From Rhodococcus sp. OK302 (lineage in GTDB: Bacteria; Actinomycetota; Actinomycetes; Mycobacteriales; Mycobacteriaceae): a stretch of DNA of 64,000 bases. The stretch covers positions 5,347,001-5,411,000 of the forward strand of contig NZ_NPJZ01000001.1 in assembly GCF_002245895.1 (NCBI RefSeq), given 5' to 3'. A model generated the notes under the pieces. The model searched no databases and was not told the origin of the DNA. It saw only the letters and a list, made by a program, of their open reading frames with translations. This document shows positions 1 to 64,000 of this stretch, piece by piece. Position 1 is the stretch's first letter, and each line of letters begins with the position of its first letter. A program made the position numbers and the translations under genes.

Positions 1-411
1 GACGTTCCCGACCCCGTATTCGCGCAGCAGATGGTCGGCGCGGGCGTAGCTATCGAACCGGCTCGCGATCAAGGACCCCTGACCGTCGTCGCCCCCATCG
101 CCGGCAAGATCCTCAAACTGCACCCGCACGCATTTGTCATCCTGGGTGCACAGGGAACCGGCGTACTCGTCCACATCGGAATCGACACGGTCAAACTCGA
201 CGGTGAAGGGTTCACCCTTATCGCCGCCGAAGGCGATCAGGTTGCCGCCGGCGACGCAGTCGTGAGCTTCGATCCCGCATTCATCGACAGCACCGGATAC
301 TCCGCGGTGTGCCCGGTCGTGGTCATGGACTCCAAGCCCGACACCGTCACCTCCGAGGCACTCGGGTCCGACATCACAGTCGGTGCAACACTTTTCGACT
401 GGTCGAAGTAG
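1..411 (+). CDS. PTS EIIA (glucose/GlcNAc family) domain, 3' part
   Basis: The reading frame is open from the first base of the window, so the 5' end lies outside; 136 residues are visible. The fold is the EIIA-Glc (crr) family: the start reads DVPDPVFAQQM followed by GAGVAIEP. The phosphorylatable histidine sits in VLVHIGIDTV (visible residue about 58) and the partner histidine in HPHAF (about 43). By family it receives phosphate from HPr and passes it to a membrane IIB/IIC unit. Whether it is a separate EIIA or the tail of a fused permease cannot be seen. A strong hairpin terminator follows, and the next gene is a convergent GntR/UTRA regulator, a common neighbour of amino-sugar PTS genes in actinobacteria. 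Confidence 0.9.
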   Translation, partial: DVPDPVFAQQMVGAGVAIEPARDQGPLTVVAPIAGKILKLHPHAFVILGAQGTGVLVHIGIDTVKLDGEGFTLIAAEGDQVAAGDAVVSFDPAFIDSTGYSAVCPVVVMDSKPDTVTSEALGSDITVGATLFDWSK

Positions 412-421
412 AAGTCAAGCA

Positions 422-464
422 AAAAGTGGGCACACCCTTTCTTCTTCGGGGTGTGCCCACTTTT
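422..464. terminator. bidirectional hairpin terminator
   Basis: Perfect 16-bp inverted repeat (422-437 and 449-464, arm AAAAGTGGGCACACCC) with an 11-base loop. It is flanked by A and T runs on each side, so it can terminate both the EIIA gene (+) and the convergent GntR gene (-). Confidence 0.9.
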
Positions 465-480
465 CTTTGAAACCGTAAGG

Positions 481-1230
481 CTATTGATCTGTCCGCAGTT
501 GCGCTCGCGGCGCTCCCTGCACTTCCATGTGCAGCTTGTACCGATCCGAACGGTACCAACTGCGGGTGTGCTCGACCGGCGCGGTCCCGCTGAAAGACAC
601 CCGGTCGAAGTACAGCACCGGCGCACCCTTCTTGGTTCCCAACAACGTCGCGATCTCGGTGCTGGCACCGTCCGCACTGACCGTCTGCTCGGCGCGATCG
701 ATCGGCATCTCGAAGCGCTCAGCAGTTGCGCGATAGATCGAGGCCGTCAGGTCCAGTTCCAGCAACCCCGGCAGCAGCACCGGATTGAACCAACCGTCGT
801 CGACGCTGACCGGCTCGCCGTCGGCCAGACGCAGCCTTTTCACGTGGTAGGCAAGAGATTCCGGCGCCATCCCCAACGCTCTCGCGGTGGCGTCCGGTAA
901 AACGGCTTCTTCGCTGACCAACACGACGGTGGTCGGCACATGACCTTGCGCGCGCATTTCCTCGGTGAACGACGCCAAATGCAGTGTCGATTGCACCGCC
1001 CGGTGGGCGACAAATGTGCCCTTGCCACGAACCCGGACCAGATGTCCGTCGTTGACCAACTGGCCAATCGCCTCGCGGACGGTGATGCGACTGACGCCGT
1101 AGTCCTGCATCAAGTTTCGTTCGCTGGTCATCAAATCACCAGGTTGCAACTCCCGAGTGCACTTGTGCAACAAGATTGCCCGTAACTGCTCGTGCTTGGG
1201 TATTGCGCTGTCACGCAGATGAACGGGCAT
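481..1230 (-). CDS. GntR/HutC family regulator with UTRA domain
   Basis: A 249-aa transcription factor. An N-terminal winged-helix DNA-binding domain (about residues 10-75, with TSERNLMQDYGVSRITVREAI) is followed by a UTRA effector domain (about 95-240). Members such as DasR and NagR bind phosphorylated sugars and control amino-sugar PTS and catabolic genes. Adjacency to a PTS EIIA gene makes a similar role plausible, but the ligand is not shown. The ATG at 1230 is chosen because the family consensus begins near MPVHLRDSAIPKH and a GGAGGA lies upstream; a longer frame reaches 1326 but adds atypical sequence. Two imperfect direct repeats of CCAACC-(AGGCCGGTC or GGTCCGGTC) lie at 1288-1317 and could be an operator. 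Confidence 0.9.
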   Translation of the reverse strand: MPVHLRDSAIPKHEQLRAILLHKCTRELQPGDLMTSERNLMQDYGVSRITVREAIGQLVNDGHLVRVRGKGTFVAHRAVQSTLHLASFTEEMRAQGHVPTTVVLVSEEAVLPDATARALGMAPESLAYHVKRLRLADGEPVSVDDGWFNPVLLPGLLELDLTASIYRATAERFEMPIDRAEQTVSADGASTEIATLLGTKKGAPVLYFDRVSFSGTAPVEHTRSWYRSDRYKLHMEVQGAPRAQLRTDQ

Positions 1231-1383
1231 CACGGCGGCTGCTCCTCCGACTTCGAATTTCGTCACGGGACACGATCCCTGTTCGCACCAACCAGGCCGG
1301 TCCCAACCGGTCCGGTCCAATAACAATACGTGACTTGCCGCAGCATCCCTAGCAACTATCCCAAAACGGGCAATCTACCGTCC

Positions 1384-1597
1384 TCAATCATCCAAATAGC
1401 GGTAGATTGCCCGCAGTTCAGCAATCGCAAGGTTCTGCTGAGCCAGATCCAATCCGAGCGCTGCAATGGAGGCTCGCAGCCGGTTGGGATCCAAATCGTC
1501 TATCGCAGCCCGAAATTCGCCCCTCGGAAGCGTCGGCAACGCAGATGCGTCACCGAACCAACTTTCGATATCGACGGCTATGGTGCTCTCGTTTTCC
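1384..1597 (-). pseudogene. SWIM-protein C-terminus, out of frame
   Basis: This is the natural continuation of the upstream SWIM gene, displaced by one base. The segment reads ENESTIAVDIESWF and ends AELRAIYRYLDD, an acidic/helical tail of the kind expected at the end of SWIM proteins. Adding one G (one C on the + strand, next to 1596-1598) would join it as ...GEW-ENESTIAVD... No start codon or ribosome-binding site of its own is evident, so it is either untranslated or reached only by frameshifting. Confidence 0.65.
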
Positions 1598-2153
1598 ACT
1601 CCCCGATCAGATCGTCGAGATCGACCCCACGTAGGACCAGAAGTTGCATCGGATCGGTGTCGATCCGCTCCGCAGTCAGATAGGCAACGGCGGCAGCATG
1701 TTTGCACGGCCATCCGTCATCCGGGCACGTGCAGTCGAATCGGAAGGCGCTCGGCCCCTCCGGTACGAGTTGTGCTGCCAGCATGTCCGGAATTGCCCCG
1801 GACACCAGCGCTGCCAGCGAGCCCGGGACGCGGCGGATCTTGGTGATGATGTCGTCGATATCGGACTGATCGAGGGTATCGATCCGAAGTGTTGACACAA
1901 ATGGCTGGAGTTGACTGCCCTGCACTTCCGCCGTGGCAATTCCCGGCTTGATGTCGAGCGCCAGCACTTGACCGGAACGTGCGTAAGTACGCCCCCGGGA
2001 CACACGGGGTTTGTCGCCGATCTCCTCGACAACTCTGACAAACGCCTTGCCCCAGAATGTTCGACCGAACGCCGGACGAGCTTTTATGGGCGCTGCCCGC
2101 TTGCGCGGCCCGGTGTACTCGCTGAAATCGGGTCCCTTCGGTCGTGGACTCAT
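1578..2153 (-). CDS. SWIM zinc-finger protein, frameshift-truncated
   Basis: 191 residues with a SWIM zinc motif C-x-C-x6-C-x-H (Cys141, Cys143, Cys150, His152; FDCTCPDDGWPCKHAAAV). SWIM proteins of this type are encoded with SNF2 helicases in actinobacteria and are thought to act with them on DNA. Here the start overlaps the end of the SNF2 gene by four bases (ATGA), so the pair is one operon with the helicase first. The frame stops early at ...GEWKTRAP because one base appears to be missing at about 1596-1598; the other frame carries a credible C-terminus to 1384. The intact product would be about 256 aa. The zinc finger itself is complete. Confidence 0.8.
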   Translation of the reverse strand: MSPRPKGPDFSEYTGPRKRAAPIKARPAFGRTFWGKAFVRVVEEIGDKPRVSRGRTYARSGQVLALDIKPGIATAEVQGSQLQPFVSTLRIDTLDQSDIDDIITKIRRVPGSLAALVSGAIPDMLAAQLVPEGPSAFRFDCTCPDDGWPCKHAAAVAYLTAERIDTDPMQLLVLRGVDLDDLIGEWKTRAP

Positions 2154-4966
2154 TCGCCCACCGCGTCGTCACCGAGTCGCAGCAGTTCACCGAGTTGTTC
2201 GACGCTCATCTCCGTCACCCAGTTCTCCCCGGTACCAACCGCCAATTCGGCCAGTTCACTCTTGCTGGCGATCATCGAATCGATTCGCTCTTCCAACGTT
2301 CCGACACACACCATCTTGCGGACCTGAACATTTTTATTCTGGCCGATACGGAACACCCGGTCGGTGGCTTGATTCTCCACCGCTGGGTTCCACCATCGAT
2401 CCATATGTACGACGTGGTTGGCCGCGGTCAGATTGAGGCCCGTGCCCCCGGCTTTGAGGGAGAGCACCATGATCGGCGGTCCCCCGCCGCTCTGGAATGC
2501 CTCGACCATGTTGTCACGGCCGGCTTTGGACACCCCGCCGTGCAGGAACGGGACTTCCGTACTGAAACGTTCCGCCAGGTACGGCACAACCAACTCCCCG
2601 AACTCCCGAAACTGCGTGAACAGCAACACTTTCTCGTTGTCAGCCGTCACCGACTCGACGATGTCTTCGATCAATCCGAGTTTGCCCGAACGATGTTGAC
2701 CGCGTCGCATCACCGCAGATCCGTCACGCAGGAAGTGCGCCGGATGATTACAGACCTGCTTGAGTTTGGTCAGAGCCGAAAGCACCGCCCCCTTACGCTT
2801 CATACCCTCCGTGCCCTTGATCTGAGCCATCATCTCGTCGACGACAGCGCGATACAGCGCAGCCTGCTCTTCACTGAGGTTTGCGCGGACGGTCATCTCG
2901 AACTTCTCGGGAAGATCGGTGATGACGCTCGGATCGGTTTTCACACGGCGAAGCACAAACGGCGAGGTGACGGCCCGTAGCCGTGACACTGCGAGTTCGT
3001 CCTTCTCCCGTTCGATGGGCACGACAAATCGTTTGCGGAACATCTGTTCCGAACCCAGAACCCCGCGGTTGGCAAAATCGAGGATGGATCGGAGTTCGTC
3101 CAATCGGTTTTCCACCGGTGTTCCCGTCAGTGCCACTCGGTGCGCTGCCGGGATGCTTCGAGCGGCCCTCGCTTGAGAAGTCTTGGCGTTCTTGATGTGC
3201 TGCGCCTCATCAAGGACCACACGACGCCATTGAAGCTCCTTGAGCGCGGCGACGTCGCGCGTCATCAGTGCGTACGTCGTGATGACCAGATCGCTCTTCT
3301 TGACAGCATCCTCCAGCAACGTCCCGGTTGCCCGGTCGCTGCCGTGATGAACGTACACACGTAGGCTCGGAACAAAGCGCGCCGCTTCGCGTTGCCAGTT
3401 GCCAACCACGGACATCGGGCAAACCAATAGCGTTGGTGTTGTTGACTTCTCGTGTGCAAGCAATGCAAGAAGCTGCAGCGTCTTACCCAAGCCCATATCG
3501 TCTGCCAACACCGCGCCCAAACCGAGAGCACTCATGTAGACCAGCCAGTCGAGTCCCCGGCGCTGGTACGGACGCAGGACCGCATTGACTGTGGCCGGAA
3601 CGGGAACTTCTGTCGGCTTCACCGAATGATCCAGCAACGCCGACGCCCACCCCGTGGCCGTTACTTCCTCGACGGGAAGGTCTTTCAGATCGTCCGCGAT
3701 GAGGTCCTTGAGCAACTCGACAATCGCCCGATCCCCACTCGAATGCCGGCTGCTGACAAAACGAGCAGCACGCGCGAGTACCTCTTTGTCGGCTTGCACC
3801 CACTCGCCTCGCAAACGCACCAGATCAGACTTGGCATCAACCAGCCGGCTCATTTCGTCAGGCGTGAGCACCTTGTCTCCGAGCGCCAACTCCCAGTCGT
3901 ATTCCACCAACTGATCCAGCCCGACCGTGCGATTCTCCGCGACGATCGGCGACGCCGCCGAGGTGACCCGAACCCGCAATGACGGCGACACCACACTCCA
4001 CGCCCGCGGAAGCAGCAGCGTGATCCCTTTCTCCTGCAAGGCAATAGCGCCGTGACCGACCAGATCCATCACGACCGGCGTCGGCAGCAGTAAGTCCAAA
4101 CTGTCATCGTCGCGAGGCACATCGCGAAACCGCGGATAAGCCGCGACAGCTTCTTCGAGCTTTCGGCTGCCCAATTGCAATCTGGCGGCATCGGTCCGGT
4201 GCAACCGAATACGTTCGGGTGCTTCACCTTCCGGACGTAGACATACCTGCAATCGCCAGAGCGCTTCGGTGTCGAGATCGATGTCGTCACTGAGCTCTGG
4301 CTCGATGAGGCGCAGAACCAACTCGGGCTCGTCCGCCGTGAGGGTTTCGCTCCACTCCGTCAATCCCTGAGCAACTCTCGGCGGCGCACTGTCGAACGCA
4401 TCGCCTTGCAGCAACGCGGTCCACAGTTCTGTGGTGACGGTTTCACCGGAACCGTCGATTGCCCGACGCACGACGGCATCCGTGAGTTCCCGGGTGATGT
4501 CGTCGAGGATGGATCGAGGCGAAGTCACCGCCCGCTGCACGGGAGGCATCGCGACAACCAACTCACCCAGCCACGCGCGTTGGCGTTCACCGATCAGCAA
4601 CCGCCAGCGTGGCCACCAACTGCCCTCGGCCCGGCTCAACTCCGGGACAACGCGGCCGGCGCGCACCCACCGGTCGATACCGCGAACGACGTGAATCAGA
4701 TAGTGCAGATCCCCGGCAATTCTGCTGTCGCCCGGCTTGAAACGAAGCAGCAGGTCAACTGCGTCCGGCGGCGCTAACGCGACCGCGGCATACTCACTCT
4801 GCAATGGCCCGCCCGGAACCGGCGGCATGGCAACACTCACCCGATGCCGAAACTTTCGGTGCAGCACAGCACTGACCGGGTCACGGGGATCATCGACCCC
4901 GGAACCATCGTGTCCGTCTACCCAGAGTTTGAGCCCCGATCCCGGTGACCAGAGTCCATGCAGCAT
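2150..4966 (-). CDS. SNF2-family DEAD/DEAH-box helicase
   Basis: 938 aa. The C-terminal half is a complete SNF2 ATPase: Walker A DDMGLGKT (about residue 489), motif II DEAQHIKN (about 584), motif III LTGTPVENRLDEL, then the second RecA lobe with LLFTQFREFGE and motif VI VFRIGQ (about 874). The N-terminal half is the SNF2-associated domain of bacterial helicases. Bacterial members resemble the Swi2/Snf2 RapA/HepA group and probably remodel protein-DNA or RNA polymerase complexes; the substrate is not known. The ATG at 4966 (MLHGLWSPGSGL) matches family starts better than the TTG at 4978. It is co-transcribed with the SWIM gene through a 4-base overlap. Confidence 0.93.
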   Translation of the reverse strand: MLHGLWSPGSGLKLWVDGHDGSGVDDPRDPVSAVLHRKFRHRVSVAMPPVPGGPLQSEYAAVALAPPDAVDLLLRFKPGDSRIAGDLHYLIHVVRGIDRWVRAGRVVPELSRAEGSWWPRWRLLIGERQRAWLGELVVAMPPVQRAVTSPRSILDDITRELTDAVVRRAIDGSGETVTTELWTALLQGDAFDSAPPRVAQGLTEWSETLTADEPELVLRLIEPELSDDIDLDTEALWRLQVCLRPEGEAPERIRLHRTDAARLQLGSRKLEEAVAAYPRFRDVPRDDDSLDLLLPTPVVMDLVGHGAIALQEKGITLLLPRAWSVVSPSLRVRVTSAASPIVAENRTVGLDQLVEYDWELALGDKVLTPDEMSRLVDAKSDLVRLRGEWVQADKEVLARAARFVSSRHSSGDRAIVELLKDLIADDLKDLPVEEVTATGWASALLDHSVKPTEVPVPATVNAVLRPYQRRGLDWLVYMSALGLGAVLADDMGLGKTLQLLALLAHEKSTTPTLLVCPMSVVGNWQREAARFVPSLRVYVHHGSDRATGTLLEDAVKKSDLVITTYALMTRDVAALKELQWRRVVLDEAQHIKNAKTSQARAARSIPAAHRVALTGTPVENRLDELRSILDFANRGVLGSEQMFRKRFVVPIEREKDELAVSRLRAVTSPFVLRRVKTDPSVITDLPEKFEMTVRANLSEEQAALYRAVVDEMMAQIKGTEGMKRKGAVLSALTKLKQVCNHPAHFLRDGSAVMRRGQHRSGKLGLIEDIVESVTADNEKVLLFTQFREFGELVVPYLAERFSTEVPFLHGGVSKAGRDNMVEAFQSGGGPPIMVLSLKAGGTGLNLTAANHVVHMDRWWNPAVENQATDRVFRIGQNKNVQVRKMVCVGTLEERIDSMIASKSELAELAVGTGENWVTEMSVEQLGELLRLGDDAVGE

Positions 4967-5008
4967 CCGACCATCCAATCAGGTGCCACCGACAGGTGGA
5001 TCACCACC

Positions 5009-5057
5009 TGATTGTGAAGGATTTCGCTCGCCTAGCGAACGAAATCCTTCACAATCA
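5009..5057. repeat. long imperfect palindrome between divergent genes
   Basis: Two 22-bp arms (5009-5030 and 5036-5057) are inverted complements with one mismatch and a 5-base spacer (CCTAG). A second small inverted repeat, CAGGTGG/CCACCTG (4993-4999 and 5004-5010), abuts it. It lies in the leader of the SNF2 gene and upstream of the divergent nuclease gene, not at a gene end, so it is not an ordinary terminator. Confidence 0.85.
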
Positions 5058-5090
5058 GCGTTGTCGGACGCCGGTGGTTGAATCAGATCT

Positions 5091-5786
5091 GTGCGCACAC
5101 GAGGTTCGACTGCAACGCTCGCACTGATACTCCTGTGCATCACAACTTCGTGCGGATGGATCGGCGATAGCAATTCCGCACCGGGCAGCCCCATTCGCTC
5201 TGATCTCGAACAACTGCTCACTCACGTTTCCGTCGTCGACACGCGTCCGCACCCCGGCGGATACCAACGCGGGTGCGGCAGTGGAGAGGCGTGCGTGTTC
5301 GGGCAGTCCTGGTCCGACGATCAAGATGCGCCGGGCGGTCACGACGGTTGCGATACCCGCAACAATGTTCTGGCCCAAGACCTTTCGAGTGTGATCTACA
5401 AACCTGATACCCACAACTGTGTGGTGTTGTCCGGCACCATGACCGATCCGTATTCAGGCGAGGCCACTTCGTTTGATCGGCAGCAAGCCAGGTCGGTCCA
5501 GATCGACCACGTCTACCCTCTTGCGGCAGCGTGGGACTTCGGGGCACACAGCTGGCCGCTCCCCCTCCGCAAAAGATTTGCCAACGACACCCAGTTGAAT
5601 CTGCTGGCCGTCAACGGTCCCGATAATCAGGCAAAAGGTGACAGCACCCCCAGTGAATGGCTACCGCCAAATCCTGCCTACCACTGCTTTTACGCCGGCA
5701 AGTACCTGACGGTCGCAGTGTCGTACGGGTTGCCCATCAGCCGAGCAGATCATCAGACACTGACCGACCTCGCCGCCAACTGCTGA
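5091..5786 (+). CDS. Secreted HNH-type (DUF1524/GmrSD-C-like) nuclease lipoprotein
   Basis: 231 aa. The N-terminus is a lipoprotein signal (hydrophobic stretch, then a lipobox-like TTSC with Cys21). The catalytic region carries an HNH-like ββα-metal pattern: IDHVYPLAAAWD (Asp139-His140), then ND at 165-166 with Asn170, and NQAKGD near 180. This is the DUF1524 family, found alone in secreted actinobacterial nucleases and as the C-terminal domain of GmrSD restriction enzymes. An envelope-anchored DNase or RNase for nutrient scavenging or defence is the likely role, but the substrate is unproven. The start is GTG at 5091 with a weak ribosome-binding site. It converges on the next gene with one base between stops. 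Confidence 0.85.
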   Translation: MRTRGSTATLALILLCITTSCGWIGDSNSAPGSPIRSDLEQLLTHVSVVDTRPHPGGYQRGCGSGEACVFGQSWSDDQDAPGGHDGCDTRNNVLAQDLSSVIYKPDTHNCVVLSGTMTDPYSGEATSFDRQQARSVQIDHVYPLAAAWDFGAHSWPLPLRKRFANDTQLNLLAVNGPDNQAKGDSTPSEWLPPNPAYHCFYAGKYLTVAVSYGLPISRADHQTLTDLAANC

Positions 5787-5787
5787 C

Positions 5788-7353
5788 CTACTTCACCGTG
5801 AACGACCGTGTGTGCCAACCCGTTGCGCCGCCGGGAATCGGCGGAGTCCTCTCCTCCACCTGAACATTGCCGTCGAGGTCGGTCGCCCGGACTTGCAGCG
5901 TGTGCAATCCCGGCGCCGCGTCCCACATCCACGACCACTGACGCCACGTATCGATCGAGTACTCCTGCGCCAATGTCGCTGGTTGCCACTCCCCGTTGTC
6001 GACGCGCACCTCCACCTTCTCGATACCGCGATGCTGAGCCCACGCAGTTCCTGCCACCAGCACTTGACCGGAATTCACCGGCGACAGCGCTGCCGGTACT
6101 TCGATTCGCGACGCCGTCTTGATCGGAGCCTGCGCGCCCCACCCGCGCTGCGTCCAATAGGCGTCGACCTGATCGAATCGCGTCAACTCCCACTCGGTGA
6201 CCCATTTTGTCGCGGACACAAAGCCGTACAGTCCCGGAACAACCTGGCGGACGGGATATCCGTGCTCGAAGGGCAGCGGTTCCCCGTTCATCGCGACGGC
6301 AAGCATCGCGTCGCGCCCGTCGATCAACACTTCTACAGGAGTGCCGACGGTGAATCCGTCGACGCTGGTCGAGAGCAGCATGTCCGCATCCGGGTGCACT
6401 CCGACTTCTTCGAGGAGGTCCTTCATCGGATAGCCGATCCACGTGGCGTTGCCCGCCAAGACGCCGCCCACTTCGTTGGAGACGCAGGTCAATGTGACTA
6501 CGCGCTCGATCGGGGTTCGGGCGACCAGATCGGCAAAGGACAGAGTCATTTCACGGTCGACCATGCCGTGGATACGCAATTCCCACGAGTCCGTCGTGAG
6601 CTGCGGAACCAGGAGTGCCGTGTCGATTCGATAAAAATCTTCGTTGGGAGTGATGTACGTCGACGCCCCGGCGACGCCGATATTCGCTCCGGCGGGAATC
6701 GGAGCAGCCACGTCCTTGACTGTGGGAACCACAAAATCTTCCCGGTTCGCCACAGCTCCCGCGATCCGTTTGCCCACGAACTTGCCGGCCGCTCCCGCTG
6801 CCGCAGCGACGGCCAATGCCACCCCGGCCAGCATCAGGAATTGGCGTCGTGGCAGCCAGGACTCGTCGATACCAGCCGCCAACTCCACTTCGAGTTGCCC
6901 GATCAACAATCGAAGCGTTGCAATTCCGGCGGCGACGCCCACGATCGTCGGGATCACGTACATCGCGTCGGCGATGGGCCGCTGCAACGCGGCGTACACC
7001 CCCACCAACCCGAGGACTCCGAGAATGACACTGCCGATGGGGCGTCGTCGACGTTCCAACAGACCGGCAACCGCGCCGAGCAACACGATCAGGATCGACA
7101 TTCCGATGAACAAGGCCGGCTTGTCGTTGGTTCCGAAGGTGTGGATCGCGAATTCACGGGCCCACGCGGGCGTGCGGTCGACGGTGGTCGCACCCACCGC
7201 ATAGAAGGGCGATGAGTCGGGGTTGATCGGCAGTGCCACCAGCTCGCCGACGCCCAGCACGACTGCCACGGCCACCACGCCGGACACTGCGTGGGCAACT
7301 AATCTGCGACGTGGTTCCGCAACCGGTTGTTCATCGATGCTCTGTGTGACCAT
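5788..7353 (-). CDS. Membrane-anchored molybdopterin oxidoreductase (sulfite oxidase family)
   Basis: 521 aa. The N-terminal third has about four to five membrane helices (near 20-45, 83-105, 105-150 and 168-190), followed by an extracytoplasmic Moco domain. The molybdenum-ligating cysteine is Cys290 in TLTCVSNEVGG, and the C-terminal 110 residues form the Mo-co dimerisation (immunoglobulin-like) domain with WSWMWDAAPG. This layout is typical of actinobacterial sulfite-oxidase-like proteins fused to a membrane anchor. The natural substrate is unknown; sulfite or a methionine-sulfoxide-like compound are possibilities. It ends one base from the nuclease gene and is divergent from the shikimate-dehydrogenase-like gene. 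Confidence 0.9.
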   Translation of the reverse strand: MVTQSIDEQPVAEPRRRLVAHAVSGVVAVAVVLGVGELVALPINPDSSPFYAVGATTVDRTPAWAREFAIHTFGTNDKPALFIGMSILIVLLGAVAGLLERRRRPIGSVILGVLGLVGVYAALQRPIADAMYVIPTIVGVAAGIATLRLLIGQLEVELAAGIDESWLPRRQFLMLAGVALAVAAAAGAAGKFVGKRIAGAVANREDFVVPTVKDVAAPIPAGANIGVAGASTYITPNEDFYRIDTALLVPQLTTDSWELRIHGMVDREMTLSFADLVARTPIERVVTLTCVSNEVGGVLAGNATWIGYPMKDLLEEVGVHPDADMLLSTSVDGFTVGTPVEVLIDGRDAMLAVAMNGEPLPFEHGYPVRQVVPGLYGFVSATKWVTEWELTRFDQVDAYWTQRGWGAQAPIKTASRIEVPAALSPVNSGQVLVAGTAWAQHRGIEKVEVRVDNGEWQPATLAQEYSIDTWRQWSWMWDAAPGLHTLQVRATDLDGNVQVEERTPPIPGGATGWHTRSFTVK

Positions 7354-7445
7354 GGGCGTCTCGGTTCTTCTCGGGTTCCAATACCACTGCTTACCCGGTA
7401 TTCGGAGCCGCTGCTCGCCAGGATGGGTCGATTAGAGTTGAGGCC

Positions 7446-8294
7446 ATGACTGTCGACCTCAACAAGGACACACTGCTGTGCATGTCGCTCTCCGGGCGAC
7501 CGAGCAACATCGGCACCAGATTCCACAACTACCTGTACGAGGAACTGGGTCTCAACTTCGTCTACAAGGCGTTCACCACCGATGACATTCCGGCGGCAAT
7601 CGCCGGGATCCGCGCACTCGGCATCCGCGGTTGCGGAGTGTCCATGCCGTTCAAGGAACAGGTCATCGCGCACGTCGATGTCATGCACGATTCGGCGTCG
7701 GCAATCGACTCGGTCAACACCATCGTCAATGAAGCGGGCGTCTTGCATGCCTACAACACCGACTACCAAGCGGTGGCAAATCTTTTGCGCGAGAACAATG
7801 TAGACACTTCACTGTCGGTTGCGGTGGCCGGCAGTGGAGGCATGGCGAAGGCAGTTGTCGCAGCAGTTCGCGATACCGGTTTCACCGACGTCACAGTAGT
7901 GGCGCGTAACAAGGCCGCTGGTTCGACTCTTGCTGATCAGTACGGATTCACCTGGAAATCAGATCTCGGTGAAATGAGTCCCGGCGGGGCGAGCGGAGCG
8001 ACGCGGGATTTCCGAGTTCTGATCAATGCCACCCCGATTGGCATGGCGGGCGGCGCCGAATCCGATTCCCTGTCCTTCCCGGATGTCGCGGTTCGCAGCG
8101 CCGAGGTCGTATTCGATGTGGTTGCGATGCCCGTGAACACTCCGCTGGTCGCACTGGCCACCGAACTCGGCAAGACGGTGATCACCGGCGGTTCCGTGAT
8201 TGCCCTCCAGGCCGCCGAGCAGTTTGTTCTCTACACCGGCGTGCGCCCCACAGCCGACCAGATCCAACGCGCCTCCGAATACTCGCGCGCGTGA
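7446..8294 (+). CDS. Shikimate dehydrogenase-like protein (SDH-L/HI0607 type)
   Basis: 282 aa with the two-domain shikimate dehydrogenase fold. The substrate side has SLSGRPSNIGTRFHN and the catalytic lysine in MPFKEQ (Lys70), plus NTDY near 106. The Rossmann glycine motif is GSGGMAKA (about 129-136). The N-terminal motif matches the SDH-like group rather than housekeeping AroE, and no aromatic pathway genes adjoin it. The reaction is probably NADP-dependent reduction of a dehydroshikimate-like compound, with poor or uncertain shikimate activity. The ATG at 7446 is 92 bp from the divergent oxidoreductase start. Confidence 0.85.
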   Translation: MTVDLNKDTLLCMSLSGRPSNIGTRFHNYLYEELGLNFVYKAFTTDDIPAAIAGIRALGIRGCGVSMPFKEQVIAHVDVMHDSASAIDSVNTIVNEAGVLHAYNTDYQAVANLLRENNVDTSLSVAVAGSGGMAKAVVAAVRDTGFTDVTVVARNKAAGSTLADQYGFTWKSDLGEMSPGGASGATRDFRVLINATPIGMAGGAESDSLSFPDVAVRSAEVVFDVVAMPVNTPLVALATELGKTVITGGSVIALQAAEQFVLYTGVRPTADQIQRASEYSRA

Positions 8295-8307
8295 CAAACT
8301 CGGATCT

Positions 8308-8769
8308 ATGACGGACACCGGAGAGAGCGCTCCCGTGCAACTCGCACGAAACTTCAACGAGTTGCTGCAGGAATTGCGAGTCGCTCTCTCTGGCGTCCAG
8401 ATCCTGTTCGCATTTCTTCTCGCCGTGGCATTCACCGAACGGTACGCCGACGGACCGTCGTACATCAGGACCATTCACCTCGTGACAGTCATCCTGGTCG
8501 CGATATCCTTCGGATTGCTGATGGCGCCCGCGGTGTGGCATCGGGTCCTGTTTCGCGGTGGGCATCGCGAGCGGATCCTCACCATTGCAAACCGATTCAC
8601 TCTGTGCGGCATAGGTTTTCTGGCCGCATCCATGACGGGCACGGTGCTGCTGATCACCGAGATTGCCGTGGGCGGAATTACTGCAATCATCCTCGCCACC
8701 TGTGCCGCAGTCATGTTCACGACGTTTTGGTTCGTGGTTCCGCAGTTGATCACCCGCAACGAAACCTGA
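8308..8769 (+). CDS. DUF6328-type membrane protein
   Basis: 153 aa. A short charged N-terminus (ELLQELRVALSGVQILFAFL) leads into four hydrophobic segments: about 33-50, 60-78, 98-118 and 123-143. The ELRVALSGVQILFAFLL start is characteristic of small actinobacterial membrane proteins annotated as DUF6328, whose function is unknown. The start at 8308 is preferred to an upstream in-frame ATG at 8200, which would overlap the previous gene and adds unrelated Arg/Pro-rich sequence. It follows the shikimate-dehydrogenase-like gene by 13 bp and is probably co-transcribed with it. Confidence 0.8.
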   Translation: MTDTGESAPVQLARNFNELLQELRVALSGVQILFAFLLAVAFTERYADGPSYIRTIHLVTVILVAISFGLLMAPAVWHRVLFRGGHRERILTIANRFTLCGIGFLAASMTGTVLLITEIAVGGITAIILATCAAVMFTTFWFVVPQLITRNET

Positions 8770-8771
8770 AC

Positions 8772-9599
8772 TTACGCTCCAGTTTCGACGGGTCGTGCAC
8801 TGTCATTTGACCACTGCGACCAAGATCCCGGAAACAGCGTGGCGTCGTAGCCGGCAATGGCGAGAGCTGCAATCTGATGTGCCGCGGTCACTCCCGACCC
8901 GCAGTACACCGCAATTCGATCCGTATCCCCCAGCGCTGCAAAACGCTCACGCAAAATCTTCGCCTCCGAAAATTGGCCGTTTGCATCAAGATTGGCTGCG
9001 GTCGGTGCGCTCACCGCACCCGGAATATGGCCGGCGACAGGATCAATCGGTTCCACCTCACCGCGGTAGCGCTCCCCGGCTCGCGCATCGAGAAGCACAC
9101 CGTTCCACCGAGCAGCTTCGTCGATGTCGATCGTGGGCATCTGACCGCCTCGAAGCGTGACGGTTCCCGGTAGGACTGCCTCCCCGGTTCCCACAGACGT
9201 CGGCAAACCTGCTGATTCCCAGTTCGGCAATCCTCCGTCGAGCAGACGAACATCTGCGAGTCCAGCCCAGCGTAGTAGCCACCAACCCCGCGCTGCTGAC
9301 ATGTTTCCCACAGCGTCGTAGAGAACGACCGGGGCGCCGTCGTCGATTCCCCATCTACGTGCCGCTTCCTGCAGGTTCTCGATCGACGGCAGTGGATGCC
9401 TGCCCGATTCCTTCGACGGCGGAGCGGCCAGTTCGGTTTCGAGATTCACGAACACTGCGCCCGGGATGTGGGCCTCACGAAAATGCTCCTCACCGTTCGG
9501 ATCACCCAGCGCCCAACGAACATCGAGCAGAATCGGTGGGGTGCCGGCATCGATGAGCGATGCCAGTTCGGGAGCGTCGATCAGCACGGGAAGAGTCAT
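8772..9599 (-). CDS. sseA: Thiosulfate / 3-mercaptopyruvate sulfurtransferase (tandem rhodanese)
   Basis: 275 aa with two rhodanese domains. The N-terminal domain is inactive and the C-terminal one carries the active-site cysteine in YCGSGVTA (about residue 233). The CGSGVTA loop is the 3-mercaptopyruvate sulfurtransferase form rather than a basic thiosulfate loop. It moves sulfane sulfur from mercaptopyruvate or thiosulfate to an acceptor such as cyanide or thiols. The start is ATG at 9599 (MTLPVLIDAPELAS); 19 further in-frame residues upstream look non-coding. It lies 25 bp downstream of the LysE-type exporter on the same strand. Confidence 0.9.
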   Translation of the reverse strand: MTLPVLIDAPELASLIDAGTPPILLDVRWALGDPNGEEHFREAHIPGAVFVNLETELAAPPSKESGRHPLPSIENLQEAARRWGIDDGAPVVLYDAVGNMSAARGWWLLRWAGLADVRLLDGGLPNWESAGLPTSVGTGEAVLPGTVTLRGGQMPTIDIDEAARWNGVLLDARAGERYRGEVEPIDPVAGHIPGAVSAPTAANLDANGQFSEAKILRERFAALGDTDRIAVYCGSGVTAAHQIAALAIAGYDATLFPGSWSQWSNDSARPVETGA

Positions 9600-9624
9600 G
9601 GGACCAATACTGGCATGACTCGAA

Positions 9625-10248
9625 TCAGGCAACACCGAAGAACGCGCCGAGACCAACCAGCAGGACGCCGCTCACCACGTCGATGCGCTTGCCGACGCCC
9701 GGCCGCCTCAACTTCCGTCCGGCGCCCGCCGCCAGAACAACAACGACTGCCCACCACAGTGCTGCGGCAATTACGGTGGCGCCGGCCAACGTCAGGGTGC
9801 GCAAGGCTGCGCCGCTACCAGGTTCGACAAACTGCGGAAGCAGACCGAGGAAGAACAGCAATGCCTTGGGATTGAGGAGGTTGGAGAGGAACCCGTAGCG
9901 GAATGCCCGCGCCGCTGGGATCGGTTCCGAAACGGCTGTCAGGGTGTCTCCACCACTTCGTGTTTTGAATGCACTGCGAATTGCGGAGATACCCAGCCAG
10001 GTCAGGTAAGCCGCACCCGCGTAGGTGAGCGCCGAGAGCAGTTGTGGGCGAGTCGCGACGAGGGCCGACAGTCCGAGCGACGCGGCGGCGGTGTGCACAA
10101 CAAGTCCAGCAGTCACACCGGCTGCCACGACGGCACCCGTCCGCCGATCCGCCAGGGAATGCCGCAGAATCAGGACAAAATCCGGGCCGGGTGTGAACAA
10201 GACGATGGAAAGCAGTGAGCCGAAAGCTAGCCACTGACCGATACTCAT
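9625..10248 (-). CDS. LysE/RhtB family amino-acid exporter
   Basis: 207 aa with six hydrophobic segments and the family signature FTPGPDFVLILRHSLADRR near the N-terminus and GFLSNLLNPKALLFFLGLLPQF in the middle. LysE/RhtB proteins export amino acids or related metabolites using the proton gradient. An Lrp-type regulator is transcribed divergently about 100 bp away, the usual arrangement for amino-acid-induced export. The ATG at 10248 (MSIGQWLAFGS) is preferred to an upstream in-frame start at 10287. Confidence 0.9.
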   Translation of the reverse strand: MSIGQWLAFGSLLSIVLFTPGPDFVLILRHSLADRRTGAVVAAGVTAGLVVHTAAASLGLSALVATRPQLLSALTYAGAAYLTWLGISAIRSAFKTRSGGDTLTAVSEPIPAARAFRYGFLSNLLNPKALLFFLGLLPQFVEPGSGAALRTLTLAGATVIAAALWWAVVVVLAAGAGRKLRRPGVGKRIDVVSGVLLVGLGAFFGVA

Positions 10249-10350
10249 CCGAAATACCTCACGTTCGAGCAGGTCCGACACCTGCATTCATGACAGGAGT
10301 GTGCAACTGGATCCGGGAAGTTCAAAACCGTTCCGGATAGAATTCGGCAG

Positions 10351-10824
10351 ATGTCGAAGAATGAAGATTTGGATTCGGTGGACTGGAAGATTCTGGCCGA
10401 ATTACAGAAGGATGCGTCGATCACCAACAAGGTACTGGCCGACCGAGTCGGGCTGGCGACGTCGTCATGTCACGAACGTGTGCGACGTCTGCGAGCAAAC
10501 GGGACGATCAGTGGGATCCATGCCGTCGTCGATCCGTCGGCCGTTGGTCGGTCGATGCAGGCGATCATTGCTGTGCAACTGCGTCCGCACCGACGCGACC
10601 TGGTGGACCGCTTCACCGCCGACGCCCTCGCATTGCCGGAAACTCTTGCACTGTTCAATGTCTCGGGGCCCGAGGACTTCTTCCTCCATGTCGCGGTTCG
10701 CGACAGCGCACACCTGCAGCGAGTGCTGATCGACCATCTTGCTGCTCACCCCGAGGTGTGGCACGCACAAACCCATCTCATCTACGGCAAAGCCGTCACG
10801 GCGCCCATCCGTCCGGATCGGTAG
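10351..10824 (+). CDS. Lrp/AsnC family transcriptional regulator
   Basis: 157 aa. An N-terminal HTH (LDSVDWKILAELQKDASITN..., recognition helix in RVGLATSSCHERVRRL, residues about 8-60) precedes a C-terminal RAM/AsnC ligand-binding domain (about 70-150). Lrp-type proteins form octamers that sense amino acids. Position and orientation point to control of the divergent LysE-type exporter (10248 leftward), and possibly of the benE-like permease gene 24 bp downstream on the same strand. Confidence 0.92.
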   Translation: MSKNEDLDSVDWKILAELQKDASITNKVLADRVGLATSSCHERVRRLRANGTISGIHAVVDPSAVGRSMQAIIAVQLRPHRRDLVDRFTADALALPETLALFNVSGPEDFFLHVAVRDSAHLQRVLIDHLAAHPEVWHAQTHLIYGKAVTAPIRPDR

Positions 10825-10848
10825 ATCCGTCAGGCAGAATTACTGACC

Positions 10849-12066
10849 ATGTCAGACTCCCCCCAGACCACTGAGCCGGACATGGTCCGCGGCAACGCGC
10901 AGCCCATCAGCGCCGGAATCGTGACTGCACTGGTGGGGTTCACCAGCTCGTTCGCGGTAGTCCTCACCGGTCTCACAGCCGTAGGTGCTGACGCCGCTCA
11001 AGCAGCATCGGGACTCCTCGCCCTCTGTGTCACCCAAGCCCTGGGCATGCTTTGGTTGTCCCGACGGTACAAAATTCCGATCACCCTGGCGTGGTCGACA
11101 CCAGGCGCAGCATTGCTCGCCGGTGCCGGCGCGGTGCACGGTGGATGGCCCGCCGCAGTGGGCGCCTTCATCGTGGTCGGAGTTGCGATAGTTCTGACCG
11201 GACTGTGGCCCGCGCTGGGCAAGCTCATCTCGGCTATTCCGACTCCCCTGGCTCAGGCGATGCTGGCCGGGGTTCTCCTGCCCTTGTGCCTGGCCCCGAT
11301 CGGCGCTGTACGAGACGCACCACTGGTGGTGGCTCCGGTGATTCTGGTCTGGCTTGCGGCGCAACGCTTCTCCAAGCGGTGGGCAGTTCCGCTCGCATTT
11401 CTGACCGCTGCCGTCGTCATCTGTATCAGTCTGGTGACATCCGAGAACACCCTCGACGTCTCAGCCATGATTCCTCGCATCGACCTCACGGCACCGTCGT
11501 GGACGTGGCAGGCGATGATCGGAATTGCCTTGCCGTTGTACATCGTGACCATGGCCTCGCAGAACATTCCCGGTGTGGCGGTGATGAATTCGTTCGGATA
11601 TGCCGTGCCGTGGCGGCCGTCGATGATCGTGACCGGCATCGGCACTGTTCTCGGCGCCTCAGCCGGTGGTCACGCGATCAACCTCGCCGCAATCAGCGCT
11701 GCACTGGCGGCGGCGCCCACCGCGCATCCCGATCCGAAGCGCCGATGGATAGCAGCCGCTACGGCCGGTTGGGCCTATCTCGTACTTGCCGTAGGTTCTG
11801 CCGCCGTTGCCGCGCTGGTTGTCGCGGCCCCGGCAGGAGTGGTGGAAACTGTTGCCGGACTGGCACTCTTGGCGACGCTGGCGGCTTCTCTGACCGCGGC
11901 GCTCAACGATCCGGCCGAACGCGAAGGTGCCGTCGTCACGTTCCTTATTGCCGCGTCGGGTGTCGTCGTCGCAGGAGTCGGATCGGCCTTCTGGGCATTG
12001 CTCGTCGGATTGATCGTCAGGTCCGTGTTGATCGGTAGCAGCGCCTCGTTAAGGTCGAAGTCGTGA
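10849..12066 (+). CDS. benE: BenE-family (benzoate/H+ symporter-like) permease
   Basis: 405 aa with about 11-12 membrane segments. Matches to the BenE/YdcO family include the start PISAGIVTALVGFTSSFAVVL, TPGAALLAGAGAVHGGWPAAVG and IALPLYIVTMASQNIPGVAV. BenE is proposed to import benzoate with protons, but no aromatic degradation genes adjoin, so the substrate here is only a family guess. It lies 24 bp after the Lrp regulator and shares a 4-base overlap (GTGA) with the following thioesterase, so the three probably form one operon. Confidence 0.85.
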   Translation: MSDSPQTTEPDMVRGNAQPISAGIVTALVGFTSSFAVVLTGLTAVGADAAQAASGLLALCVTQALGMLWLSRRYKIPITLAWSTPGAALLAGAGAVHGGWPAAVGAFIVVGVAIVLTGLWPALGKLISAIPTPLAQAMLAGVLLPLCLAPIGAVRDAPLVVAPVILVWLAAQRFSKRWAVPLAFLTAAVVICISLVTSENTLDVSAMIPRIDLTAPSWTWQAMIGIALPLYIVTMASQNIPGVAVMNSFGYAVPWRPSMIVTGIGTVLGASAGGHAINLAAISAALAAAPTAHPDPKRRWIAAATAGWAYLVLAVGSAAVAALVVAAPAGVVETVAGLALLATLAASLTAALNDPAEREGAVVTFLIAASGVVVAGVGSAFWALLVGLIVRSVLIGSSASLRSKS

Positions 12067-12506
12067 CCGCAACAGATTCCTCTATCTCGATCGAGCAGTT
12101 CCCGGTTCGCTGGCCCGTCCCCACCCGTTGGGATGACAACGACCACTACGGGCACGTCAACAACGTCACCTACTACTCGTACTTCGACACGGCCGTGAAC
12201 GCGTGGCTCATGTCGGCAACCGGTACCGACATTCGTAACCTTCCGGCCATTGGTGTTGTGGCCGAAACGTCCTGCCGGTACCTGAGCGAACTCACGTTCC
12301 CCGAACAACTCCAAGTCGGTATCAGGGTCGAAAAACTTGGCACCAAGAGCATCGTCTACTCACTCGCGATCTTCCACGAGAACGCACACGGGATCTGGGA
12401 AGCTGCAGCTACGGGCCGCTTTGTCCACGTGTACGTCGACGCTGTTACCCGCACGCCGGTCGCTATACCGGCCGCGATCGCTGCCGCGGCCGGTTCGCTC
12501 GTTTAA
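12063..12506 (+). CDS. Acyl-CoA thioesterase (hotdog, 4HBT type)
   Basis: 147 aa. The hotdog fold of the 4-hydroxybenzoyl-CoA thioesterase/YbgC group is shown by RWDDNDHYGHVNNVTYYSYF, with the catalytic Asp in DDNDHYGHVNN. It would hydrolyse an acyl- or aroyl-CoA ester; the substrate is unknown. It overlaps the BenE-like permease by four bases, suggesting an aromatic or acyl substrate handled by both. It converges with the phosphotransferase-like gene, and the two stop codons overlap (12503-12506). Confidence 0.88.
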   Translation: MTATDSSISIEQFPVRWPVPTRWDDNDHYGHVNNVTYYSYFDTAVNAWLMSATGTDIRNLPAIGVVAETSCRYLSELTFPEQLQVGIRVEKLGTKSIVYSLAIFHENAHGIWEAAATGRFVHVYVDAVTRTPVAIPAAIAAAAGSLV

Positions 12507-13531
12507 TTCAATCCCAGCTTTTCTGCGGTCGCCACTGCCCGAGCGACAATTCCGTCGATCAAGGTGACCGTCGGGCCACCGTGTTCGGCCTTGTTGCGTG
12601 GGTCGTCGAGGATTCGACGCAATACTCCCTCAGCGATGATCGACAGCCTCCACAGCGCCAACACATGCCAGTAGCCCACTGCCGAGACGTCGCGGCCGGT
12701 GGCGGCAACGTAGGCCTCGACCAGTTCGTCGCGATTCGGGAAACCTTCGAGCGTCGACGCCATGAACGGGCCGGCCACCTTGTCGCCGGCTTCGGGCCAA
12801 TATGCCAGTAGCGCACCGAGATCCGCGAGCGGGTCTCCCAGCGTGCAGAGTTCCCAGTCGACCACCGCGAGTACTCGACCTTCGGCCGGATCGACGATGA
12901 TGTTGTTGAGGTGAAAATCGCCGTGGACCAGGGTCACTTCGGTTTGCTCGGGAATGTTTCGATTCAAGATTTCCGCAAGCCGCTCGACGTCGGGAACTTC
13001 CCGCGTTTTCGACTTGTCCCACTGCGCCGACCACCTCTTGAGTTGCCGCTGCGCAAAAGGTTTGGTGCTCGCGAGATCTTGGAGTGCCGTTTCCTCGAGG
13101 TCGACGGCGTGGATGGTGGCCAGCGCCTTCGGGAGTGCCAATCCGACTTTCCGACGCTCTTCCACCGTCAACTTCTGCGCAACCGACACTCCGTCGATCA
13201 CCAGCCCGTCGACGTAGCTCATCAGCACCAGCGGCGCGTCCGTGATCGCCGGGTCTTCGGTGATGCCGATGATCTTGGGCACCGGAACCGGAGTTCCCTG
13301 AAGTGAGGACAGGATTCGGTGTTCCCGCACCACGTCATGAGCTGACGCAAGCAATGTCCCCAATGGGGGCCTGCGCAGTACCCAGCGCCCGCCGCCCGCA
13401 TCCGTCACCGAGTACGTGAGGTTGGATTGACCGTTGCCGATCCTCTCGAAAGTCAGTGGTGTGGTGGCGCCAACCCCCAGTTCGGCGATCCACCCGGAAA
13501 CTGCTTCTTCGTTCAGTCCGACTGCATTCAT
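12503..13531 (-). CDS. Aminoglycoside-phosphotransferase-fold kinase-like protein (FadE-associated type)
   Basis: 342 aa. The kinase motifs of the APH/choline-kinase superfamily are present: IGNGQSNLTYSV (nucleotide loop), the catalytic HGDFHLNN and the metal-binding DWELCTLGDP. This is the subgroup that in actinobacteria usually sits with acyl-CoA dehydrogenases and is thought to phosphorylate hydroxyacyl-CoA or related intermediates, as in ACAD10/11 of animals. No acyl-CoA dehydrogenase is adjacent here. The ATG at 13531 (MNAVGLNEEAV) fits family starts better than longer frames to 13696. Confidence 0.88.
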   Translation of the reverse strand: MNAVGLNEEAVSGWIAELGVGATTPLTFERIGNGQSNLTYSVTDAGGGRWVLRRPPLGTLLASAHDVVREHRILSSLQGTPVPVPKIIGITEDPAITDAPLVLMSYVDGLVIDGVSVAQKLTVEERRKVGLALPKALATIHAVDLEETALQDLASTKPFAQRQLKRWSAQWDKSKTREVPDVERLAEILNRNIPEQTEVTLVHGDFHLNNIIVDPAEGRVLAVVDWELCTLGDPLADLGALLAYWPEAGDKVAGPFMASTLEGFPNRDELVEAYVAATGRDVSAVGYWHVLALWRLSIIAEGVLRRILDDPRNKAEHGGPTVTLIDGIVARAVATAEKLGLN

Positions 13532-13761
13532 CGCACCGATGCTAGCGGGAGAAATCGAATAGTTGGCAGTAACGACGCCATTGTTACCCACGAGTTCGGA
13601 AATCGTGACTGGTAGGCATGCTTTCGAGACGGTGACCCCCTTGCGGATTCTGCAATCAAGGGGATGCTGGGAAGAGAGACCACAACTGAAAAACACATCG
13701 GGATTGCTCGATCTCGCTCACAAGGCGCGTCGGGCATGAGTAGAAACCGAGGTGAACCGCG

Positions 13762-14856
13762 ATGATCGACAACCTCGACTATCCAGTCCAGCTCCTCCAA
13801 CCGGACGGCGCCCGTGTGTGCCGAACCGAATACGACCGTCTGATCGCAGACCTCGGACCTACCGAATACATCTCGTTGTACCGGGACATGGTCATCAGTC
13901 GCAGAATCGACACCGCGGCGGTAGCACTCCAACGTCAAGGCGAAATCGGTTTGTGGGCACCACTCTTGGGCCAGGAAGCCGCTCAAGTCGGCTCGGCCCG
14001 CGCTCTGAAACCTGACGACTTTGCATTCGTCAGCTACCGCGAACATGCCGTCGCCTACTGCCGCGGCGTTCCCCCGGAAGTTTTGACGCACATGTGGCGC
14101 GGGTGCTCCCATTCTGCTTGGGATCCAAATCAATTCAACGTGACCAACCCGGCGATCGTCGTCGGATCGCAGGGGCTTCACGCAACAGGGTACGCACTCG
14201 GCGCCCACCTCGACGGAGCTGAGATCGCTACCATCGCCTATTTCGGCGACGGCGCCACCAGCCAGGGCGATATTGCCGAAGCGTTGGGATTCGCTGCCAG
14301 TTTCCGCGCCGGCGTCGTGTTCTTCTGCCAGAACAACCAATGGGCCATCAGCGAACCCGTCTCGCTACAGTCCCGCACCCCGATCTCGCACCGCGCCGAC
14401 GGTTACGGCATACCTTCCTTCCGCGTCGACGGAAACGATGTACTCGCTGTTCTGGCAGTGACGCGCGCGGCGCTTGCCCATGCGCGGGAAGGAAGTGGGC
14501 CCACGTTCATCGAAGCAATCACTTGCCGGATGGGTCCGCACACCACCTCCGACGATCCGTCCCGGTATCGCAGCGATACCGACATGGCCGAGTGGCGCCG
14601 ACGTGATCCGATCACGCGGATGAGGGCGTTTCTGGAGCGGCGCGGAATTCTCGACGAAACCGCCGATGCCGAAATTTCGACCGCGGCCGAGGATGTCGCC
14701 GCCCGCTTGCGGCACGCCACGCTTGAAACTCCGGACCCGCCGCCGTCGACTCTGTTCGAGCACGTCTACACCGGGCCGCACCCGTTGATCGAGCATGAGC
14801 GAGAACAACATCGGGAGTACCTGGCAAGTTTCGACGATCAGGAGGCCATGTCATGA
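13762..14856 (+). CDS. bkdA: Branched-chain 2-oxoacid dehydrogenase E1 alpha subunit
   Basis: 364 aa. The thiamine-diphosphate motif is present (GDGATSQGDIAEAL ... NNQWAIS), with HSAWDPNQFNVTNPAIVVGS in place of the usual E1alpha loop, and GPHTTSDDPSRYRS, the phosphorylation-loop equivalent. With E1beta it decarboxylates branched-chain 2-oxoacids (from Val, Leu, Ile) and reductively acylates E2. The ATG at 13762 has GAGGTG upstream. The gene overlaps E1beta by four bases (ATGA). Pyruvate specificity (acoA/pdhA-like) cannot be excluded by sequence alone. Confidence 0.9.
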   Translation: MIDNLDYPVQLLQPDGARVCRTEYDRLIADLGPTEYISLYRDMVISRRIDTAAVALQRQGEIGLWAPLLGQEAAQVGSARALKPDDFAFVSYREHAVAYCRGVPPEVLTHMWRGCSHSAWDPNQFNVTNPAIVVGSQGLHATGYALGAHLDGAEIATIAYFGDGATSQGDIAEALGFAASFRAGVVFFCQNNQWAISEPVSLQSRTPISHRADGYGIPSFRVDGNDVLAVLAVTRAALAHAREGSGPTFIEAITCRMGPHTTSDDPSRYRSDTDMAEWRRRDPITRMRAFLERRGILDETADAEISTAAEDVAARLRHATLETPDPPPSTLFEHVYTGPHPLIEHEREQHREYLASFDDQEAMS

Positions 14857-15830
14857 CTGTCGTCAATCTGGTGACGGCGCTCAACACCGGACTACGACGC
14901 TCACTCGAACGGGATCGCCGCGTCGTCATCCTGGGTGAGGACGTCGGCCGTCTCGGCGGAGTTTTCCGTGTCACCGATGCACTCCAGAAGGACTTCGGCG
15001 AGAACCGGGTGATGGACATGCCGCTCGCCGAATCCGGGATCGTGGGAACAGCTTTCGGTTTGGCTTTGCGCGGATACCGACCGGTGTGTGAAATACAGTT
15101 CGACGGTTTTGTCTACCCGGCTTTCGATCAAATCGTCTCTCAAGTGGCAAAAATTCACTATCGAACCGAGGGACGGGTACGCGCCCCGATCACGATCCGC
15201 ATTCCCAGCGGGGGCGGAATCGGTGCCGTGGAACATCATTCGGAGTCACCGGAAGCCTATTTTGCACACACTGCCGGACTGAGAGTGGTGTACCCCAGCA
15301 ACCCTGCCGACGGTTACCACATGATCCGTCAATCAATCGAGTGTGACGATCCCGTTGTGTTTCTCGAGCCCAAGCGTCGGTACTGGGATGCGGCCGAGGT
15401 TGATCTCGACGCGGAACCCTCACTCCCCCTGCACAGTGCGCGTGTTGTCCGCCAAGGAAGTGACGCCACCGTCGTCGCGTACGGGTCGATGGTGGCTACC
15501 GCGCTCGAAGCTGCGGATATCGCCGACGACGAGGGTCACCACCTCGAAGTAATCGACCTCCGGTCCCTCTCCCCCATCGATTTCGACACCGTGGACAACT
15601 CGGTACGACGGACGGGTCGACTCGTCGTCGTTCACGAGGCACCGATGTTCCTCGGCCTGGGGGCAGAAATTGCAGCACATGCCGCGCAGCATTGTTTCTA
15701 CGATCTGAAGGCGCCGGTCTTGCGTGTCACCGGATTCGATATTCCCTATCCCCCAGCAAAACTCGAGCAGTTTCACTTGCCGGATGCAGACCGGATTCTC
15801 GACACACTCGACCGGGTACTGACGCCATGA
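14853..15830 (+). CDS. bkdB: Branched-chain 2-oxoacid dehydrogenase E1 beta subunit
   Basis: 325 aa transketolase-type beta subunit. It begins VNLVTALNTGLRRSLERD, followed by LGEDVGRLGGVFRVTDALQ, the typical E1beta start. It supplies the pyrimidine-binding domain for thiamine diphosphate and the C-terminal transketolase domain. It overlaps E1alpha upstream and E2 downstream by four bases each, so translation of the three subunits is coupled. Confidence 0.92.
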   Translation: MTVVNLVTALNTGLRRSLERDRRVVILGEDVGRLGGVFRVTDALQKDFGENRVMDMPLAESGIVGTAFGLALRGYRPVCEIQFDGFVYPAFDQIVSQVAKIHYRTEGRVRAPITIRIPSGGGIGAVEHHSESPEAYFAHTAGLRVVYPSNPADGYHMIRQSIECDDPVVFLEPKRRYWDAAEVDLDAEPSLPLHSARVVRQGSDATVVAYGSMVATALEAADIADDEGHHLEVIDLRSLSPIDFDTVDNSVRRTGRLVVVHEAPMFLGLGAEIAAHAAQHCFYDLKAPVLRVTGFDIPYPPAKLEQFHLPDADRILDTLDRVLTP

Positions 15831-16858
15831 ACACCGCGGAGTTCCGTCTACCGGATCTCGGCGAAGGTCTCACCAGCGCCGAATTGGTGTCGTGGCGTGT
15901 TGATGTCGGCGACACCATAACTCTCGATCAGGTGATTGCCGATGTCGAATCAGCCAAAGCCCTGGTCGAACTTCCCTCTCCCTATGCCGGAATGGTGACA
16001 GACCTGTTGGTCGAACCCGGCGCCACCGTACCCGTCGGTGCGCCGATCATCCGGATCACGACTGCGGAGTCGGCCGAACCCGCCCCGCCGAGTGTTCTTG
16101 TCGGCTACGGACCGCAGGCATCGCACTCGAGCCGAAGACGACGGCACGTCCCCCAGACAATGCACCAAGACGGAGAGACTGCGCCGACACACACCCGGCG
16201 CATGGCGTCGGCAATGACCTCCAGCGCCAGAGCACCACAGGCAACTGTGTTTGTCACCGTCGATGTCACCGCGTCGATGGACCTGCTCGCCAAGCTCCGC
16301 AACTCCGCACCCTTCGAAAACATTTCGGTGACACCACTGACCCTCGCTGCCAAATCATTGGTCACGGCGATCGCTTCGAGCCCCGAGGTCAATTCGACGT
16401 GGGATGAGCAGTCCGGCAGCAGCGTCAAGCATCCACACGTGAACCTCGGCATTGCGGTGGCGTCGGATCGCGGGCTGCTGGTCCCCAACATCAAGGACGC
16501 CGACACGCTGAGCCTGCTCGACCTTGCTCGATCGATCAATGAACTCACTGCGACCGCGCGAGCCGGCCGAACCGACACGCCGCACCTCACCGGCGGAACC
16601 GTCACGATCACCAATGTCGGAGTATTCGGTGTCGACGGCGGCGTACCTCTCCTCAACCCCGGTGAGGCTGCCATCCTCTGTCTGGGCGCTGTCAACGAGC
16701 GTCCGTGGGTGGTCGACGGGCTCATCGAGATCAGATCTGTGGTCACACTTTCTGTGACTTTCGACCATCGCGGTGTCGACGGAAGGCAAGCTGCAGAGTT
16801 CCTTTCACTGGTGGCGGCGATGCTCGAGGATCCGGCCGTGTTACTCGCGCACCTGTGA
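15827..16858 (+). CDS. bkdC: Branched-chain 2-oxoacid dehydrogenase E2, lacking a visible PSBD
   Basis: 343 aa, short for an E2 (usually 400 or more). One lipoyl domain (about 1-77) carries the lipoylated lysine in ESAKA (Lys44). The linker (about 78-125) has VLVGYGP and a basic run, SSRRRRHVP. The catalytic acyltransferase domain (about 125-343) has the active-site motif DHRGVDG (His314, Asp318). Between lipoyl and catalytic domains there is no recognisable peripheral subunit-binding domain (no xASPxxRxxAxExGVDL). An E2 without it would have to dock E1/E3 differently. The ATG at 15827 overlaps the E1beta stop. No E3 gene is present in the window. Confidence 0.88.
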   Translation: MNTAEFRLPDLGEGLTSAELVSWRVDVGDTITLDQVIADVESAKALVELPSPYAGMVTDLLVEPGATVPVGAPIIRITTAESAEPAPPSVLVGYGPQASHSSRRRRHVPQTMHQDGETAPTHTRRMASAMTSSARAPQATVFVTVDVTASMDLLAKLRNSAPFENISVTPLTLAAKSLVTAIASSPEVNSTWDEQSGSSVKHPHVNLGIAVASDRGLLVPNIKDADTLSLLDLARSINELTATARAGRTDTPHLTGGTVTITNVGVFGVDGGVPLLNPGEAAILCLGAVNERPWVVDGLIEIRSVVTLSVTFDHRGVDGRQAAEFLSLVAAMLEDPAVLLAHL

Positions 16859-16886
16859 GAGCATCCGGGCCTGGCACACTGTCACG

Positions 16887-18071
16887 GTGAGCAGCACGCC
16901 CAGCCCAGCACTGATTCGCGCCCGCGCCGGCATCTTCGGCATTTTCGGGATCAACGGATTCCTCCTTGCCATGTGGGTGGTCCACATCCCGTCGATCGAA
17001 CACCGGGTGGGCATCAGTCATTCCACACTCGGTTCGCTGCTGCTGCTCCTCGCGGTCGGCGCCATCGCCGGCATGCAAGTGAGTGGCCCACTTGCCGATC
17101 GCTACGGCAGCCGACGCATGGTGATTCTCGCGGGCCTCGGATTGTGCGCGGCAGTGCTGGGTCCGGGGTACGCCACCAACACCTGGCAATTGGGTGCGGC
17201 CCTGGTTGTCTTCGGATTTGCGAACGGGGCGCTGGACGTCTCGATGAACTCTCAGGCCGTCGAAGCCGAACAGCTTTACCGTCGCCCGATCATGGCTGCC
17301 TTTCACGGCATGTTCTCGGTGGGCGGTGTTGTGGGCTCGATCGTCGGATTCGGCACGCTGGCAATCGAACTCCCGCCGTACGTCACCCTTACCGCCGCGT
17401 CGGCAATCGGTTTGGTGGCCGTCGCGATCTTTTCGCGGCCCTTGCTTCCGCACACCCCGCACCACTCCGAAGCCACCGAATCCGAACAACCGCACGGCCA
17501 CTTCTCGGCCAAGGTGCTTGCGTTGGGCTCGCTCGCATTTGTCTTGATGCTTGCCGAAGGGGTGGCAAACGACTGGAGCGCGTTGCAGGTCAAGGAAGAC
17601 CTCGGCGTCTCGAATGCCGTTGCTGCGCTGTCCTTCGGCGCCTTCTCCGCAATGATGACGGTCGGACGCTTCACGGCGGACCGCATCAGCGCGGCCGTCG
17701 GTCCCGTCGCCGTGGTTCGCTACGGCGCGATCATTTCCGCCGCCGGAATGCTGACCGTCGTGTTGTCGGGTTGGCTTCCGCTCACGTTGTTCGGCTGGGC
17801 ACTGTTCGGCGCCGGTCTCTCCGGGTGCATCCCGCAGATCTTCACGACGGCCGGCAACCTGGGTTCCGGTTCGGCTGGTACCAACATGTCTCGTGTTGTC
17901 GGAATGGGGTACATCGGATTTCTTGCGGGCCCGGCAACCATCGGATGGGTGACCAAGATTGTGCCTCTCACCACAGCGATGTTGATCCCCTTGGCATGTG
18001 TGCTGGTCGCTGCGGGTTGCGCCGGTGTCGTTCGTCGCGATTCTCCGACCGCCCACCGAAGTCACAGCTGA
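16887..18071 (+). CDS. MFS transporter (YbjJ/FucP-like)
   Basis: 394 aa with 12 hydrophobic segments. MFS motif A-like sequence GPLADRYGSRRM follows the second helix. RARAGIFGIFGINGFLLAMWVVHIP and NGALDVSMNSQAV match the group of MFS proteins related to YbjJ. Substrate unknown. The GTG at 16887 is chosen because it precedes the first helix; a longer in-frame extension to 16773 lies inside the E2 gene. It starts 28 bp after the bkd operon, so read-through is likely. Confidence 0.87.
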   Translation: MSSTPSPALIRARAGIFGIFGINGFLLAMWVVHIPSIEHRVGISHSTLGSLLLLLAVGAIAGMQVSGPLADRYGSRRMVILAGLGLCAAVLGPGYATNTWQLGAALVVFGFANGALDVSMNSQAVEAEQLYRRPIMAAFHGMFSVGGVVGSIVGFGTLAIELPPYVTLTAASAIGLVAVAIFSRPLLPHTPHHSEATESEQPHGHFSAKVLALGSLAFVLMLAEGVANDWSALQVKEDLGVSNAVAALSFGAFSAMMTVGRFTADRISAAVGPVAVVRYGAIISAAGMLTVVLSGWLPLTLFGWALFGAGLSGCIPQIFTTAGNLGSGSAGTNMSRVVGMGYIGFLAGPATIGWVTKIVPLTTAMLIPLACVLVAAGCAGVVRRDSPTAHRSHS

Positions 18072-18104
18072 TCCTCACGACACGCACAGGCGAAGCGAGG
18101 ATGC

Positions 18105-18752
18105 TTGGGTACCGTGACCGTCTCGTCCCCCGCCCCTCGCTCCTCATCCACCACTCCTCGCCTGCTTGCCCTTGCCTCACTGTGTGTTGTGGCGCTCGGC
18201 ATCCTGTTGTTACTGAGACCCACGTCGCCGACGGTCACCGTTCCGGAATCGCTCGAATCCGTCGCTGATTGGGTGATCATCCATGTCGACGTGACAACAG
18301 TGCTGGCAGCCACCACTGCCCTGGCCGTGGTGTCGATGGTCCGAAATCTCCACTACGGCATCGGCGCCATCCTGATGCTCGGGGTGGGTGCCAACCTGAC
18401 CACTGCTGCGCTGGGGTCTTGGATCACGGATGCGCCGACGACGTTGCTACCCAGCGGCCATGTAGTGGCCGCGGCCGCTCTCTACGGTTCGGCGGTACTG
18501 GTATCCGCCCCTCGATGGCGACCAGTGGTTATCGGGCTTGGTATCTCCGGAGTTGCCGGGGTGTGCATCAGTGCGAGCGCTGCCGAGATGAGCGGGATTT
18601 TCGGAGTGATTGCCGGGCTACTGGTCGCCGCTGCCTGGGGTTGTGCCGCAGCCGTTTTGATGGAGCGTTCACCGATCGCGGCGCAACGTGAAGCATTGCG
18701 TGCCGATACAGCCGTTGTGGCCTTTTCGCGACATCGCAGCATTCACCTGTAG
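18105..18752 (+). CDS. PAP2-like membrane protein with degenerate active site
   Basis: 215 aa with five to six membrane segments. LPSGHVVAAAALYGSAV resembles motif 2 (PSGH) of PAP2 phosphatases, and LLLRPTSPTVTV occupies the motif-1 area. The third motif (SRxxxxxHxxxD) is not present: the equivalent region reads SAAEMSGIFGVIAGLL, so the nucleophile His and its Asp are gone. A catalytically dead PAP2 relative is the best description. The start is uncertain between TTG 18105 (GAGG four bases upstream) and GTG 18114. It lies 33 bp after the MFS gene. Confidence 0.7.
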   Translation: MGTVTVSSPAPRSSSTTPRLLALASLCVVALGILLLLRPTSPTVTVPESLESVADWVIIHVDVTTVLAATTALAVVSMVRNLHYGIGAILMLGVGANLTTAALGSWITDAPTTLLPSGHVVAAAALYGSAVLVSAPRWRPVVIGLGISGVAGVCISASAAEMSGIFGVIAGLLVAAAWGCAAAVLMERSPIAAQREALRADTAVVAFSRHRSIHL

Positions 18753-18963
18753 CGCTGCAGCCAGCCCTGAGGTCCTTCGTAACCCCAACAGGGGACTATG
18801 GTCCCTAGTGGCGCAACCACTTGCGCTGCAACGGAATACGGACGCGGTAACCGGGGCAAGAACATTCGCTCATTTGGCGAAATCTCCCCCCATCGATCAG
18901 GTTTCTATCGTATGTTCATTTTGTCCGAATCAGACGCTCGTCCAACAACAAAGGATTCCACAC

Positions 18964-19065
18964 ATGGATTTCAAGGCCATCCTCGCACTGATCCTCCCCC
19001 TCATCACGAGCCTGTCGGCTGACAAAGAGCCCACCACTCCTCCCGTCACCCCTCCCGCTGTCTAA
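18964..19065 (+). CDS. 33-residue hydrophobic peptide gene
   Basis: An ATG preceded by AAAGGA (spacing 8) opens a 33-codon frame ending in TAA at 19065. The peptide starts MDFKAILALILPLITSLSAD, a single hydrophobic helix with a Lys near the N-terminus, then a Pro/Thr tail PTTPPVTPPAV. It could be a small membrane peptide or a short signal-like peptide. A strong hairpin terminator follows within 45 bp, which gives it its own transcription unit. No family is recognised. Confidence 0.6.
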   Translation: MDFKAILALILPLITSLSADKEPTTPPVTPPAV

Positions 19066-19104
19066 GAGCTGCTAGCCGCGTAACTGTCTGCGCGCAGCAA
19101 GGCA

Positions 19105-19141
19105 AAAGGGCACCTACCCGCATCGCGCGTAGGTGCCCTTT
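19105..19141. terminator. hairpin terminator
   Basis: Perfect 13-bp inverted repeat AAAGGGCACCTAC / GTAGGTGCCCTTT (19105-19117 and 19129-19141) with an 11-base loop. It lies between the small peptide gene (+) and the end of pntB (-) and can serve both. Confidence 0.88.
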
Positions 19142-19157
19142 CCGGCAGAGTACAGAC

Positions 19158-20588
19158 TTACAGTGCCTTGAGTTCTTCCGTCACCTCGGCAACGGACTTC
19201 TTCGCATCACCGAACAACATCGACGTTCCGTCCGCGAAGAACAACGGATTCTCGATCCCCGCGAAACCGGAGTTCATCGAACGCTTGAGCACGATCACCG
19301 ACTTCGACTGATCCACGTTCAGGATCGGCATCCCGTGAATCGGCGACGACGGATCATTACGCGCCGACGGGTTCGTGACATCGTTCGCGCCGATCACCAA
19401 CGTGACATCGGTGCGCTTGAACTCGTCGTTGATGTCGTCCATTTCCTTCATCGCGTCGTACGAGACATCCGCCTCGGCGAGAAGAACATTCATATGACCG
19501 GGCATACGGCCGGCGACGGGGTGAATGGCGTACTTGACCTCGACGCCCTTCGCCTCGAGCATCTTCGCCATGTCCTTGACTGCGTGCTGAGCCTGCGCCA
19601 CAGCCAAGCCGTAACCGGGAACGATGATGACCTGGTTGGCGTACGCCATCTGAATAGCGGCATCGGCAGCCGAGGTTGCCTTCGCCGTACGCACAACACC
19701 GTCCGAGGAAGCAGCTTCTCCGCCGCCGCCACCGAAACCACCGGCAACGATCGCCGGGATGGAACGGTTCATGGCCTTGGCCATCAGGTTGGTCAGGATG
19801 GTGCCCGACGCGCCGACGATCATGCCGGCCACGATCATGGCCTGGTTGTCGAGCGCCAAACCGGCTGCCGCAGCAGAGAGTCCGGTGAGCGCGTTGAGCA
19901 GCGAGATCACGACGGGCATGTCCGCGCCGCCGATGGGCAGCACCACCATCAGGCCGAGGATGCCCGAGATGACCAGGACACCGACGATCCACAGCGAGCT
20001 GGTCGGGCCTTCCGGCGTGATCGCCTTGATGCCGATGATGACCGAGAACGCCACGGCGGCAATGAGAAGCAGCGCATTGAGCGGCTGCTGCAACTTGCCG
20101 ATGCCGATCGGGCGGCCGGGCAGGGTTTCCTGCAGCTTCAGGAACGCGATGACGCTGCCCCAGAAGGAAATCGAGCCGATCACTGCAGCAAAGAGGGATG
20201 CGACGACGATGTGCACCGTCGGCGACTCACCGTGCTGAAAGGCCGTGAAGCCGTCCGAGTCCAGGAACTCTGCGTAAGCGATCAACGCGACGGTACCGCC
20301 GCCGACACCGTTGAACAGTGCCACCAACTGCGGCATCGCCGTCATCTTGGTCCGCAATGCCGGCGGAACACCGAGAACGACACCGATGACGAGACCGGCG
20401 ATGATGACGATCCAGTTGCCCAGCTGCGCATCACGAATGGAGATCAGGGTCGCGACGACGGCGATGATCATGCCGACTGCGGCGATCTGGTTGCCGCGCA
20501 CCGCGGTCTTGGGTCCGGTCAGACCCATCAGACCGTAGATGAACATCGAGAACGCGAGAATGTACAAGCTATTGACCAGGTATTCCAT
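19158..20588 (-). CDS. pntB: NAD(P) transhydrogenase beta subunit
   Basis: 476 aa. About nine membrane helices occupy residues 1-260, followed by the cytosolic NADP(H)-binding domain III (about 300-476) with VIVPGYGLAVAQAQHAVKDM and VLLAEADVSYD. It completes the proton-translocating transhydrogenase that reduces NADP with NADH at the expense of the proton gradient. The ATG at 20588 overlaps the pntA2 stop by one base (TAATG), so it is the last gene of a translationally coupled operon. Confidence 0.97.
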   Translation of the reverse strand: MEYLVNSLYILAFSMFIYGLMGLTGPKTAVRGNQIAAVGMIIAVVATLISIRDAQLGNWIVIIAGLVIGVVLGVPPALRTKMTAMPQLVALFNGVGGGTVALIAYAEFLDSDGFTAFQHGESPTVHIVVASLFAAVIGSISFWGSVIAFLKLQETLPGRPIGIGKLQQPLNALLLIAAVAFSVIIGIKAITPEGPTSSLWIVGVLVISGILGLMVVLPIGGADMPVVISLLNALTGLSAAAAGLALDNQAMIVAGMIVGASGTILTNLMAKAMNRSIPAIVAGGFGGGGGEAASSDGVVRTAKATSAADAAIQMAYANQVIIVPGYGLAVAQAQHAVKDMAKMLEAKGVEVKYAIHPVAGRMPGHMNVLLAEADVSYDAMKEMDDINDEFKRTDVTLVIGANDVTNPSARNDPSSPIHGMPILNVDQSKSVIVLKRSMNSGFAGIENPLFFADGTSMLFGDAKKSVAEVTEELKAL

Positions 20589-20911
20589 TACTGGTCACCG
20601 TCCTTCGTAACAGCCTTGGCGGCCGGCTTGGCCTTGAACATCGCCAGCATGCGGTCGGTGACGACAAAGCCGCCGACGACGTTGACCGTTCCGAAGACGA
20701 GTGCGACGAACAAGATGATCTGCAACCCGATCGACGGGTCCTGCACCTTACCGAGCACGACAAGTGCGCCGAGGACGACGATGCCGTGGATGGCGTTGGT
20801 GCCCGACATCAGCGGGGTGTGCAGGGTGTTCGGGACCTTGGAGATCACAGCGAAACCGACGAACCCGGACAGCACCAGGATCGCGATGTTCGCCAGCAGT
20901 GATGTGTACAT
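20588..20911 (-). CDS. pntA2: NAD(P) transhydrogenase alpha-2 membrane subunit
   Basis: 107 aa, three to four membrane helices, corresponding to the C-terminal membrane part of single-chain PntA. FVGFAVISKVPNTLHTPLMS and GTNAIHGIVVLGALVV are characteristic. In actinobacteria the alpha subunit is split into two polypeptides, as here. It overlaps both neighbours by one base (TGATG/TAATG). Confidence 0.95.
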   Translation of the reverse strand: MYTSLLANIAILVLSGFVGFAVISKVPNTLHTPLMSGTNAIHGIVVLGALVVLGKVQDPSIGLQIILFVALVFGTVNVVGGFVVTDRMLAMFKAKPAAKAVTKDGDQ

Positions 20912-22029
20912 CAGGCGCCCTTCTCTTCACGGGTGACGCACGCACCGGCAATAACCTCGTCGGAGAAATCAGGAGCCAAAGCCCCGTCCACCAACATCAG
21001 TTCGATCAGTGCGGAAATGTTCTTCGAATACAGCTCGGAGGCATGCTCGGGCATCGTCGCCGGCAAGTTCAGCGGCGAGCAGATGGTGACGCCGTTCTTG
21101 ACGACGGTCTGACCCGGTTCGGTCAGCTCGCAGTTGCCGCCGGTCTCACCGGCGAGGTCGACGATGACGCTGCCGGGCTTCATGCCCGAGGCGGCGGCGG
21201 CGGTCACCAGACGCGGCGCCGGACGACCCGGAACCAGCGCGGTGGTGATGACGACGTCGAAACCCTTGATGGCGTCTTCGAGTGCCTGCTGCTGCTTGGC
21301 GCGCTCGTCGTCGGTGAGCTCGCGGGCGTATCCGCCCTCACCGGCGGCGTCGATACCGAGATCGAGCCACTGGGCGCCCACTGAGCGCACCTGGTCGGCT
21401 ACCTCAGGTCGGACGTCGTAACCGGTGGCGCGGCCACCGAGACGCTTGGCCGTGGCCAATGCCTGCAGACCGGCGACACCGACACCGAGAACCAACACGG
21501 TCGCGGGCTTGACGGTGCCGGCGGCGGTGGTGAGCATCGGGAAGAAGCGGGTGGACTCCGACGCAGCCAACAGGACGGCCTTGTAGCCGGAGACGTTGGC
21601 CTGAGAGGACAGGGCGTCCATCACCTGTGCGCGGGAGATACGGGGAATCGCTTCGACGGCGTAGCCCTCGATGCCGGCTGCCTTGAGCTCGGCGATGCGG
21701 TTGTCGGCGTTGCGGGGATTGAGGAACCCGATCAACTTGGCGCCGGAACTGATGCGGGCGATCTCCTCCGATGACGGAGGGGCGACCTTGACGACGACGT
21801 CGGCGGTCCACGGATCGCCGATCTTGGCGCCGGCGGCGCTGTAGAGCTCGTCGGGGATCAGGGCGCCGAGGCCGGCGCCGGATTCGACGATGACGTCGAC
21901 GCCTTTGCCGATCAGGGTGGACACGATTTTGGGCACGAGGGCTACCCGTCGTTCGCCGTCACTCGATTCACGAGGGACACCGACCGATGGACGCACTTGT
22001 GCGCTCTTCGATGTTTCCATTTGTTCCAT
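20911..22029 (-). CDS. pntA1: NAD(P) transhydrogenase alpha-1 subunit (NAD-binding)
   Basis: 372 aa alanine-dehydrogenase-like domain. GVPRESSDGERRVALVPKIV lies at the start, with the Rossmann motif VLVLGVGVAGLQALATAKRLG (cut here by the 20-residue limit at VLVLGVGVAGLQALATAK) and RATGYDVRPE. It binds NAD(H) on the cytosolic side. The ATG at 22029 has AGAAGG just upstream; an internal ATG (22020) is possible. It is the first gene of pntA1-pntA2-pntB; about 265 bp of non-coding DNA separates it from the divergent DUF488 gene and must hold both promoters. Confidence 0.96.
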   Translation of the reverse strand: MEQMETSKSAQVRPSVGVPRESSDGERRVALVPKIVSTLIGKGVDVIVESGAGLGALIPDELYSAAGAKIGDPWTADVVVKVAPPSSEEIARISSGAKLIGFLNPRNADNRIAELKAAGIEGYAVEAIPRISRAQVMDALSSQANVSGYKAVLLAASESTRFFPMLTTAAGTVKPATVLVLGVGVAGLQALATAKRLGGRATGYDVRPEVADQVRSVGAQWLDLGIDAAGEGGYARELTDDERAKQQQALEDAIKGFDVVITTALVPGRPAPRLVTAAAASGMKPGSVIVDLAGETGGNCELTEPGQTVVKNGVTICSPLNLPATMPEHASELYSKNISALIELMLVDGALAPDFSDEVIAGACVTREEKGA

Positions 22030-22294
22030 TACCTTCTGCGGTTGGTGGTTCGCCTACTGCGACGAGCGGCAACCAACGTGTGATGAGCGGAAGATGACCC
22101 GCTTTTGGGTGAATGGTGACTGATACTAGCCAGACTTCTCCGATAAAAGTGAACCCGAAAAGGAACTTTCATCATCTGAATCGAGTCCGAACAGTATCTT
22201 TGGGGTATTCCCTCACCATGCTTGTGAGGTCAGTCACACCCTATTGGGTGCCCGTTCCAGTATGTGAAACAAGAACTGAGCCGAGGTGTCGACA

Positions 22295-22660
22295 ATGACG
22301 AGTCGAATCATCACCGTCGAGAGGGTTTACGAACCGACAGCCGAACCGCAGGCGGTCCGGCTGTTGGTTGATCGGTTGTGGCCTCGCGGAGTACGACGCG
22401 AAGAGTTGGCACTCGACGATTGGTCGAAAGATCTGGCGCCGTCCACCGAGCTACGAAAGTGGTACGGCCACCAGGTCGATCGTTTCGAGGTCTTTCGCAG
22501 CCGTTATGTTGCGCAACTCGATGCATTCCCCGTGCACGACTACGTCGAACGTATTTCACCGAGCACGGACGCCCGCGCGGTCACGCTTCTGACTGCCAGC
22601 AAGGATCTGCCCCACAGCCATGCCCGGATTCTTGCCGACTACCTTCGCTCGAACTTGTGA
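22295..22660 (+). CDS. DUF488 family protein
   Basis: 121 aa. The family core is VRLLVDRLWPRGVRREELAL, followed by WSKDLAPSTELRKWYGH and a C-terminal TLLTASKDLPHSHARIL. DUF488 proteins are small, widespread and of unknown function. The ATG at 22295 is chosen because GAGG lies eight bases upstream; the GTG at 22286 would sit directly on that ribosome-binding site. It converges with the acyl-CoA synthetase gene 15 bp away. Confidence 0.88.
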   Translation: MTSRIITVERVYEPTAEPQAVRLLVDRLWPRGVRREELALDDWSKDLAPSTELRKWYGHQVDRFEVFRSRYVAQLDAFPVHDYVERISPSTDARAVTLLTASKDLPHSHARILADYLRSNL

Positions 22661-22675
22661 CGACAATTCACGCCA

Positions 22676-24253
22676 TCAGCAGTCCACATACTGGGACCTG
22701 AGCTTGTGCTTGACCAGTTTTCCTGTAGCGGTCCGAGGCAATTCTTCGGCAAAGTCGATAGATCTAGGTGCTTTGAAGTGCGCAACCTGGTCTCTTACGT
22801 AGTCCAGCAATTCCTGGGCGACGTCAGCCGAAGGTTCGATTCCGTCGGCTAACTGGACAACCGCCTTGACTTGTTCACCCATCTCTTCGTCAGGAATCCC
22901 GATCACTGCGACATCGAATACCTTCGGATGCAAAGTCAGTACATTCTCGGACTCTTGAGGATAAATATTTACGCCACCGGAAATGATGGTGAATGCAGCG
23001 CGATCGGTCAGATAAAGGAATCGTTCGTCGTCGATGTATCCGATATCGCCACTCGTGGTCCACGTCGGATGATCGGGATGCTGCGCTGACGCAGTTTTCT
23101 CAGGGTCGTTGTGATAGCGGAACGGGAGTGTTTCGCGCTCCCAGAACACTGTGCCGATCTCGCCGACGGGGAGATCCTTGCCGGCGTCGTCACAAATGTG
23201 CACAATTCCCATGACTCCGTCACGACCGACGGAACCGGGATGCGCCAACGACTGCACACTGTTGATGAAGGTTGCGCCCGAGCCTTCGGTCGACGCGTAG
23301 TACTCGTTGATCACCGGCCCCCACCAATCGATCATTGACGCCTTCACTTCCGGTGGACACGGCGCCGCCGCATGGATGGCGACCTTCAGGCTCGACACGT
23401 CGTATCGGGCGCGCACAGGCTCGGGCAATTTGAGCATTCGCACAAACATCGTCGGCACCCATTGGCTGTGTGTGACGGCGTACTCCTCGATCAACCGAAG
23501 CGCGGTCTCGGCATCGAAGTGGTCCATCAAGATCACTGTGCCGCCCACCGAATTGATGACGCCGCAAAAACGTAGGGGCGCAGCATGATAGACCGGGGCT
23601 GGGCACAAATAGACTGTGCTGGAATCAAATCCGTACATCGGCGCGAAAATCGCGGTGTACGGATCCATCGTCACGTCGACGTCACCTTCCGGGAGATCAC
23701 CCTTGATCCCCTTGGGTCGACCTGTTGTTCCCGACGAGTAGAGCATGTCCGCCCCGCGAGGCTGCGAATCCAGCGGTTCGGTGGACTGCGCCGCAACCAC
23801 GCCGTCGTAGTCCTCGAATCCTGCCAACTCGCCGCCGTACGCCAACCGGTGGCGCACCTGCGGTATCAGCAACGGTTCCACCGGTACCGCGTCGGCCACG
23901 GTTGCCGACGCGATCAGTACCTTCGCCCCGCAGTCGTCGACAATGTACGCGGCCTCCGGCGCCGTCAGGTGCGAGTTCACGACGGTGATGTACAGCCCGG
24001 ACCTCAGTGCAGCCCAATACACTTCGAATGCGCGGAGATCATTGTTGGACACAAGCGCGACGTGATCGCCCGGTTCGAGACCGATCCCGCGAAGGTATCG
24101 TGCCAAAGCCGTCGAACGCTCGTCGAGCTGCCGATACGTGATGGACTCGCCCGTCGCCGGTCGGATGACAGCAGGCTTGTCCGGGGTGGACTTGACAAAA
24201 TTTCCAGGAAACACAGCAGACTCCTCGGATAATTCGGCGTCGGCACTCGACAT
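22676..24253 (-). CDS. fadD4: Acyl-CoA synthetase (FadD4-like, AMP-binding)
   Basis: 525 aa adenylate-forming enzyme. The P-loop is YSSGTTGRPKGI, the adenine-binding motif is NEYYASTEGSG, then TSGDIGYIDDERFLYLTDR and the catalytic lysine in PRTATGKLVKHKL. It activates a fatty or related acid with ATP and CoA. The sequence resembles FadD4-type enzymes of mycobacteria; the gene name is a best guess, and the substrate is unknown. The ATG at 24253 is 130 bp from the divergent mycothiol-enzyme gene. Confidence 0.9.
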   Translation of the reverse strand: MSSADAELSEESAVFPGNFVKSTPDKPAVIRPATGESITYRQLDERSTALARYLRGIGLEPGDHVALVSNNDLRAFEVYWAALRSGLYITVVNSHLTAPEAAYIVDDCGAKVLIASATVADAVPVEPLLIPQVRHRLAYGGELAGFEDYDGVVAAQSTEPLDSQPRGADMLYSSGTTGRPKGIKGDLPEGDVDVTMDPYTAIFAPMYGFDSSTVYLCPAPVYHAAPLRFCGVINSVGGTVILMDHFDAETALRLIEEYAVTHSQWVPTMFVRMLKLPEPVRARYDVSSLKVAIHAAAPCPPEVKASMIDWWGPVINEYYASTEGSGATFINSVQSLAHPGSVGRDGVMGIVHICDDAGKDLPVGEIGTVFWERETLPFRYHNDPEKTASAQHPDHPTWTTSGDIGYIDDERFLYLTDRAAFTIISGGVNIYPQESENVLTLHPKVFDVAVIGIPDEEMGEQVKAVVQLADGIEPSADVAQELLDYVRDQVAHFKAPRSIDFAEELPRTATGKLVKHKLRSQYVDC

Positions 24254-24382
24254 CCCTGGTCTATCACAGGATCAGCCGCCTGGCCGCGAGTTTCCGCCAA
24301 CAGGTTTCGCAACGCCGAGAACACGCGCACACGTCATACAGTGGTTCAAACTGCAGAATCCGAAGCCTTAGGAGATCACAGT

Positions 24383-25201
24383 ATGAGCAGCTGGCCCCAG
24401 GAATCCTTGACCGATTCATTGATCGAGCAGTGGGAGGTCATCGGCTCTCTCCTCTCCGGACTCGAAGGCGACGCCTGGTTCTCGCCGACCAACCTGCCCG
24501 GTTGGACGGTGCACGACGTTGTTGCGCACATCATCGGGACCGAATCGTTGCTGTCGGGAATCGAACCGCCGACAACCTCCATCGACGTTCATACGCTCCC
24601 GCATGTCCAGAATGAGATCGCCGCATTCAACGAACGCTGGGTCGAAGGGCTTCGTAAAAGCTCGCAGCCGCAGCTTCTCGCGCACTTCCGGGAGATCACG
24701 TCCCGCCGCGCGGAAGTTCTGCGCAACCTGACCGAATCCGAGTGGAATGCAGAAAGTCTCACCCCGGTCGGACCCGCGCCGTACGGACGCTTCATGCGTA
24801 TTCGGATCTTCGATTGCTGGATGCATGAACTCGATATCCGCGACGCCGTCGGCGCACCGACAGTCGAGAACGGCCCGCGCGCGGAGATCGCGTTCGAAGA
24901 AATCACCGGCGCCCTCGGATTTGTGGTGGGCAAGCGAGGAAAAGCACCCGACGGTGCCCGCATCACTTTTGTTCTCGACGGCCCACTGGCCCGAGAGCTC
25001 CATGTCTCCGTCGACGGGCGAGCTGCCCTTGTCCCGGCGTTGGACGGACCGGCAACCACCACGGTGCGAATGAGTTCGGAACTCTTTACTCGAGTCGCCT
25101 GCGGACGTGTACGGGCGGCCGACCATCGAGACGACATCATTCTGAGCGGCGACCTCGAGGTGGGCAAACGAATCGTCGACAACCTCGCTTTCACCATGTG
25201 A
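24383..25201 (+). CDS. Maleylpyruvate isomerase-family mycothiol-dependent enzyme
   Basis: 272 aa. The N-terminal DinB-like four-helix domain has LPGWTVHDVVAHIIGTESLL, with the metal-ligand His in VVAHIIG and the HELDIRDAVG motif in the middle. A C-terminal SCP2-like (MDMPI-C) domain follows. Such enzymes use mycothiol as cofactor, a thiol specific to actinobacteria. The reaction is unknown. AGGAGA sits seven bases before the ATG at 24383. It is followed after 13 bp by the S51-type gene and is probably co-transcribed with it. Confidence 0.88.
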   Translation: MSSWPQESLTDSLIEQWEVIGSLLSGLEGDAWFSPTNLPGWTVHDVVAHIIGTESLLSGIEPPTTSIDVHTLPHVQNEIAAFNERWVEGLRKSSQPQLLAHFREITSRRAEVLRNLTESEWNAESLTPVGPAPYGRFMRIRIFDCWMHELDIRDAVGAPTVENGPRAEIAFEEITGALGFVVGKRGKAPDGARITFVLDGPLARELHVSVDGRAALVPALDGPATTTVRMSSELFTRVACGRVRAADHRDDIILSGDLEVGKRIVDNLAFTM

Positions 25202-25214
25202 GCCGGAAGGTCCG

Positions 25215-25856
25215 GTGAAACTTTTTCTCTCGTCGTACCGGTTCGGCGACCATGCCGATGCGTTTGCGACCCTCACCGGCCACGGCGCACGGATTGCCGT
25301 CATCGCTGCGGCCGCCGACGCGTGGCCGGTGGCGGCGCGATCCTCGGCGGTGACAAGCGAATTGGTATCGCTTCGCCGCACGGGTTTCGACGCCGCGGAG
25401 GTCGATCTCCGCGACTACCTCCACTCACCGGATTCACTCCACCGGCACCTGCGTGCGTTCGACTGTGTGTGGGTTCGCGGGGGAAACACTTTTGTCCTGC
25501 GCGCTCAGTTGGCGCGTTCGGGAGCGGATCGCATTCTTGCGGAACTCGCGCGCAGCGGAGACATCGTCTACGCGGGATACAGCGCCGGTGCCGCGGTTGC
25601 CGGCCCGACGTTGATCGGATTGGACGTCACCGACGATCCGTCGGAGGTACTCCCGACCTGCGGGTTCGAACCGATCTGGTCCGGCCTGTCACTGATCGAC
25701 TTCGCGATAGTTCCCCATGGCGGGGCCTCTGAATTGGAGGATCCGGCAGCAACGGCAAAAACCGTCGAGATTCTCACGGCGTCGCACATTCCGTACCGAG
25801 TACTCACTGATCAACAGGTGGTCATCGTCGACGGCGGCGAACCCTACGTCTTGTGA
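25215..25856 (+). CDS. Peptidase S51-like (dipeptidase E / cyanophycinase-type) protein
   Basis: 213 aa class-I-glutamine-amidotransferase-like fold. WVRGGNTFVLRAQL and the nucleophile elbow GYSAGAAVAGP (Ser123) mark the S51 family, and VPHGGASELEDPA holds a likely catalytic His (about 173). Family members release Asp from dipeptides or degrade cyanophycin; which applies here is not visible. The start is GTG at 25215 with GGAAGG five bases upstream. It ends just before a perfect palindrome that separates it from a convergent gene. Confidence 0.85.
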   Translation: MKLFLSSYRFGDHADAFATLTGHGARIAVIAAAADAWPVAARSSAVTSELVSLRRTGFDAAEVDLRDYLHSPDSLHRHLRAFDCVWVRGGNTFVLRAQLARSGADRILAELARSGDIVYAGYSAGAAVAGPTLIGLDVTDDPSEVLPTCGFEPIWSGLSLIDFAIVPHGGASELEDPAATAKTVEILTASHIPYRVLTDQQVVIVDGGEPYVL

Positions 25857-25862
25857 AATGCA

Positions 25863-25896
25863 CTCTGCGGGTCACCGGTACCGGTGACCCGCAGAG
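25863..25896. terminator. perfect 34-bp palindrome, putative bidirectional terminator
   Basis: The two 17-bp arms (25863-25879, CTCTGCGGGTCACCGGT, and 25880-25896) are exact reverse complements with no spacer. It lies between the stop codons of convergent genes. There is no clear T run, so it may act as a processing or blocking structure rather than a classic intrinsic terminator. Confidence 0.75.
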
Positions 25897-25919
25897 GAAG
25901 TTCAGTCGTCAGTGACTCT

Positions 25920-26249
25920 TCAACCGTGCTCGGCGACAGAAGGCGCGTGCGAGGTATGCGACTGACGTTCGAGGCGTGCCCAGGCGATTTCCCAGCGCTT
26001 CACCGAGACCTCGTCGGCATCTTCGAGGAGCGCGTCGAGGAGGAGTCGCGGGCTGGTGCGCCAGGCCAGTTCGGCAGCACGCACCTCGGCAGCCGAGAAC
26101 AAGCCCGAGGCTTCGAGATCGCGAATCCACTCAGCGATGTCACCGCGATGAATCTTCGAAATCGTCTCGTACCCGAGGTGCTCGTCGAGGAAGTCGTACG
26201 AGAATATTGCGGCAAAGTAACTGTTCGACTCACGCTGCCCGAAAATCAT
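25920..26249 (-). CDS. Hypothetical protein, acidic helical
   Basis: 109 aa, Glu/Asp-rich and mostly helical, with no family recognised. It begins MIFGQRESNSYFAAIFSYDF and contains HRGDIAEWIRDLEASGLFS. The codon pattern looks like that of real genes, and AGGAAGGA sits seven bases before the ATG at 26249. It is convergent with the S51-like gene across the 34-bp palindrome. Upstream there is a gene-poor stretch of about 570 bp. Confidence 0.65.
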   Translation of the reverse strand: MIFGQRESNSYFAAIFSYDFLDEHLGYETISKIHRGDIAEWIRDLEASGLFSAAEVRAAELAWRTSPRLLLDALLEDADEVSVKRWEIAWARLERQSHTSHAPSVAEHG

Positions 26250-26823
26250 GTGCGGTCCTTCCTCGAAGTGTTCGACGACGATGTATTCACGAACCGCTGA
26301 ACTGTTACCCGGAAACTTTCTTCCGGCGAACGTGTAACGCTTCGTATGTCCCCGACGATTGACACGCTAACCCCCAGAAGCGCGGTTTGGGTTACCGATG
26401 ATGAAACGATTCGTCGAGAAATCCCGATCTGGGCAACTTTCCGTCTCATCGACGACAATTCTCGACTCTCACGCCAGTTCCCTGACCTGCAATATGTCGG
26501 CTTTCGAATGATCTCCGGACGCGACTCGCCCGTTCAGAAAAAAACCTTTTGCCGGTTCTCACATCTTGGGATCATTACGGTAGCAAACAATGCGCAGCGT
26601 AATTTTTCGATTCCAATGAGGCACGAAAAGCCTAGTACAGGCCGTTTTCACTACCCTCGGACTCTTACAGCAGAACCTTTGAACAGACGTCCAAATTGGA
26701 CTGTAGCAATCGGACAAATCGGCGCGAGTCTGGCACCGGTTCCGGGTACGACTCCGAGTACCGTTTCGAGCAGAGCACAGACTGGGTAGATCACAGGCTG
26801 CCCCGAGAAAACTGGAGTCACTC
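26250..26823. other. intergenic region, no convincing gene
   Basis: About 570 bp with lower GC than its surroundings and several short frames that do not look like protein. A TTGACA-type hexamer occurs at about 26363. No tRNA, repeat or hairpin was found. It probably holds the promoters of the divergent 109-aa gene and the GNAT gene, and may hold a small RNA, which cannot be judged here. Confidence 0.5.
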
Positions 26824-27099
26824 ATGACCGACAAAGTCGTCCACAATGTCGAAGAAAGTCGCTTCGACATCTACTCCGATACCGAACTCGCAGGATTTGC
26901 CGAGTACAGCGAGTCGAACGGTGTGCGCGACTTCCATCACACCGTGACCTACCCACAGTTCCGAGGTCGCGGTCTCGCGGCCGTCGTCGTGCGCGAGGCA
27001 CTCCACCAAACACAGGCCGACCAGAAGAAAATCGTCCCGTCCTGCTCCTACGTCGAGAAGTTCGTCTCACAAAATCCGGAATTTCAGGAACTCCTGTAG
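26824..27099 (+). CDS. GNAT-like small N-acetyltransferase (YidJ/YjdJ group)
   Basis: 91 aa, the short GNAT form. A beta-rich N-terminus leads to HHTVTYPQFRGRGLAAVVV, which contains the acetyl-CoA pyrophosphate loop R-G-R-G-L-A, and a C-terminal CSYVEKFVSQNPEFQ. The xYPxFRGRGLA and SYVEKF pair is typical of the small GNAT-like proteins that acetylate an unknown acceptor. GGAG precedes the ATG. Confidence 0.85.
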   Translation: MTDKVVHNVEESRFDIYSDTELAGFAEYSESNGVRDFHHTVTYPQFRGRGLAAVVVREALHQTQADQKKIVPSCSYVEKFVSQNPEFQELL

Positions 27100-27159
27100 G
27101 CCGGCGGTTGTCCCGGAGGTAACCAGGCTAGCCATCTGCCCGAAACGGAAGGAACGCCC

Positions 27160-28404
27160 GTGCCCGTCACACGTCGTCGACGGCCCACGGGCGCACCGGG
27201 CCGCGCTCGCTACCTTCCGCTGGTTTTGATCAACCTCGCGACGCTGTTCTCCGGGATCGGAAACGGCATCGCCATCGTGGTGATCCCGTGGCTGGTCCTC
27301 GAACGCACCGGACGCGCCTCCGACGCCGCCATCGTTGCCGGGGCGGCCGCTGTGCCCCTACTCGTCGCGAGCCTGTTCTCCGGAACCTTTGTCGACAAAT
27401 TCGGCCGACGACGCACCTCGATGGTCTCCGACGCGTTGTCCGCGGTATCGGCGTCGGCAATTCCGCTCTTCGCCGTTACCACCGGCCTGAGTATTCCGTT
27501 GATCGCCGCCCTGGCCGCTCTCGGTGCCACGTTCGATCCGGCAGGCATGGCGGCCCGAGAATCGATGTTGCCGGCGGCTACTCGCGCGGCCGGCTGGAAA
27601 CTCGATCGGACCAACAGCCTCTACGAAGCCAACTACAACGTCGCCTATCTCATCGGACCCGGAGTCGGCGGAGTCCTGATCGCGATGATCGGAGCTGTCA
27701 CGACACTCTGGATCACTGCCGCCGGATTTGTGTTCTCGATAATCGTCGTTGCCTTCATCCGCCTGGCCGATGCCGGAACACCCGAGCAGGACGCGCGGCC
27801 GGCGTCGATCTGGCACGGCACGCTCGACGGCCTGAAGTTCGTGTGGAACAACAAGATTCTGCGAACCCTGGCACTGGTCGACATGGCGGTAGTGGCGCTG
27901 TACATGCCCGTCGAAAGCGTCGTCTTTCCGGTCTACTTCACCGAACTCGATCAACCCGCGCAACTCGGTTCGGTTCTGATGGCCTTGGCTGTCGGCGGGA
28001 TTGTGGGTGCACTCGCTTACGCACCACTCGCGCCCCTGATGTCCCGGCGTTTGATCATGATCTGTGCCATCGGGGTACTCGGCATCGCGATGCTGGCGAT
28101 GGCGCTGCTGCCTCCGCTGTGGGTGATCCTGGTGCTCGCAGGCCTGCAAGGCCTTGTGTACGGCCCGGTGGGCCCGATCGCGAACTACGCCATGCAGACA
28201 CGAAGCCCGGAGCACATGCGCGGACGTGTTGTCGGCGTGATGACGTCGACGGCCTACGCAGCCGGACCGCTCGGATATCTGCTGGTCGGCCCGTTTCTCG
28301 ATCAGTTCGGCATCTCGGCAACCTTTGTCGCTCTGTCCATTCCGATTGTTGTCATCGCCGTGGTGTGCACTGCCCTTCCGGTGCTGGGCGAACTCGACAG
28401 CTAA
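27160..28404 (+). CDS. MFS transporter
   Basis: 414 aa with 12 hydrophobic segments. FVDKFGRRRTSMVSD follows helix 2 (motif A). The overall layout, with PGVGGVLIAMIG in helix 5 and a long cytosolic loop near residue 210, resembles DHA3-type drug/H+ antiporters. Substrate unknown. The GTG at 27160 is preceded by AAGGA. The stop overlaps that of the convergent esterase. Confidence 0.87.
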   Translation: MPVTRRRRPTGAPGRARYLPLVLINLATLFSGIGNGIAIVVIPWLVLERTGRASDAAIVAGAAAVPLLVASLFSGTFVDKFGRRRTSMVSDALSAVSASAIPLFAVTTGLSIPLIAALAALGATFDPAGMAARESMLPAATRAAGWKLDRTNSLYEANYNVAYLIGPGVGGVLIAMIGAVTTLWITAAGFVFSIIVVAFIRLADAGTPEQDARPASIWHGTLDGLKFVWNNKILRTLALVDMAVVALYMPVESVVFPVYFTELDQPAQLGSVLMALAVGGIVGALAYAPLAPLMSRRLIMICAIGVLGIAMLAMALLPPLWVILVLAGLQGLVYGPVGPIANYAMQTRSPEHMRGRVVGVMTSTAYAAGPLGYLLVGPFLDQFGISATFVALSIPIVVIAVVCTALPVLGELDS

Positions 28405-29969
28405 TGGAATCCCATCACGTCATTGCCCCAGGCCGTGCGCAAGCCCTGATCCGGATCGTGGACGAGCGAATCGGTGGTGTCGATCAACAGAGTCGATCGT
28501 TTCTCTTCCTCGTACGGCGCCCAGTGTTTTGAGCCGTCGAGTGCTGCCGGGACGGCATGTCTGGCAAATGCGAGCCACCGACGCTGGATGCGGCCGGCAA
28601 CCTCCAGAGCAGCCTTGCGGCCACTCAACCAGAACGTCGGGTCGACATTCAAAGTACCGAAATTGCCGAATACATACGGTAATTCGGTAGCGTGCCCCGC
28701 ACCGATCCGAGCAGCCTTCAGCATCGGAGTTGCATGATCGAACCGGTACACCCACGTCGGTGAGTGCCGGCAGTGCGCGTCGGCAATCCACAGCGTCGGC
28801 ATCCGGAATGCCGCGTCACGCGAAAGAGCCAGAGCACCACTCGGTTTGGTGTGATCCGGATAGACCGACATGATTTCGGCCAGTCTCGTCGGCGAGATGT
28901 CCGGATGATCGTCGGCCAACGCTTGGAGCATCGCCTCCACCGACTGCGCACTCACCGGCATCAGCGGCGACTTCATGAACTTGAAGATCGACGCCTCGTC
29001 CTTGTTGGAGCCGATGATCAAGGGAATCCTATGGGCGTACCCCTTCTGAAACGCTGCAACGGGGTAGTGCGGCACCAGATCCCGATCCACCACCGGTGCC
29101 ATCGCCAGGGTTCCCGGCATCCGAGTCGGAATTTCGTTGACCAACTCGTCGCCGGCCTTGATGATCAAATCGAGGTCTGCCGTAATGAGCGCGCCGACAT
29201 CGTCGACCGGCGTCGACATCAGCTCGAGAAAACGACTCGCCACCGATTGTGCGCGCTTACGGCCGTAAACCGATGTGGCCGGCGGACTTTGCGCGATCGC
29301 CCGCTGGAACAGTCCTTCGGCACTCGGGCACGTCATCAGCGTCGTGATCGAACCCGCGCCCGACGACTCGCCGAATACCGTCACCTCGTCCGCATCTCCA
29401 CCGAACGCGTCGATGTGATCACGAACCCACCGAAGCGCCGCAATCTGGTCTCGCAAACCACAATTCGACTCGAACACCACATCAGGCGTCGAGAAGGACG
29501 ACAGATCCAGAAATCCGAGCGCGCCGACGCGATAGTTGAACGAGACGATGACAACGTCGCCTGTCTCCGCCAGGTGCCGTCCGTCGTAAATTGTCTGGGC
29601 CGCCGAACCCAGGCAATAGGCACCACCGTGTATCCACACCATCACCGGCCGCGGTGTGCCGTCGGGGCGCGGGGCCCACACATTGATCGACAGGCAATCC
29701 TCGTCGATGACAAAGGCGCGGTCGATCGGAACCGCCGGGCTTTGCCCTTGCGGCGCGATCGGACCGAATTCTCGGCAATCTCGTACGCCATCCCACGGTT
29801 GCGGTGGGCGCGGTGCCCGGAAGCGGTGCTCACCAGTCGGAGCGGCAGCGTAGGGAATTCCCTTCCATACAAAAACCGAACCATCGGCATACCCCCGGAC
29901 GTCACCGTCCGGAGTTCGCACGACCACTGTGTTGTCGTCTGTCTGCTCCGGTCGAATATCAGTCTCCAT
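28401..29969 (-). CDS. Type B carboxylesterase/lipase
   Basis: 522 aa alpha/beta hydrolase. The oxyanion region is PVMVWIHGGAYCLGSA, the nucleophile elbow is FGESSGAGSI, and the GSNKDEASIF loop carries the acidic residue. A catalytic His lies in the region ending IGAGHATELPYVFG. Type B carboxylesterases hydrolyse a broad range of esters. No signal peptide is visible, so it is probably cytosolic. It is divergent from the thiamine operon and convergent with the MFS gene. Confidence 0.9.
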   Translation of the reverse strand: METDIRPEQTDDNTVVVRTPDGDVRGYADGSVFVWKGIPYAAAPTGEHRFRAPRPPQPWDGVRDCREFGPIAPQGQSPAVPIDRAFVIDEDCLSINVWAPRPDGTPRPVMVWIHGGAYCLGSAAQTIYDGRHLAETGDVVIVSFNYRVGALGFLDLSSFSTPDVVFESNCGLRDQIAALRWVRDHIDAFGGDADEVTVFGESSGAGSITTLMTCPSAEGLFQRAIAQSPPATSVYGRKRAQSVASRFLELMSTPVDDVGALITADLDLIIKAGDELVNEIPTRMPGTLAMAPVVDRDLVPHYPVAAFQKGYAHRIPLIIGSNKDEASIFKFMKSPLMPVSAQSVEAMLQALADDHPDISPTRLAEIMSVYPDHTKPSGALALSRDAAFRMPTLWIADAHCRHSPTWVYRFDHATPMLKAARIGAGHATELPYVFGNFGTLNVDPTFWLSGRKAALEVAGRIQRRWLAFARHAVPAALDGSKHWAPYEEEKRSTLLIDTTDSLVHDPDQGLRTAWGNDVMGFH

Positions 29970-30082
29970 GCCGCAGTCTCCTCACGACCTCACCTGAGAA
30001 CAAACTGCACCAAACCTACCAATTTCCAGCAGGTGGGGACGGACCAACAGTTCCGACGGTGTTATGGTCGCCTTGTTCTGAC

Positions 30083-30153
30083 ACGGGGTGCTCCGCATGG
30101 GCGGGGCTGAGAACACACCCGGGAACCTGATCAGGTAATGCTGACGAAGGGAT
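30083..30153 (+). promoter_or_regulatory. TPP riboswitch (THI element)
   Basis: The conserved cores of the TPP aptamer are present in order: GGGGTGC (30085-30091), GGGGCTGAGAACACACCC (30103-30120), GGGAACCTGATCAGG (30121-30135), TAATGCTGACGAAGGGA (30136-30152). The 3' strand of the P1 helix includes AAGGGA, which also serves as the ribosome-binding site of tenA four bases before its ATG. Binding of thiamine diphosphate should therefore hide the start signal. Confidence 0.95.
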
Positions 30154-30156
30154 GTC

Positions 30157-30897
30157 ATGGCTACTACACAGCCTGCATACAGTTCTGCCGTAAACACGGC
30201 GCCGCTCGACGATTCGGGTCGTTTCACCGACCGACTCTGGGCCGAAATCGAGCCACTGCGTGAGTCGATCGACTCACTCGAGTTCCTCCGCCGACTCGGC
30301 GACGGAACCCTCCCGCTCGACGCTTTCCGGCGATACATCGAGCAAGACCAGCTCTACCTCGACGGATATTCCAAGGCACTATCCCTGGTTTCCGCTCACG
30401 CACCGGATGGTCAGGCCGCTGGATTCTGGGCCAACTCGGCTTCGACCGCCGTATCCGTCGAAGCAGCTCTCCACGAGGGCATGCTCACCGGTGGCGTACT
30501 GCCGGAATCGACCGGTCGGCCTGAGCATTCGCAAGCATGCTTGGGATACGTGTCCTATCTGATCGCCACCGCAGCCACGGCGCCTTATCCGGTCTCCGCT
30601 GCAGCGGTACTCCCCTGCTTCTGGATCTACGCGGAGGTCGGGCGCGGGCTGGCTGCGTCGGCACGCGAGGTACTCGACGCCGATCCGTCACATCCGTACG
30701 CGCAGTGGGTCACCACTTACGACGCTCCGGAGTTCCACGAGTCCGTCGCGCGAGCTCGGGCGCTCGTGGACGCAGCCGCTGAAGCCGCTACCGAAGCCGA
30801 CCGCGCCGCGATGAGCGAAGCGTTCCGCATCGCGAGCCGGTACGAGTTGATGTTCTGGGATTCGGCCTTGAACCAGCAGCACTGGCCTGCGTCATGA
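30157..30897 (+). CDS. tenA: TenA family aminopyrimidine aminohydrolase (thiaminase II)
   Basis: 246 aa all-helical TenA protein. The catalytic cysteine lies in LPCFWIYAEVG (Cys154, with Glu160), and CLGYVSYLIATAATAPYPV precedes it. Near the C-terminus, YELMFWDSAL supplies the conserved Glu (about 231). TenA releases HMP from degraded thiamine (aminopyrimidine or formylaminopyrimidine), allowing salvage. It is the first gene under a TPP riboswitch, and its end overlaps the binding-protein gene by four bases. Regulation is therefore by thiamine diphosphate. Confidence 0.93.
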   Translation: MATTQPAYSSAVNTAPLDDSGRFTDRLWAEIEPLRESIDSLEFLRRLGDGTLPLDAFRRYIEQDQLYLDGYSKALSLVSAHAPDGQAAGFWANSASTAVSVEAALHEGMLTGGVLPESTGRPEHSQACLGYVSYLIATAATAPYPVSAAAVLPCFWIYAEVGRGLAASAREVLDADPSHPYAQWVTTYDAPEFHESVARARALVDAAAEAATEADRAAMSEAFRIASRYELMFWDSALNQQHWPAS

Positions 30898-31913
30898 GAT
30901 CGTTGCGACGCGCACTGGCGACCACAGCCGCGATAGCCGCCGCACTGACCATGATCAGCGGATGTTCCAGTGGCACAGAATCATCCGACGCCATTCGGTT
31001 TGCCCTCGACTGGACACCCAACACCAATCACACCGGACTGTACGTCGCGATGCAGGAAGGCTACTTTGCGGACGCCGGCCTCGACGTGTCGATTCTCCCG
31101 TACAACAACACGTCCCCCGATACCTTGGTGGATGCCGGCAATGCCGAGTTCGGGATCAGCACCCAGAGCCAAGCCACGTTCGCACACGCGGCCGGTGCCG
31201 AAACAACCGCCGTCATCGCACCACTTCAGCACCGCGCCACCGGAATCGGCGTCAAAGCCGATCGCGCGGACATCACTCGTCCGCGTGATCTCGACGGAAA
31301 GATCTACGCCGGTTTCGGCGATCCCGGCGAGGTCGAGACACTGCAGCAGGTCATTCGCAACGACGGCGGCACCGGTAACTTCACGACGGTCGCCTTGGGA
31401 ACGTCTGCCTACGAAGCGGTGTACTCCGGAAAAGCCGATTTCACGGTGTCGTATTTTGCCTGGGAAGGCCTCGAGGCCGAACGCAACGGAACTCCGATGC
31501 GCTACTTCCAGTACACCGATTACGGATTTCCCGACGCGTATTCCATTGTGATCAACGGCAATCAGAAGTGGCTGAAAGATCACCCTGACGAGGCCGCCAA
31601 GTTCGTCCAGGCCGTTCAGCGTGGATATCAATCGGCCGCCGACGATCCCGATCGCGCTGCCCAGGATCTGATCGACGCCAACCCCGGCGCCTTCACCGAC
31701 GAAGACCTCGTGCGGGACAGTCAGCGGATGCTCGCGGCCGACTTCATGAAGGACGCCGACGGCGTTGTCGGACGACAGAACCTCGAAACCTGGTCCGGTT
31801 ACTCGGGTTTCCTCTTCGACAACGGGCTTCTAGCCGGACCGGATGGCAAAAAGCTGACCCAGAAGCCGAATTGGTCGGAGTATTTCACCAATGAGTATCT
31901 CGCCGCGCCCTGA
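30894..31913 (+). CDS. thiY: ABC substrate-binding lipoprotein (ThiY/NMT1-like)
   Basis: 339 aa. Lipoprotein signal with lipobox ISGC (Cys24), then a THI5/NMT1-type periplasmic-binding fold: FALDWTPNTNHTGLYVAMQE and YFADAGLDVSILPYNN. Relatives bind N-formyl-4-amino-5-aminomethyl-2-methylpyrimidine (FAMP) or HMP-like pyrimidines. It sits between tenA and the permease in the riboswitch-controlled operon, and it overlaps both (ATGA with tenA; 23 bp with the permease). This fits uptake of a thiamine breakdown product, which TenA then processes. Confidence 0.9.
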   Translation: MRSLRRALATTAAIAAALTMISGCSSGTESSDAIRFALDWTPNTNHTGLYVAMQEGYFADAGLDVSILPYNNTSPDTLVDAGNAEFGISTQSQATFAHAAGAETTAVIAPLQHRATGIGVKADRADITRPRDLDGKIYAGFGDPGEVETLQQVIRNDGGTGNFTTVALGTSAYEAVYSGKADFTVSYFAWEGLEAERNGTPMRYFQYTDYGFPDAYSIVINGNQKWLKDHPDEAAKFVQAVQRGYQSAADDPDRAAQDLIDANPGAFTDEDLVRDSQRMLAADFMKDADGVVGRQNLETWSGYSGFLFDNGLLAGPDGKKLTQKPNWSEYFTNEYLAAP

Positions 31914-32694
31914 TCTGGCCGGCCGCCTGGGATCTGTCACACGGCGAGCGCTGCCCGCGCTCGCCGTTGTCATCCTGCTGGTCGCGGCATGGCAGATCTA
32001 CGTCGACGTCAGTGATATTCGGCCACAGGTTCTGCCGTCGCCGTGGCGTGTGCTCTCACAGGGCTGGGACCACCGTGAGGTGATATCCGGCCATGCATTG
32101 TCGACGCTTCAAGTGACGCTCATCGGATTCACCGTCTCGTTGGTACTGGCGTGGATTCTGGCTGTGGTGGTGGACTTTTCGCCGTGGCTCTCGCGGGCAC
32201 TAGTGCCATTGTTCGTCGTCTCGCAGACCTTGCCGATCATTGCCATCGCTCCTCTGATGATCATCTGGTTCGGTTTCGGTCTGCTGCCGAAGGTTCTGGT
32301 GATCGCCTTGGCAACGTTCTTTCCCATGACAATCGGGCTTATCGAGGGCTTTGCTGCCGCCGATCGAGACGCCGGCGCGCTGCTGCGAAGCATGGGCGCA
32401 TCACGGTGGCAGGAGTTTCGGTACGTCCGCCTGCCCTCGGCGATTCCTCGCTTCTTCACGGCTTTGCGCATCGGCATCACCTATGCCGTCGTGGGTGCGG
32501 TGTTCTCCGAATACGTCGGCGCCACCTCCGGTTTGGGCATCTATATGAGTACACAGAAGAATTCGTTTCGTACGGATCTGGTACTGGCCGCGGTACTGGT
32601 GACTGCGCTCATCAGCGTCACTCTGTATTTGTTGACCTTCGCGATAGAGCGACTGGTTGCGCCGTGGGCGTTGAGCGAAAGGGTGCGAGCATGA
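31891..32694 (+). CDS. thiX: ABC permease (ThiX-like)
   Basis: 267 aa with about six membrane helices. The cytoplasmic EAA loop is present (MGASRWQEFRYVRLPSAIP, about 167-185), and SEYVGATSGLGIYMS lies near the end. It belongs to the BPD/SsuC-type permeases, here of the thiamine-precursor transporter. It overlaps the binding-protein gene by 23 bp and the ATPase gene by four bases. Confidence 0.9.
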   Translation: MSISPRPDLAGRLGSVTRRALPALAVVILLVAAWQIYVDVSDIRPQVLPSPWRVLSQGWDHREVISGHALSTLQVTLIGFTVSLVLAWILAVVVDFSPWLSRALVPLFVVSQTLPIIAIAPLMIIWFGFGLLPKVLVIALATFFPMTIGLIEGFAAADRDAGALLRSMGASRWQEFRYVRLPSAIPRFFTALRIGITYAVVGAVFSEYVGATSGLGIYMSTQKNSFRTDLVLAAVLVTALISVTLYLLTFAIERLVAPWALSERVRA

Positions 32695-33494
32695 TTCCCG
32701 AACGCATTGTCGACGTCGCCTCACTCAGCAAGGAATTCTCCACTCGTGGGGAATCCCGACAGGTTCTCGACGCCGTGTCCTTCCATGCTGCTCCCGGCGA
32801 ATTCGTCTCCGTCATCGGACCGAGTGGCTGCGGCAAGAGCACAATCTTCAATGTTCTGGCCGGTCTCGAAACACCGACCTCGGGAACTGTCACCGTCGGC
32901 GCTGCGGATTCCGGTTCGGAAGTTCTGACCGCCTACATGCCACAGAAGGATCTTCTCTTTCCCTGGCGGACGGTTCTCGACAACACCACGCTCGGCCTCG
33001 AAGTGCAGGGCGTATCCAAGAAGATTGCTCGGGACAAGGCTCGTGAGTTGTTCTCCGCCTTCGGCTTGTCGGGCTTCGAAAATTCAACTCCGTCACAACT
33101 GTCGGGGGGAATGCGTCAGCGTGCTGCCATGTTGCGCACCGTCGTCCAGGGCAAGCCGGTGCTACTGCTGGACGAACCTTTCGGGGCTCTCGATTCTTTG
33201 ACCCGTACCGAGATGCAGTCCTGGTTGCAGGGCGTATGGCAGCAGTATCGGTGGACTGTCTTGATGATCACCCACGACATCCGTGAGGCGATCTACCTCT
33301 CCGACCGTGTTGTTGTTCTCTCGGCCAGGCCGGCGACGGTCAAGCGCGTCGTCGATGTTCCACTTCCACGACCTCGCGAGTTGGACATGATCACCTCGCC
33401 GGAATTTGCGGCCATCGAACGCGAACTCCTCCAGGTGTTGCACAGCGAGACCTTGGCTTCGCTGTCCGATCAAACCTTCTCCAATGATTGCTGA
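32691..33494 (+). CDS. thiZ: ABC ATPase (ThiZ-like)
   Basis: 267 aa. Walker A GPSGCGKST (43-51), Q-loop YMPQKDLLFPW, signature LSGGMRQR, Walker B VLLLDEPFGALD and the switch His in MITHDIREA. It energises the thiamine-precursor importer with the preceding permease and lipoprotein. It is the last gene of the tenA-thiYXZ operon. No terminator hairpin stands out in the 200 bp that follow. Confidence 0.92.
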   Translation: MIPERIVDVASLSKEFSTRGESRQVLDAVSFHAAPGEFVSVIGPSGCGKSTIFNVLAGLETPTSGTVTVGAADSGSEVLTAYMPQKDLLFPWRTVLDNTTLGLEVQGVSKKIARDKARELFSAFGLSGFENSTPSQLSGGMRQRAAMLRTVVQGKPVLLLDEPFGALDSLTRTEMQSWLQGVWQQYRWTVLMITHDIREAIYLSDRVVVLSARPATVKRVVDVPLPRPRELDMITSPEFAAIERELLQVLHSETLASLSDQTFSNDC

Positions 33495-33749
33495 GAATAA
33501 ACTGAGAGCCTCGGACTTCATCAGGCATTTCATACCGGCAGGTACCGGCACCTCACCCTATTTCAGCCAAAACCAGGAAATTCCAGCAAGATTGGCTAAA
33601 TAGATGCGAATCATTGCCTGTTGTGCACACCACCGAACTCTCCAGTAACGTAGTGTGGACCGCCTACGCGGCCACTCACCAGAAAGTAACTGGTAGGTAA
33701 AGTGCGGCGTGGCAGTACCAAAACCGCAACAGATTTGGAAAGGGACAGC

Positions 33750-34319
33750 GTGAGCACACTGCAGTCAGGTCAGAGTCTCGGAGTCGGCCAGGAACTCAAG
33801 TCCGACAACGGTTCCTACGCCCTCACCTTGCAGGACGACGGCAACCTTGTTCTCTCCGAGAACGGCCAGGCCGTCTGGGCCGCCGGCACCAACGGATCGG
33901 GCGGCAATCGCGCGGACGTGCAGGCCGACGGTAACTTTGTCATCTACAAGGATGCGGATGCAGTCTGGGCGTCGCAGACCTCAGGCAACGAGGGCGCTTC
34001 GCTCTCGGTCCAGGACGACCGCAATGTCGTTCTCTCGGCCGGCGGCCGTGTCTTGTGGTCCACGGACACCGCTGTAGCGGCTCCCGTTGCCGAGCCGACG
34101 CCCGAGCCCCAGGCCGCTCCGATGCCCGCACCGGAGCCCGAGTCGGCTCCCGCCGCTCCGGCAGCACAGACGTACACGGTCGAGGGTGGCGACACCCTCT
34201 GGGCCATCGCCGAGCGTTTCTACGGTGACGGCAACCAGTACCAGCGCATCGCCGATGCAAACGGCATCTCCAACCCGGATCTCATCAACGCGGGTCAGGT
34301 TTTGACCATCCCCGCCTAG
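33750..34319 (+). CDS. B-type lectin plus LysM protein
   Basis: 189 aa. Residues about 1-108 form a bulb-type (mannose-binding, GNA-like) lectin domain of repeated units: LTLQDDGNLVLSENGQAVW, then DGNFVIYKDADAVWAS and DDRNVVLSAGGRVLWST. A Pro/Ala/Glu-rich linker (about 110-140) follows, and one LysM (YTVEGGDTLWAIAERFYGD) closes the protein. The GTG at 33750 has AAAGGGACAGC upstream and fits the lectin start. No signal peptide is visible. LysM would bind peptidoglycan and the lectin domain glycans; how it reaches the surface is unclear. Confidence 0.85.
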   Translation: MSTLQSGQSLGVGQELKSDNGSYALTLQDDGNLVLSENGQAVWAAGTNGSGGNRADVQADGNFVIYKDADAVWASQTSGNEGASLSVQDDRNVVLSAGGRVLWSTDTAVAAPVAEPTPEPQAAPMPAPEPESAPAAPAAQTYTVEGGDTLWAIAERFYGDGNQYQRIADANGISNPDLINAGQVLTIPA

Positions 34320-34500
34320 GTCCCACCTGCACAGTTACCCCGGGTATCGACGTTCGTCGGTGCTCGGGGTTCTGCATTTGCCGGCAATTTTTGTGTTGCA
34401 CGACACACTTATCAGTATCCCGATAAGCCGCTTTCGCTGTTCCGCCTGTGTTCGGTTTCGCCTACAGTACTCACGTACTGCTCCCGAAGGTCAGGTGAAC

Positions 34501-35019
34501 ATGAAAGACAGAACAGTCATGATCGGCGCTCTCACAGTGGCCGGTGTTTCTGTAGCTTCAGGTCTCGTCTTCGGAGGAGCAGCGGGCGCATTTGGCGCCA
34601 GTGGCCCCGTCGTCACGCCACCCTCGCTGGTTTCGACGGTCACTGCCGATTCACTCGCAGACTACGAACCGGCAGCGTTCTACAGTTCGATCGCCGTGTC
34701 GACCATCGCGATCCCTCCGACCCCGACATGGGCGGTTGCAGCGGAGGCCACCGCACCACGCAACCAACCCTTGACCGTCGACCTCGACGTTTCGGCCACC
34801 ACACCAGCAGTCCCGACGCCCACGACAGCACCTGCTGTCACCAGTGCCATTGCGCCGACTACCCGCGTTGTTGCGCCGGTGACCAGCACCGTTGCGTCAA
34901 CGACTCGAACCACCACCAAGTCCACCGTGGCCCCGACAACAACGACGTCGAAAGTCACACCCGTCACGACTACCTCGAAAATCCCGGTCGTGACTATCGA
35001 ATTCTCACCCGAAGACTGA
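34501..35019 (+). CDS. Thr/Pro-rich secreted or surface protein
   Basis: 172 aa. A signal-like N-terminus (MKDRTVMIGALTVAGVSVAS, then a Gly/Ala-rich segment) is followed by a mature part that is largely Thr, Val, Ala, Pro and Ser, with repeated TTT-, PTT- and TTS- runs in the last 100 residues. No catalytic motif. Low-complexity proteins of this kind are usually exported and can be cell-wall-associated. AGGTGA precedes the ATG at 34501; a longer frame to 34360 adds unlikely sequence. Confidence 0.65.
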   Translation: MKDRTVMIGALTVAGVSVASGLVFGGAAGAFGASGPVVTPPSLVSTVTADSLADYEPAAFYSSIAVSTIAIPPTPTWAVAAEATAPRNQPLTVDLDVSATTPAVPTPTTAPAVTSAIAPTTRVVAPVTSTVASTTRTTTKSTVAPTTTTSKVTPVTTTSKIPVVTIEFSPED

Positions 35020-35155
35020 CCGGCAATTTCATCGGGCCGCACTAGCGACAAGCTGACCGGCCGTGATCGGCGTTACACCGCTGACCTGCGGACACCGACA
35101 TTGTCGGCCCCTCGCGTTACCGTATAGGTCTCAGCGTTGTGGAAGGAGGTGACTG

Positions 35156-36502
35156 ATGGCCGTGCACGGATTCGATCTCGATCTCAGTGTTAACCGAGCT
35201 TGGACGGAGTTTCAGGCTCGCCTTGCCGATCACATCTCGATCATGGCCGACGGCGATGTCCTCGCTGTCGAGTCTGCGGTCGCTGCCTTCGACCCCGCTG
35301 AGGGCGGCGCTCCCTGTGTTCAGTTCTTGATCTGGGACAACAACATGGTGCGGTGCGAGGTTCCCTCCAACAACTTCCTGCACCCCAAGTTTGCACTCGA
35401 CGACGCCGGCCTCCAAGCTCTCGTCGACCTCGGTTGGGCTCCGCCTTCCGATAATCCCGAAGCTGACAACAGTTCACCGGCGTTCTGCGTCGACAAACGG
35501 CAAAGCTGGGCAGATCAGTTGGCCTCGATGACCGTCGCGGCGTTCCGCACGGTTTTCGGAGTCCAGCACCCGGCATTCCTGTCCAGTGATCTCACCGGCA
35601 ATCAGCAGACACCGGATTTTGATCCGTCGATCACCACCGTCGACGCTATGCCGATCCTCGACCCCACGGCGGCCTACACGCCACACGATGTCGATCACCT
35701 CAAAGAGTTGGTCACGCTTGCCCTCATTCCCATGCTCGGAAATCTTCCCGAGCGTGACGGCGACGGCGATATACCGATTCGCGTCGGATCAACCGTCATG
35801 TTCATCGGTCCGCTCGCGGATTCCCTTGACGTTCAACTGTTTTCACCCCTCGTCCAGGACATCAGCAACCGCACCCGGGCTGCCGAGGTCATCGCGGATC
35901 TCAACCGCAAATGGTCCCGCATCAAGTTCGTCTTGATCGACGACAGATTGTCGGTGTTCCTCGAAGTCGCCGGCTCACCGTTTGTTCCCAAACACCTCAC
36001 CGATACGTGCGCGTCGTTGACGTCGTTCCTACGGAGCGTCGACGACGAATTTGCGGCGCGGATCGGCGGAGAACTGTTTTTCGCGAACAAAAATGGTGAG
36101 GTCGGCGCGCCACAACCAGAGCTCACCTTCGAGGATTTGCCCCCAGAACTCGAAACTCTGCTGCACCTCGACCTTGATGTCGCCGACGATCTCGAAGCCG
36201 TCGCCGATGTCTGCGGCCGCGACCGCGACCTGATCCTGCAGTTGCTCCATGTCAGCAATGAGTGGCAGATTCAGTTGCGAGGCCAAGCCGCCGACGCACA
36301 AAGTCGTGACGACGCCGAAGAAGCCGCGGGATTCTCAGCTCAGGTGACTATGTGGGAACGCATGGTCGACCGCCTACGCGGCGCACTTCGCCTGACTGTG
36401 CTGCCCAACGTCAAGACGGATCCGCCGGCAAAACCGCAGCCTGAGCAGATGGGACTGTTCGCAGATCCCAGCCAGCAAACGCTGTTCGACGATCCGTCCT
36501 GA
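35156..36502 (+). CDS. TY-Chap (Tir-chaperone/YbjN-fold) protein, large
   Basis: 448 aa, acidic. The middle part (about 180-310) includes RVGSTVMFIGPLADSLDVQL and RKWSRIKFVLIDDRLSVFLE. This pattern of beta-strands, with a hydrophobic pair and then FVPKHLTDTCASLTSFL, is shared with the 196-aa protein at 57829-58419. The fold is read as the actinobacterial TY-Chap (T3SS chaperone/YbjN) superfamily, an inference. The N-terminal third (to about 170) looks like a further related domain. AAGGAGGTGA immediately upstream is an unusually strong ribosome-binding site. Function unknown. Confidence 0.75.
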   Translation: MAVHGFDLDLSVNRAWTEFQARLADHISIMADGDVLAVESAVAAFDPAEGGAPCVQFLIWDNNMVRCEVPSNNFLHPKFALDDAGLQALVDLGWAPPSDNPEADNSSPAFCVDKRQSWADQLASMTVAAFRTVFGVQHPAFLSSDLTGNQQTPDFDPSITTVDAMPILDPTAAYTPHDVDHLKELVTLALIPMLGNLPERDGDGDIPIRVGSTVMFIGPLADSLDVQLFSPLVQDISNRTRAAEVIADLNRKWSRIKFVLIDDRLSVFLEVAGSPFVPKHLTDTCASLTSFLRSVDDEFAARIGGELFFANKNGEVGAPQPELTFEDLPPELETLLHLDLDVADDLEAVADVCGRDRDLILQLLHVSNEWQIQLRGQAADAQSRDDAEEAAGFSAQVTMWERMVDRLRGALRLTVLPNVKTDPPAKPQPEQMGLFADPSQQTLFDDPS

Positions 36503-36510
36503 CCTGAGGC

Positions 36511-37629
36511 TCAGCGTTTACGCAGTCGCCACAGCGACGTCGTTTCACGCGCGCGAGCCGCATGGAGTGCGTCAGTTCGATCGCTCACTTTCGCGTGGGT
36601 CGGTTTGACGTCGACACGGTCGATCACCGTCAAGCCGCCCGCCGCGATCATCGCGTGCAGTTCCGATCGGGTGCGCAGGCCAAGGTGCTCGGCTATATCG
36701 GAAAGAATCAGCCACGCCTCTCCGTCGTCCTCGAGGTGCGCTGCTACGCCGGTCAGGAAGCCGTTCAGCATTGCTCCGGCCGGATCGTAAATCGCGTATT
36801 CGATGGGCGACGTTGCCTTGGCCGGAATCCACGGAGGGTTGCAAACGACTAGAGGCGCAACACCTTCCGGAAACAGATCAGCTTCCACTACCGTCACCTG
36901 ATCGCTGTACCCCAGCGCGTCGAGGTTGGTGCGTGCGCACTGCAAAGCGCGAGGATCCTGATCCGTCGCAACTACTGCTTTGACACCGCGGCGGGCAAGT
37001 ACAGCCGCCAGCACCCCGGTGCCGGTTCCGATATCGAAGGCCAGCTCAGTCGATGGCAGCGGCGCCGCGGCCACCAGATCGATGTACTCACCACGCGCCG
37101 GCGAGAACACTCCGAATGCGGGATGAATCCGCGCATCCAATGCGGGAATCAGCACACCCTTGCGATTCCACTCGTGAGCACCGACGGCACCCAGCAAATC
37201 GCGAAGTGCCCGCACCGACGGCTGATCGGTGACCCCGAATGCCTCCGTGAATGCCTCTTTTGCATCGGGCGCACGACGAAGCGGAATCGTGAGGTCCGCG
37301 TCGAGAGGAATCAGGAGCATGCCGAGAATCTGGGCGCGACGCCCCTGAGCCTGACGGTGAAGGTGAAAAGCTTGCGCCGGATCGTCCGATCCGCGACGTG
37401 GTTTGCGATCGATCCGCGACGCAATCGCCTGAGACAGTTGGCGCGCGTTGTGGAAATCGCCGCGCCACAGGAGAGCTGTTCCCTCACAGGCCAATCGATA
37501 GGCGTCGTCGGCCTTCATAGTGTCGTTGGCGACCATCACGCGCTTGGGTGCCGGCGCCCCACTGGTGGAACCCCAGAGCGCACGGTGCTCGGTGTCGTTC
37601 TCGGTCCACACAACATACTGTTCGGTCAT
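36511..37629 (-). CDS. Class I SAM-dependent methyltransferase (HemK/RlmG-like)
   Basis: 372 aa. The catalytic domain (about 165-372) has SAM-binding FDIGTGTGVLAAVLARRG, then ATDQDPRALQ and the NPPW motif (VVCNPPWIP). NPPY/NPPW marks N-methylation of amide or adenine groups, as in HemK (PrmC) and RlmF/RlmG-type enzymes. The N-terminal 160 residues are a distinct domain with no obvious match. The ATG at 37629 (MTEQYVVW) has GGAAGGG five bases before it; a further ATG at 37653 lacks a ribosome-binding site. Confidence 0.85.
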   Translation of the reverse strand: MTEQYVVWTENDTEHRALWGSTSGAPAPKRVMVANDTMKADDAYRLACEGTALLWRGDFHNARQLSQAIASRIDRKPRRGSDDPAQAFHLHRQAQGRRAQILGMLLIPLDADLTIPLRRAPDAKEAFTEAFGVTDQPSVRALRDLLGAVGAHEWNRKGVLIPALDARIHPAFGVFSPARGEYIDLVAAAPLPSTELAFDIGTGTGVLAAVLARRGVKAVVATDQDPRALQCARTNLDALGYSDQVTVVEADLFPEGVAPLVVCNPPWIPAKATSPIEYAIYDPAGAMLNGFLTGVAAHLEDDGEAWLILSDIAEHLGLRTRSELHAMIAAGGLTVIDRVDVKPTHAKVSDRTDALHAARARETTSLWRLRKR

Positions 37630-37781
37630 CAAAGCCCTTCCGGCGTCGGACATGGAGCGGATAGGGCGTTCGACGCACTACGGCCGGTCTACCAGCTCGT
37701 GTGTTCCAGTTCTGCACATCTGCTTGTCTGGTGTCCACACTAGCTGGGACCGGCCGAGTTTCCGACGTTGCGCGCGCAGTA

Positions 37782-38906
37782 TCAGTTCTGCTTGTGCGAC
37801 TGAACAGCCTTCGCGATACGTGCCTCAGCGACGGCATCTGCTGCGTCGCCGGCAAGGATTCCGTCGGCCTTCGCCTTGGCGAAGATCTCCGTCACCGTGT
37901 CGAAGATCTTCTCGACCTGATCCTTGACCTGCTGCGCTGTAAGGTCTTTCAGCTCGCCCGCTACCTGAATGAGGCCGCCGCCATTTGCCACATAATCGGG
38001 AACCCACGTGATGCCACGCTCGCTCAGAATGGACTCGATCTCAGGCACTGTGAGCTGGTTGTTGGCTGCGCCGCAGATCACGTCGGCAGTGATTGAACGG
38101 GCCGAGGCGTCGGTGAGCGTCGCCCCCATCGCACACGGTGCGTACACATCGAGATCAGCGTCGATGACGCTGTCCACGATCTTCACCGACGGGAAGTCAG
38201 TCTTCACGCGGTCCAGTGCTGCCGCGTTCACATCTGTTGCCAGTACGCTCGCGCCGTCGGCCAGGAGAAGTTTGATGAGCTCGTAGCCGACCTTGCCGGT
38301 GCCCTCGACGCCCACGGTCTTGCCTGCGAGACTCCGCGAACCCCAGTGCGCCTGCGCTGCCGCCACCATGGACTGGAAGACGCCCAGCGCGGTCATCGGG
38401 GCGCTGTCGCCCGAGCCGCCGACCTTCGCATTGCGGCCCACCACAAAGTCGGTTCCGCGACCGATCACGTCGAGGTCGTCCGAGTTGGTTCCCACGTCGC
38501 CGGCCGTGATGTAGCGACCGCCCAGAGTCTGAACGAACTTTGCGTAGGCACCGAGCAATCTTTCGGACTTCACCGTTGCCGGGTCGCCGATGATGACGGC
38601 CTTTCCACCACCAAGATCGACGCCCGCAATTGCGGCCTTGTAGGTCATGCCCCGCGAGAGCCTCAAAACATCTGTGACAGCGGCAGACTCGTCTGCGTAC
38701 GGGTAGAAACGAGTTCCGCCGAGCGCCGGACCCAGCGTCGTGGAATGAATCGCAACAATCGCCTTGAGTCCGCTCTCCGGATCCTGGAAGAAGCTCACCT
38801 GCTCATGCGGATAGTTGCGCAAGTAATCTGCGCGGTCGAACACGCCGGCACTGTCGTCAGAATTGTGGGTAGCAACAGAGTTCACAGGCTCGGCGGTGAG
38901 AGTCAT
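37782..38906 (-). CDS. Leucine/valine dehydrogenase (Glu/Leu/Phe/Val dehydrogenase family)
   Basis: 374 aa. Substrate side: GPALGGTRFYPYAD, the catalytic lysine in MTYKAAIAGVDLGGGKA. NAD-binding domain: TVGVEGTGKVGYELIKLL. It deaminates branched-chain (or phenylalanine-like) amino acids to 2-oxoacids with NAD; the precise amino acid cannot be set from sequence. The product could feed a branched-chain 2-oxoacid dehydrogenase such as that at 13762-16858. GGAAAGG lies upstream of the ATG at 38906; an in-frame ATG at 38948 is less likely. An Lrp-type regulator is transcribed divergently. Confidence 0.88.
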   Translation of the reverse strand: MTLTAEPVNSVATHNSDDSAGVFDRADYLRNYPHEQVSFFQDPESGLKAIVAIHSTTLGPALGGTRFYPYADESAAVTDVLRLSRGMTYKAAIAGVDLGGGKAVIIGDPATVKSERLLGAYAKFVQTLGGRYITAGDVGTNSDDLDVIGRGTDFVVGRNAKVGGSGDSAPMTALGVFQSMVAAAQAHWGSRSLAGKTVGVEGTGKVGYELIKLLLADGASVLATDVNAAALDRVKTDFPSVKIVDSVIDADLDVYAPCAMGATLTDASARSITADVICGAANNQLTVPEIESILSERGITWVPDYVANGGGLIQVAGELKDLTAQQVKDQVEKIFDTVTEIFAKAKADGILAGDAADAVAEARIAKAVQSHKQN

Positions 38907-39124
38907 TGTGGGATAGACCTTTCCGAAGGACGTTCGTGGCACAGACATGAGATCGAGTGCGAATCACCACTGGGTACAGTCATCATCGGAAGTCGAGAGA
39001 AGGTCCCACTGAGCAATTCGTGAGACCAATGCTCTTCCCGAGGTACGATTTGGTCAATACAAAACTCTTGAACTAATCAATTCGATCATCCAGTGACCGG
39101 CATCACTCAGAAGAGGTTCGCAAA

Positions 39125-39637
39125 ATGCTCAGCATCGACAAGCTCGACGTCCAGTTGCTCGGATTGCTCAGCAAGGACTCGAGGATGAGTGTGGCCGAGT
39201 TGGCCAACTCTTTGGGCGTAGCCCGGAACACCGTGCAAGCCCGAATGAAGCGCATGGAATCCAGCGGGATTCTCACCGGATTCCGCCCGAATCTCGATCT
39301 CCCCGAAGTGGGCATTCCCATCCAGGCGTTTGTGGGCCTCGAACTGGAACAGGGCAAGATCAGCGCGATCGCGAAGAGCCTTGCCGAGCTACCCGAGGTG
39401 ATCGAAATTCACGCCACAACCGGACGCGAAGATCTCCTGGTGCGCGTCGCCACCTCCACCCACGCTGCCCTGCAGAAGTTGGCGGAGCAGATCGTCAGCC
39501 TGCCCGGCGTCACGCATTCCACCACCACGATTGCGCTCACCAACCCACTTCCCTACCGGATTCAGCCGTTGCTCGAGCACCTCACCAATGACGCCGGCTG
39601 GGGTCGCTCCACGGCCTACCCGCGGCAGCAGGACTGA
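39125..39637 (+). CDS. Lrp/AsnC family regulator
   Basis: 170 aa. HTH (SIDKLDVQLLGLLSKDSRMS, recognition helix in LGVARNTVQARMKRM, about 3-55) and AsnC/RAM domain (about 65-150). It is transcribed away from the leucine/valine dehydrogenase, and the 218-bp intergenic region is AT-rich, as expected for Lrp-type binding. It is a good candidate activator of the dehydrogenase in response to branched-chain amino acids. Confidence 0.92.
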   Translation: MLSIDKLDVQLLGLLSKDSRMSVAELANSLGVARNTVQARMKRMESSGILTGFRPNLDLPEVGIPIQAFVGLELEQGKISAIAKSLAELPEVIEIHATTGREDLLVRVATSTHAALQKLAEQIVSLPGVTHSTTTIALTNPLPYRIQPLLEHLTNDAGWGRSTAYPRQQD

Positions 39638-39683
39638 GACGCGCGGTCGCGACGACGCTTCGTAGTGCAGTAGTTTTGTCGTT

Positions 39684-40145
39684 ATGAGTGAAATTCAGGG
39701 ACAGCGCATCGCGTTCATTCAGGCGACGTGGCATCGCAACATCGTCGACCGTGCACGCGATGGATTCACCGACGAGATCGTAGGTTTGGGTTACCCCCGC
39801 GATTCTGTCGATTTCTTCGAGGTTCCCGGAGCATTCGAGATCCCGCTGCATGCTCGCCGTTTGGCGCAGACAGGCCGCTACCAGGCCATTGTTGCTGCAG
39901 GTCTCGTCGTTGACGGTGGAATCTACCGCCACGATTTTGTTGCGACGGCCGTCATCGACGGTTTGATGCGCGTGCAGTTGGACACCGACGTTCCGGTCTT
40001 CTCTGTCGTCCTGACGCCGCATAACTTCCATGAGCATGCTGAGCATGTCGACTACTTCAGCACCCATTTCGTGAAGAAGGGCGCCGAAGCTGCTCGCGCT
40101 GCAGACGCCACGGTCAAGTCTTTGAAGGCCCTGCCCACCAGCTAA
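39684..40145 (+). CDS. ribH2: Lumazine synthase, RibH2-type
   Basis: 153 aa. The active-site segments are FFEVPGAFEIPLHA and VDGGIYRHDFVATAVIDG (with the catalytic His in YRHDF), then FSVVLTPHNFHEHAEHVDYF. This sequence form, with FIQATWHRNIVDRARDGF at the start and no riboflavin operon neighbours, matches the RibH2 (Brucella-type) enzymes rather than the housekeeping RibH. It condenses ribitylaminouracil with dihydroxybutanone phosphate to 6,7-dimethyl-8-ribityllumazine. It stands alone with its own terminator. Confidence 0.9.
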   Translation: MSEIQGQRIAFIQATWHRNIVDRARDGFTDEIVGLGYPRDSVDFFEVPGAFEIPLHARRLAQTGRYQAIVAAGLVVDGGIYRHDFVATAVIDGLMRVQLDTDVPVFSVVLTPHNFHEHAEHVDYFSTHFVKKGAEAARAADATVKSLKALPTS

Positions 40146-40157
40146 TCGTTCCAACGT

Positions 40158-40197
40158 CTCGCTGAGTCGGATCCCCTCCGACTCGGCGAGATTTTTT
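40158..40197 (+). terminator. rho-independent terminator
   Basis: Stem of 14 bp (40158-40171, CTCGCTGAGTCGGA, pairing with 40177-40190, one G:T) followed by a run of six T residues (40192-40197). It ends the lumazine synthase transcript. Confidence 0.93.
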
Positions 40198-40375
40198 GTG
40201 TTTATCGAGGGATAACCAACCTCGACTGGGGTTAGCGACAAAGTCAGAAGTGTTCCGAACGCCCCAAATCATGAGCTCGCTGAAGCGACGTTCAAGTCGT
40301 ACACACGCCATACCACGCGCTGACGTTCCAATCTTATGCTTTTACCTACCACCGCACCGGCCCTCCGCTGACCCC

Positions 40376-40424
40376 GAAGAAGAAGAAGAAGAAGACGAAG
40401 GGAAGAAGGGAAGAAGGGAAGAAG
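40376..40424. repeat. purine-rich microsatellite
   Basis: Six GAA triplets (40376-40393), GAC, GAAG, then three copies of the octamer GGAAGAAG (40401-40424). It lies in the 3' non-coding part of the tnpB element. A purine-only strand of this length is a polymorphic slippage target. Confidence 0.9.
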
Positions 40425-40437
40425 GCTCAGCCCCCGT

Positions 40438-40722
40438 TCATAGTGAGTGTTTTGTGCACTCTCCATGAGTGACCGGATTGCCCCGGCCACGATCACCACC
40501 ATGTGGCGTTCCCGCGGCAATACCCTCAGCCTGCCGAGAGGCAGGTCTTACGCTTGGTTTCCGTCGGGCTTCTTTACCGTCTCGTCCGCAACTCGCCGAA
40601 GACGCGCCAACCCCAACACTCGCTGCAAGGGCAGCGAGGTTCAGAGCAGCATTGTGATCACGATCGCTGCGGAAACCGCACGCATCGCAGGTGAACACCC
40701 GAACCTTCAACGGCAGTTTGGC
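40438..40722 (-). pseudogene. tnpB C-terminal fragment (split by ISL3)
   Basis: This is the 3' part of the tnpB gene cut by the ISL3 element. It carries the second half of the zinc finger, FTCDACGF, then DRDHNAALNLAALAA, with the third catalytic Asp of the RuvC-like nuclease. Joined across the 8-bp duplication it continues the N-terminal part in frame as VVKAKLPLKVRVFTCDACGF. The C-terminal 65-residue tail is Arg/Gly-rich. An in-frame ATG inside the ISL3 end would allow a short fusion peptide, but it has no catalytic capacity. Confidence 0.9.
40715..40722. repeat. ISL3 target-site duplication, left copy
   Basis: AGTTTGGC, identical to 42181-42188 on the other side of the element. Eight bases is the duplication length expected for ISL3-family insertions. 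Confidence 0.97.
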
Positions 40723-42180
40723 GGCTCTTCCGTTTCTAGAGTGCATTGATTGATTCCCGGAGCTGACCCGAGTGAATCAGTGACCGCAAGATGTAGTGAT
40801 CGAGATTGCGGAAACCCAGCGCGATACCTCGTAGATACTCGAGCCGGCCGTTGATCGCCTCGACAGGACCATTCGATGCACCGGTATCGAAGTAGGCCAG
40901 GATCTCCTTCCGCCGTTTCCAGAGACTGCGACCGAGCTGAGCCAACTCCGCAAGTTCCTTCGGGACACCGGATTTGATGCGATTGAGGACCTTGTACATC
41001 GCCAACTTCCCCGCCCGCTTGTCCGAATCAGCGTACGCGGCAACAAGTTCCTGGTAGACGCGTTCGGTGACCTCGACATCGATGTGTTCCTCGTCCGCGA
41101 ACACCGCCTCAAGTCGCGCATTCTGTTTGTCGGTACGCAACGTCTCTCGGGTCAGCAGCACCCGTTTGATGCCGTACAACGGGTCACCGGACCGGCCGCG
41201 GTGACCGAGCGTGACCTGCTGGACCCGCTGCCGACACACGGTCAACTTCTCCGCAGCCAAGTGCACTACGTGGAAGGGATCCATCACCGTCCTGGCCTGC
41301 GACAATACGTCTTTGGCGGCCGAGTGGTAGCCGGCGAACCCATCCATCGACACGATCTTCACCCGGTCCCGAAACACCTGATCACGCTCACGCAGCCAGT
41401 CCTTGAGCGCCGCAGCGGAACGGCCGGGAACCATGTCGAGCAACCGGGCCGGGCCGGTACCGTCGATGACCGGAGTCAGGTCCACGATCACCGTCACAAA
41501 GCTCGGATCACCTTGCCCGCGTACATGTTTCCACTTGTGTTCGTCCACACCCAGGACCCGAACTCTGTCGAGGTGGCCGGGCTGGTCGTAGACCAGGTGC
41601 CGGACCGTGGACAGGGCGAGGGAGTTCACCACGTCCCAACTCAACCCCAACGCCGTGGCCACCGCCGAAACCGGCATCTTGTCGCAGGCGAGGCGTCCGA
41701 GGATCCAGCCGGCGGTCCGGCGGGTGGTGCAGGCTTTCGAGGCGGCCACCGTGTCGATGCGTTGACGGAACACCGCCACCTCGCAGGCATCGTTGCCGCA
41801 GGTGAATCGGGGTAGCCGGATGTGAAGGCGGGTGGGATGACCGACGACGGGGAGGTCGGCGAGGGTGCGGGTGACGTGGTCGCGGAGTCGGCCAGGTTTG
41901 CCGCAGGACGGGCACGTCGGGTCGTGTTCGACGGGTCTGCATTCGATGTGGGTGAAGCGTTCGGCGATGGCGGCGCCGGTGATGGTGACGCCGAGTTCGA
42001 CGGTTCGGCAGATGGTGTCGGCGACGAGGTTAGTAGTCTGGTTCATGGGTCCTGTGGTGTGTTCGGATTCGGTGTAGGAACCTTCATCCTCACATCCCAG
42101 GACCCTCTGTATGCCTCTACATCTTGTGTCTGCTCGGATCACCGGAAATCGAGTTCATGCACTCCGGATCCGGAACAGCC
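40723..42180 (-). mobile_element. ISL3-family insertion sequence, complete
   Basis: 1458 bp. The left end begins GGCTCTTCCGTTTCTAGAGT and the right end, read inward, begins GGCTGTTCCGGATCCGGAGT; both continue with GTGCAT and share CCGG further in, giving imperfect terminal inverted repeats. The ends are flanked by the 8-bp direct repeat AGTTTGGC. The element contains one transposase gene on the minus strand. The insertion is in tnpB. Both ends and the transposase appear intact, so it may still be mobile. Confidence 0.95.
40736..42046 (-). CDS. ISL3 family transposase
   Basis: 436 aa. An N-terminal zinc-finger region (CPSCGKPGRLRDH ... FTCGNDACEV) is followed by an HTH (LGLSWDVVNSLALSTVRHLV) and the DDE nuclease: LGVDEHKWKH (first Asp), VSMDGFAGYHSAAKDVLSQA (second Asp) and GPVEAINGRLEYLRGIALGF (the Glu). 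The frame is uninterrupted. The start is ATG at 42046 (MNQTTNLVADTI); the longer frame to 42142 runs into the element end. Confidence 0.93.
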   Translation of the reverse strand: MNQTTNLVADTICRTVELGVTITGAAIAERFTHIECRPVEHDPTCPSCGKPGRLRDHVTRTLADLPVVGHPTRLHIRLPRFTCGNDACEVAVFRQRIDTVAASKACTTRRTAGWILGRLACDKMPVSAVATALGLSWDVVNSLALSTVRHLVYDQPGHLDRVRVLGVDEHKWKHVRGQGDPSFVTVIVDLTPVIDGTGPARLLDMVPGRSAAALKDWLRERDQVFRDRVKIVSMDGFAGYHSAAKDVLSQARTVMDPFHVVHLAAEKLTVCRQRVQQVTLGHRGRSGDPLYGIKRVLLTRETLRTDKQNARLEAVFADEEHIDVEVTERVYQELVAAYADSDKRAGKLAMYKVLNRIKSGVPKELAELAQLGRSLWKRRKEILAYFDTGASNGPVEAINGRLEYLRGIALGFRNLDHYILRSLIHSGQLRESINAL

Positions 42181-42188
42181 AGTTTGGC
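42181..42188. repeat. ISL3 target-site duplication, right copy
   Basis: AGTTTGGC, identical to 40715-40722. It is the base sequence of the original tnpB target. Confidence 0.97.
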
Positions 42189-43415
42189 TTTCACTACCGA
42201 ACAGTTCGAGCAGGTCTTACTCGACGGAAACCACCGATCCGCCACCACAAGGCCGGTACCGGTCCAATCGGTTTTGTAGGTGACTTGGCGCCGGATCTCG
42301 CCGAGCGCCGCATCATGCAACGCGCGATTCAGGCCCTTCTTGTAGGCGCCACCGGATCGGGTCATCCCGGCGACATTCAAATCTTCGACAACGACGGTGT
42401 CGAATTCCTCGACCAGTCGGGTGGTCAGCTTGTGAAGATAATCGCGGCGACCATTCGTGATCCGGGCGTGCACCCGCCGAACCTTGACCTGGGTGCGTAG
42501 CCACCGCTTCGACGGTTGTTGGTCGGTACGCCGGTCCGGGCCCGTGCGCCGCGAGGCTTGACGTTGCAACCGACGCAACGACTTCGCCTGCTTGCGTGCA
42601 TGTTTCGGCCTCTCGATCATCTCACCGGTGGAGAGAACCGCGAGGTGTTTCACTCCCACGTCTACCCCGACTACGGTGCCCGCGTCTCTGCCGCCGCCGC
42701 CGGAACGTAAGGGCGGAAGTGCACGCGACGGGATGATGGTTTCGACTGAAAACGACACCTGCCACCGTCCCCGACGAAACGAGATCGTTGCAGACCGGAT
42801 CCGCGCGGACCCGGAAACGGTTTTGCGCGCCAGTTTCCGGGTGGACTCCGCTGTCCTGACGACCCCGATTCTGGGAAGTTGGACGTGACGGCGATCATCA
42901 CCACCGGTCACCAGCCCGAAACTTCCTGTCGTGAACCGGCACGAAAGGACCGCCCGTTTACTCTTGAAACGGGGAAACCCCATCGAACCTTTTCGTTTCC
43001 CCGTACGCGCGTCCCACCAGTTCCACAATGCCGCAATACAGTTAGCGATCCCGGAACTGTACGCCTCTTTCGAATTCTCCGGCCACCACACCTGCCCCGA
43101 CTCCGGGTTGACCGCCACCACATCTTTGACAGTGTTCCAGTGTTTACGCAGACCGGAAGCAGACCACGACATCGCCGGCGTCAGCGCTGTAACTGGGATG
43201 TCATAGGACTTTTCTGCAGTGCGTTGGTCCAGGTTCGCTGCAACGTGTGACAGCGCCCAGTTGTAGGCGAAACGTTGTGCCCCGCAATGCGACCGCAATA
43301 CATTGACCTGAGCTGGGGTTGGATCAAGCACATAGACGAACGCTCGTGTAACCGACCTTGACGGCGGATCTCCCAGCTCCAGAGAGGACGTCACACCTAC
43401 GGACATATTCTGCAT
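42181..43415 (-). pseudogene. tnpB: tnpB N-terminal fragment (split by ISL3)
   Basis: 411 residues up to the junction. It opens with FVYVLDPTPAQVNVLRSHCG (typical TnpB start) and contains the first catalytic Asp in GVDVGVKHLAVLS and the Glu in VVVEDLNVAGM. The zinc finger begins CSNC just before the junction. The frame runs on for a few residues into ISL3 and stops. Removing the insertion and one copy of AGTTTGGC gives 1512 bp, exactly 504 codons with stop, confirming that a single ISL3 insertion inactivated the gene. Start uncertain (43415 or 43406). Confidence 0.92.
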
Positions 43416-43641
43416 CGGCTCCCCCAGCGTCAGTCAAGTCGGCATCACCCGACATTAGAAAGGTACAACGGTCCACCGACACAAATGCCTCGACAGGTTT
43501 GAAACCAAACAGAGGCACCATCCCCGTGGCATATGCGGGACGCAGCTCAGCCACCCCCTCCATGGCTGAGCCGCATCCTGCCGCAGTCCATACCAAAATC
43601 CCCGCCACGAGCAATCGCACAACCCCCGTTGACGCTCGCAT
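43324..43641 (-). pseudogene. small lipoprotein, probably truncated by the tnpB element
   Basis: 105 residues. The lipoprotein signal is clear (RLLVAGILVWTAAGCGSAMEG, cut here at 20 residues as LLVAGILVWTAAGCGSAMEG). The mature part (FGFKPVEAFVSVDRCTFLMS) resembles the small DUF3558-like lipoproteins of mycolic-acid bacteria. The frame ends shortly after entering the region that also encodes the tnpB start (43415), so the native C-terminus was probably replaced when the element arrived. Confidence 0.55.
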
Positions 43642-43819
43642 CGCTCCCCCTTCGATATGGACTCACTATATTTGATGCGCCCAAACCCCAATCGGTTCCG
43701 CAACCGACAAAATCCCAGGTCCCGAGGGTCTGTTCGCTTCCAGCGCACCTGCAGCGATTGACGACGCTCGCAGCAGTCGCATACTGGAGTGGTTGACCAC
43801 AACTTCGGGAGGGCACCGC

Positions 43820-45496
43820 GTGAGCACACCGAAAGCACCTGCCAAACCAGCGATCCTCAGTGTCGACGACGATCCTGGGGTTTCCCGCGCCGTTGTCCGT
43901 GACCTTCGCAAGCGGTACGGCGAGAAATACCGGATCATTCGTGCTGAATCCGGCGATCAAGCTCTCGAAACTCTTCGAGAAATGAAGCTGCGCGGAGACT
44001 CGGTCGCTGTCATCGTTGCGGACTACCGTATGCCCGGTTTGAGCGGAATCGAATTCCTCGAACAGGCAATGGATCTCTATCCCGTCGCTCGACGCGTCCT
44101 ACTCACTGCCTATGCCGATACCGACGCCGCGATCGACGCCATCAACGTCGTGGATCTCGACCACTACCTCCTCAAGCCATGGGATCCACCGGAAGAGAAG
44201 CTCTATCCGGTGATCGACGCGCTCCTGGACGCATGGGCGAGTTCCAGCCATCATCCTGAGGAGGAAACGAAAGTCGTCGGCCATCGCTGGTCCGGACGAT
44301 CCTCCGATGTTCGAGAGTTCTTGGCGCGCAATCAACTTGCATATCGGTGGTACATGTCGGACGAGCCCGAAGGGCAACGCCTTCTCTCCGCTGCCGACGT
44401 CGACGAACTGAGTCTTCCGATCGTCATCGCACCCAATGGTGATGTTCTCGTCGAGCCGACAGACGCCGAACTCGCCGACAAACTCGGACTGAGCACAACC
44501 CTGTCCGAGGACTTCTACGATTTGGTCGTTATCGGCGGTGGGCCAGCCGGATTGGGTGCCGCACTGTACGGAGCTTCCGAAGGCCTGCGAACAGTACTCA
44601 TCGAACGACGAGCAACGGGTGGTCAGGCTGGCCAGAGCTCGCGTATCGAGAACTATTTGGGGTTCCCCGACGGCGTATCGGGAGCTCAGTTGGCTGATCG
44701 CGCGCGTAGGCAGGCAACAAAGTTCGGCGCCGAAGTCATCACTGCCCGCGATGTCACGGGTCTCGAAATCAACGGCTCTGCCCGCACGGTTCGTTTCGAC
44801 GACGGTACGTCCGTCGACGCGCATTCCGTCATCTTGGCGACGGGTGTTTCCTACCGTCAACTTTCGGCTCCGGGACTCGACACCTTCACCGGTAGAGGCG
44901 TCTACTACGGATCTGCCGTCACCGAAGCTGCTCGCTGCAGTGAACAAGACGTTTACATCGTGGGTGGCGCCAACTCGGCAGGTCAAGCAGCCGTCTATCT
45001 TTCACGCGGTGCACGCTCGGTCACCATCCTCATTCGAGGCGCATCTCTCGAAGCATCCATGTCTTACTACCTGATTCAACAGATCGAGAAGAATCCGAAG
45101 ATCTCCGTTCGCGCCTGCACCGAAGTTATCGGAGCGGAGGGCGACGATCATCTCGAACGAATCACCCTGCTGAATAGAGCAACTGGCGAAGAATCGACCG
45201 TCGACGCACAATGGCTGTTCATCTTCATCGGCGCTGCCCCACTGACGGATTGGCTGGAGGATGTAGTCGTAAGAGACCGCCTCGGGTTCATCCTCGCCGG
45301 CCCCGACCTTGCTTCCGAAGGCGTCACGCCACAAGGTTGGCCGCTCGACCGCGCACCCCATCACCTCGAAACCAGTGTCCCCGGAGTCTTTGTCGCCGGC
45401 GACGTCCATGCCGAATCAGCCAAACGGGTCGCGTCGGCTGTCGGCGAAGGAGCGATGGCCGTGATGTTCGTCCACCGCTATCTCGCTCAACAATAG
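43820..45496 (+). CDS. Response regulator fused to thioredoxin reductase-like FAD/NAD(P) oxidoreductase
   Basis: 558 aa. Residues about 10-135: CheY-like receiver with the phosphoacceptor Asp68 in VIVADYRMPG. About 160-230: a thioredoxin/glutaredoxin-like segment (Trx-fold, no CxxC). About 235-558: thioredoxin-reductase-like flavoprotein with FAD loop VVIGGGPAGLGAALYG, NAD(P) loop YIVGGANSAGQAAVYLSRGA and C-terminal FAD motif GVFVAGDVH. The CxxC redox pair of true thioredoxin reductase is absent: the equivalent stretch reads YYGSAVTEAARC. It is probably a flavin-based sensor or effector whose output is tuned by phosphorylation. The GTG at 43820 follows GGGAGGG. The cognate kinase gene follows 9 bp later. 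Confidence 0.9.
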   Translation: MSTPKAPAKPAILSVDDDPGVSRAVVRDLRKRYGEKYRIIRAESGDQALETLREMKLRGDSVAVIVADYRMPGLSGIEFLEQAMDLYPVARRVLLTAYADTDAAIDAINVVDLDHYLLKPWDPPEEKLYPVIDALLDAWASSSHHPEEETKVVGHRWSGRSSDVREFLARNQLAYRWYMSDEPEGQRLLSAADVDELSLPIVIAPNGDVLVEPTDAELADKLGLSTTLSEDFYDLVVIGGGPAGLGAALYGASEGLRTVLIERRATGGQAGQSSRIENYLGFPDGVSGAQLADRARRQATKFGAEVITARDVTGLEINGSARTVRFDDGTSVDAHSVILATGVSYRQLSAPGLDTFTGRGVYYGSAVTEAARCSEQDVYIVGGANSAGQAAVYLSRGARSVTILIRGASLEASMSYYLIQQIEKNPKISVRACTEVIGAEGDDHLERITLLNRATGEESTVDAQWLFIFIGAAPLTDWLEDVVVRDRLGFILAGPDLASEGVTPQGWPLDRAPHHLETSVPGVFVAGDVHAESAKRVASAVGEGAMAVMFVHRYLAQQ

Positions 45497-45505
45497 GGAG
45501 ATTCG

Positions 45506-46945
45506 ATGTCTGTTCCAGAATGCAGTCCCGAGCTTCTTCGCACACTGTTCTTGTTCGAGGAACTCACCGACGAACAACTCGAAACATTGTGCCGGAGCGG
45601 TCATATCGTCGAGATCGAGCGCGGTCAGGTATACCTCGAAGGTGAGCCTGCATCGTGCTTTTACGTTCTCATCGAGGGCGAGCTGATCATGTCGAAGCTC
45701 TCCGGCGGCGAAGACATCGAGATGGTGCGGACTTCACAACGAGGCGTCTATTCGGGCGGTTGGACGTCGTATCTCGGTGATCGTGTGCCGCAGATCTATT
45801 CAGCATCGCTGCGCGTAACCAAACCGTCGACGTTCTTCGTTCTGGATGCCGACAAATTCGGCGAGGTAGTGCGCAAGTGGTTTCCGATGGCCGTTCATCT
45901 GCTCGAAGGTGTGTTCTTCGGCAATCAGAACGCCCGCCAGATCATGGACCAACGCGAACGTCTTCTCGCACTCGGATCTCTCTCTGCGGGTCTGACCCAC
46001 GAGCTCAACAATCCTGCCGCTGCAGCAGTTCGGGCAACTGCGTCGCTGCGTGAACGCGTCGCTGCAATGCGTCGCAAACTTGGCATGATTGCCACCGGCG
46101 CCTATGACCGCGAATCGCTAGTCACACTCATGCATATGCAGGACGAAGTCGCCGAAGTAGTTGCCAAGGCTCCGACGCTCACGCCACTTGAAGCGTCGGA
46201 TCGCGAAGACTCCCTGGGCGAATGGTTCGAAGAGCATTCCATTCGCGAGGGTTGGGATCTTGCGCCGACCTTCGTACAAGCTGGCTTGGACACAGATTGG
46301 CTAGAGAATGTTGCTGCGGCAGTTGATGAATCCGTGCTCGAAGGTGCAATTCGCTGGCTGAACTACACGATAGAATCCGAGCTTCTCATGAACGAGATCG
46401 CTGATTCCACTACGCGAATTTCCACGCTTGTCGGTGCCGCCAAACAGTATTCGCAGATGGACCGGGCCCCTTTCCAGACCATCGACGTCCACGAATTGCT
46501 CGACAGCACCCTGATCATGTTGGGTCAGAAGATCGGGGACATCACCGTCGTCAAGGAGTATGACCGGACCCTGCCTCCGATCGACGCGTATGCGGGTGAA
46601 CTCAATCAAGTGTGGACAAACCTGATCGACAACGCTGTTTCCGCGATGGACGGGTCCGGAACACTCACCATTCGCACTAGTCGGGACGGCGATCGAGTGT
46701 GCATCGAAATCTGCGATACCGGATCGGGAATCCCCGACGACGTCATCGACAGGATCTTCCAGCCGTTCTTCACCACCAAGCCTGTTGGCGAGGGAACTGG
46801 CCTGGGCCTTGATATTTCGTGGCGAATTGTTGTCGGTAAGCACCACGGCGAACTGCGAGTCACCTCGGAACCTGGGAATACCCGCTTCCGAGTTCTGTTG
46901 CCCATCTCTGGGCCGGAGCGTAATCCTCTCGACGACGCCGAGTAG
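45506..46945 (+). CDS. cNMP-binding sensor histidine kinase
   Basis: 479 aa, no membrane segment. An N-terminal cyclic-nucleotide-binding beta-barrel (about 10-125: SGHIVEIERGQVYLEGEPAS) is followed by a linker with the phosphorylated His165 in GLTHELNNPAAAA, and a C-terminal ATPase with NQVWTNLIDNAVSAMDGSG, DTGSGIPDDV and GEGTGLGLDIS. Soluble kinases of this build are partners of the receiver-flavoprotein fusion encoded immediately upstream. Whether it binds cAMP or another ligand is unknown. Confidence 0.92.
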   Translation: MSVPECSPELLRTLFLFEELTDEQLETLCRSGHIVEIERGQVYLEGEPASCFYVLIEGELIMSKLSGGEDIEMVRTSQRGVYSGGWTSYLGDRVPQIYSASLRVTKPSTFFVLDADKFGEVVRKWFPMAVHLLEGVFFGNQNARQIMDQRERLLALGSLSAGLTHELNNPAAAAVRATASLRERVAAMRRKLGMIATGAYDRESLVTLMHMQDEVAEVVAKAPTLTPLEASDREDSLGEWFEEHSIREGWDLAPTFVQAGLDTDWLENVAAAVDESVLEGAIRWLNYTIESELLMNEIADSTTRISTLVGAAKQYSQMDRAPFQTIDVHELLDSTLIMLGQKIGDITVVKEYDRTLPPIDAYAGELNQVWTNLIDNAVSAMDGSGTLTIRTSRDGDRVCIEICDTGSGIPDDVIDRIFQPFFTTKPVGEGTGLGLDISWRIVVGKHHGELRVTSEPGNTRFRVLLPISGPERNPLDDAE

Positions 46946-47007
46946 CGCAAGCTGGCCTGGGCGCGCACCATGAATAGAGCACCATCACTTCGACGAGGGG
47001 ATGAACA

Positions 47008-47361
47008 ATGACCGATGGGCTGCCAGTAGGGATCGATCCGAGTGTCCCGCCGAGCGGGGCTGGGTGCGTCGAATGTGATGCAGTGGCAGGTTGGTGGGTC
47101 CATTTGCGACGGTGCGCGCAGTGCGGTCACATCGGTTGCTGCGACTCCTCCCCTGCGCAACATGCCAGCGCCCATGCCGCAGCGACCAAGCATCCATTTA
47201 TGCAGAGTTTCGAGCCCGGCGAGGACTGGTTCTGGAGCTTCGAAACCCAAGAGGCATACGACGGCCCCGAATTGGCGGCGCCCACTTCACATCCCGCAGA
47301 TCAGCCGGTTCCGGGTCCAGCTGGCCGAGTACCCGCTGATTGGCAGGATCACATCCACTGA
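47008..47361 (+). CDS. UBP-type zinc finger protein
   Basis: 117 aa. The zinc ligands are arranged as in ZnF-UBP: CVECDAVAGWWVHLRRCAQC, then GCCDSS and HASAHAAATKHP. In eukaryotes this finger binds the free C-terminus of ubiquitin; in bacteria its ligand is unknown. In actinobacteria it occurs next to flavoprotein-receiver/histidine-kinase pairs, as here. It starts 62 bp after the kinase, likely in the same operon. It is convergent with the WXG100-like gene (1 base apart). Confidence 0.88.
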   Translation: MTDGLPVGIDPSVPPSGAGCVECDAVAGWWVHLRRCAQCGHIGCCDSSPAQHASAHAAATKHPFMQSFEPGEDWFWSFETQEAYDGPELAAPTSHPADQPVPGPAGRVPADWQDHIH

Positions 47362-47362
47362 C

Positions 47363-47710
47363 TCAGGTCGGCGGGCCCGCATTTCTGAGGGAGTCAGCAT
47401 TCGCCTGTTCCTGGGCCACCGCGTCATCGAAGCACTTCTGGAAGTACGCCTTCATACCCTCCACGACAACGATATGACTTTCCAGCGCATTCACGAGCGA
47501 GTCTGTAGAGCCGAAGGCTTTCTTGGCGAATTTTTCCTGCAACGCTAAGCCCGAATCGAGAGTTCCGAAACCACTCAGGGATCCCAGTTCTCGTGCCTTC
47601 ATCTTGATCCTTTGAAGTTCACCAATCCAGGCATCGCATGCATTGCCAAGTTGATCAGCAGTCTCGCGGTTGAGCACGAAGCTTTCCCCGTAATTTTCAC
47701 TCATATTCAC
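47363..47710 (-). CDS. WXG100/ESX-like small helical protein
   Basis: 115 aa, mostly helical, with no signal peptide. ADQLGNACDAWIGELQRIKM has the W-x-G turn in reduced form (WIG), and the second helix contains LESHIVVVEGMKAYFQKCFD. The length (about 100) and helix-turn-helix layout fit the WXG100/ESX-secretion superfamily or its relatives. The gene directly downstream of a DUF3558-type lipoprotein gene (26 bp) is a typical arrangement. Function not known; this call is moderate. Confidence 0.6.
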   Translation of the reverse strand: MNMSENYGESFVLNRETADQLGNACDAWIGELQRIKMKARELGSLSGFGTLDSGLALQEKFAKKAFGSTDSLVNALESHIVVVEGMKAYFQKCFDDAVAQEQANADSLRNAGPPT

Positions 47711-47735
47711 TCCCCCTCAAAATCTGAAAGCTACA

Positions 47736-48260
47736 TCATTTGGGCAAATATTCCCTGAGCGCAATCATGTCCTTGATGGCCAATCCGCAGATATCTTCTT
47801 CGTGGCGGACCTGATATTTCGCATCGATTCGAACGAAGATCGCACCCTGTTTCACAGGCAGTGCTGCAAAGCATAAATCTCCATCAACATCCGCCCCTTC
47901 GCGGAAGGTGATCGCCCCATCACCTATCTCCGGTACGTCTTGGATGTCGGTGTCTTCAGGGTTGCGCCGTACGTCGTCAAGAGTATGAAAAGTCGACCAC
48001 ACACCGAGTTGATACCAATTTCCCATCCATGTACAGATCTCGAACTCCGCCTGGCGGACACCCAGGACGCCGTTCTCTTCAGTCGATACGTCAACACCCA
48101 GGCTCGAGATCACGTCATCCGGAATGGCCGTGCAGGGGTCGAACAGACCGTCGTTACCGGCGGGCCGAACCGCTTCGCCCTCAACCGTCGAGGAGCAACC
48201 CCCAACTAGCGCGACTACGGCAGCCACTCCAACCGCGGCCCGGCAAGCGCCCCACAACAT
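47736..48260 (-). CDS. DUF3558-type lipoprotein
   Basis: 174 aa. Signal peptide with lipobox VGGC (Cys at about 22), then SSTVEGEAV, the usual start of this family. The mature domain has conserved Cys residues in LFDPCTAIPDDVISSLGV and EICTWMGNW, then DLCFAALPVKQG and DICGLAIKDM. DUF3558 proteins are exported by mycolic-acid bacteria; their role is unclear. GAGGGGG sits 9 bases before ATG 48260 (6 before the alternative GTG 48263). Confidence 0.82.
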   Translation of the reverse strand: MLWGACRAAVGVAAVVALVGGCSSTVEGEAVRPAGNDGLFDPCTAIPDDVISSLGVDVSTEENGVLGVRQAEFEICTWMGNWYQLGVWSTFHTLDDVRRNPEDTDIQDVPEIGDGAITFREGADVDGDLCFAALPVKQGAIFVRIDAKYQVRHEEDICGLAIKDMIALREYLPK

Positions 48261-48419
48261 CACCGCAATCCCCCTCGCCAACTGATCTCAATGTATTGGA
48301 CGCAACGAAGCGCCACCTGGTTCCCTCCAGTTGCAATCCATTGCAACTCTTCACGCCGAGTCGCAACCGCCCTAGCGTTGATCTACCAGCGGATTCACAA
48401 CGAAGTGAGGTGCGGATAC

Positions 48420-49475
48420 ATGAAGGCAGCACGGTTCCACGGGCAGAAAGACATCCGAATCGAAGACATTCCCGAGCCCGAAGTTCGGCCGGGGACCGTC
48501 AAACTGAAAGTCGCGTGGTGCGGGATCTGCGGCACCGACCTCCACGAATACCTCGAAGGTCCGATCTTCATTTCAGCGCCCGGACACCCTCATCCTCTGT
48601 CTCATGAGAATGCGCCAGTCACGATGGGACACGAATTCTCGGGCACCGTCGAAGAAGTCGGCGAAGGTGTCACCGATGTCGAGGTCGGCGAGAATGTCGT
48701 CGTCGAACCCTATTTCGTGTGCAATGAGTGCGCTCCCTGCAAGGCGGGGAACTACCACCTGTGCACGCAGATGGGTTTCATCGGATTGGCCGGCGGCGGT
48801 GGCGGACTCAGCGAGAAGGTTGTCGTCGACCGGCGGTGGATCCACAAGATCGGCAACATCCCCCTCGACGAAGCCGCATTGATCGAACCGTTGAGCGTTG
48901 CCCACCATGCCGTCGTTCGGAGTGGTGCGAAAAGTGGTGACACCGCGATCGTCGGTGGCGCCGGGCCAATCGGACTCCTCGTTGCGGCAGTCCTCAAAGG
49001 ACTCGGCGTAACTACGATCGTCACGGAACTCAGCGACGCACGCAAAGAGAAGGCACTGACCAGCGGCGTCGCAAACTACGTTATCGATCCCAGCACCGAG
49101 GACGTCAAAGCACGCGTACTTGAAATCACCGACGGCATCGGTGCGGACGTCGGATTCGAATGCGCGGGAGTCAATACTGTCCTCGATACGATTCTCGACA
49201 CCGTCAGACCCGCGGGAGTTGTTGTGAACGTTTCGATTTGGGGCAAGCCTGCAACCATCGATATGCAAAAGCTCGTACTCAAAGAGATCGATCTCCGCGG
49301 AACCATTGCCTACGTTCGCGATCACGAGGCCGTCATCAAGATGGTTCAAGAGGGTGTTGTCGATCTGGCGCCGTTCATCACCGGTCGCATCCAGCTCGAA
49401 GATTTGATCTCGGAAGGCTTCACGACACTGATCGAACACAACGACACTGCCGTCAAGATTCTGGTCCGTTCGTAG
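48420..49475 (+). CDS. 2,3-butanediol dehydrogenase-type zinc alcohol dehydrogenase
   Basis: 351 aa zinc-dependent medium-chain dehydrogenase. Catalytic zinc: Cys in WCGICGTDLHE, His in MGHEFSGTVEE. Structural zinc: CNECAPCKAGNYHLC. NAD-binding: VGGAGPIGLLVAAVLKGLG. It oxidises vicinal diols, most similar to (R,R)-butanediol dehydrogenases, with NAD. The ATG at 48420 follows GAGGTG by eight bases. A weak hairpin follows its stop. Confidence 0.9.
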   Translation: MKAARFHGQKDIRIEDIPEPEVRPGTVKLKVAWCGICGTDLHEYLEGPIFISAPGHPHPLSHENAPVTMGHEFSGTVEEVGEGVTDVEVGENVVVEPYFVCNECAPCKAGNYHLCTQMGFIGLAGGGGGLSEKVVVDRRWIHKIGNIPLDEAALIEPLSVAHHAVVRSGAKSGDTAIVGGAGPIGLLVAAVLKGLGVTTIVTELSDARKEKALTSGVANYVIDPSTEDVKARVLEITDGIGADVGFECAGVNTVLDTILDTVRPAGVVVNVSIWGKPATIDMQKLVLKEIDLRGTIAYVRDHEAVIKMVQEGVVDLAPFITGRIQLEDLISEGFTTLIEHNDTAVKILVRS

Positions 49476-49488
49476 CGAAGGCACGGAG

Positions 49489-49515
49489 GCGGTGAGCTCC
49501 CCTGTCACTCACCGC
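49489..49515. terminator. weak bidirectional hairpin
   Basis: GCGGTGAG (49489-49496) pairs with CTCACCGC (49508-49515), 11-base loop, no T run of note. It lies between the butanediol dehydrogenase (+) and the ribbon-helix-helix gene (-). Confidence 0.55.
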
Positions 49516-49523
49516 TTCCACCT

Positions 49524-49769
49524 TTACGACGCTTCCCGTTCCTCGCTGACGCACAGCGCGGAGTACTTCGCGAACGCGTCTTGCAAGGTCAAAGACTTCC
49601 GCTTGGCTGCGATGTCACGAGGCTTGGCCTGCGCAGCACACCTTCGAGCATGCTGGATCACGGCTTCACGTACGACGCTGGATATATCCGCGCCGGTGAA
49701 CTCCTGGAGGGCCTCGAGCGCCCTCAGTTCGTCTTCGTCAAATCTCACAGTTACCGATCGTCTAGCCAC
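49524..49769 (-). CDS. Ribbon-helix-helix (CopG-like) antitoxin-type protein
   Basis: 81 aa. The RHH fold is seen in SVTVRFDEDELRALEALQEF followed by SSVVREAVIQHARR. It is the size and build of a type II antitoxin or plasmid repressor, but no toxin gene is adjacent. The start is uncertain: GTG at 49769 (used), or upstream GTG 49793 or TTG 49799, each with a poor ribosome-binding site. Confidence 0.65.
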   Translation of the reverse strand: MARRSVTVRFDEDELRALEALQEFTGADISSVVREAVIQHARRCAAQAKPRDIAAKRKSLTLQDAFAKYSALCVSEEREAS

Positions 49770-49959
49770 AATCAGGATGCTACTTCGAGTCACAGCCAAT
49801 TTGGTGAGCTACGTTTTAGCGAGACCAGAGAACCCTTCCCCACCAGGCGAATTGCATTCCAATCAGACTGGTTGGAAATCGGTGGGTGCCACACCTAAGG
49901 GAAACTTGCCGAGTACCTTCGCGCCAACTTATGCTTGAAAGCAAAGCATAGGAGTGCCG

Positions 49960-50226
49960 ATGAGCCAACCACGCAGGAGTTCACCGAACCGCAACAGCCC
50001 TGTGCCTGAAATAGCACGCATAGGCGAGAGCTTCGCTGAACGCCGAGTCCAGCTGCACCTCACTCAACAGACACTGGCCGACCTCGCTGGCGTCTCCCGA
50101 TCCAGTGTTCAATCACTCGAATACGGAACCGGCTCCGTGAAACTGGCGTCAGTCGTCGAGATCGCCGACGCACTGGGACTGCGCCTTCAACCGATGACAA
50201 TCGCTGAGACCAAGGCTCCTCGATAA
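49960..50226 (+). CDS. XRE-family HTH protein (HipB-like)
   Basis: 88 aa with a single XRE HTH: ERRVQLHLTQQTLADLAGVS then RSSVQSLEYGTGSVKLASV, about residues 22-78. HipB/HigA-type antitoxins look like this. No toxin partner (HipA or other) follows. The ATG at 49960 has AGGAG seven bases upstream and is preferred to the GTG at 49954. Confidence 0.8.
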   Translation: MSQPRRSSPNRNSPVPEIARIGESFAERRVQLHLTQQTLADLAGVSRSSVQSLEYGTGSVKLASVVEIADALGLRLQPMTIAETKAPR

Positions 50227-50255
50227 GATGACCACAACTTCGATCGGAACCCGAT

Positions 50256-50636
50256 ATGAGCATTGACCACATAGTTTCAGCAGTCGACAGCACCGCCGCA
50301 GACAAGATCAAGGCCGGCCTGGCAGCTATCGCTCAAACATCGAGCACTGCAACAACTCTGACGATAGATGGCGTCACGATCGGCGTTCCGCCATCCGTCG
50401 GCGATGCTGTAGTTCAGCTTCTGACCTACCTCGCAAACGGCGACAGCGTCGCGCTCGGCGCGGTCGCCGAACTACTCACTACATCACAGGCCGCCGAAAT
50501 CCTCGGCGTCTCCGACACATACATCCGCAAGCTCGCCGACGCGGGGAAACTCCCGATCGAGCTACGCGGAACCCACCGCCGGTTCCGGCTCGATGACGTG
50601 ATGGCCTACCGGGAGCAGTTCCCCAAGCGTACCTAG
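50256..50636 (+). CDS. Excisionase/MerR-type HTH protein
   Basis: 126 aa. The C-terminal half is an excisionase-type winged helix: LTTSQAAEILGVSDTYIRKL and GTHRRFRLDDVMAYREQF. The N-terminal 75 residues are a separate helical segment. In many actinobacteria such proteins are antitoxins followed by a PIN-domain toxin. Here the next gene is a convergent acyl-CoA synthetase, overlapping by four bases, so no toxin is present. Confidence 0.75.
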   Translation: MSIDHIVSAVDSTAADKIKAGLAAIAQTSSTATTLTIDGVTIGVPPSVGDAVVQLLTYLANGDSVALGAVAELLTTSQAAEILGVSDTYIRKLADAGKLPIELRGTHRRFRLDDVMAYREQFPKRT

Positions 50637-52426
50637 CTCTTGGCGTACATTCCTTCGATCTCTTTGGAGAAACGGTCGACGACGACGTTGCGTTTGATCT
50701 TCAGCGTAGCGGTCATTTCGCCGTCTTCTTCGGTGAGATCACGATCAAGGATGACAAACTTCTTGATCGACTCGGCGTGCGAGACAGTCGAATTGGCGTC
50801 GTCGATAGCCTTCTGCAGTTCGGCGCGAAGATTTTTGTCGTCACGCAGTTCAGCGACGGTGGCACTGGATGGCCTGCCGTTATCGACCTTCCACTTTTCG
50901 AACACTTCAGGATCAACCGTGAGAAGTGCAGTGATGTACGTTTTTCCGTCACCAACGACGACGGCCTGCGACACGATGGAATGTGAGCGGATGCGGTCTT
51001 CCATCGGACCGGGTGAGACGTTCTTGCCACCCGCCGTCACCAGGAGATCCTTCTTGCGACCGGTGATGGAAAGGTAACCGTCACTGTCGAGTTCACCGAG
51101 ATCTCCGGTTCGCAACCAACCGTTGTCAAAGGTATCTGCGGTTGCCTTCTCGTTCTTCCAATAGCCCTTGAAGACCACACCCCCGTTGAGTTCGATCTCA
51201 CCGTCCTCGGCAATACGAACTCCGTTACCGCCCATAGGCCGTCCGACGGTTCCGATCTTCTGAGCACCAGGGATGTTGACGCAATGGGCTGCCGTGGTTT
51301 CAGTGAGACCGTAGCCTTCGTAGATCGGGACTCCGAGGCCACGGAAGAAGTGACCGAGTTCCGGTGTGAGTGCGCCGCCGCCCGAGATTGCGAACCAACA
51401 TTCGCCGCCGAGAGCTGCGCGCAGCTTCGAGTACACAAGCTTGTCGGCAACAGCGTGCTTTGCCTTCAGGATCAGCGAAGGACCGCCCTTGTCGAGGGCT
51501 TGACTGTATTCCTTGGCGGTTGCTTCCGCGAAGGCAAAAATCGCGCCGGGCACCTTGCCGCCCGACTCTGCCTTGCGAGCCGCACCGTCGCGAACCTTCT
51601 CGAAGACACGAGGGACACCAAGAATTGTATTGGGCTTGTAGCGCTCGAATTGGGTTGTGATGGTAGAGAAATCAGACCAATGTGCCTGCGAAGCTCCCGC
51701 TTCGAAAGTTGCCAAGGAAACGGCGCGAGCAAGAACATGCGCGAGGGGCAGGAAGGTGAGGACGCGGTTACCGGGAACTGCAACCTTGCCGATCGAGGCG
51801 GTGAGAATGCCGCGCACCTCGGACAAGAAGTTGCGGTGAGTGAGGACGCACCCCTTCGGGCGTCCCGTCGTTCCGGAGGTGTAGACGAGTGACGCCAGAT
51901 CGTCGGCCTTGATTCCGTCGAGTCGCTTCTTCAGTTCGGTGGCGTCGACATCGATGCCACCCTGGGTCAGCGTCTCCACGGCCCCGGCGTCGATCTGCAT
52001 GACCGCCTTGAGGGTGCTGGGCGCATCCTGAAACAGTGTCTCGTGGGTTCCGGTCTCGACGATAGCCATGACGGCTTCGGAGTCTTCGAGGATCCAACTG
52101 ACCTGTCCCTGCGAGGACGAGTCGTAAATCGGGACCGTCGCCGCGCCGGCCGCCCAAATGGCGAAGTCGAAAAGCGTCCACTCGTAGCGCGTCGCCGACA
52201 GCAATGCAACGCGATCACCGGGCCCAACTCCGGCAGCGATCAGGCCGTTCGCGACGCCCGTGACCTGCTCGGCGAAATCTTTGGCCGAGACGTCGATCCA
52301 GGTATCGCCCTTGGGCCGGGAGAATACCGTGAGGTTCGGGGTCTGCTCGGCGTGTGTGAAAACTGTGTGCACCACGGACTCGTTATCGGAGATGACGAAC
52401 TGGGCTTTAGCGCTGTAGTCACTCAC
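50633..52426 (-). CDS. fadD15: Long-chain acyl-CoA synthetase (FadD15-like)
   Basis: 597 aa AMP-binding enzyme of the long-chain fatty acid group. P-loop LVYTSGTTGRPKGCVLTH, then YEGYGLTETTA, RTGDLGELDSDGYLSITGR and the C-terminal KIKRNVVVDRF. It activates long-chain fatty acids with ATP and CoA. The GTG start overlaps the MarR-family gene upstream by four bases (GTGA), so the pair is one operon and likely controlled by that regulator. Confidence 0.9.
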   Translation of the reverse strand: MSDYSAKAQFVISDNESVVHTVFTHAEQTPNLTVFSRPKGDTWIDVSAKDFAEQVTGVANGLIAAGVGPGDRVALLSATRYEWTLFDFAIWAAGAATVPIYDSSSQGQVSWILEDSEAVMAIVETGTHETLFQDAPSTLKAVMQIDAGAVETLTQGGIDVDATELKKRLDGIKADDLASLVYTSGTTGRPKGCVLTHRNFLSEVRGILTASIGKVAVPGNRVLTFLPLAHVLARAVSLATFEAGASQAHWSDFSTITTQFERYKPNTILGVPRVFEKVRDGAARKAESGGKVPGAIFAFAEATAKEYSQALDKGGPSLILKAKHAVADKLVYSKLRAALGGECWFAISGGGALTPELGHFFRGLGVPIYEGYGLTETTAAHCVNIPGAQKIGTVGRPMGGNGVRIAEDGEIELNGGVVFKGYWKNEKATADTFDNGWLRTGDLGELDSDGYLSITGRKKDLLVTAGGKNVSPGPMEDRIRSHSIVSQAVVVGDGKTYITALLTVDPEVFEKWKVDNGRPSSATVAELRDDKNLRAELQKAIDDANSTVSHAESIKKFVILDRDLTEEDGEMTATLKIKRNVVVDRFSKEIEGMYAKS

Positions 52427-52884
52427 AGGTTTTCATCTCCGTTGGTCTGCGATTCGGTGCTGATTCTGAAACGGTGAAGGGCGCGGGCAAATTCTGCGAT
52501 CTCGGACTCCGACCAATCCTGCAGCCTGCTGGTGACTTGGTCGAGTCGACGCGCGTCGGCGGCATCAAGATAGGTGCGGCCCGCGTCCGTGAGGTGCAGC
52601 GGGTTGCCCTGACGAACAGGCCCGGGGTCGGCAAACACCCAGCCTGCGTCGATACATCCGCGTACTTGCCGCGAGATGGTGGAGCGGTTGACGCCGAAGA
52701 CGTCGGAAATCTCGGTAGCTCGGCAGCCGTCGTTGCGGCCGATAAACGAGAGGAAGGAATGTTGCGCGATGGACGGCTGATCATCGGATTGGCGATCGCC
52801 GGTCATCAGCTGACGCGTCAGGTGCACCAGCTCGTCATGGACGGCTGGTGGGCCGATGAGCGACTTCGCTCCTGTGTGTTGCAC
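52423..52884 (-). CDS. MarR-family transcriptional regulator
   Basis: 153 aa winged-helix protein. ATEISDVFGVNRSTISRQVR is the recognition segment, and DPGPVRQGNPLHLTDAGRTY forms the wing. Starts with GTG. It is the first gene of a two-gene operon with the FadD15-like synthetase, so the synthetase is probably its main target, with an acyl-CoA or fatty acid as ligand (inference). Confidence 0.85.
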   Translation of the reverse strand: MQHTGAKSLIGPPAVHDELVHLTRQLMTGDRQSDDQPSIAQHSFLSFIGRNDGCRATEISDVFGVNRSTISRQVRGCIDAGWVFADPGPVRQGNPLHLTDAGRTYLDAADARRLDQVTSRLQDWSESEIAEFARALHRFRISTESQTNGDENL

Positions 52885-52971
52885 TGAGCAACTATAACGC
52901 CAGTCCCCATGCCCAACGCAAGGTGACCGCCACCACCGACAGCAAAAAGCCTCGGTGATGACGGTCAGCGC

Positions 52972-53103
52972 TTACACCAGATCTTCGCCGTTGCGGCGAG
53001 CTTCCAGCCAGTCTTTGATGAATCCCCGACCGATGACCGCCAGGACGACAGCGACCAACACGGGCCAGATCAGGACGTAGATGGTCAGTAGGGCTGTACT
53101 CAT
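52972..53103 (-). CDS. 43-aa membrane partner of the SSS symporter
   Basis: A single membrane helix (LLTIYVLIWPVLVAVVLAVI) and a short charged tail (GRGFIKDWLEARRNGEDLV). Small one-helix proteins of this kind are encoded directly downstream of sodium:solute symporters. AAGGAG lies six bases before the ATG at 53103, only 28 bp after the symporter stop. Confidence 0.8.
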   Translation of the reverse strand: MSTALLTIYVLIWPVLVAVVLAVIGRGFIKDWLEARRNGEDLV

Positions 53104-53131
53104 TCGTACTCCTTCAGTTTTGAGGCGACAG

Positions 53132-54817
53132 CTATCTGCCGGACACACCCAGTTCGGAAACATCGTCACGCGGATCCGTCTCGGGATCCTCCTCGTCGAA
53201 GTCACCTGTCCGCTGCTTGATCAACTCGAAATCGAACGTCTCGCGCTTGTTCACCGACATTGCGAAGCACACAACGGTACTGACGGCATAGGCGACCAAA
53301 GATCCACTGAGCGTTGGGTAATCGTGAAGGAAGCCGATCGCGAACGGTGCGGAGATCAGGATCGCCAGCCCGCCGACGATCTGCGCGACCTTCAGTCCGA
53401 AGAATCCGAAGGCCATGAGCCCCAGCACCACTCCGATACCGATCACGGAGACGATGTCGAAGAGGATTCCGATCACACCGTCCATCGGCACCCAGCTGAA
53501 ACGCACGGGCAAGAACGCGGCAAGCGCAACGAGAACCGACACGGTGAAGGCTTTGTTGGTCACCTTGCCCCAGTAGAAGCTCGCGATGACGGGGAATACG
53601 AGCGCACCCCAGAGAGCTCCGACAAATACCAGTAGATCCAGAATGCTCAATTGGAGACTTGCCAAGGCAATTGCAACAGCCGTCGCGACGATCATCGTCA
53701 CGCGGCCAATGAGCAGCATCCGTCGCGGATTGGCTTTACCCGCGACGGTCTGGCCGTACACATCGGTCATCATGATCGACGAGAGTGCAGCCAGATCCGA
53801 GTCCGCCGTTGAGGACAGCGCTCCGATGATCATGACAAAGAAGACAGCCAGCAAGATTCCCGGCAGGTACGACGCCGCCATCTGCGGAATCAGGTTGTTG
53901 ACGTCGCCGCCCATCGGCTCGACTCCGAGGTACAACGCGAGGACACCGAGCATGCCGACGCCGATAACCGTTGCGCCGTAGCCCACTGTCGCGGTGATGA
54001 AGGTGGGCTTGATCAGGTCTTCGCGGACCGCGAACAATCGTTGCGCGATGGTCTGGTTTCCGATTGCGTAGGCAAGCACTGCCGCGATGTAGGGTGCGCC
54101 TTGTTCGAAGAAGGCGACACTCGAGAAGAAGTTGCCCTGCTCAGCAGTGAGGTTTCCGGCGCCGCTCTCGAAGGCTGCGGGGAATCCTGCTGCGAAGAAG
54201 ATGAACGGCACCAAAACGACTACTGCGCCGAGCATTCCGATCAACTGCACAAAGTCGGTCAGCACCGAAGCGCGGAATCCCGACCACAGTGTGTACAGCA
54301 GAACACCCAGCGCAACGATGAAGACGCCCTGGATGAAGTTGAACGGGGACAGCAACGAAATCAGCAGGCCGCCAGCGAGGAAGTTCGACATCAAACTGAT
54401 GACGCTACCGACGATGTTGGATCCCGCAAGCATGAGCTGGCTAGATCGCCCGTGGCGCGCATACATGACTTCGGCCAGGGTGTGGGCCTTCGGCGCGACT
54501 TTACGAATTCGCTGCCCGAACGGATAGATGAAGAGAATCATCAACGCGCCCCACAGTCCGTAATGAATCGGACCTGAGATTCCATAGGTATATCCGGAGG
54601 TAGCGGAAGCGTACAGCGACGACGCCCAAATCCACGTGGCCGTCATGCTGGCAGCCGAAACACCGAATCCCAATTTGTTGCCGGCGGTCATAAACTCGTC
54701 GGCGTTTTCCTTCTTCTTACCAATACGAAGAGAAATCAGAAAAGTTCCACCGTAGAAAGCTACTAGCAGTGAAACAATTACCAACGTACTGAACTGGACC
54801 ATATCGGATCCTGTCAC
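53132..54817 (-). CDS. Sodium:solute symporter (SSS family)
   Basis: 561 aa with about 13 membrane helices. Family landmarks: SLRIGKKKENADEFMTAGNK at the start, LGALS-type core helices (GALSSTADSDLAALSSIMMT) and ALWGALVFPVIASFYWGKV. SSS members import sugars, amino acids, urea or organic acids with sodium; the substrate here is not evident. The GTG at 54817 has AAGGA upstream; ATG 54802 is a weaker alternative. The small membrane protein downstream is probably its accessory subunit. Confidence 0.88.
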   Translation of the reverse strand: MTGSDMVQFSTLVIVSLLVAFYGGTFLISLRIGKKKENADEFMTAGNKLGFGVSAASMTATWIWASSLYASATSGYTYGISGPIHYGLWGALMILFIYPFGQRIRKVAPKAHTLAEVMYARHGRSSQLMLAGSNIVGSVISLMSNFLAGGLLISLLSPFNFIQGVFIVALGVLLYTLWSGFRASVLTDFVQLIGMLGAVVVLVPFIFFAAGFPAAFESGAGNLTAEQGNFFSSVAFFEQGAPYIAAVLAYAIGNQTIAQRLFAVREDLIKPTFITATVGYGATVIGVGMLGVLALYLGVEPMGGDVNNLIPQMAASYLPGILLAVFFVMIIGALSSTADSDLAALSSIMMTDVYGQTVAGKANPRRMLLIGRVTMIVATAVAIALASLQLSILDLLVFVGALWGALVFPVIASFYWGKVTNKAFTVSVLVALAAFLPVRFSWVPMDGVIGILFDIVSVIGIGVVLGLMAFGFFGLKVAQIVGGLAILISAPFAIGFLHDYPTLSGSLVAYAVSTVVCFAMSVNKRETFDFELIKQRTGDFDEEDPETDPRDDVSELGVSGR

Positions 54818-55254
54818 GTCACATCCTTCGTTAATAATCGGCAGAACAATGCGTAAAGATCCCAGTTTCGAATCTTTACGCTCTGTTGCTGCACGTCCGA
54901 GGAGTAACCGTCATACCAACACCGGTCACATATTCAATTGACTAACAACACACACAATCGTCGAACGAAAACCTATACCTCCATTGAGTGAATGCCAGAG
55001 AGTCGAGCCGACACATAAGGTCTATGCATCGAACATTGAGGCGGTTTCAGGCTTTTGGCCCAACCGCCCAACTTCAGCAACTGGAAATTGACCATAGCAT
55101 GACCCCAGTTTTACGACACAAAATCCAAATTTGCCAATCCCTCGTAATTTGAGCATTTCACCGCCCAAAAAGTGCTTTCTTCCAGCGCATATAACAAATC
55201 CATATCGAATGAAATCATTCCACGATCCGATCTGTTTGACACCGAATTCTTCGG
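54818..55254. other. AT-rich intergenic region
   Basis: 437 bp with low GC for this genome and no convincing coding frame, repeat or RNA gene. It probably contains the symporter promoter. Confidence 0.6.
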
Positions 55255-55857
55255 CTACATCGACAGGACCATTCGTGCGAACCCGCGGCCCCAGTCCGGA
55301 TCGCACGGAACGTCTCGATCGAGCGGGTTCGCGGCGATAGCGCCCGTCATTCGCAGATACAACAGGGTGCCCCTCGCGACCGAAGTCCAATCATCTTCCC
55401 CGAGTTTGGTTCCGCTCTCCGTACGCCAACCCAATGCAGTTAGTCCCTCGATCATCACCTCGCTCCGCTCGGCCTCCGACAAGCCAGCAGCCAAGGTGAG
55501 TAACAGGATTCGGCCAGCCTCCTGCGCAAGCCCACCTTTCCCCAACGGCAGCACCGAAACGATATGCCTCCACAACTCACCCTGGTACGCGATCATCGAC
55601 TTCCCGAGTCTGGTGAGAATCAATGTGCCTCTGTGTTTTCGGACGAACTTGAGCCTCTTCGCTACTTCCAGTAACTCCGAGATCTGTGCGCTGCTGCCGG
55701 AAGTGGTATCGATCCACCCACCGCCCCAATGGAGTTCGTCGCGAGCTGACACAACCTCTTCCGGCGGAAAGCATCCGGTCGCAGTCAATACAATGCCCAC
55801 GCCCCGCGCTCGATTCACGTGAATCCGCCACGTGCGCAGGGTGAGTAGCAGTTGCAA
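55255..55857 (-). CDS. pRiA4b ORF-3-type C-terminal domain protein, probably N-truncated
   Basis: 200 aa. GIVLTATGCFPPEEVVSARD then AKRLKFVRKHRGTLILTRLG resemble the C-terminal half of plasmid pRiA4b ORF-3-like proteins. Such proteins normally have an N-terminal half that is missing here, and the frame starts only with a TTG just beyond the end of the degenerate tnpA. It is probably a remnant cut by the arrival of the IS605-like element. Function unknown. Confidence 0.5.
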   Translation of the reverse strand: MQLLLTLRTWRIHVNRARGVGIVLTATGCFPPEEVVSARDELHWGGGWIDTTSGSSAQISELLEVAKRLKFVRKHRGTLILTRLGKSMIAYQGELWRHIVSVLPLGKGGLAQEAGRILLLTLAAGLSEAERSEVMIEGLTALGWRTESGTKLGEDDWTSVARGTLLYLRMTGAIAANPLDRDVPCDPDWGRGFARMVLSM

Positions 55858-55914
55858 GATTTCGGTGCCGCCGGCCGACTTGTTGCCGGGATTCAGTCGG
55901 AATCGTGTTTTCGA

Positions 55915-56415
55915 TCAAACGCGTTTCTGCTGTGCGACCGCTTCGGTATGGATGGCCGCGCAGATTGTGGCCCGATCCCAGTCACCACCGCCAGCGTCGC
56001 CGCCGAGGAACCCGATCCGTGTGCTGGCCCTTTCAGGTCGCAGCGACCCAAGCGGGTCCCGCCGTGTCTGATTGGTGATGCACTTGGCGATGATCGACAA
56101 CGACACACCGCCAGCAGACGCAACAAAATACGACGGCGACCAAAAATGGTTGCCCCACAAATATGTGCGGATATGTTCCGGAAACTCCTGCCTCAGGTAT
56201 CGGGCAGAGACACCGTTGAGACTGCTGACCAATGTGGAGAGCTGAACGGTCGGCGGATAGTGAATCAGCAGGTGCACGTCGACGAATTTGCCGTTGGACT
56301 CGGTTAGCGTAGCCCCGAACTTGTCGCACACCTCTGCCATGATCGTCTCGCACCGAGTCAGCATCGGGTCGGTGAAAACTCCCCGACAATATTTGGTGAC
56401 GTAGACCATCTTCAA
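55915..56415 (-). pseudogene. tnpA: IS200/IS605 TnpA (Y1 transposase), catalytic residues lost
   Basis: 166-residue frame. Body typical of TnpA: VYVTKYCRGVFTDP, KFVDVHLLIHYPP, GVSARYLRQEFPEH, GNHFWSPSYFVAS. The family motif H-x-H is replaced by D-V-H (Asp46) and the catalytic tyrosine (expected in a segment like QYIEQQ) is Cys112 (AKCITNQ). The N-terminus is short, starting from TTG, and the C-terminus runs about 50 residues beyond the usual end. It is unlikely to be active. Confidence 0.8.
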
Positions 56416-56445
56416 CGTGAGTGACGGAAAAGCGGTGGGTGCGAG

Positions 56446-57656
56446 ATGAAACGGATTGTCATGGTCAAGCTCGTACCCACGCCCGAACAGTTCGCGGCAT
56501 TGGAATCGACCTTGATGTTGTGTAACGACGTCGCCAACGAGGTTGCAGAGTTGGCACAGTTGATGAAGCTGCGGTCACGTCGGGCGTTGCAGGTCGCGAT
56601 GTACCCGATAGTGAAGGCGCGAGGATTGTCGGCGCAACCGTCCCTGCACGTTCTGCGGAAAGTTGCTGATGCATACACCACCCGAACTGCGAATCTGGTG
56701 AACGGGAATTGTGGCCGTCCGGGGTCGAAACGGTATGCCGCAGTTTCTGATACCACGATCGAATTCCGGTCGAATGCTGCGCAACCGTTCGACGATCGAT
56801 GCTTGTCCTGGCAGCTCGACGGCGCGACGGTATCGATTTGGACAGTCTCGGGCCGAATGAGGGGTGTGTCCTTCGTGTGCGCACCCTGGCAGCGGACACT
56901 CCTCGCTGACCGCAAGGGCGAATCCGACCTGGTGCTGCGGGATGGCTCGTTCTATCTGTATGCCACTGTCGATCAACCTGCACCGACCCCTGTTGTACCG
57001 GCGAAAGATCCGTCGGCCGGTTGGCTGGGAGTGGATCTGGGGATCGTCAATCTCGCGGTCACCACCGACGACGATCCGAACGTGCTTGATGTCCGGTGGT
57101 CCGGTGGTCCGGTGGTGCCGTCACCGCGCGCCGGAAAAAGAACGAGGTGATGCGGACCACCCTGCAGAAGGTTGGAACGAAATCCGCGAAACGGAAGTTG
57201 AAGACTCGGCGACGGAAGGAACAACGGTTCGCCACCGACATCAACCACCAACTGTCGAAAACAATTGTTGCTCAGGCGCAACGCACCGACCGCGGTATCG
57301 CGATAGAAGATCTATCCGGTATTCGTGATCGGGTACGGCTGGCCAAGAAACAACGAGCACAGGTGCATTCGTGGGCATACGCCCAACTGCGGAACTTCGT
57401 CACCTACAAGGCGGAGATGGCGGGGGTGACGGTGCAGGTGATCAACCCGCGCAACACGTCCCGTACTTGTTCGCGGTGTGGGTTCTGTGATGTGAGGAAT
57501 CGTCGTAGCCAAGCTGTGTTCGTGTGCCGAGAGTGCGGGTGGGCTGGGCATGCGGATCACAATGCTGCCCTCAACATTGCCGCGCTCGGGCATGAAAAGT
57601 ATTGGGCCGCTCAATCAACCGTGCCTATTGCAGCCACCGCCCTAGCATCCAGTTAG
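56446..57656 (+). pseudogene. tnpB: IS605-type tnpB, frameshifted by an octamer repeat
   Basis: Two overlapping frames together make a full TnpB. Frame 1 (from 56446) has MVKLVPTPEQFAALE and the first catalytic Asp in GVDLGIVNLAVT and ends at 57150. Frame 2 (to 57656) has the Glu in IAIEDLSGI, the zinc finger CSRCGFC/CRECG and the third Asp in ADHNAALNIAAL. They are separated by three tandem copies of TCCGGTGG (57092-57115). With two copies the frame is continuous (401 codons with stop) and reads DVRWSGGAVTARRKK. So one extra 8-bp copy inactivates the gene. Confidence 0.92.
57092..57115. repeat. triple octamer TCCGGTGG inside tnpB
   Basis: Three perfect tandem copies (57092-57099, 57100-57107, 57108-57115). 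Loss of one copy would restore the tnpB reading frame; it is a candidate slippage site. Confidence 0.97.
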
Positions 57657-57705
57657 GTTGGTGAGCAGCAAACCTGGTCCTTCAGGGCCGGGTAGTTGAT
57701 GGTCT
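57657..57705 (+). ncRNA. possible guide-RNA (omega/reRNA) 3' region and right end of the IS605-like element
   Basis: Directly after the tnpB stop, a stretch with a short hairpin around CCTTCAGGGCCGGG resembles the right end and the 3' part of the guide RNA of TnpB elements. The call rests on position and general resemblance only. Confidence 0.35.
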
Positions 57706-57828
57706 CATCCACATCCAACATGATCCAGTGGGTTGATTCCGGTGTGTTCCGGCTACCGTGGACATGACATCCACCGCACCAAAACAGTGTCCAGCCCATG
57801 CTCGGGACTGGCACGGAACTGAGGATCC

Positions 57829-58419
57829 ATGAGCGAGAACGACACCACCGCTGACCTGCCCCTTCACATCGACGGCGCAATGGCCATCGCAACGGACGAG
57901 CGTGACGAGTTGATCCGTCTGTGCGTTAAGTCCCTCGCCGAGATGTTCGGCAGCGAGCCCGCTACCGACGATGACGGCGACATTGTGGTTCCCGTTCACG
58001 GCTTCGTCGTTTACGTGACAGTTGCTGACGACGGCCCGCAGATCAACGTCTGGACCTCGGTCCTCACAGGCCTCGGCAACCCGGCCCATGCTGCAACACA
58101 GCTGATCGAGCTCGCTCAGGAATGGCCGCGTCTGCGCTTCGCATTCAGTGGCGACCACCTCCTGGTCTCGACCATTCTCGACGCGGATCCCTTCGCCCCG
58201 CAGCATCTGATCAACCTCATCGACGAGGTTCACGAGTTCACCCACGAACTCGACGATGATTTCGCAACATCCTTCGGCGGCACCCTCGATTGCGACGAGA
58301 CTGACGACAGCTACGCCGGCGAATGCAACACCGGTGGCTGTGGCGACGACTGTGACTGCGATTGTGGCGACGACGCCGAAACTCCCGACGGCGAGCTCGG
58401 CATCACTGCCAGCAAGTAG
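57829..58419 (+). CDS. TY-Chap-like protein with Cys/Asp-rich tail
   Basis: 196 aa, acidic. Residues about 1-150 resemble the middle of the protein at 35156-36502: NPAHAATQLIELAQEWPRLR, then FSGDHLLVSTILDADPFAPQ and HLINLIDEVHEFTHELDDDF. The fold is taken as TY-Chap (Tir-chaperone/YbjN), by inference. The last 40 residues are unusual: AGECNTGGCGDDCDCDCGDD, with six cysteines among acidic residues, suggesting metal binding. ATG at 57829. It lies between the relic IS605 element and the toxin locus. Confidence 0.75.
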   Translation: MSENDTTADLPLHIDGAMAIATDERDELIRLCVKSLAEMFGSEPATDDDGDIVVPVHGFVVYVTVADDGPQINVWTSVLTGLGNPAHAATQLIELAQEWPRLRFAFSGDHLLVSTILDADPFAPQHLINLIDEVHEFTHELDDDFATSFGGTLDCDETDDSYAGECNTGGCGDDCDCDCGDDAETPDGELGITASK

Positions 58420-58582
58420 CGCGACTGAGCTTCAGTTCCGAGATGCACGTGGGTTGCGAATTATGCAGCGCGCGTGCATCTCTGCGAACACACGACTGGA
58501 CGCCTGGCGTGCTTGTAGCACCTTGCATGCCAGTCTTGAGGTGAACTCAATCGCTTCCTATATGGCATTTCACCATTTTGAC

Positions 58583-58620
58583 AAACAACCTAGATACACT
58601 ATTTCCAGATAGGGTTGTTT
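58583..58620. promoter_or_regulatory. inverted repeat upstream of small ORF
   Basis: AAACAACC (58583-58590) and GGTTGTTT (58613-58620), 22 bases apart, immediately before the ATG of the 51-codon frame at 58629. It could be an operator or a hairpin; lower GC than the surroundings. Confidence 0.5.
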
Positions 58621-58628
58621 GACAGATC

Positions 58629-58784
58629 ATGTTCACGACCACCCTCAACGGTCGGATGGATCTTGTGGTCGGTGAACCCACTCCGACTAACAACGAGCTT
58701 CCACTCATCAATGAATCCGAGCAAACCGCTCTGGCCGTGCTACGCGCTGGAGACCTACGACTCGAGCAAGAGCGAATCCCCTGA
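58629..58784 (+). CDS. small ORF, 51 aa, possibly ended by a premature stop
   Basis: ATG at 58629, TGA at 58782-58784. The peptide (MFTTTLNGRMDLVVGEPTPT ... LRLEQERIP) has protein-like composition. After the TGA the same frame stays open and protein-like to 58864 (PYVRERLHAVWKLPIDDVTA), so the TGA may be a nonsense mutation in a gene of about 78 codons. No family is recognised. Confidence 0.45.
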   Translation: MFTTTLNGRMDLVVGEPTPTNNELPLINESEQTALAVLRAGDLRLEQERIP

Positions 58785-58852
58785 CCATATGTACGCGAGC
58801 GGCTACACGCGGTTTGGAAGCTGCCCATCGATGACGTAACCGCTTCCAACTC

Positions 58853-59125
58853 TCACATCGACTGAATCATTTTCGAGAATTCGCCCACAATCGAGTCAAT
58901 CCCAATGCTATTCAAAGTCGGATCCGATTCCTCACTCAACGAAATAATTACCTCAAGCTCTCCCCATAACCTACGCAGTTCAACTGCAACCAGATTGTCA
59001 GAATATTCCGAATGATCGACAATCCGCTCAAGTTCAGTAACAAGAATCCTTAAACTAATACAACTATCTCCATAATCTCGAATTGATTTCTCGGCAAGTT
59101 TGATGATAAATCTTCGATTTCCCAC
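58853..59125 (-). CDS. putative immunity protein, all-helical
   Basis: About 90 aa, helical and acidic, no signal peptide. SLRILVTELERIVDHSEYSD then LVAVELRRLWGELEVIISLS resemble small helical immunity proteins of contact-dependent toxin loci; the family is not fixed. GTG at 59125 is taken, with GAGAGG six bases before it (TTG at 59131 is alternative). GC is clearly lower than in the chromosome around it. It lies downstream of the Rhs gene and a first immunity candidate, with no toxin of its own in between. Confidence 0.6.
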   Translation of the reverse strand: MGNRRFIIKLAEKSIRDYGDSCISLRILVTELERIVDHSEYSDNLVAVELRRLWGELEVIISLSEESDPTLNSIGIDSIVGEFSKMIQSM

Positions 59126-59420
59126 ATCCAACCTCTCAGCAATTCACCGACAATATACTTTGGATACATGGACATCGCCTGGCCTCTAGACGAGTCGCCC
59201 GCGGTACATCGCTTCTGCCGCTACTTCGGCCACATCCACTTTCAGTGAAATCCACCAGCCTGCCCCCAATATCACGTGACAGCTTCCTGGACCGGGCCTT
59301 CACCGGCAAACCGATCCAAAAAGGACCTCGTGCCTCTCGCCTAACACGGGCCGGTTGCTGTACACCAGGGATTCCCGCATCCAGCTTCACCTCGATTTGG
59401 TACCAGACCCGGTAGACCTA
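59126..59420. other. spacer between immunity-like genes, possible decayed toxin
   Basis: 295 bp. A minus-strand frame (59390-59136, 84 residues, with RSRKLSRDIGGRLVDFTESG) covers most of it but has no ribosome-binding site or family match. It may be a remnant of a displaced toxin tip, or non-coding. Confidence 0.35.
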
Positions 59421-59981
59421 TCAATTGGATCCAAATCCGATCGTGGATGTTGCATAGATCGGTTTCAGAACCGAACTCCATTGCGGAAATCTGGTTTCGA
59501 TCAACTCATCTGTATCCAAACCGAGATCCGGCTGCGACTCCCCGATGGAATCAATGTTCCCTTCGATGAAAACTGCCCAATCGCCCGATAATTTTAGTAC
59601 TGACCTCGGATTGCACGGAATTTCGATATCGAACCGATCTTTTCCCCTCCTAGGCGTGGACCCCACGGACGTATGCAGGTGCTTTCGCTGCCGAAACCCG
59701 TCGTCACCAAATCGACCGGTTCGATTGACTGACGATACTTCTTCCATCCATTCAACCGATCTAGTTTCCCCAACGATGAGTAACGCCGCATTTCCATCTC
59801 CGAGCGAAATCGATGTTCGGAGGTCAAGGATCACACCAACCCTAGAAGTCAATGTCGAAATTTTTACATCCAAAACTGAACATTCTTGAAGTAGGTCCGA
59901 GACAGAAAGTGGATCAAATGATTCTGCAGCAAATTCGACGTAGGACGTAGGATCCTTCATCAAATCATCAATAGTTGCCAT
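59421..59981 (-). CDS. putative immunity protein of the Rhs toxin
   Basis: 186 aa. Beta-rich with TLTSRVGVILDLRTSISLGD and GNAALLIVGETRSVEWMEEV near the start, and DWAVFIEGNIDSIGESQPDL later. This GVILDLRTxxxLxxGNxAxLxVxG pattern is found in immunity proteins paired with actinobacterial polymorphic toxins; the exact family is not assigned. It is the first gene after the Rhs stop (56 bp downstream), which is the standard place for the cognate immunity gene. ATG 59981 is preferred to TTG 59996. Confidence 0.7.
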   Translation of the reverse strand: MATIDDLMKDPTSYVEFAAESFDPLSVSDLLQECSVLDVKISTLTSRVGVILDLRTSISLGDGNAALLIVGETRSVEWMEEVSSVNRTGRFGDDGFRQRKHLHTSVGSTPRRGKDRFDIEIPCNPRSVLKLSGDWAVFIEGNIDSIGESQPDLGLDTDELIETRFPQWSSVLKPIYATSTIGFGSN

Positions 59982-60036
59982 CTTCTTCCAATCCAAAGAT
60001 ATTTTCCGATTTCACTAAACTTATTCTAGGTCTTTC

Positions 60037-63000
60037 CTACCCTGGCGGCAGTGGGATATGCCCATATGGATCATGCTTCCCGATCGTAGTGCGACCCGTA
60101 ACAGGATTGACAGTCTGGCCGCCTGCGTTCTGATACACGACGTAACCGTTGGGATAATCCGCAACTCGATTACTGACCGGGTCCATTACACGAACAGAAA
60201 CTACACGGTGGTCGAGTCCTGGCGTCCCCGGCGCAACCGGGTACTCAATCCCCTTTCCATTCCACGTCGGCGACCCAGTCGTCCCTGGAGCGACTACAGG
60301 TAGTTTCTCTCCATTCGGCCCTTGAACGGATTCGGGTTGGCAGGGTGTCAAGCCGAACGGATCAATCCACCCCGTCGGGTTATGAACGTACGCATCAGGG
60401 TTCGGTGCAGGGGCAAGTCCCAACGGGTCCGGGGTGATGAACCGGGCAGTGTGCGGATTGTAATAACGGTGCAGGTTGTAGTGTAATCCGGTTTCCGTAT
60501 CTGCGTACTGACCTGGAAAACGTAGTGGCGTACTGACTTCGCCGCGCCAACTGGTAACACCCCACAGCGACTGTTTCGCTGATCCGGCAACGATGCCCGT
60601 AACAGGGTCGACGAGGTCGGTCGGGGTGCCGATCAGATCGGTCACAATTGCGTAGAACTCGGTGTTCGTTGCTTGCGTCAACGGTGTGTGTGTCCCCGGC
60701 AGATAGGTCCAGCGCAAGGCTTCCCGGGTCGAGGATTGCTCAATGAGCGTGGTGCCATCCCACGTGAAAAAGGTTTGCTCGGCAACGGCACCCACCTGGT
60801 CGTGATGGGTTTTCGTTGTTCGGCGACCGAGAGCGTCGTAGGTGTACCGCCAGATCGAACCGTCAGGTGTCGTGACCTCGGCGAGTTGGTCGAAGCCGTC
60901 GTAGCGGTAGTGCCACACATCAGGTTTACGGGACAAACGGGTGGTGACGGTCCGGATCAGTCGGCCGGCAGAGTCGTAGGTATAGCGGTGTCTGCCATCG
61001 CGAATCAACAACGTGCCACGGTACTCGCGGCGTGCTGATTCGTCGGCTCTGATGTTGCCCAGGGCGTCGTAGGTGAAATGCTCGGTGGTTTCGGCACTGT
61101 CGACGGTAGTAATCCGGCCTACCGGATCGAGTGCGTAGACGCGATCGACAGTGTCCACATCACGAGCATTGATTGTGTGCCCCGTCAGGTAACGGTCGTC
61201 GCGGTAGCGGTATTCATCGCGCCGCAGGATGGTCGGCTCCGGCCGCGATGTCGGCCCGAAGTCCATGTTCAACAACGTTGCCGGATGCGCGGTGACCTGC
61301 TGGGCTGCGAGTTGCCCGGCGACGGTATGGATTCGAGTCACAGCGAGTTCGTGAACATTCCACGCAGTCAGTTGCCCACGCGCATCGTGGGAGAAACTGA
61401 TCGGGTTACCGTCGGCCACCAGGCTCCGCGGTCGTCCCGCCAGATCCCACTGCCACCCGGTCGAGTGGCCGCCGGGGCTGGTTCGGCTGGTGAGACGCCG
61501 TTCGATGTCGTAGTCGAAGGTCATCGGGGGATGATTATCGAGACTCTGACCGGTCGGGAGCCCGTCAAGGGTGTACTCGTAGGCGAGTCTGTGGATCGGA
61601 TTGCCGTGCTGCGCGGTGGTTGCGACGACGGGTCGGCCTGCGAGGTCACGCTCGAAGGCCCGGGATTCGCCGGCATCGGTGTCCACCGAGGAAAGTTGCC
61701 CGAGAACGTCATACGTATGACGACGCACTACACCGGTCGGCGGAGTGACCTCGACGATGTGGTCCATCGAGTCGTAGGCATATTCGGTTGTAGCGTCGTT
61801 GAAGTCGGATTCTTCGATCAACCTTCCCGCTGGGTCGTACCGGTAAGTCCATACCCCGCCCATCGGATTGATCACCGAGGCGAGTCTGCGTTCGGTATCC
61901 CAGGTATAGGTGGTGACGGAGCCATCCGGATCGCACTGCGAGACGAGAAGGTCGAAATCGCCGTAGGTGTAGTGAGTTTCAGCGCCGAGTGCATCAACGC
62001 TACGAAGGAGATTACCTTCACCGTCGTAGTTCCAGCGTTGTGTGGATCCGTCCGGGTCCACTTGCGCGAGCAGTTTTCCGTCGACACCCCATTGATAGTG
62101 CACTGTCGCACCGGTGGGGTCGGTGACGGAGATGATCCGGCCGAATCCGTCGCGGGCGATACTGGTGACAAGCCCTAGCGGATCGGTCACCGAGATCGGC
62201 AAACCTGTTTTGTCGCACTCGATTTCGGTGCGCGCACCGCTCGGACTCAGAATGGATGCGGGCGCGCCGTCGGAACGGTAGGTGCATTCGGTGCGCGCCC
62301 CGGTCGTGTCTGCGAAAGCAATCAGGTTGCCACTGCTGGGGTCCCAAGTCCGGTGGGCACTCGCCCCGCCCGGCGTACGTATCGCCGACGGTTTTCGCGC
62401 TGCCACATACTCGACGATGATGGGATGTCCGTCGGGGCGCGTGATGCGTGCGATATCCCCATCCGCGGTGTATCGGTAGCGGGTGACAGTTCCGTCGGGG
62501 GCGGTGACTGCGAGAGGATCACGGCGGGCGTTGTAGTCGGTGTGAGTGTGCGCGCCGATTGGTGTCACCAGATCACGGAGGCGCAGATCGCTGTCGAAAC
62601 CGTGGACCGTCACGGCTCCGACGCTGTCGGTGACGGTGGTGACGGAACCTGCGCTGTCGGCCATATCGGCGTAGTGGAAGGAAGAGTCGAGGACCCCGCC
62701 CGTTCCGTGCTGTTCGGTGACGCGCCCGAAGGTGTCATAGGTGTTGAGCATCCGGTTGCCGTTGGAATCGGTCCACGACGTCATCCGTCCATCAGCGTCG
62801 TAGGTGTAGCTGGTGGTTGCGCCGGTGCCAGTGGTGACGGCAGCGAGATTCCCGTCGCGGTAAGAGAATCGGCGAACCGTAGTGTTCTGGTCACGGCTGG
62901 CCACTGAGAGCGCCGCGACGCGCCCCGCTGTGGTGTCGACCAGGATCCGGTAGCCACCCGAATGGACTATCTCGGTAGGTTCACCGGAAGTGTTGTAGTG

Positions 63001-64000
63001 AAATCGAATTCGATTCTTGTGCTGATCAGTGATGGCACTGATCGCGAAGTTTCCGACTTCGATGTCGAGCCCGGCAGCGGCGCGTTCGGGAGCAAAATGC
63101 CAGATGATCGCGCGTTCCGGATTTTCGATCCGGTAGCCGCCGGCAGCGGTGCGAGTCAACGGCCACCGCTGACCCGATATCGGCATGACAGGGATCCCGG
63201 GTTCGGAATGCGGATAGGCCAGGAGCACACCATCTTCGGCGACAAAGCTCACTCCGGATTCTTCGACGACGACACGCATGTCGAGCGTCGAGGTCCAGGT
63301 ATTGCCGAACCAGCGGCCTCTCCGATAGTTGGATCGGTGCCGTCGGGTCAGGATGAACGGGAGTACCGCGGGGAGTGCGAGATCCGTTTCCGGAAGCAAG
63401 AATTCGCCCGTTGCGATATCAACCGGATCCCGGCCGGAACACACTTCTTGTTGTGTCCGATCGCAATTGGGTCCGGAGTCGGCAGCGTCCTCGCCGATAC
63501 CGCGATCCCCCTCGGATCGTTCTCGCGGGCCAGGTGTGTCGGGGTGGCTGCCATCGGAAGGCGGTTCCCCGTGCGCTGACGGCCGAGTTGGGATGTCGTC
63601 GAGTGTGCGCCCCGCAGCGCCTAGCTCCGAAAGCTCATCGGCGATCCGAATTCCGTTTCGGCCCAACACTGCCGCGCCGCCGGCGCCCCCGGTCGCCGCA
63701 GTCAGTATTGCGTCTCCGGCAAGTGAACCTGCGAATTCGAACGGGTTCTTCGCAATGCCGGTGAACATCGCGCTGACCGCCGCGCCCGGATTGGCTGCTG
63801 CCGCAGTAACCCCGGCGACAGTATCGCTCATTCCCGCAAAATATTCGGCCGGATGGCTGATGTTGTAGGGGTCGACGATGCTGACCTGGCGAACGAAGGC
63901 GACTATCCCGGTCACACTGCCGACGAGGCCCGCGCTGAAGTTCGCCGCTGCGAGGTTACTGCCCTCAGCGATGTCGGTGAGGTTGTCGATCATGCGCTCG
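60037..64000 (-). CDS. Rhs/YD-repeat polymorphic toxin, 5' end beyond the window
   Basis: At least 1318 residues; the frame is still open at the window edge, with an ATG at 63993. Layout from the N-terminus: hydrophobic/Ala-Gly-rich segments (about 15-125), a Pro/Asp-rich linker, DUF6531 (DPVDIATGEFLLPETDLALP, about 187-260), some twenty YD repeats (TYTYDADGRMTSW, RYTADGDIARITRPDG and others), the Rhs core ending YYNPHTARFITPDPLGLA ... GWIDPFGL, then a toxin tip of about 105 residues. The tip (EYPVAPGTPGLDHRVVSVRV ... YPNGYVVYQNAGGQTVNPVT ... DPYGHIPL) may belong to the type 24 polymorphic toxin group; this is tentative. Export probably uses an ESX-like or other route not shown here. Confidence 0.88.
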   Translation of the reverse strand, partial: ERMIDNLTDIAEGSNLAAANFSAGLVGSVTGIVAFVRQVSIVDPYNISHPAEYFAGMSDTVAGVTAAAANPGAAVSAMFTGIAKNPFEFAGSLAGDAILTAATGGAGGAAVLGRNGIRIADELSELGAAGRTLDDIPTRPSAHGEPPSDGSHPDTPGPRERSEGDRGIGEDAADSGPNCDRTQQEVCSGRDPVDIATGEFLLPETDLALPAVLPFILTRRHRSNYRRGRWFGNTWTSTLDMRVVVEESGVSFVAEDGVLLAYPHSEPGIPVMPISGQRWPLTRTAAGGYRIENPERAIIWHFAPERAAAGLDIEVGNFAISAITDQHKNRIRFHYNTSGEPTEIVHSGGYRILVDTTAGRVAALSVASRDQNTTVRRFSYRDGNLAAVTTGTGATTSYTYDADGRMTSWTDSNGNRMLNTYDTFGRVTEQHGTGGVLDSSFHYADMADSAGSVTTVTDSVGAVTVHGFDSDLRLRDLVTPIGAHTHTDYNARRDPLAVTAPDGTVTRYRYTADGDIARITRPDGHPIIVEYVAARKPSAIRTPGGASAHRTWDPSSGNLIAFADTTGARTECTYRSDGAPASILSPSGARTEIECDKTGLPISVTDPLGLVTSIARDGFGRIISVTDPTGATVHYQWGVDGKLLAQVDPDGSTQRWNYDGEGNLLRSVDALGAETHYTYGDFDLLVSQCDPDGSVTTYTWDTERRLASVINPMGGVWTYRYDPAGRLIEESDFNDATTEYAYDSMDHIVEVTPPTGVVRRHTYDVLGQLSSVDTDAGESRAFERDLAGRPVVATTAQHGNPIHRLAYEYTLDGLPTGQSLDNHPPMTFDYDIERRLTSRTSPGGHSTGWQWDLAGRPRSLVADGNPISFSHDARGQLTAWNVHELAVTRIHTVAGQLAAQQVTAHPATLLNMDFGPTSRPEPTILRRDEYRYRDDRYLTGHTINARDVDTVDRVYALDPVGRITTVDSAETTEHFTYDALGNIRADESARREYRGTLLIRDGRHRYTYDSAGRLIRTVTTRLSRKPDVWHYRYDGFDQLAEVTTPDGSIWRYTYDALGRRTTKTHHDQVGAVAEQTFFTWDGTTLIEQSSTREALRWTYLPGTHTPLTQATNTEFYAIVTDLIGTPTDLVDPVTGIVAGSAKQSLWGVTSWRGEVSTPLRFPGQYADTETGLHYNLHRYYNPHTARFITPDPLGLAPAPNPDAYVHNPTGWIDPFGLTPCQPESVQGPNGEKLPVVAPGTTGSPTWNGKGIEYPVAPGTPGLDHRVVSVRVMDPVSNRVADYPNGYVVYQNAGGQTVNPVTGRTTIGKHDPYGHIPLPPG

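Follow-up and report, generated by a model that had tools for sequence, protein, structure and literature searches.

Among the two-component systems that have been studied, few, to our knowledge, have a redox flavoprotein as their output. Response regulators (RR) in which a receiver (REC) is fused to a thioredoxin reductase (TrxR) are already in print, where the sections at hand list the architecture only (Galperin et al., PMC5847659), and the fusion carries an NCBI name, 'fused response regulator/thioredoxin-disulfide reductase'. By domain order and homology, a protein of Rhodococcus sp. OK302 falls within this REC–thioredoxin reductase group. Its gene, encoding a receiver, a glutaredoxin-like segment and a TrxR-like flavoprotein, forms a tight cluster with a kinase gene and a gene for a UBP-type zinc finger (zf-UBP) in the window, the whole stretch of 64,000 nucleotides that was analysed. 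A literature search found no paper on a two-component system combining flavoprotein output with a UBP finger. New here are four features: neither CxxC motif remains, a UBP protein is the partner, the receiver is interchanged with fused cyclic nucleotide (cNMP)-binding domains, and the receiver pentad covaries with kinase linkage. The three genes form a widespread switch, found here in a soil bacterium, whose sensor kinase most likely controls a flavin enzyme; the enzyme is without the sulphur chemistry typical of its relatives, and the small zinc finger at its side is similar to ubiquitin readers of eukaryotes. The defined Rhodococcus trio makes the acceptor, the kinase cue and the finger ligand directly testable, and it bears on the role of zf-UBP outside eukaryotes.

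Organisation of the Locus

The coordinates and gene order of the original prediction were borne out, including the 9 bp between the RR stop codon and the kinase ATG; a further 62 bp separate the kinase stop codon from the UBP ATG. The features are as follows.

43758..43785, + strand, match to a sigma-70-like promoter, 5' of the module, at chance level (1 found, 1.3 expected)
43820..45496, + strand, REC–glutaredoxin-like–TrxR-like flavoprotein (RR gene), 558 aa, GTG start; mechanical ORF 43793-45496
43853..44191, + strand, CheY-type receiver domain, residues 12-124 of the RR protein
44021-44023, + strand, phospho-acceptor Asp68 of the receiver; pentad D16 D17 D68 T96 K119 intact
44258..44515, + strand, glutaredoxin/mycoredoxin-like fold, residues 147-232; CxxC replaced by S158xxS161
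44516..45493, + strand, TrxR-like FAD/NAD(P) domain, residues 233-558; lone C373
44912-44923, + strand, S365 and T368, opposite the two TrxR cysteines (BLAST)
45506..46945, + strand, soluble histidine kinase, 479 aa
45629..45874, + strand, residues 42-123 of the kinase, a cNMP-binding fold with a non-canonical pocket
45998-46000, + strand, H-box His165 of the kinase
47008..47361, + strand, UBP-type zinc-finger protein, 117 aa
47134-47145, + strand, GCCD loop at the ubiquitin-pocket position; extra C45, then an acidic residue

The mechanical reading frame of the RR gene opens at TTG 43793, but GTG 43820 is the better start because GGGAGG lies a short way 5' of it and the nearest relatives of the protein are 558 aa long. 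Promoter and terminator scans around the module gave matches at chance level, and no PADLOC model of anti-phage defence matched the RR, kinase or UBP protein. When a wider conserved operon was sought among 30 loci, genes beyond the trio recurred only within genera or close genera.

Receiver and Kinase

The receiver matches Response_reg in Pfam above cut-off (54.0 bits) and carries the acidic pocket, phospho-acceptor Asp, Thr and Lys of a two-component response regulator (DDDTK). Across the aligned sequences, this pentad covaries with kinase linkage. The survey covered 47 receiver-type places, 46 of which, all but L199, gave a protein and 43 of which were complete at all five sites; the pentad is intact in all 23 complete kinase-linked places (L198 having E for the first D). 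Of the 20 complete places that have no kinase next to them, one has an intact pentad, namely L038, whose contig ends just past the gene. There are near-exceptions, in that the phospho-acceptor Asp is kept in 7 of the 20 complete unlinked receivers, L193 has an intact pentad but for Cys in place of the first acidic residue, and D, T and K can be read in L186, which is truncated. L136, incomplete at the pentad sites, was typed as a receiver by alignment only, Pfam giving no Response_reg. Since only kinases like that of the window were sought, the 'unlinked' receivers may have other partners.

The adjacent gene encodes a kinase with both the H-box and the ATP-binding residues: HATPase_c spans residues 365-467 (86.6 bits, above the Pfam cut-off), and H165, N169, N376, D404, G406 and G408 are invariant in 28/28 kinases. 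Three tandem kinases follow one RR gene in two genomes (G130 and G195). The predicted cyclic-nucleotide domain stands as a fold but not as a canonical pocket. Its Pfam cNMP_binding score (27.3 bits) is just under the cut-off of 27.5, and its cassette reads GVYSGGWTSYLGDRVPQIYSAS, without the phosphate-binding Glu and Arg. GE..PR is the canonical phosphate-binding motif of cAMP/cGMP-binding CRP-type domains; it was found in 3/28 kinases (L037, L040 and L132), that of the window not among them. cAMP is disfavoured as the kinase ligand, because the pocket residues are non-canonical.

The Flavoprotein Core

In line with the predicted flavin/NAD(P) output, the RR protein has the two-domain FAD/NAD(P) fold of thioredoxin reductase (Pyr_redox_2, 112 bits, above the Pfam cut-off), with the FAD and NAD(P) loops kept and R406 present in 39/39 aligned cores. 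Over these 39 diverse rows 43 columns are invariant, the FAD and NAD(P) glycine loops included. The expected absence of CxxC from the TrxR-like core extends to the whole alignment (0/39 rows) and to an overlapping set of 46 survey rows (0), whereas the real TrxR of the same genome has CATC. Scores fall well short of the curated cut-offs, both for NAD(P)H thioredoxin reductase (TIGR01292, 225.6 against 343.45 bits) and for AhpF (TIGR03140, 164.2 against 502.9 bits). With CxxC absent and these cut-offs missed, an ordinary thioredoxin reductase or AhpF was rejected, the former as the original prediction had supposed. Databases name the flavoproteins thioredoxin reductase or plain FAD-dependent oxidoreductase; judged by their residues, none of the aligned members can be an ordinary thioredoxin reductase.

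One of the three NADPH-site HRRxxxR arginines of the genome's real TrxR is kept in the window core, so that use of pyridine nucleotide is not certain. The lone C373 was considered as a catalytic cysteine and rejected; it occurs in 24/39 rows, and in 20/26 rows of the kinase-linked group, and is therefore not a defining residue.

What had been described as a 'Trx-fold segment' is indeed of the redoxin type, and more specifically a glutaredoxin fold. The segment of the window protein alone gave no family match, 10 of the 30 aligned members' segments matched the Glutaredoxin family, and a 30-row profile had as its top PDB match 2lqo, Rv3198.1 of M. tuberculosis (E 3.4e-9). In the structure model its order is beta-alpha-beta-alpha-beta-beta-alpha. 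The window protein has neither CxxC nor CxxS at the active site; across the alignment, the two Cys positions are S in 33/39 and S/T in 33/39 rows. As far as the alignments extend, both dithiol centres, that of TrxR and that of glutaredoxin, are thus lost.

Compared with the two forms of L. lactis TrxR, the template-free model of the RR protein (pLDDT 87.4) is nearer to FR (5mh4, 2.2 A, 302 residues) than to FO (5mjk, 7.2 A, 301 residues), an orientation that may be a modelling preference. Since the structure matches listed span the TrxR part (229-558; one AhpF row from 211), the assignment of the receiver and glutaredoxin folds is based on sequence and on the model's secondary structure.

The UBP Zinc Finger

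The finger protein matches zf-UBP at 48.8 bits, above the Pfam cut-off, and the zinc-ligand set C20, C23, C36, C39, C44, H52, H56 and H62 is invariant in 18/18 aligned fingers, as are the aromatic positions W30, W74 and F/Y78. C45 of the GCCD loop, also invariant (18/18), lies opposite the Gly of the CGR loop of USP49, and positions 46-47 are Asp/Glu followed by Ser/Thr/Ala/Asn throughout (18/18). The hint of ubiquitin recognition in the original prediction found no support. An Arg equivalent to USP5 R221 is absent from the alignment, and ubiquitin reading is disfavoured on this ground; according to the available part of PMC3247260, R221K alone cuts ubiquitin binding by USP5 about 40-fold.

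Conservation and Linkage of the Module

An RR gene (E <= 1e-150) was found in 20 of 28 Rhodococcus genomes, with the UBP gene at kinase-length spacing in 19 of the 20; a window-type UBP without an RR gene at that threshold occurs in 3/28. By these counts, conservation of the cluster within the genus is more than chance would give, and the neighbourhood survey by which the predicted trio was to stand or fall found the genes together. The prediction of a strict trio is weakened, since the trio is one variant within a wider pattern: UBP is absent from the DNA examined around the pair at 11/11 Mycobacterium/Mycolicibacterium and Nonomuraea loci, and it also pairs with other flavoprotein forms.

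The RR gene lies immediately upstream of the kinase in 30/30 family-type loci of the genome-contig set (L048-L077); 49 further loci hold weaker kinase relatives, with no adjacent RR fusion in the flanking DNA examined. Among 198 genomes of the phylum, the RR gene is within 200 bp of the kinase at 25 of 33 kinase places, 13/61 UBP genes lie within 5 kb of a core gene (0.18 expected), and UBP is present in 31/44 core-bearing genomes against 14/154 others, the Fisher and Poisson figures ignoring shared ancestry. Among the plasmids, several of them near-identical Rhodococcus records, 22 are listed with both core and UBP, and in 19 of these the two lie within 2 kb. Kinase and UBP are fused in one ORF in 1/35 family genomes, and in a relative, L158, UBP adjoins the kinase out of frame. 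UBP is not obligatory at the locus, since it is absent beside the RR–kinase pair in 16/30 genome-contig loci and most core genes of the 198-genome survey have none within 5 kb.

The input to the core varies: some cores have a receiver with kinase, some have a cNMP domain fused to them and some have no input at all. UBP adjoins all three forms, kinase-less, cNMP-fused and minimal flavoproteins included. Judged by gene content, core and UBP are the constant part and the input is exchangeable. The families are large, with at least 8000 flavoprotein homologues scored and 7170 finger homologues at E <= 0.001.

Proposed Mechanism and Alternatives

We hold with moderate confidence that the locus is a two-component module with a flavoprotein effector as output instead of a DNA-binding domain; what the sequences show is the arrangement of the genes, their domains, the lost residues, the linkage and the receiver/kinase covariation. 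In the reading that we favour, an NAD(P)H/FAD effector other than a disulfide reductase is gated by phosphorylation, with UBP as its partner or client adaptor. The cNMP-fold domain of the kinase would sense a redox cue or a small molecule, the latter probably other than cAMP; the kinase would be phosphorylated at His165 and hand the phosphate to Asp68, and the phosphorylated receiver would shift against the glutaredoxin-like linker, switching the FAD/NAD(P)H core, which derives from thioredoxin reductase. Electrons cannot exit via CxxC because both dithiol relays are gone; after NAD(P)H oxidation, which we infer together with the phosphotransfer and a UBP–core contact, they would pass directly from flavin to a non-disulfide acceptor, or else the core may be a redox-dependent conformational effector. 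The finger, a recurrent partner of the core, most likely docks a client or peptide by analogy with USP20 and USP33, whose fingers are, in the sections consulted, a precedent for binding non-ubiquitin motifs (PMC13376213).

Signals could also flow in reverse, with the CxxC-less core as a flavin/NAD(P)H redox sensor whose flavin state sets the kinase/phosphatase balance, and with receiver and kinase as read-out or phosphate sink. Loss of both dithiol motifs would be no less in keeping with a sensor than with an enzyme, and the kinase is soluble, has its own sensory fold and occurs in the two tandem triplets behind single RR genes; however, the inputs are exchanged while core and UBP stay, which points to the core as output, and additional genes at the locus are not shared beyond about genus level. 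We consider this reversal unlikely. A flavoprotein without catalytic activity, serving as a scaffold and phospho-switch with structural FAD only, seems quite improbable, for the invariant columns and glycine loops represent a stronger constraint than such a role would seem to require, even if the general loss of CxxC and the reduction of the NADPH site to one Arg are what it would predict.

Very improbable, in our view, is disulfide chemistry in trans, in which C45 of UBP docks at the flavin as the missing thiol relay: the residue is invariant, need not be a zinc ligand given its alignment with the USP49 Gly, and belongs to a recurrent neighbour of the core, but a Na+/H+ exchanger (L137) has a fused UBP domain with an identical GCCD loop, and many core loci have no neighbouring UBP. 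The zf-UBP fold and its retained aromatic residues would also allow the finger to read a bacterial ubiquitin-like C-terminus (e.g., Pup or a Bil-type protein), coupling protein tagging to redox control; the missing R221 equivalent, with the 40-fold effect of its substitution, speaks against this, as does the frequency of the finger family on plasmids of Rhizobium, Agrobacterium and Burkholderia, in which we know of no Pup, and we think it extremely improbable.

Starting from the phosphorylation-gated effector, a wider generalisation may be ventured, which we rate as rather unlikely: CxxC-free flavoproteins derived from TrxR and glutaredoxin would form a dedicated signalling-output class, with either phosphorylation or a fused cNMP-type domain as the switch, and UBP would be a prokaryotic motif-reading adaptor that recruits clients for them and, independently, for Na+/H+ exchangers. 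If this were true, the ubiquitin-reading finger of eukaryotes would be one specialisation of an older bacterial adaptor in redox and ion homeostasis.

Comparison with Known Systems

AhpF works through dithiols in both of its parts. The window protein resembles it (1hyu, 4xvg, 4o5q) in having a redoxin-fold module N-terminal to a TrxR-like module, a likeness of domain order and not of overall shape, since Foldseek alignments of 511-596 columns gave an rmsd of 19-27 A. Unlike AhpF, it lacks both dithiols, has one glutaredoxin fold where AhpF has its N-terminal domain, and carries an added receiver. The same glutaredoxin-like and TrxR-like core occurs in proteins that NCBI names 'cyclic nucleotide-binding domain-containing thioredoxin-disulfide reductase'. 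The cNMP-fused proteins examined (L127, L128, L141 and L142) are likewise without CxxC, and this type is also seen beside UBP, but the cNMP domain is attached directly, with no kinase or receiver step as in the window. The window finger, for its part, has the Cys/His pattern and aromatic pocket of the zf-UBP domains of USP5, USP16, HDAC6 and 2ida, the closest solved bacterial relative, and it differs from the USP5/USP16/HDAC6 type in having no arginine for the ubiquitin C-terminus and a GCCD/E loop instead.

Gene organisation

The original prediction drew attention to the tight spacing of a kinase gene behind a flavoprotein gene, followed by a zinc finger, and this arrangement is confirmed on the + strand, with gaps of 9 and 62 bp, respectively:

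43820..45496 (+), receiver–glutaredoxin-like–thioredoxin reductase-like flavoprotein (RR gene)
45506..46945 (+), soluble histidine kinase with a cNMP fold, His165
47008..47361 (+), zf-UBP zinc-finger protein (UBP)

Annotated trio genes of a Streptomyces plasmid overlap by 4 bp each, which supports a predicted single transcript. The nearest locus among the best 80 matches in the contig database (genome_contigs) is that of R. qingshengii. The genome containing the window (6.79 Mb, two contigs) also encodes two genuine thioredoxin reductases (L004 and L005; G000:C1:1946443 and 985269), identical in protein sequence across the matched region. Within the window, an ISL3-family transposase frame adjoins an IS607-type TnpB (40736-43415, -); the TnpB model match ends at position 363 of 431, near the start of the ISL3 frame, and this TnpB looks truncated.

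Pairing of kinase and receiver

The best 80 kinase matches in the contig database yielded 79 loci, the first 30 of which (L048-L077) carry family-type kinases, with the RR gene directly upstream in all 30; in the flanking DNA available for the remaining 49 loci, with weaker kinase relatives, no adjacent fusion was found, and one of these (L078) begins at a contig edge. Among the linked loci, L075 (8504-11128, from a Mycobacterium metagenome-assembled genome) is chimeric, a single frame joining RR residues 1-493 to kinase residues 126-470, which may reflect a deletion or an assembly artefact.

A phylum survey of 198 genomes (core, the glutaredoxin-like plus reductase-like part, at E <= 1e-60; kinase at E <= 1e-30) detected the core in 44, the kinase in 26 and zf-UBP in 45. 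The RR gene lies within 200 bp of 25 of the 33 kinase places; the others comprise tandem kinases (four in all, from G130 and G195), an apparent contig break in G183 and one place each in G074, G172 and G194. Three tandem cNMP-fold kinases follow one REC-flavoprotein gene at L131 (G195) and L135 (G130). We are highly confident that kinase and receiver form a pair.

The receiver phosphorylation residues (D16, D17, D68, T96 and K119, with Asp68 the phospho-acceptor) were compared for all 47 receiver-type places of the survey, 25 of them kinase-linked and 22 unlinked, with no kinase of this type within 200 bp. All five sites are complete in 23 of the linked receivers (L029 is truncated and L199 yielded no protein sequence), and the pentad is intact in each of the 23, one having E for the first D. 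It is intact in one of the 20 complete unlinked receivers, L038 (G183), where the contig ends just 3' of the gene; the phospho-acceptor Asp is kept in seven of the 20, L193 departs only by a Cys for the first acid, and in L186, which is truncated, D, T and K can be seen. Among the sequence data, this covariation argues most strongly for the putative phosphotransfer. Kinase-less members L041-L046, L136 and L145, which form a separate branch (99/99), have degenerate or altered phosphorylation sites and are likely to be pseudo-receivers.

In the window kinase, HATPase_c scores 86.6 bits and the cNMP fold 27.3 bits, slightly under the Pfam cut-off of 27.5. Residues H165, N169, N376, D404, G406 and G408 are invariant in 28/28 aligned kinases, and the H-box His is followed by E in 24 and Q in four. 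The H-Q kinases (alignment A3, position 166; L056, L027, L028 and L060) have no adjoining UBP (0/4). The canonical cNMP cassette reads GE..PR. Since only three of the 28 kinases (L037, L040 and L132) carry it, cAMP is probably not the ligand of the window kinase.

One core with several inputs

The core occurs with a receiver (and kinase), with a fused cNMP domain (L127, L128, L141, L142, L151 and L154) or with no input domain (L152, L153 and L156), and UBP adjoins examples of all three architectures, as well as a kinase-less receiver-type core in G106. A core tree of 51 rows, midpoint-rooted, with bootstrap not settled and a very long thioredoxin reductase branch, separates the cNMP-type members (85/98), the kinase-less receiver members (99/99) and a larger group (85/96) that holds the kinase-linked and minimal ones. 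In G097 kinase and finger share a single frame (L132; 555 aa with cNMP, HATPase_c and zf-UBP domains), a fusion present in one of the 35 genomes of that family; in its relative G207 the finger is encoded after the kinase, in a different frame (L158). The flavoprotein is very probably not a disulfide reductase, and an active NAD(P)H flavoprotein is the prediction we favour, with rather less assurance. LtrA (low temperature requirement A) genes lie <5 kb from a REC-flavoprotein on one Deinococcus and two Nostoc plasmids (L148, L150 and L155).

REC–thioredoxin reductase fusions are already listed by Galperin et al. 2018 (PMC5847659), and NCBI has names for these proteins. In the literature searched, which leaves out many subscription papers, neither the trio nor a combination of UBP with such proteins was described, so that absence is not proven.

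The zinc finger as a neighbour

In the phylum survey, 13 of 61 UBP genes have a core gene no more than 5 kb away, versus 0.18 expected from chance placement. Core and UBP occur together in 31 of the 198 genomes, core only in 13, UBP only in 14 and neither in 140 (Fisher p 1.7e-15, a value that ignores relatedness). UBP stands beside the kinase–RR pair at 14 of the 30 contig-database loci, downstream in 13, including an Acidobacteriota locus (L076), and divergently in one (L064); it was not found in the flanking DNA of six Mycobacterium/Mycolicibacterium and five Nonomuraea loci. The RR gene is present in 20 of 28 Rhodococcus genomes, with UBP 1.41-1.52 kb downstream in 19 and 4.4 kb in G246. 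For plasmids (best 60 of 131 and best 60 of 86 records for the two families), core and UBP are <2 kb apart in 19 of the 22 records common to both lists, which include several near-identical Rhodococcus plasmids and are themselves selected for co-occurrence. UBP is probably a functional partner.

Three Rhodococcus genomes (L177, L178 and L179) carry a window-type UBP without an adjoining RR gene; genes for SDR, alcohol dehydrogenase, old-yellow-enzyme or luciferase-type proteins lie nearby, joined in two of the genomes by a baeRF gene.

Comparison with known zinc fingers

The second zf-UBP gene of the window's genome is divergent from a Na+/H+ exchanger gene (L146:7317-9279) and in G085 a UBP domain is fused to such an exchanger (L137), so the finger is not limited to redox partners. 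UBP domains also adjoin Na+/H+ exchangers at L183 and L184. A role as client adaptor is possible, if rather doubtful.

Against the PDB, the UBP profile best matches 2ida (130.8 bits), then the eukaryotic fingers of USP5, USP49, USP13, USP16 and HDAC6. Ubiquitin binding by USP5 requires W209, R221 and Y261, and R221K raises the Kd from 2.3 to about 100 uM (PMC3247260). The W is common to USP5 and the UBP family (18/18 aligned); the UBP loop reads GCC followed by D (17/18) or E (1/18); position 78, near the USP5 Y261 region, is F in 11 and Y in seven. The fingers of USP20 and USP33 recognise a [KR]xxL-type motif instead of the ubiquitin end (PMC13376213), so motif reading is a likelier precedent for the UBP finger than ubiquitin reading.
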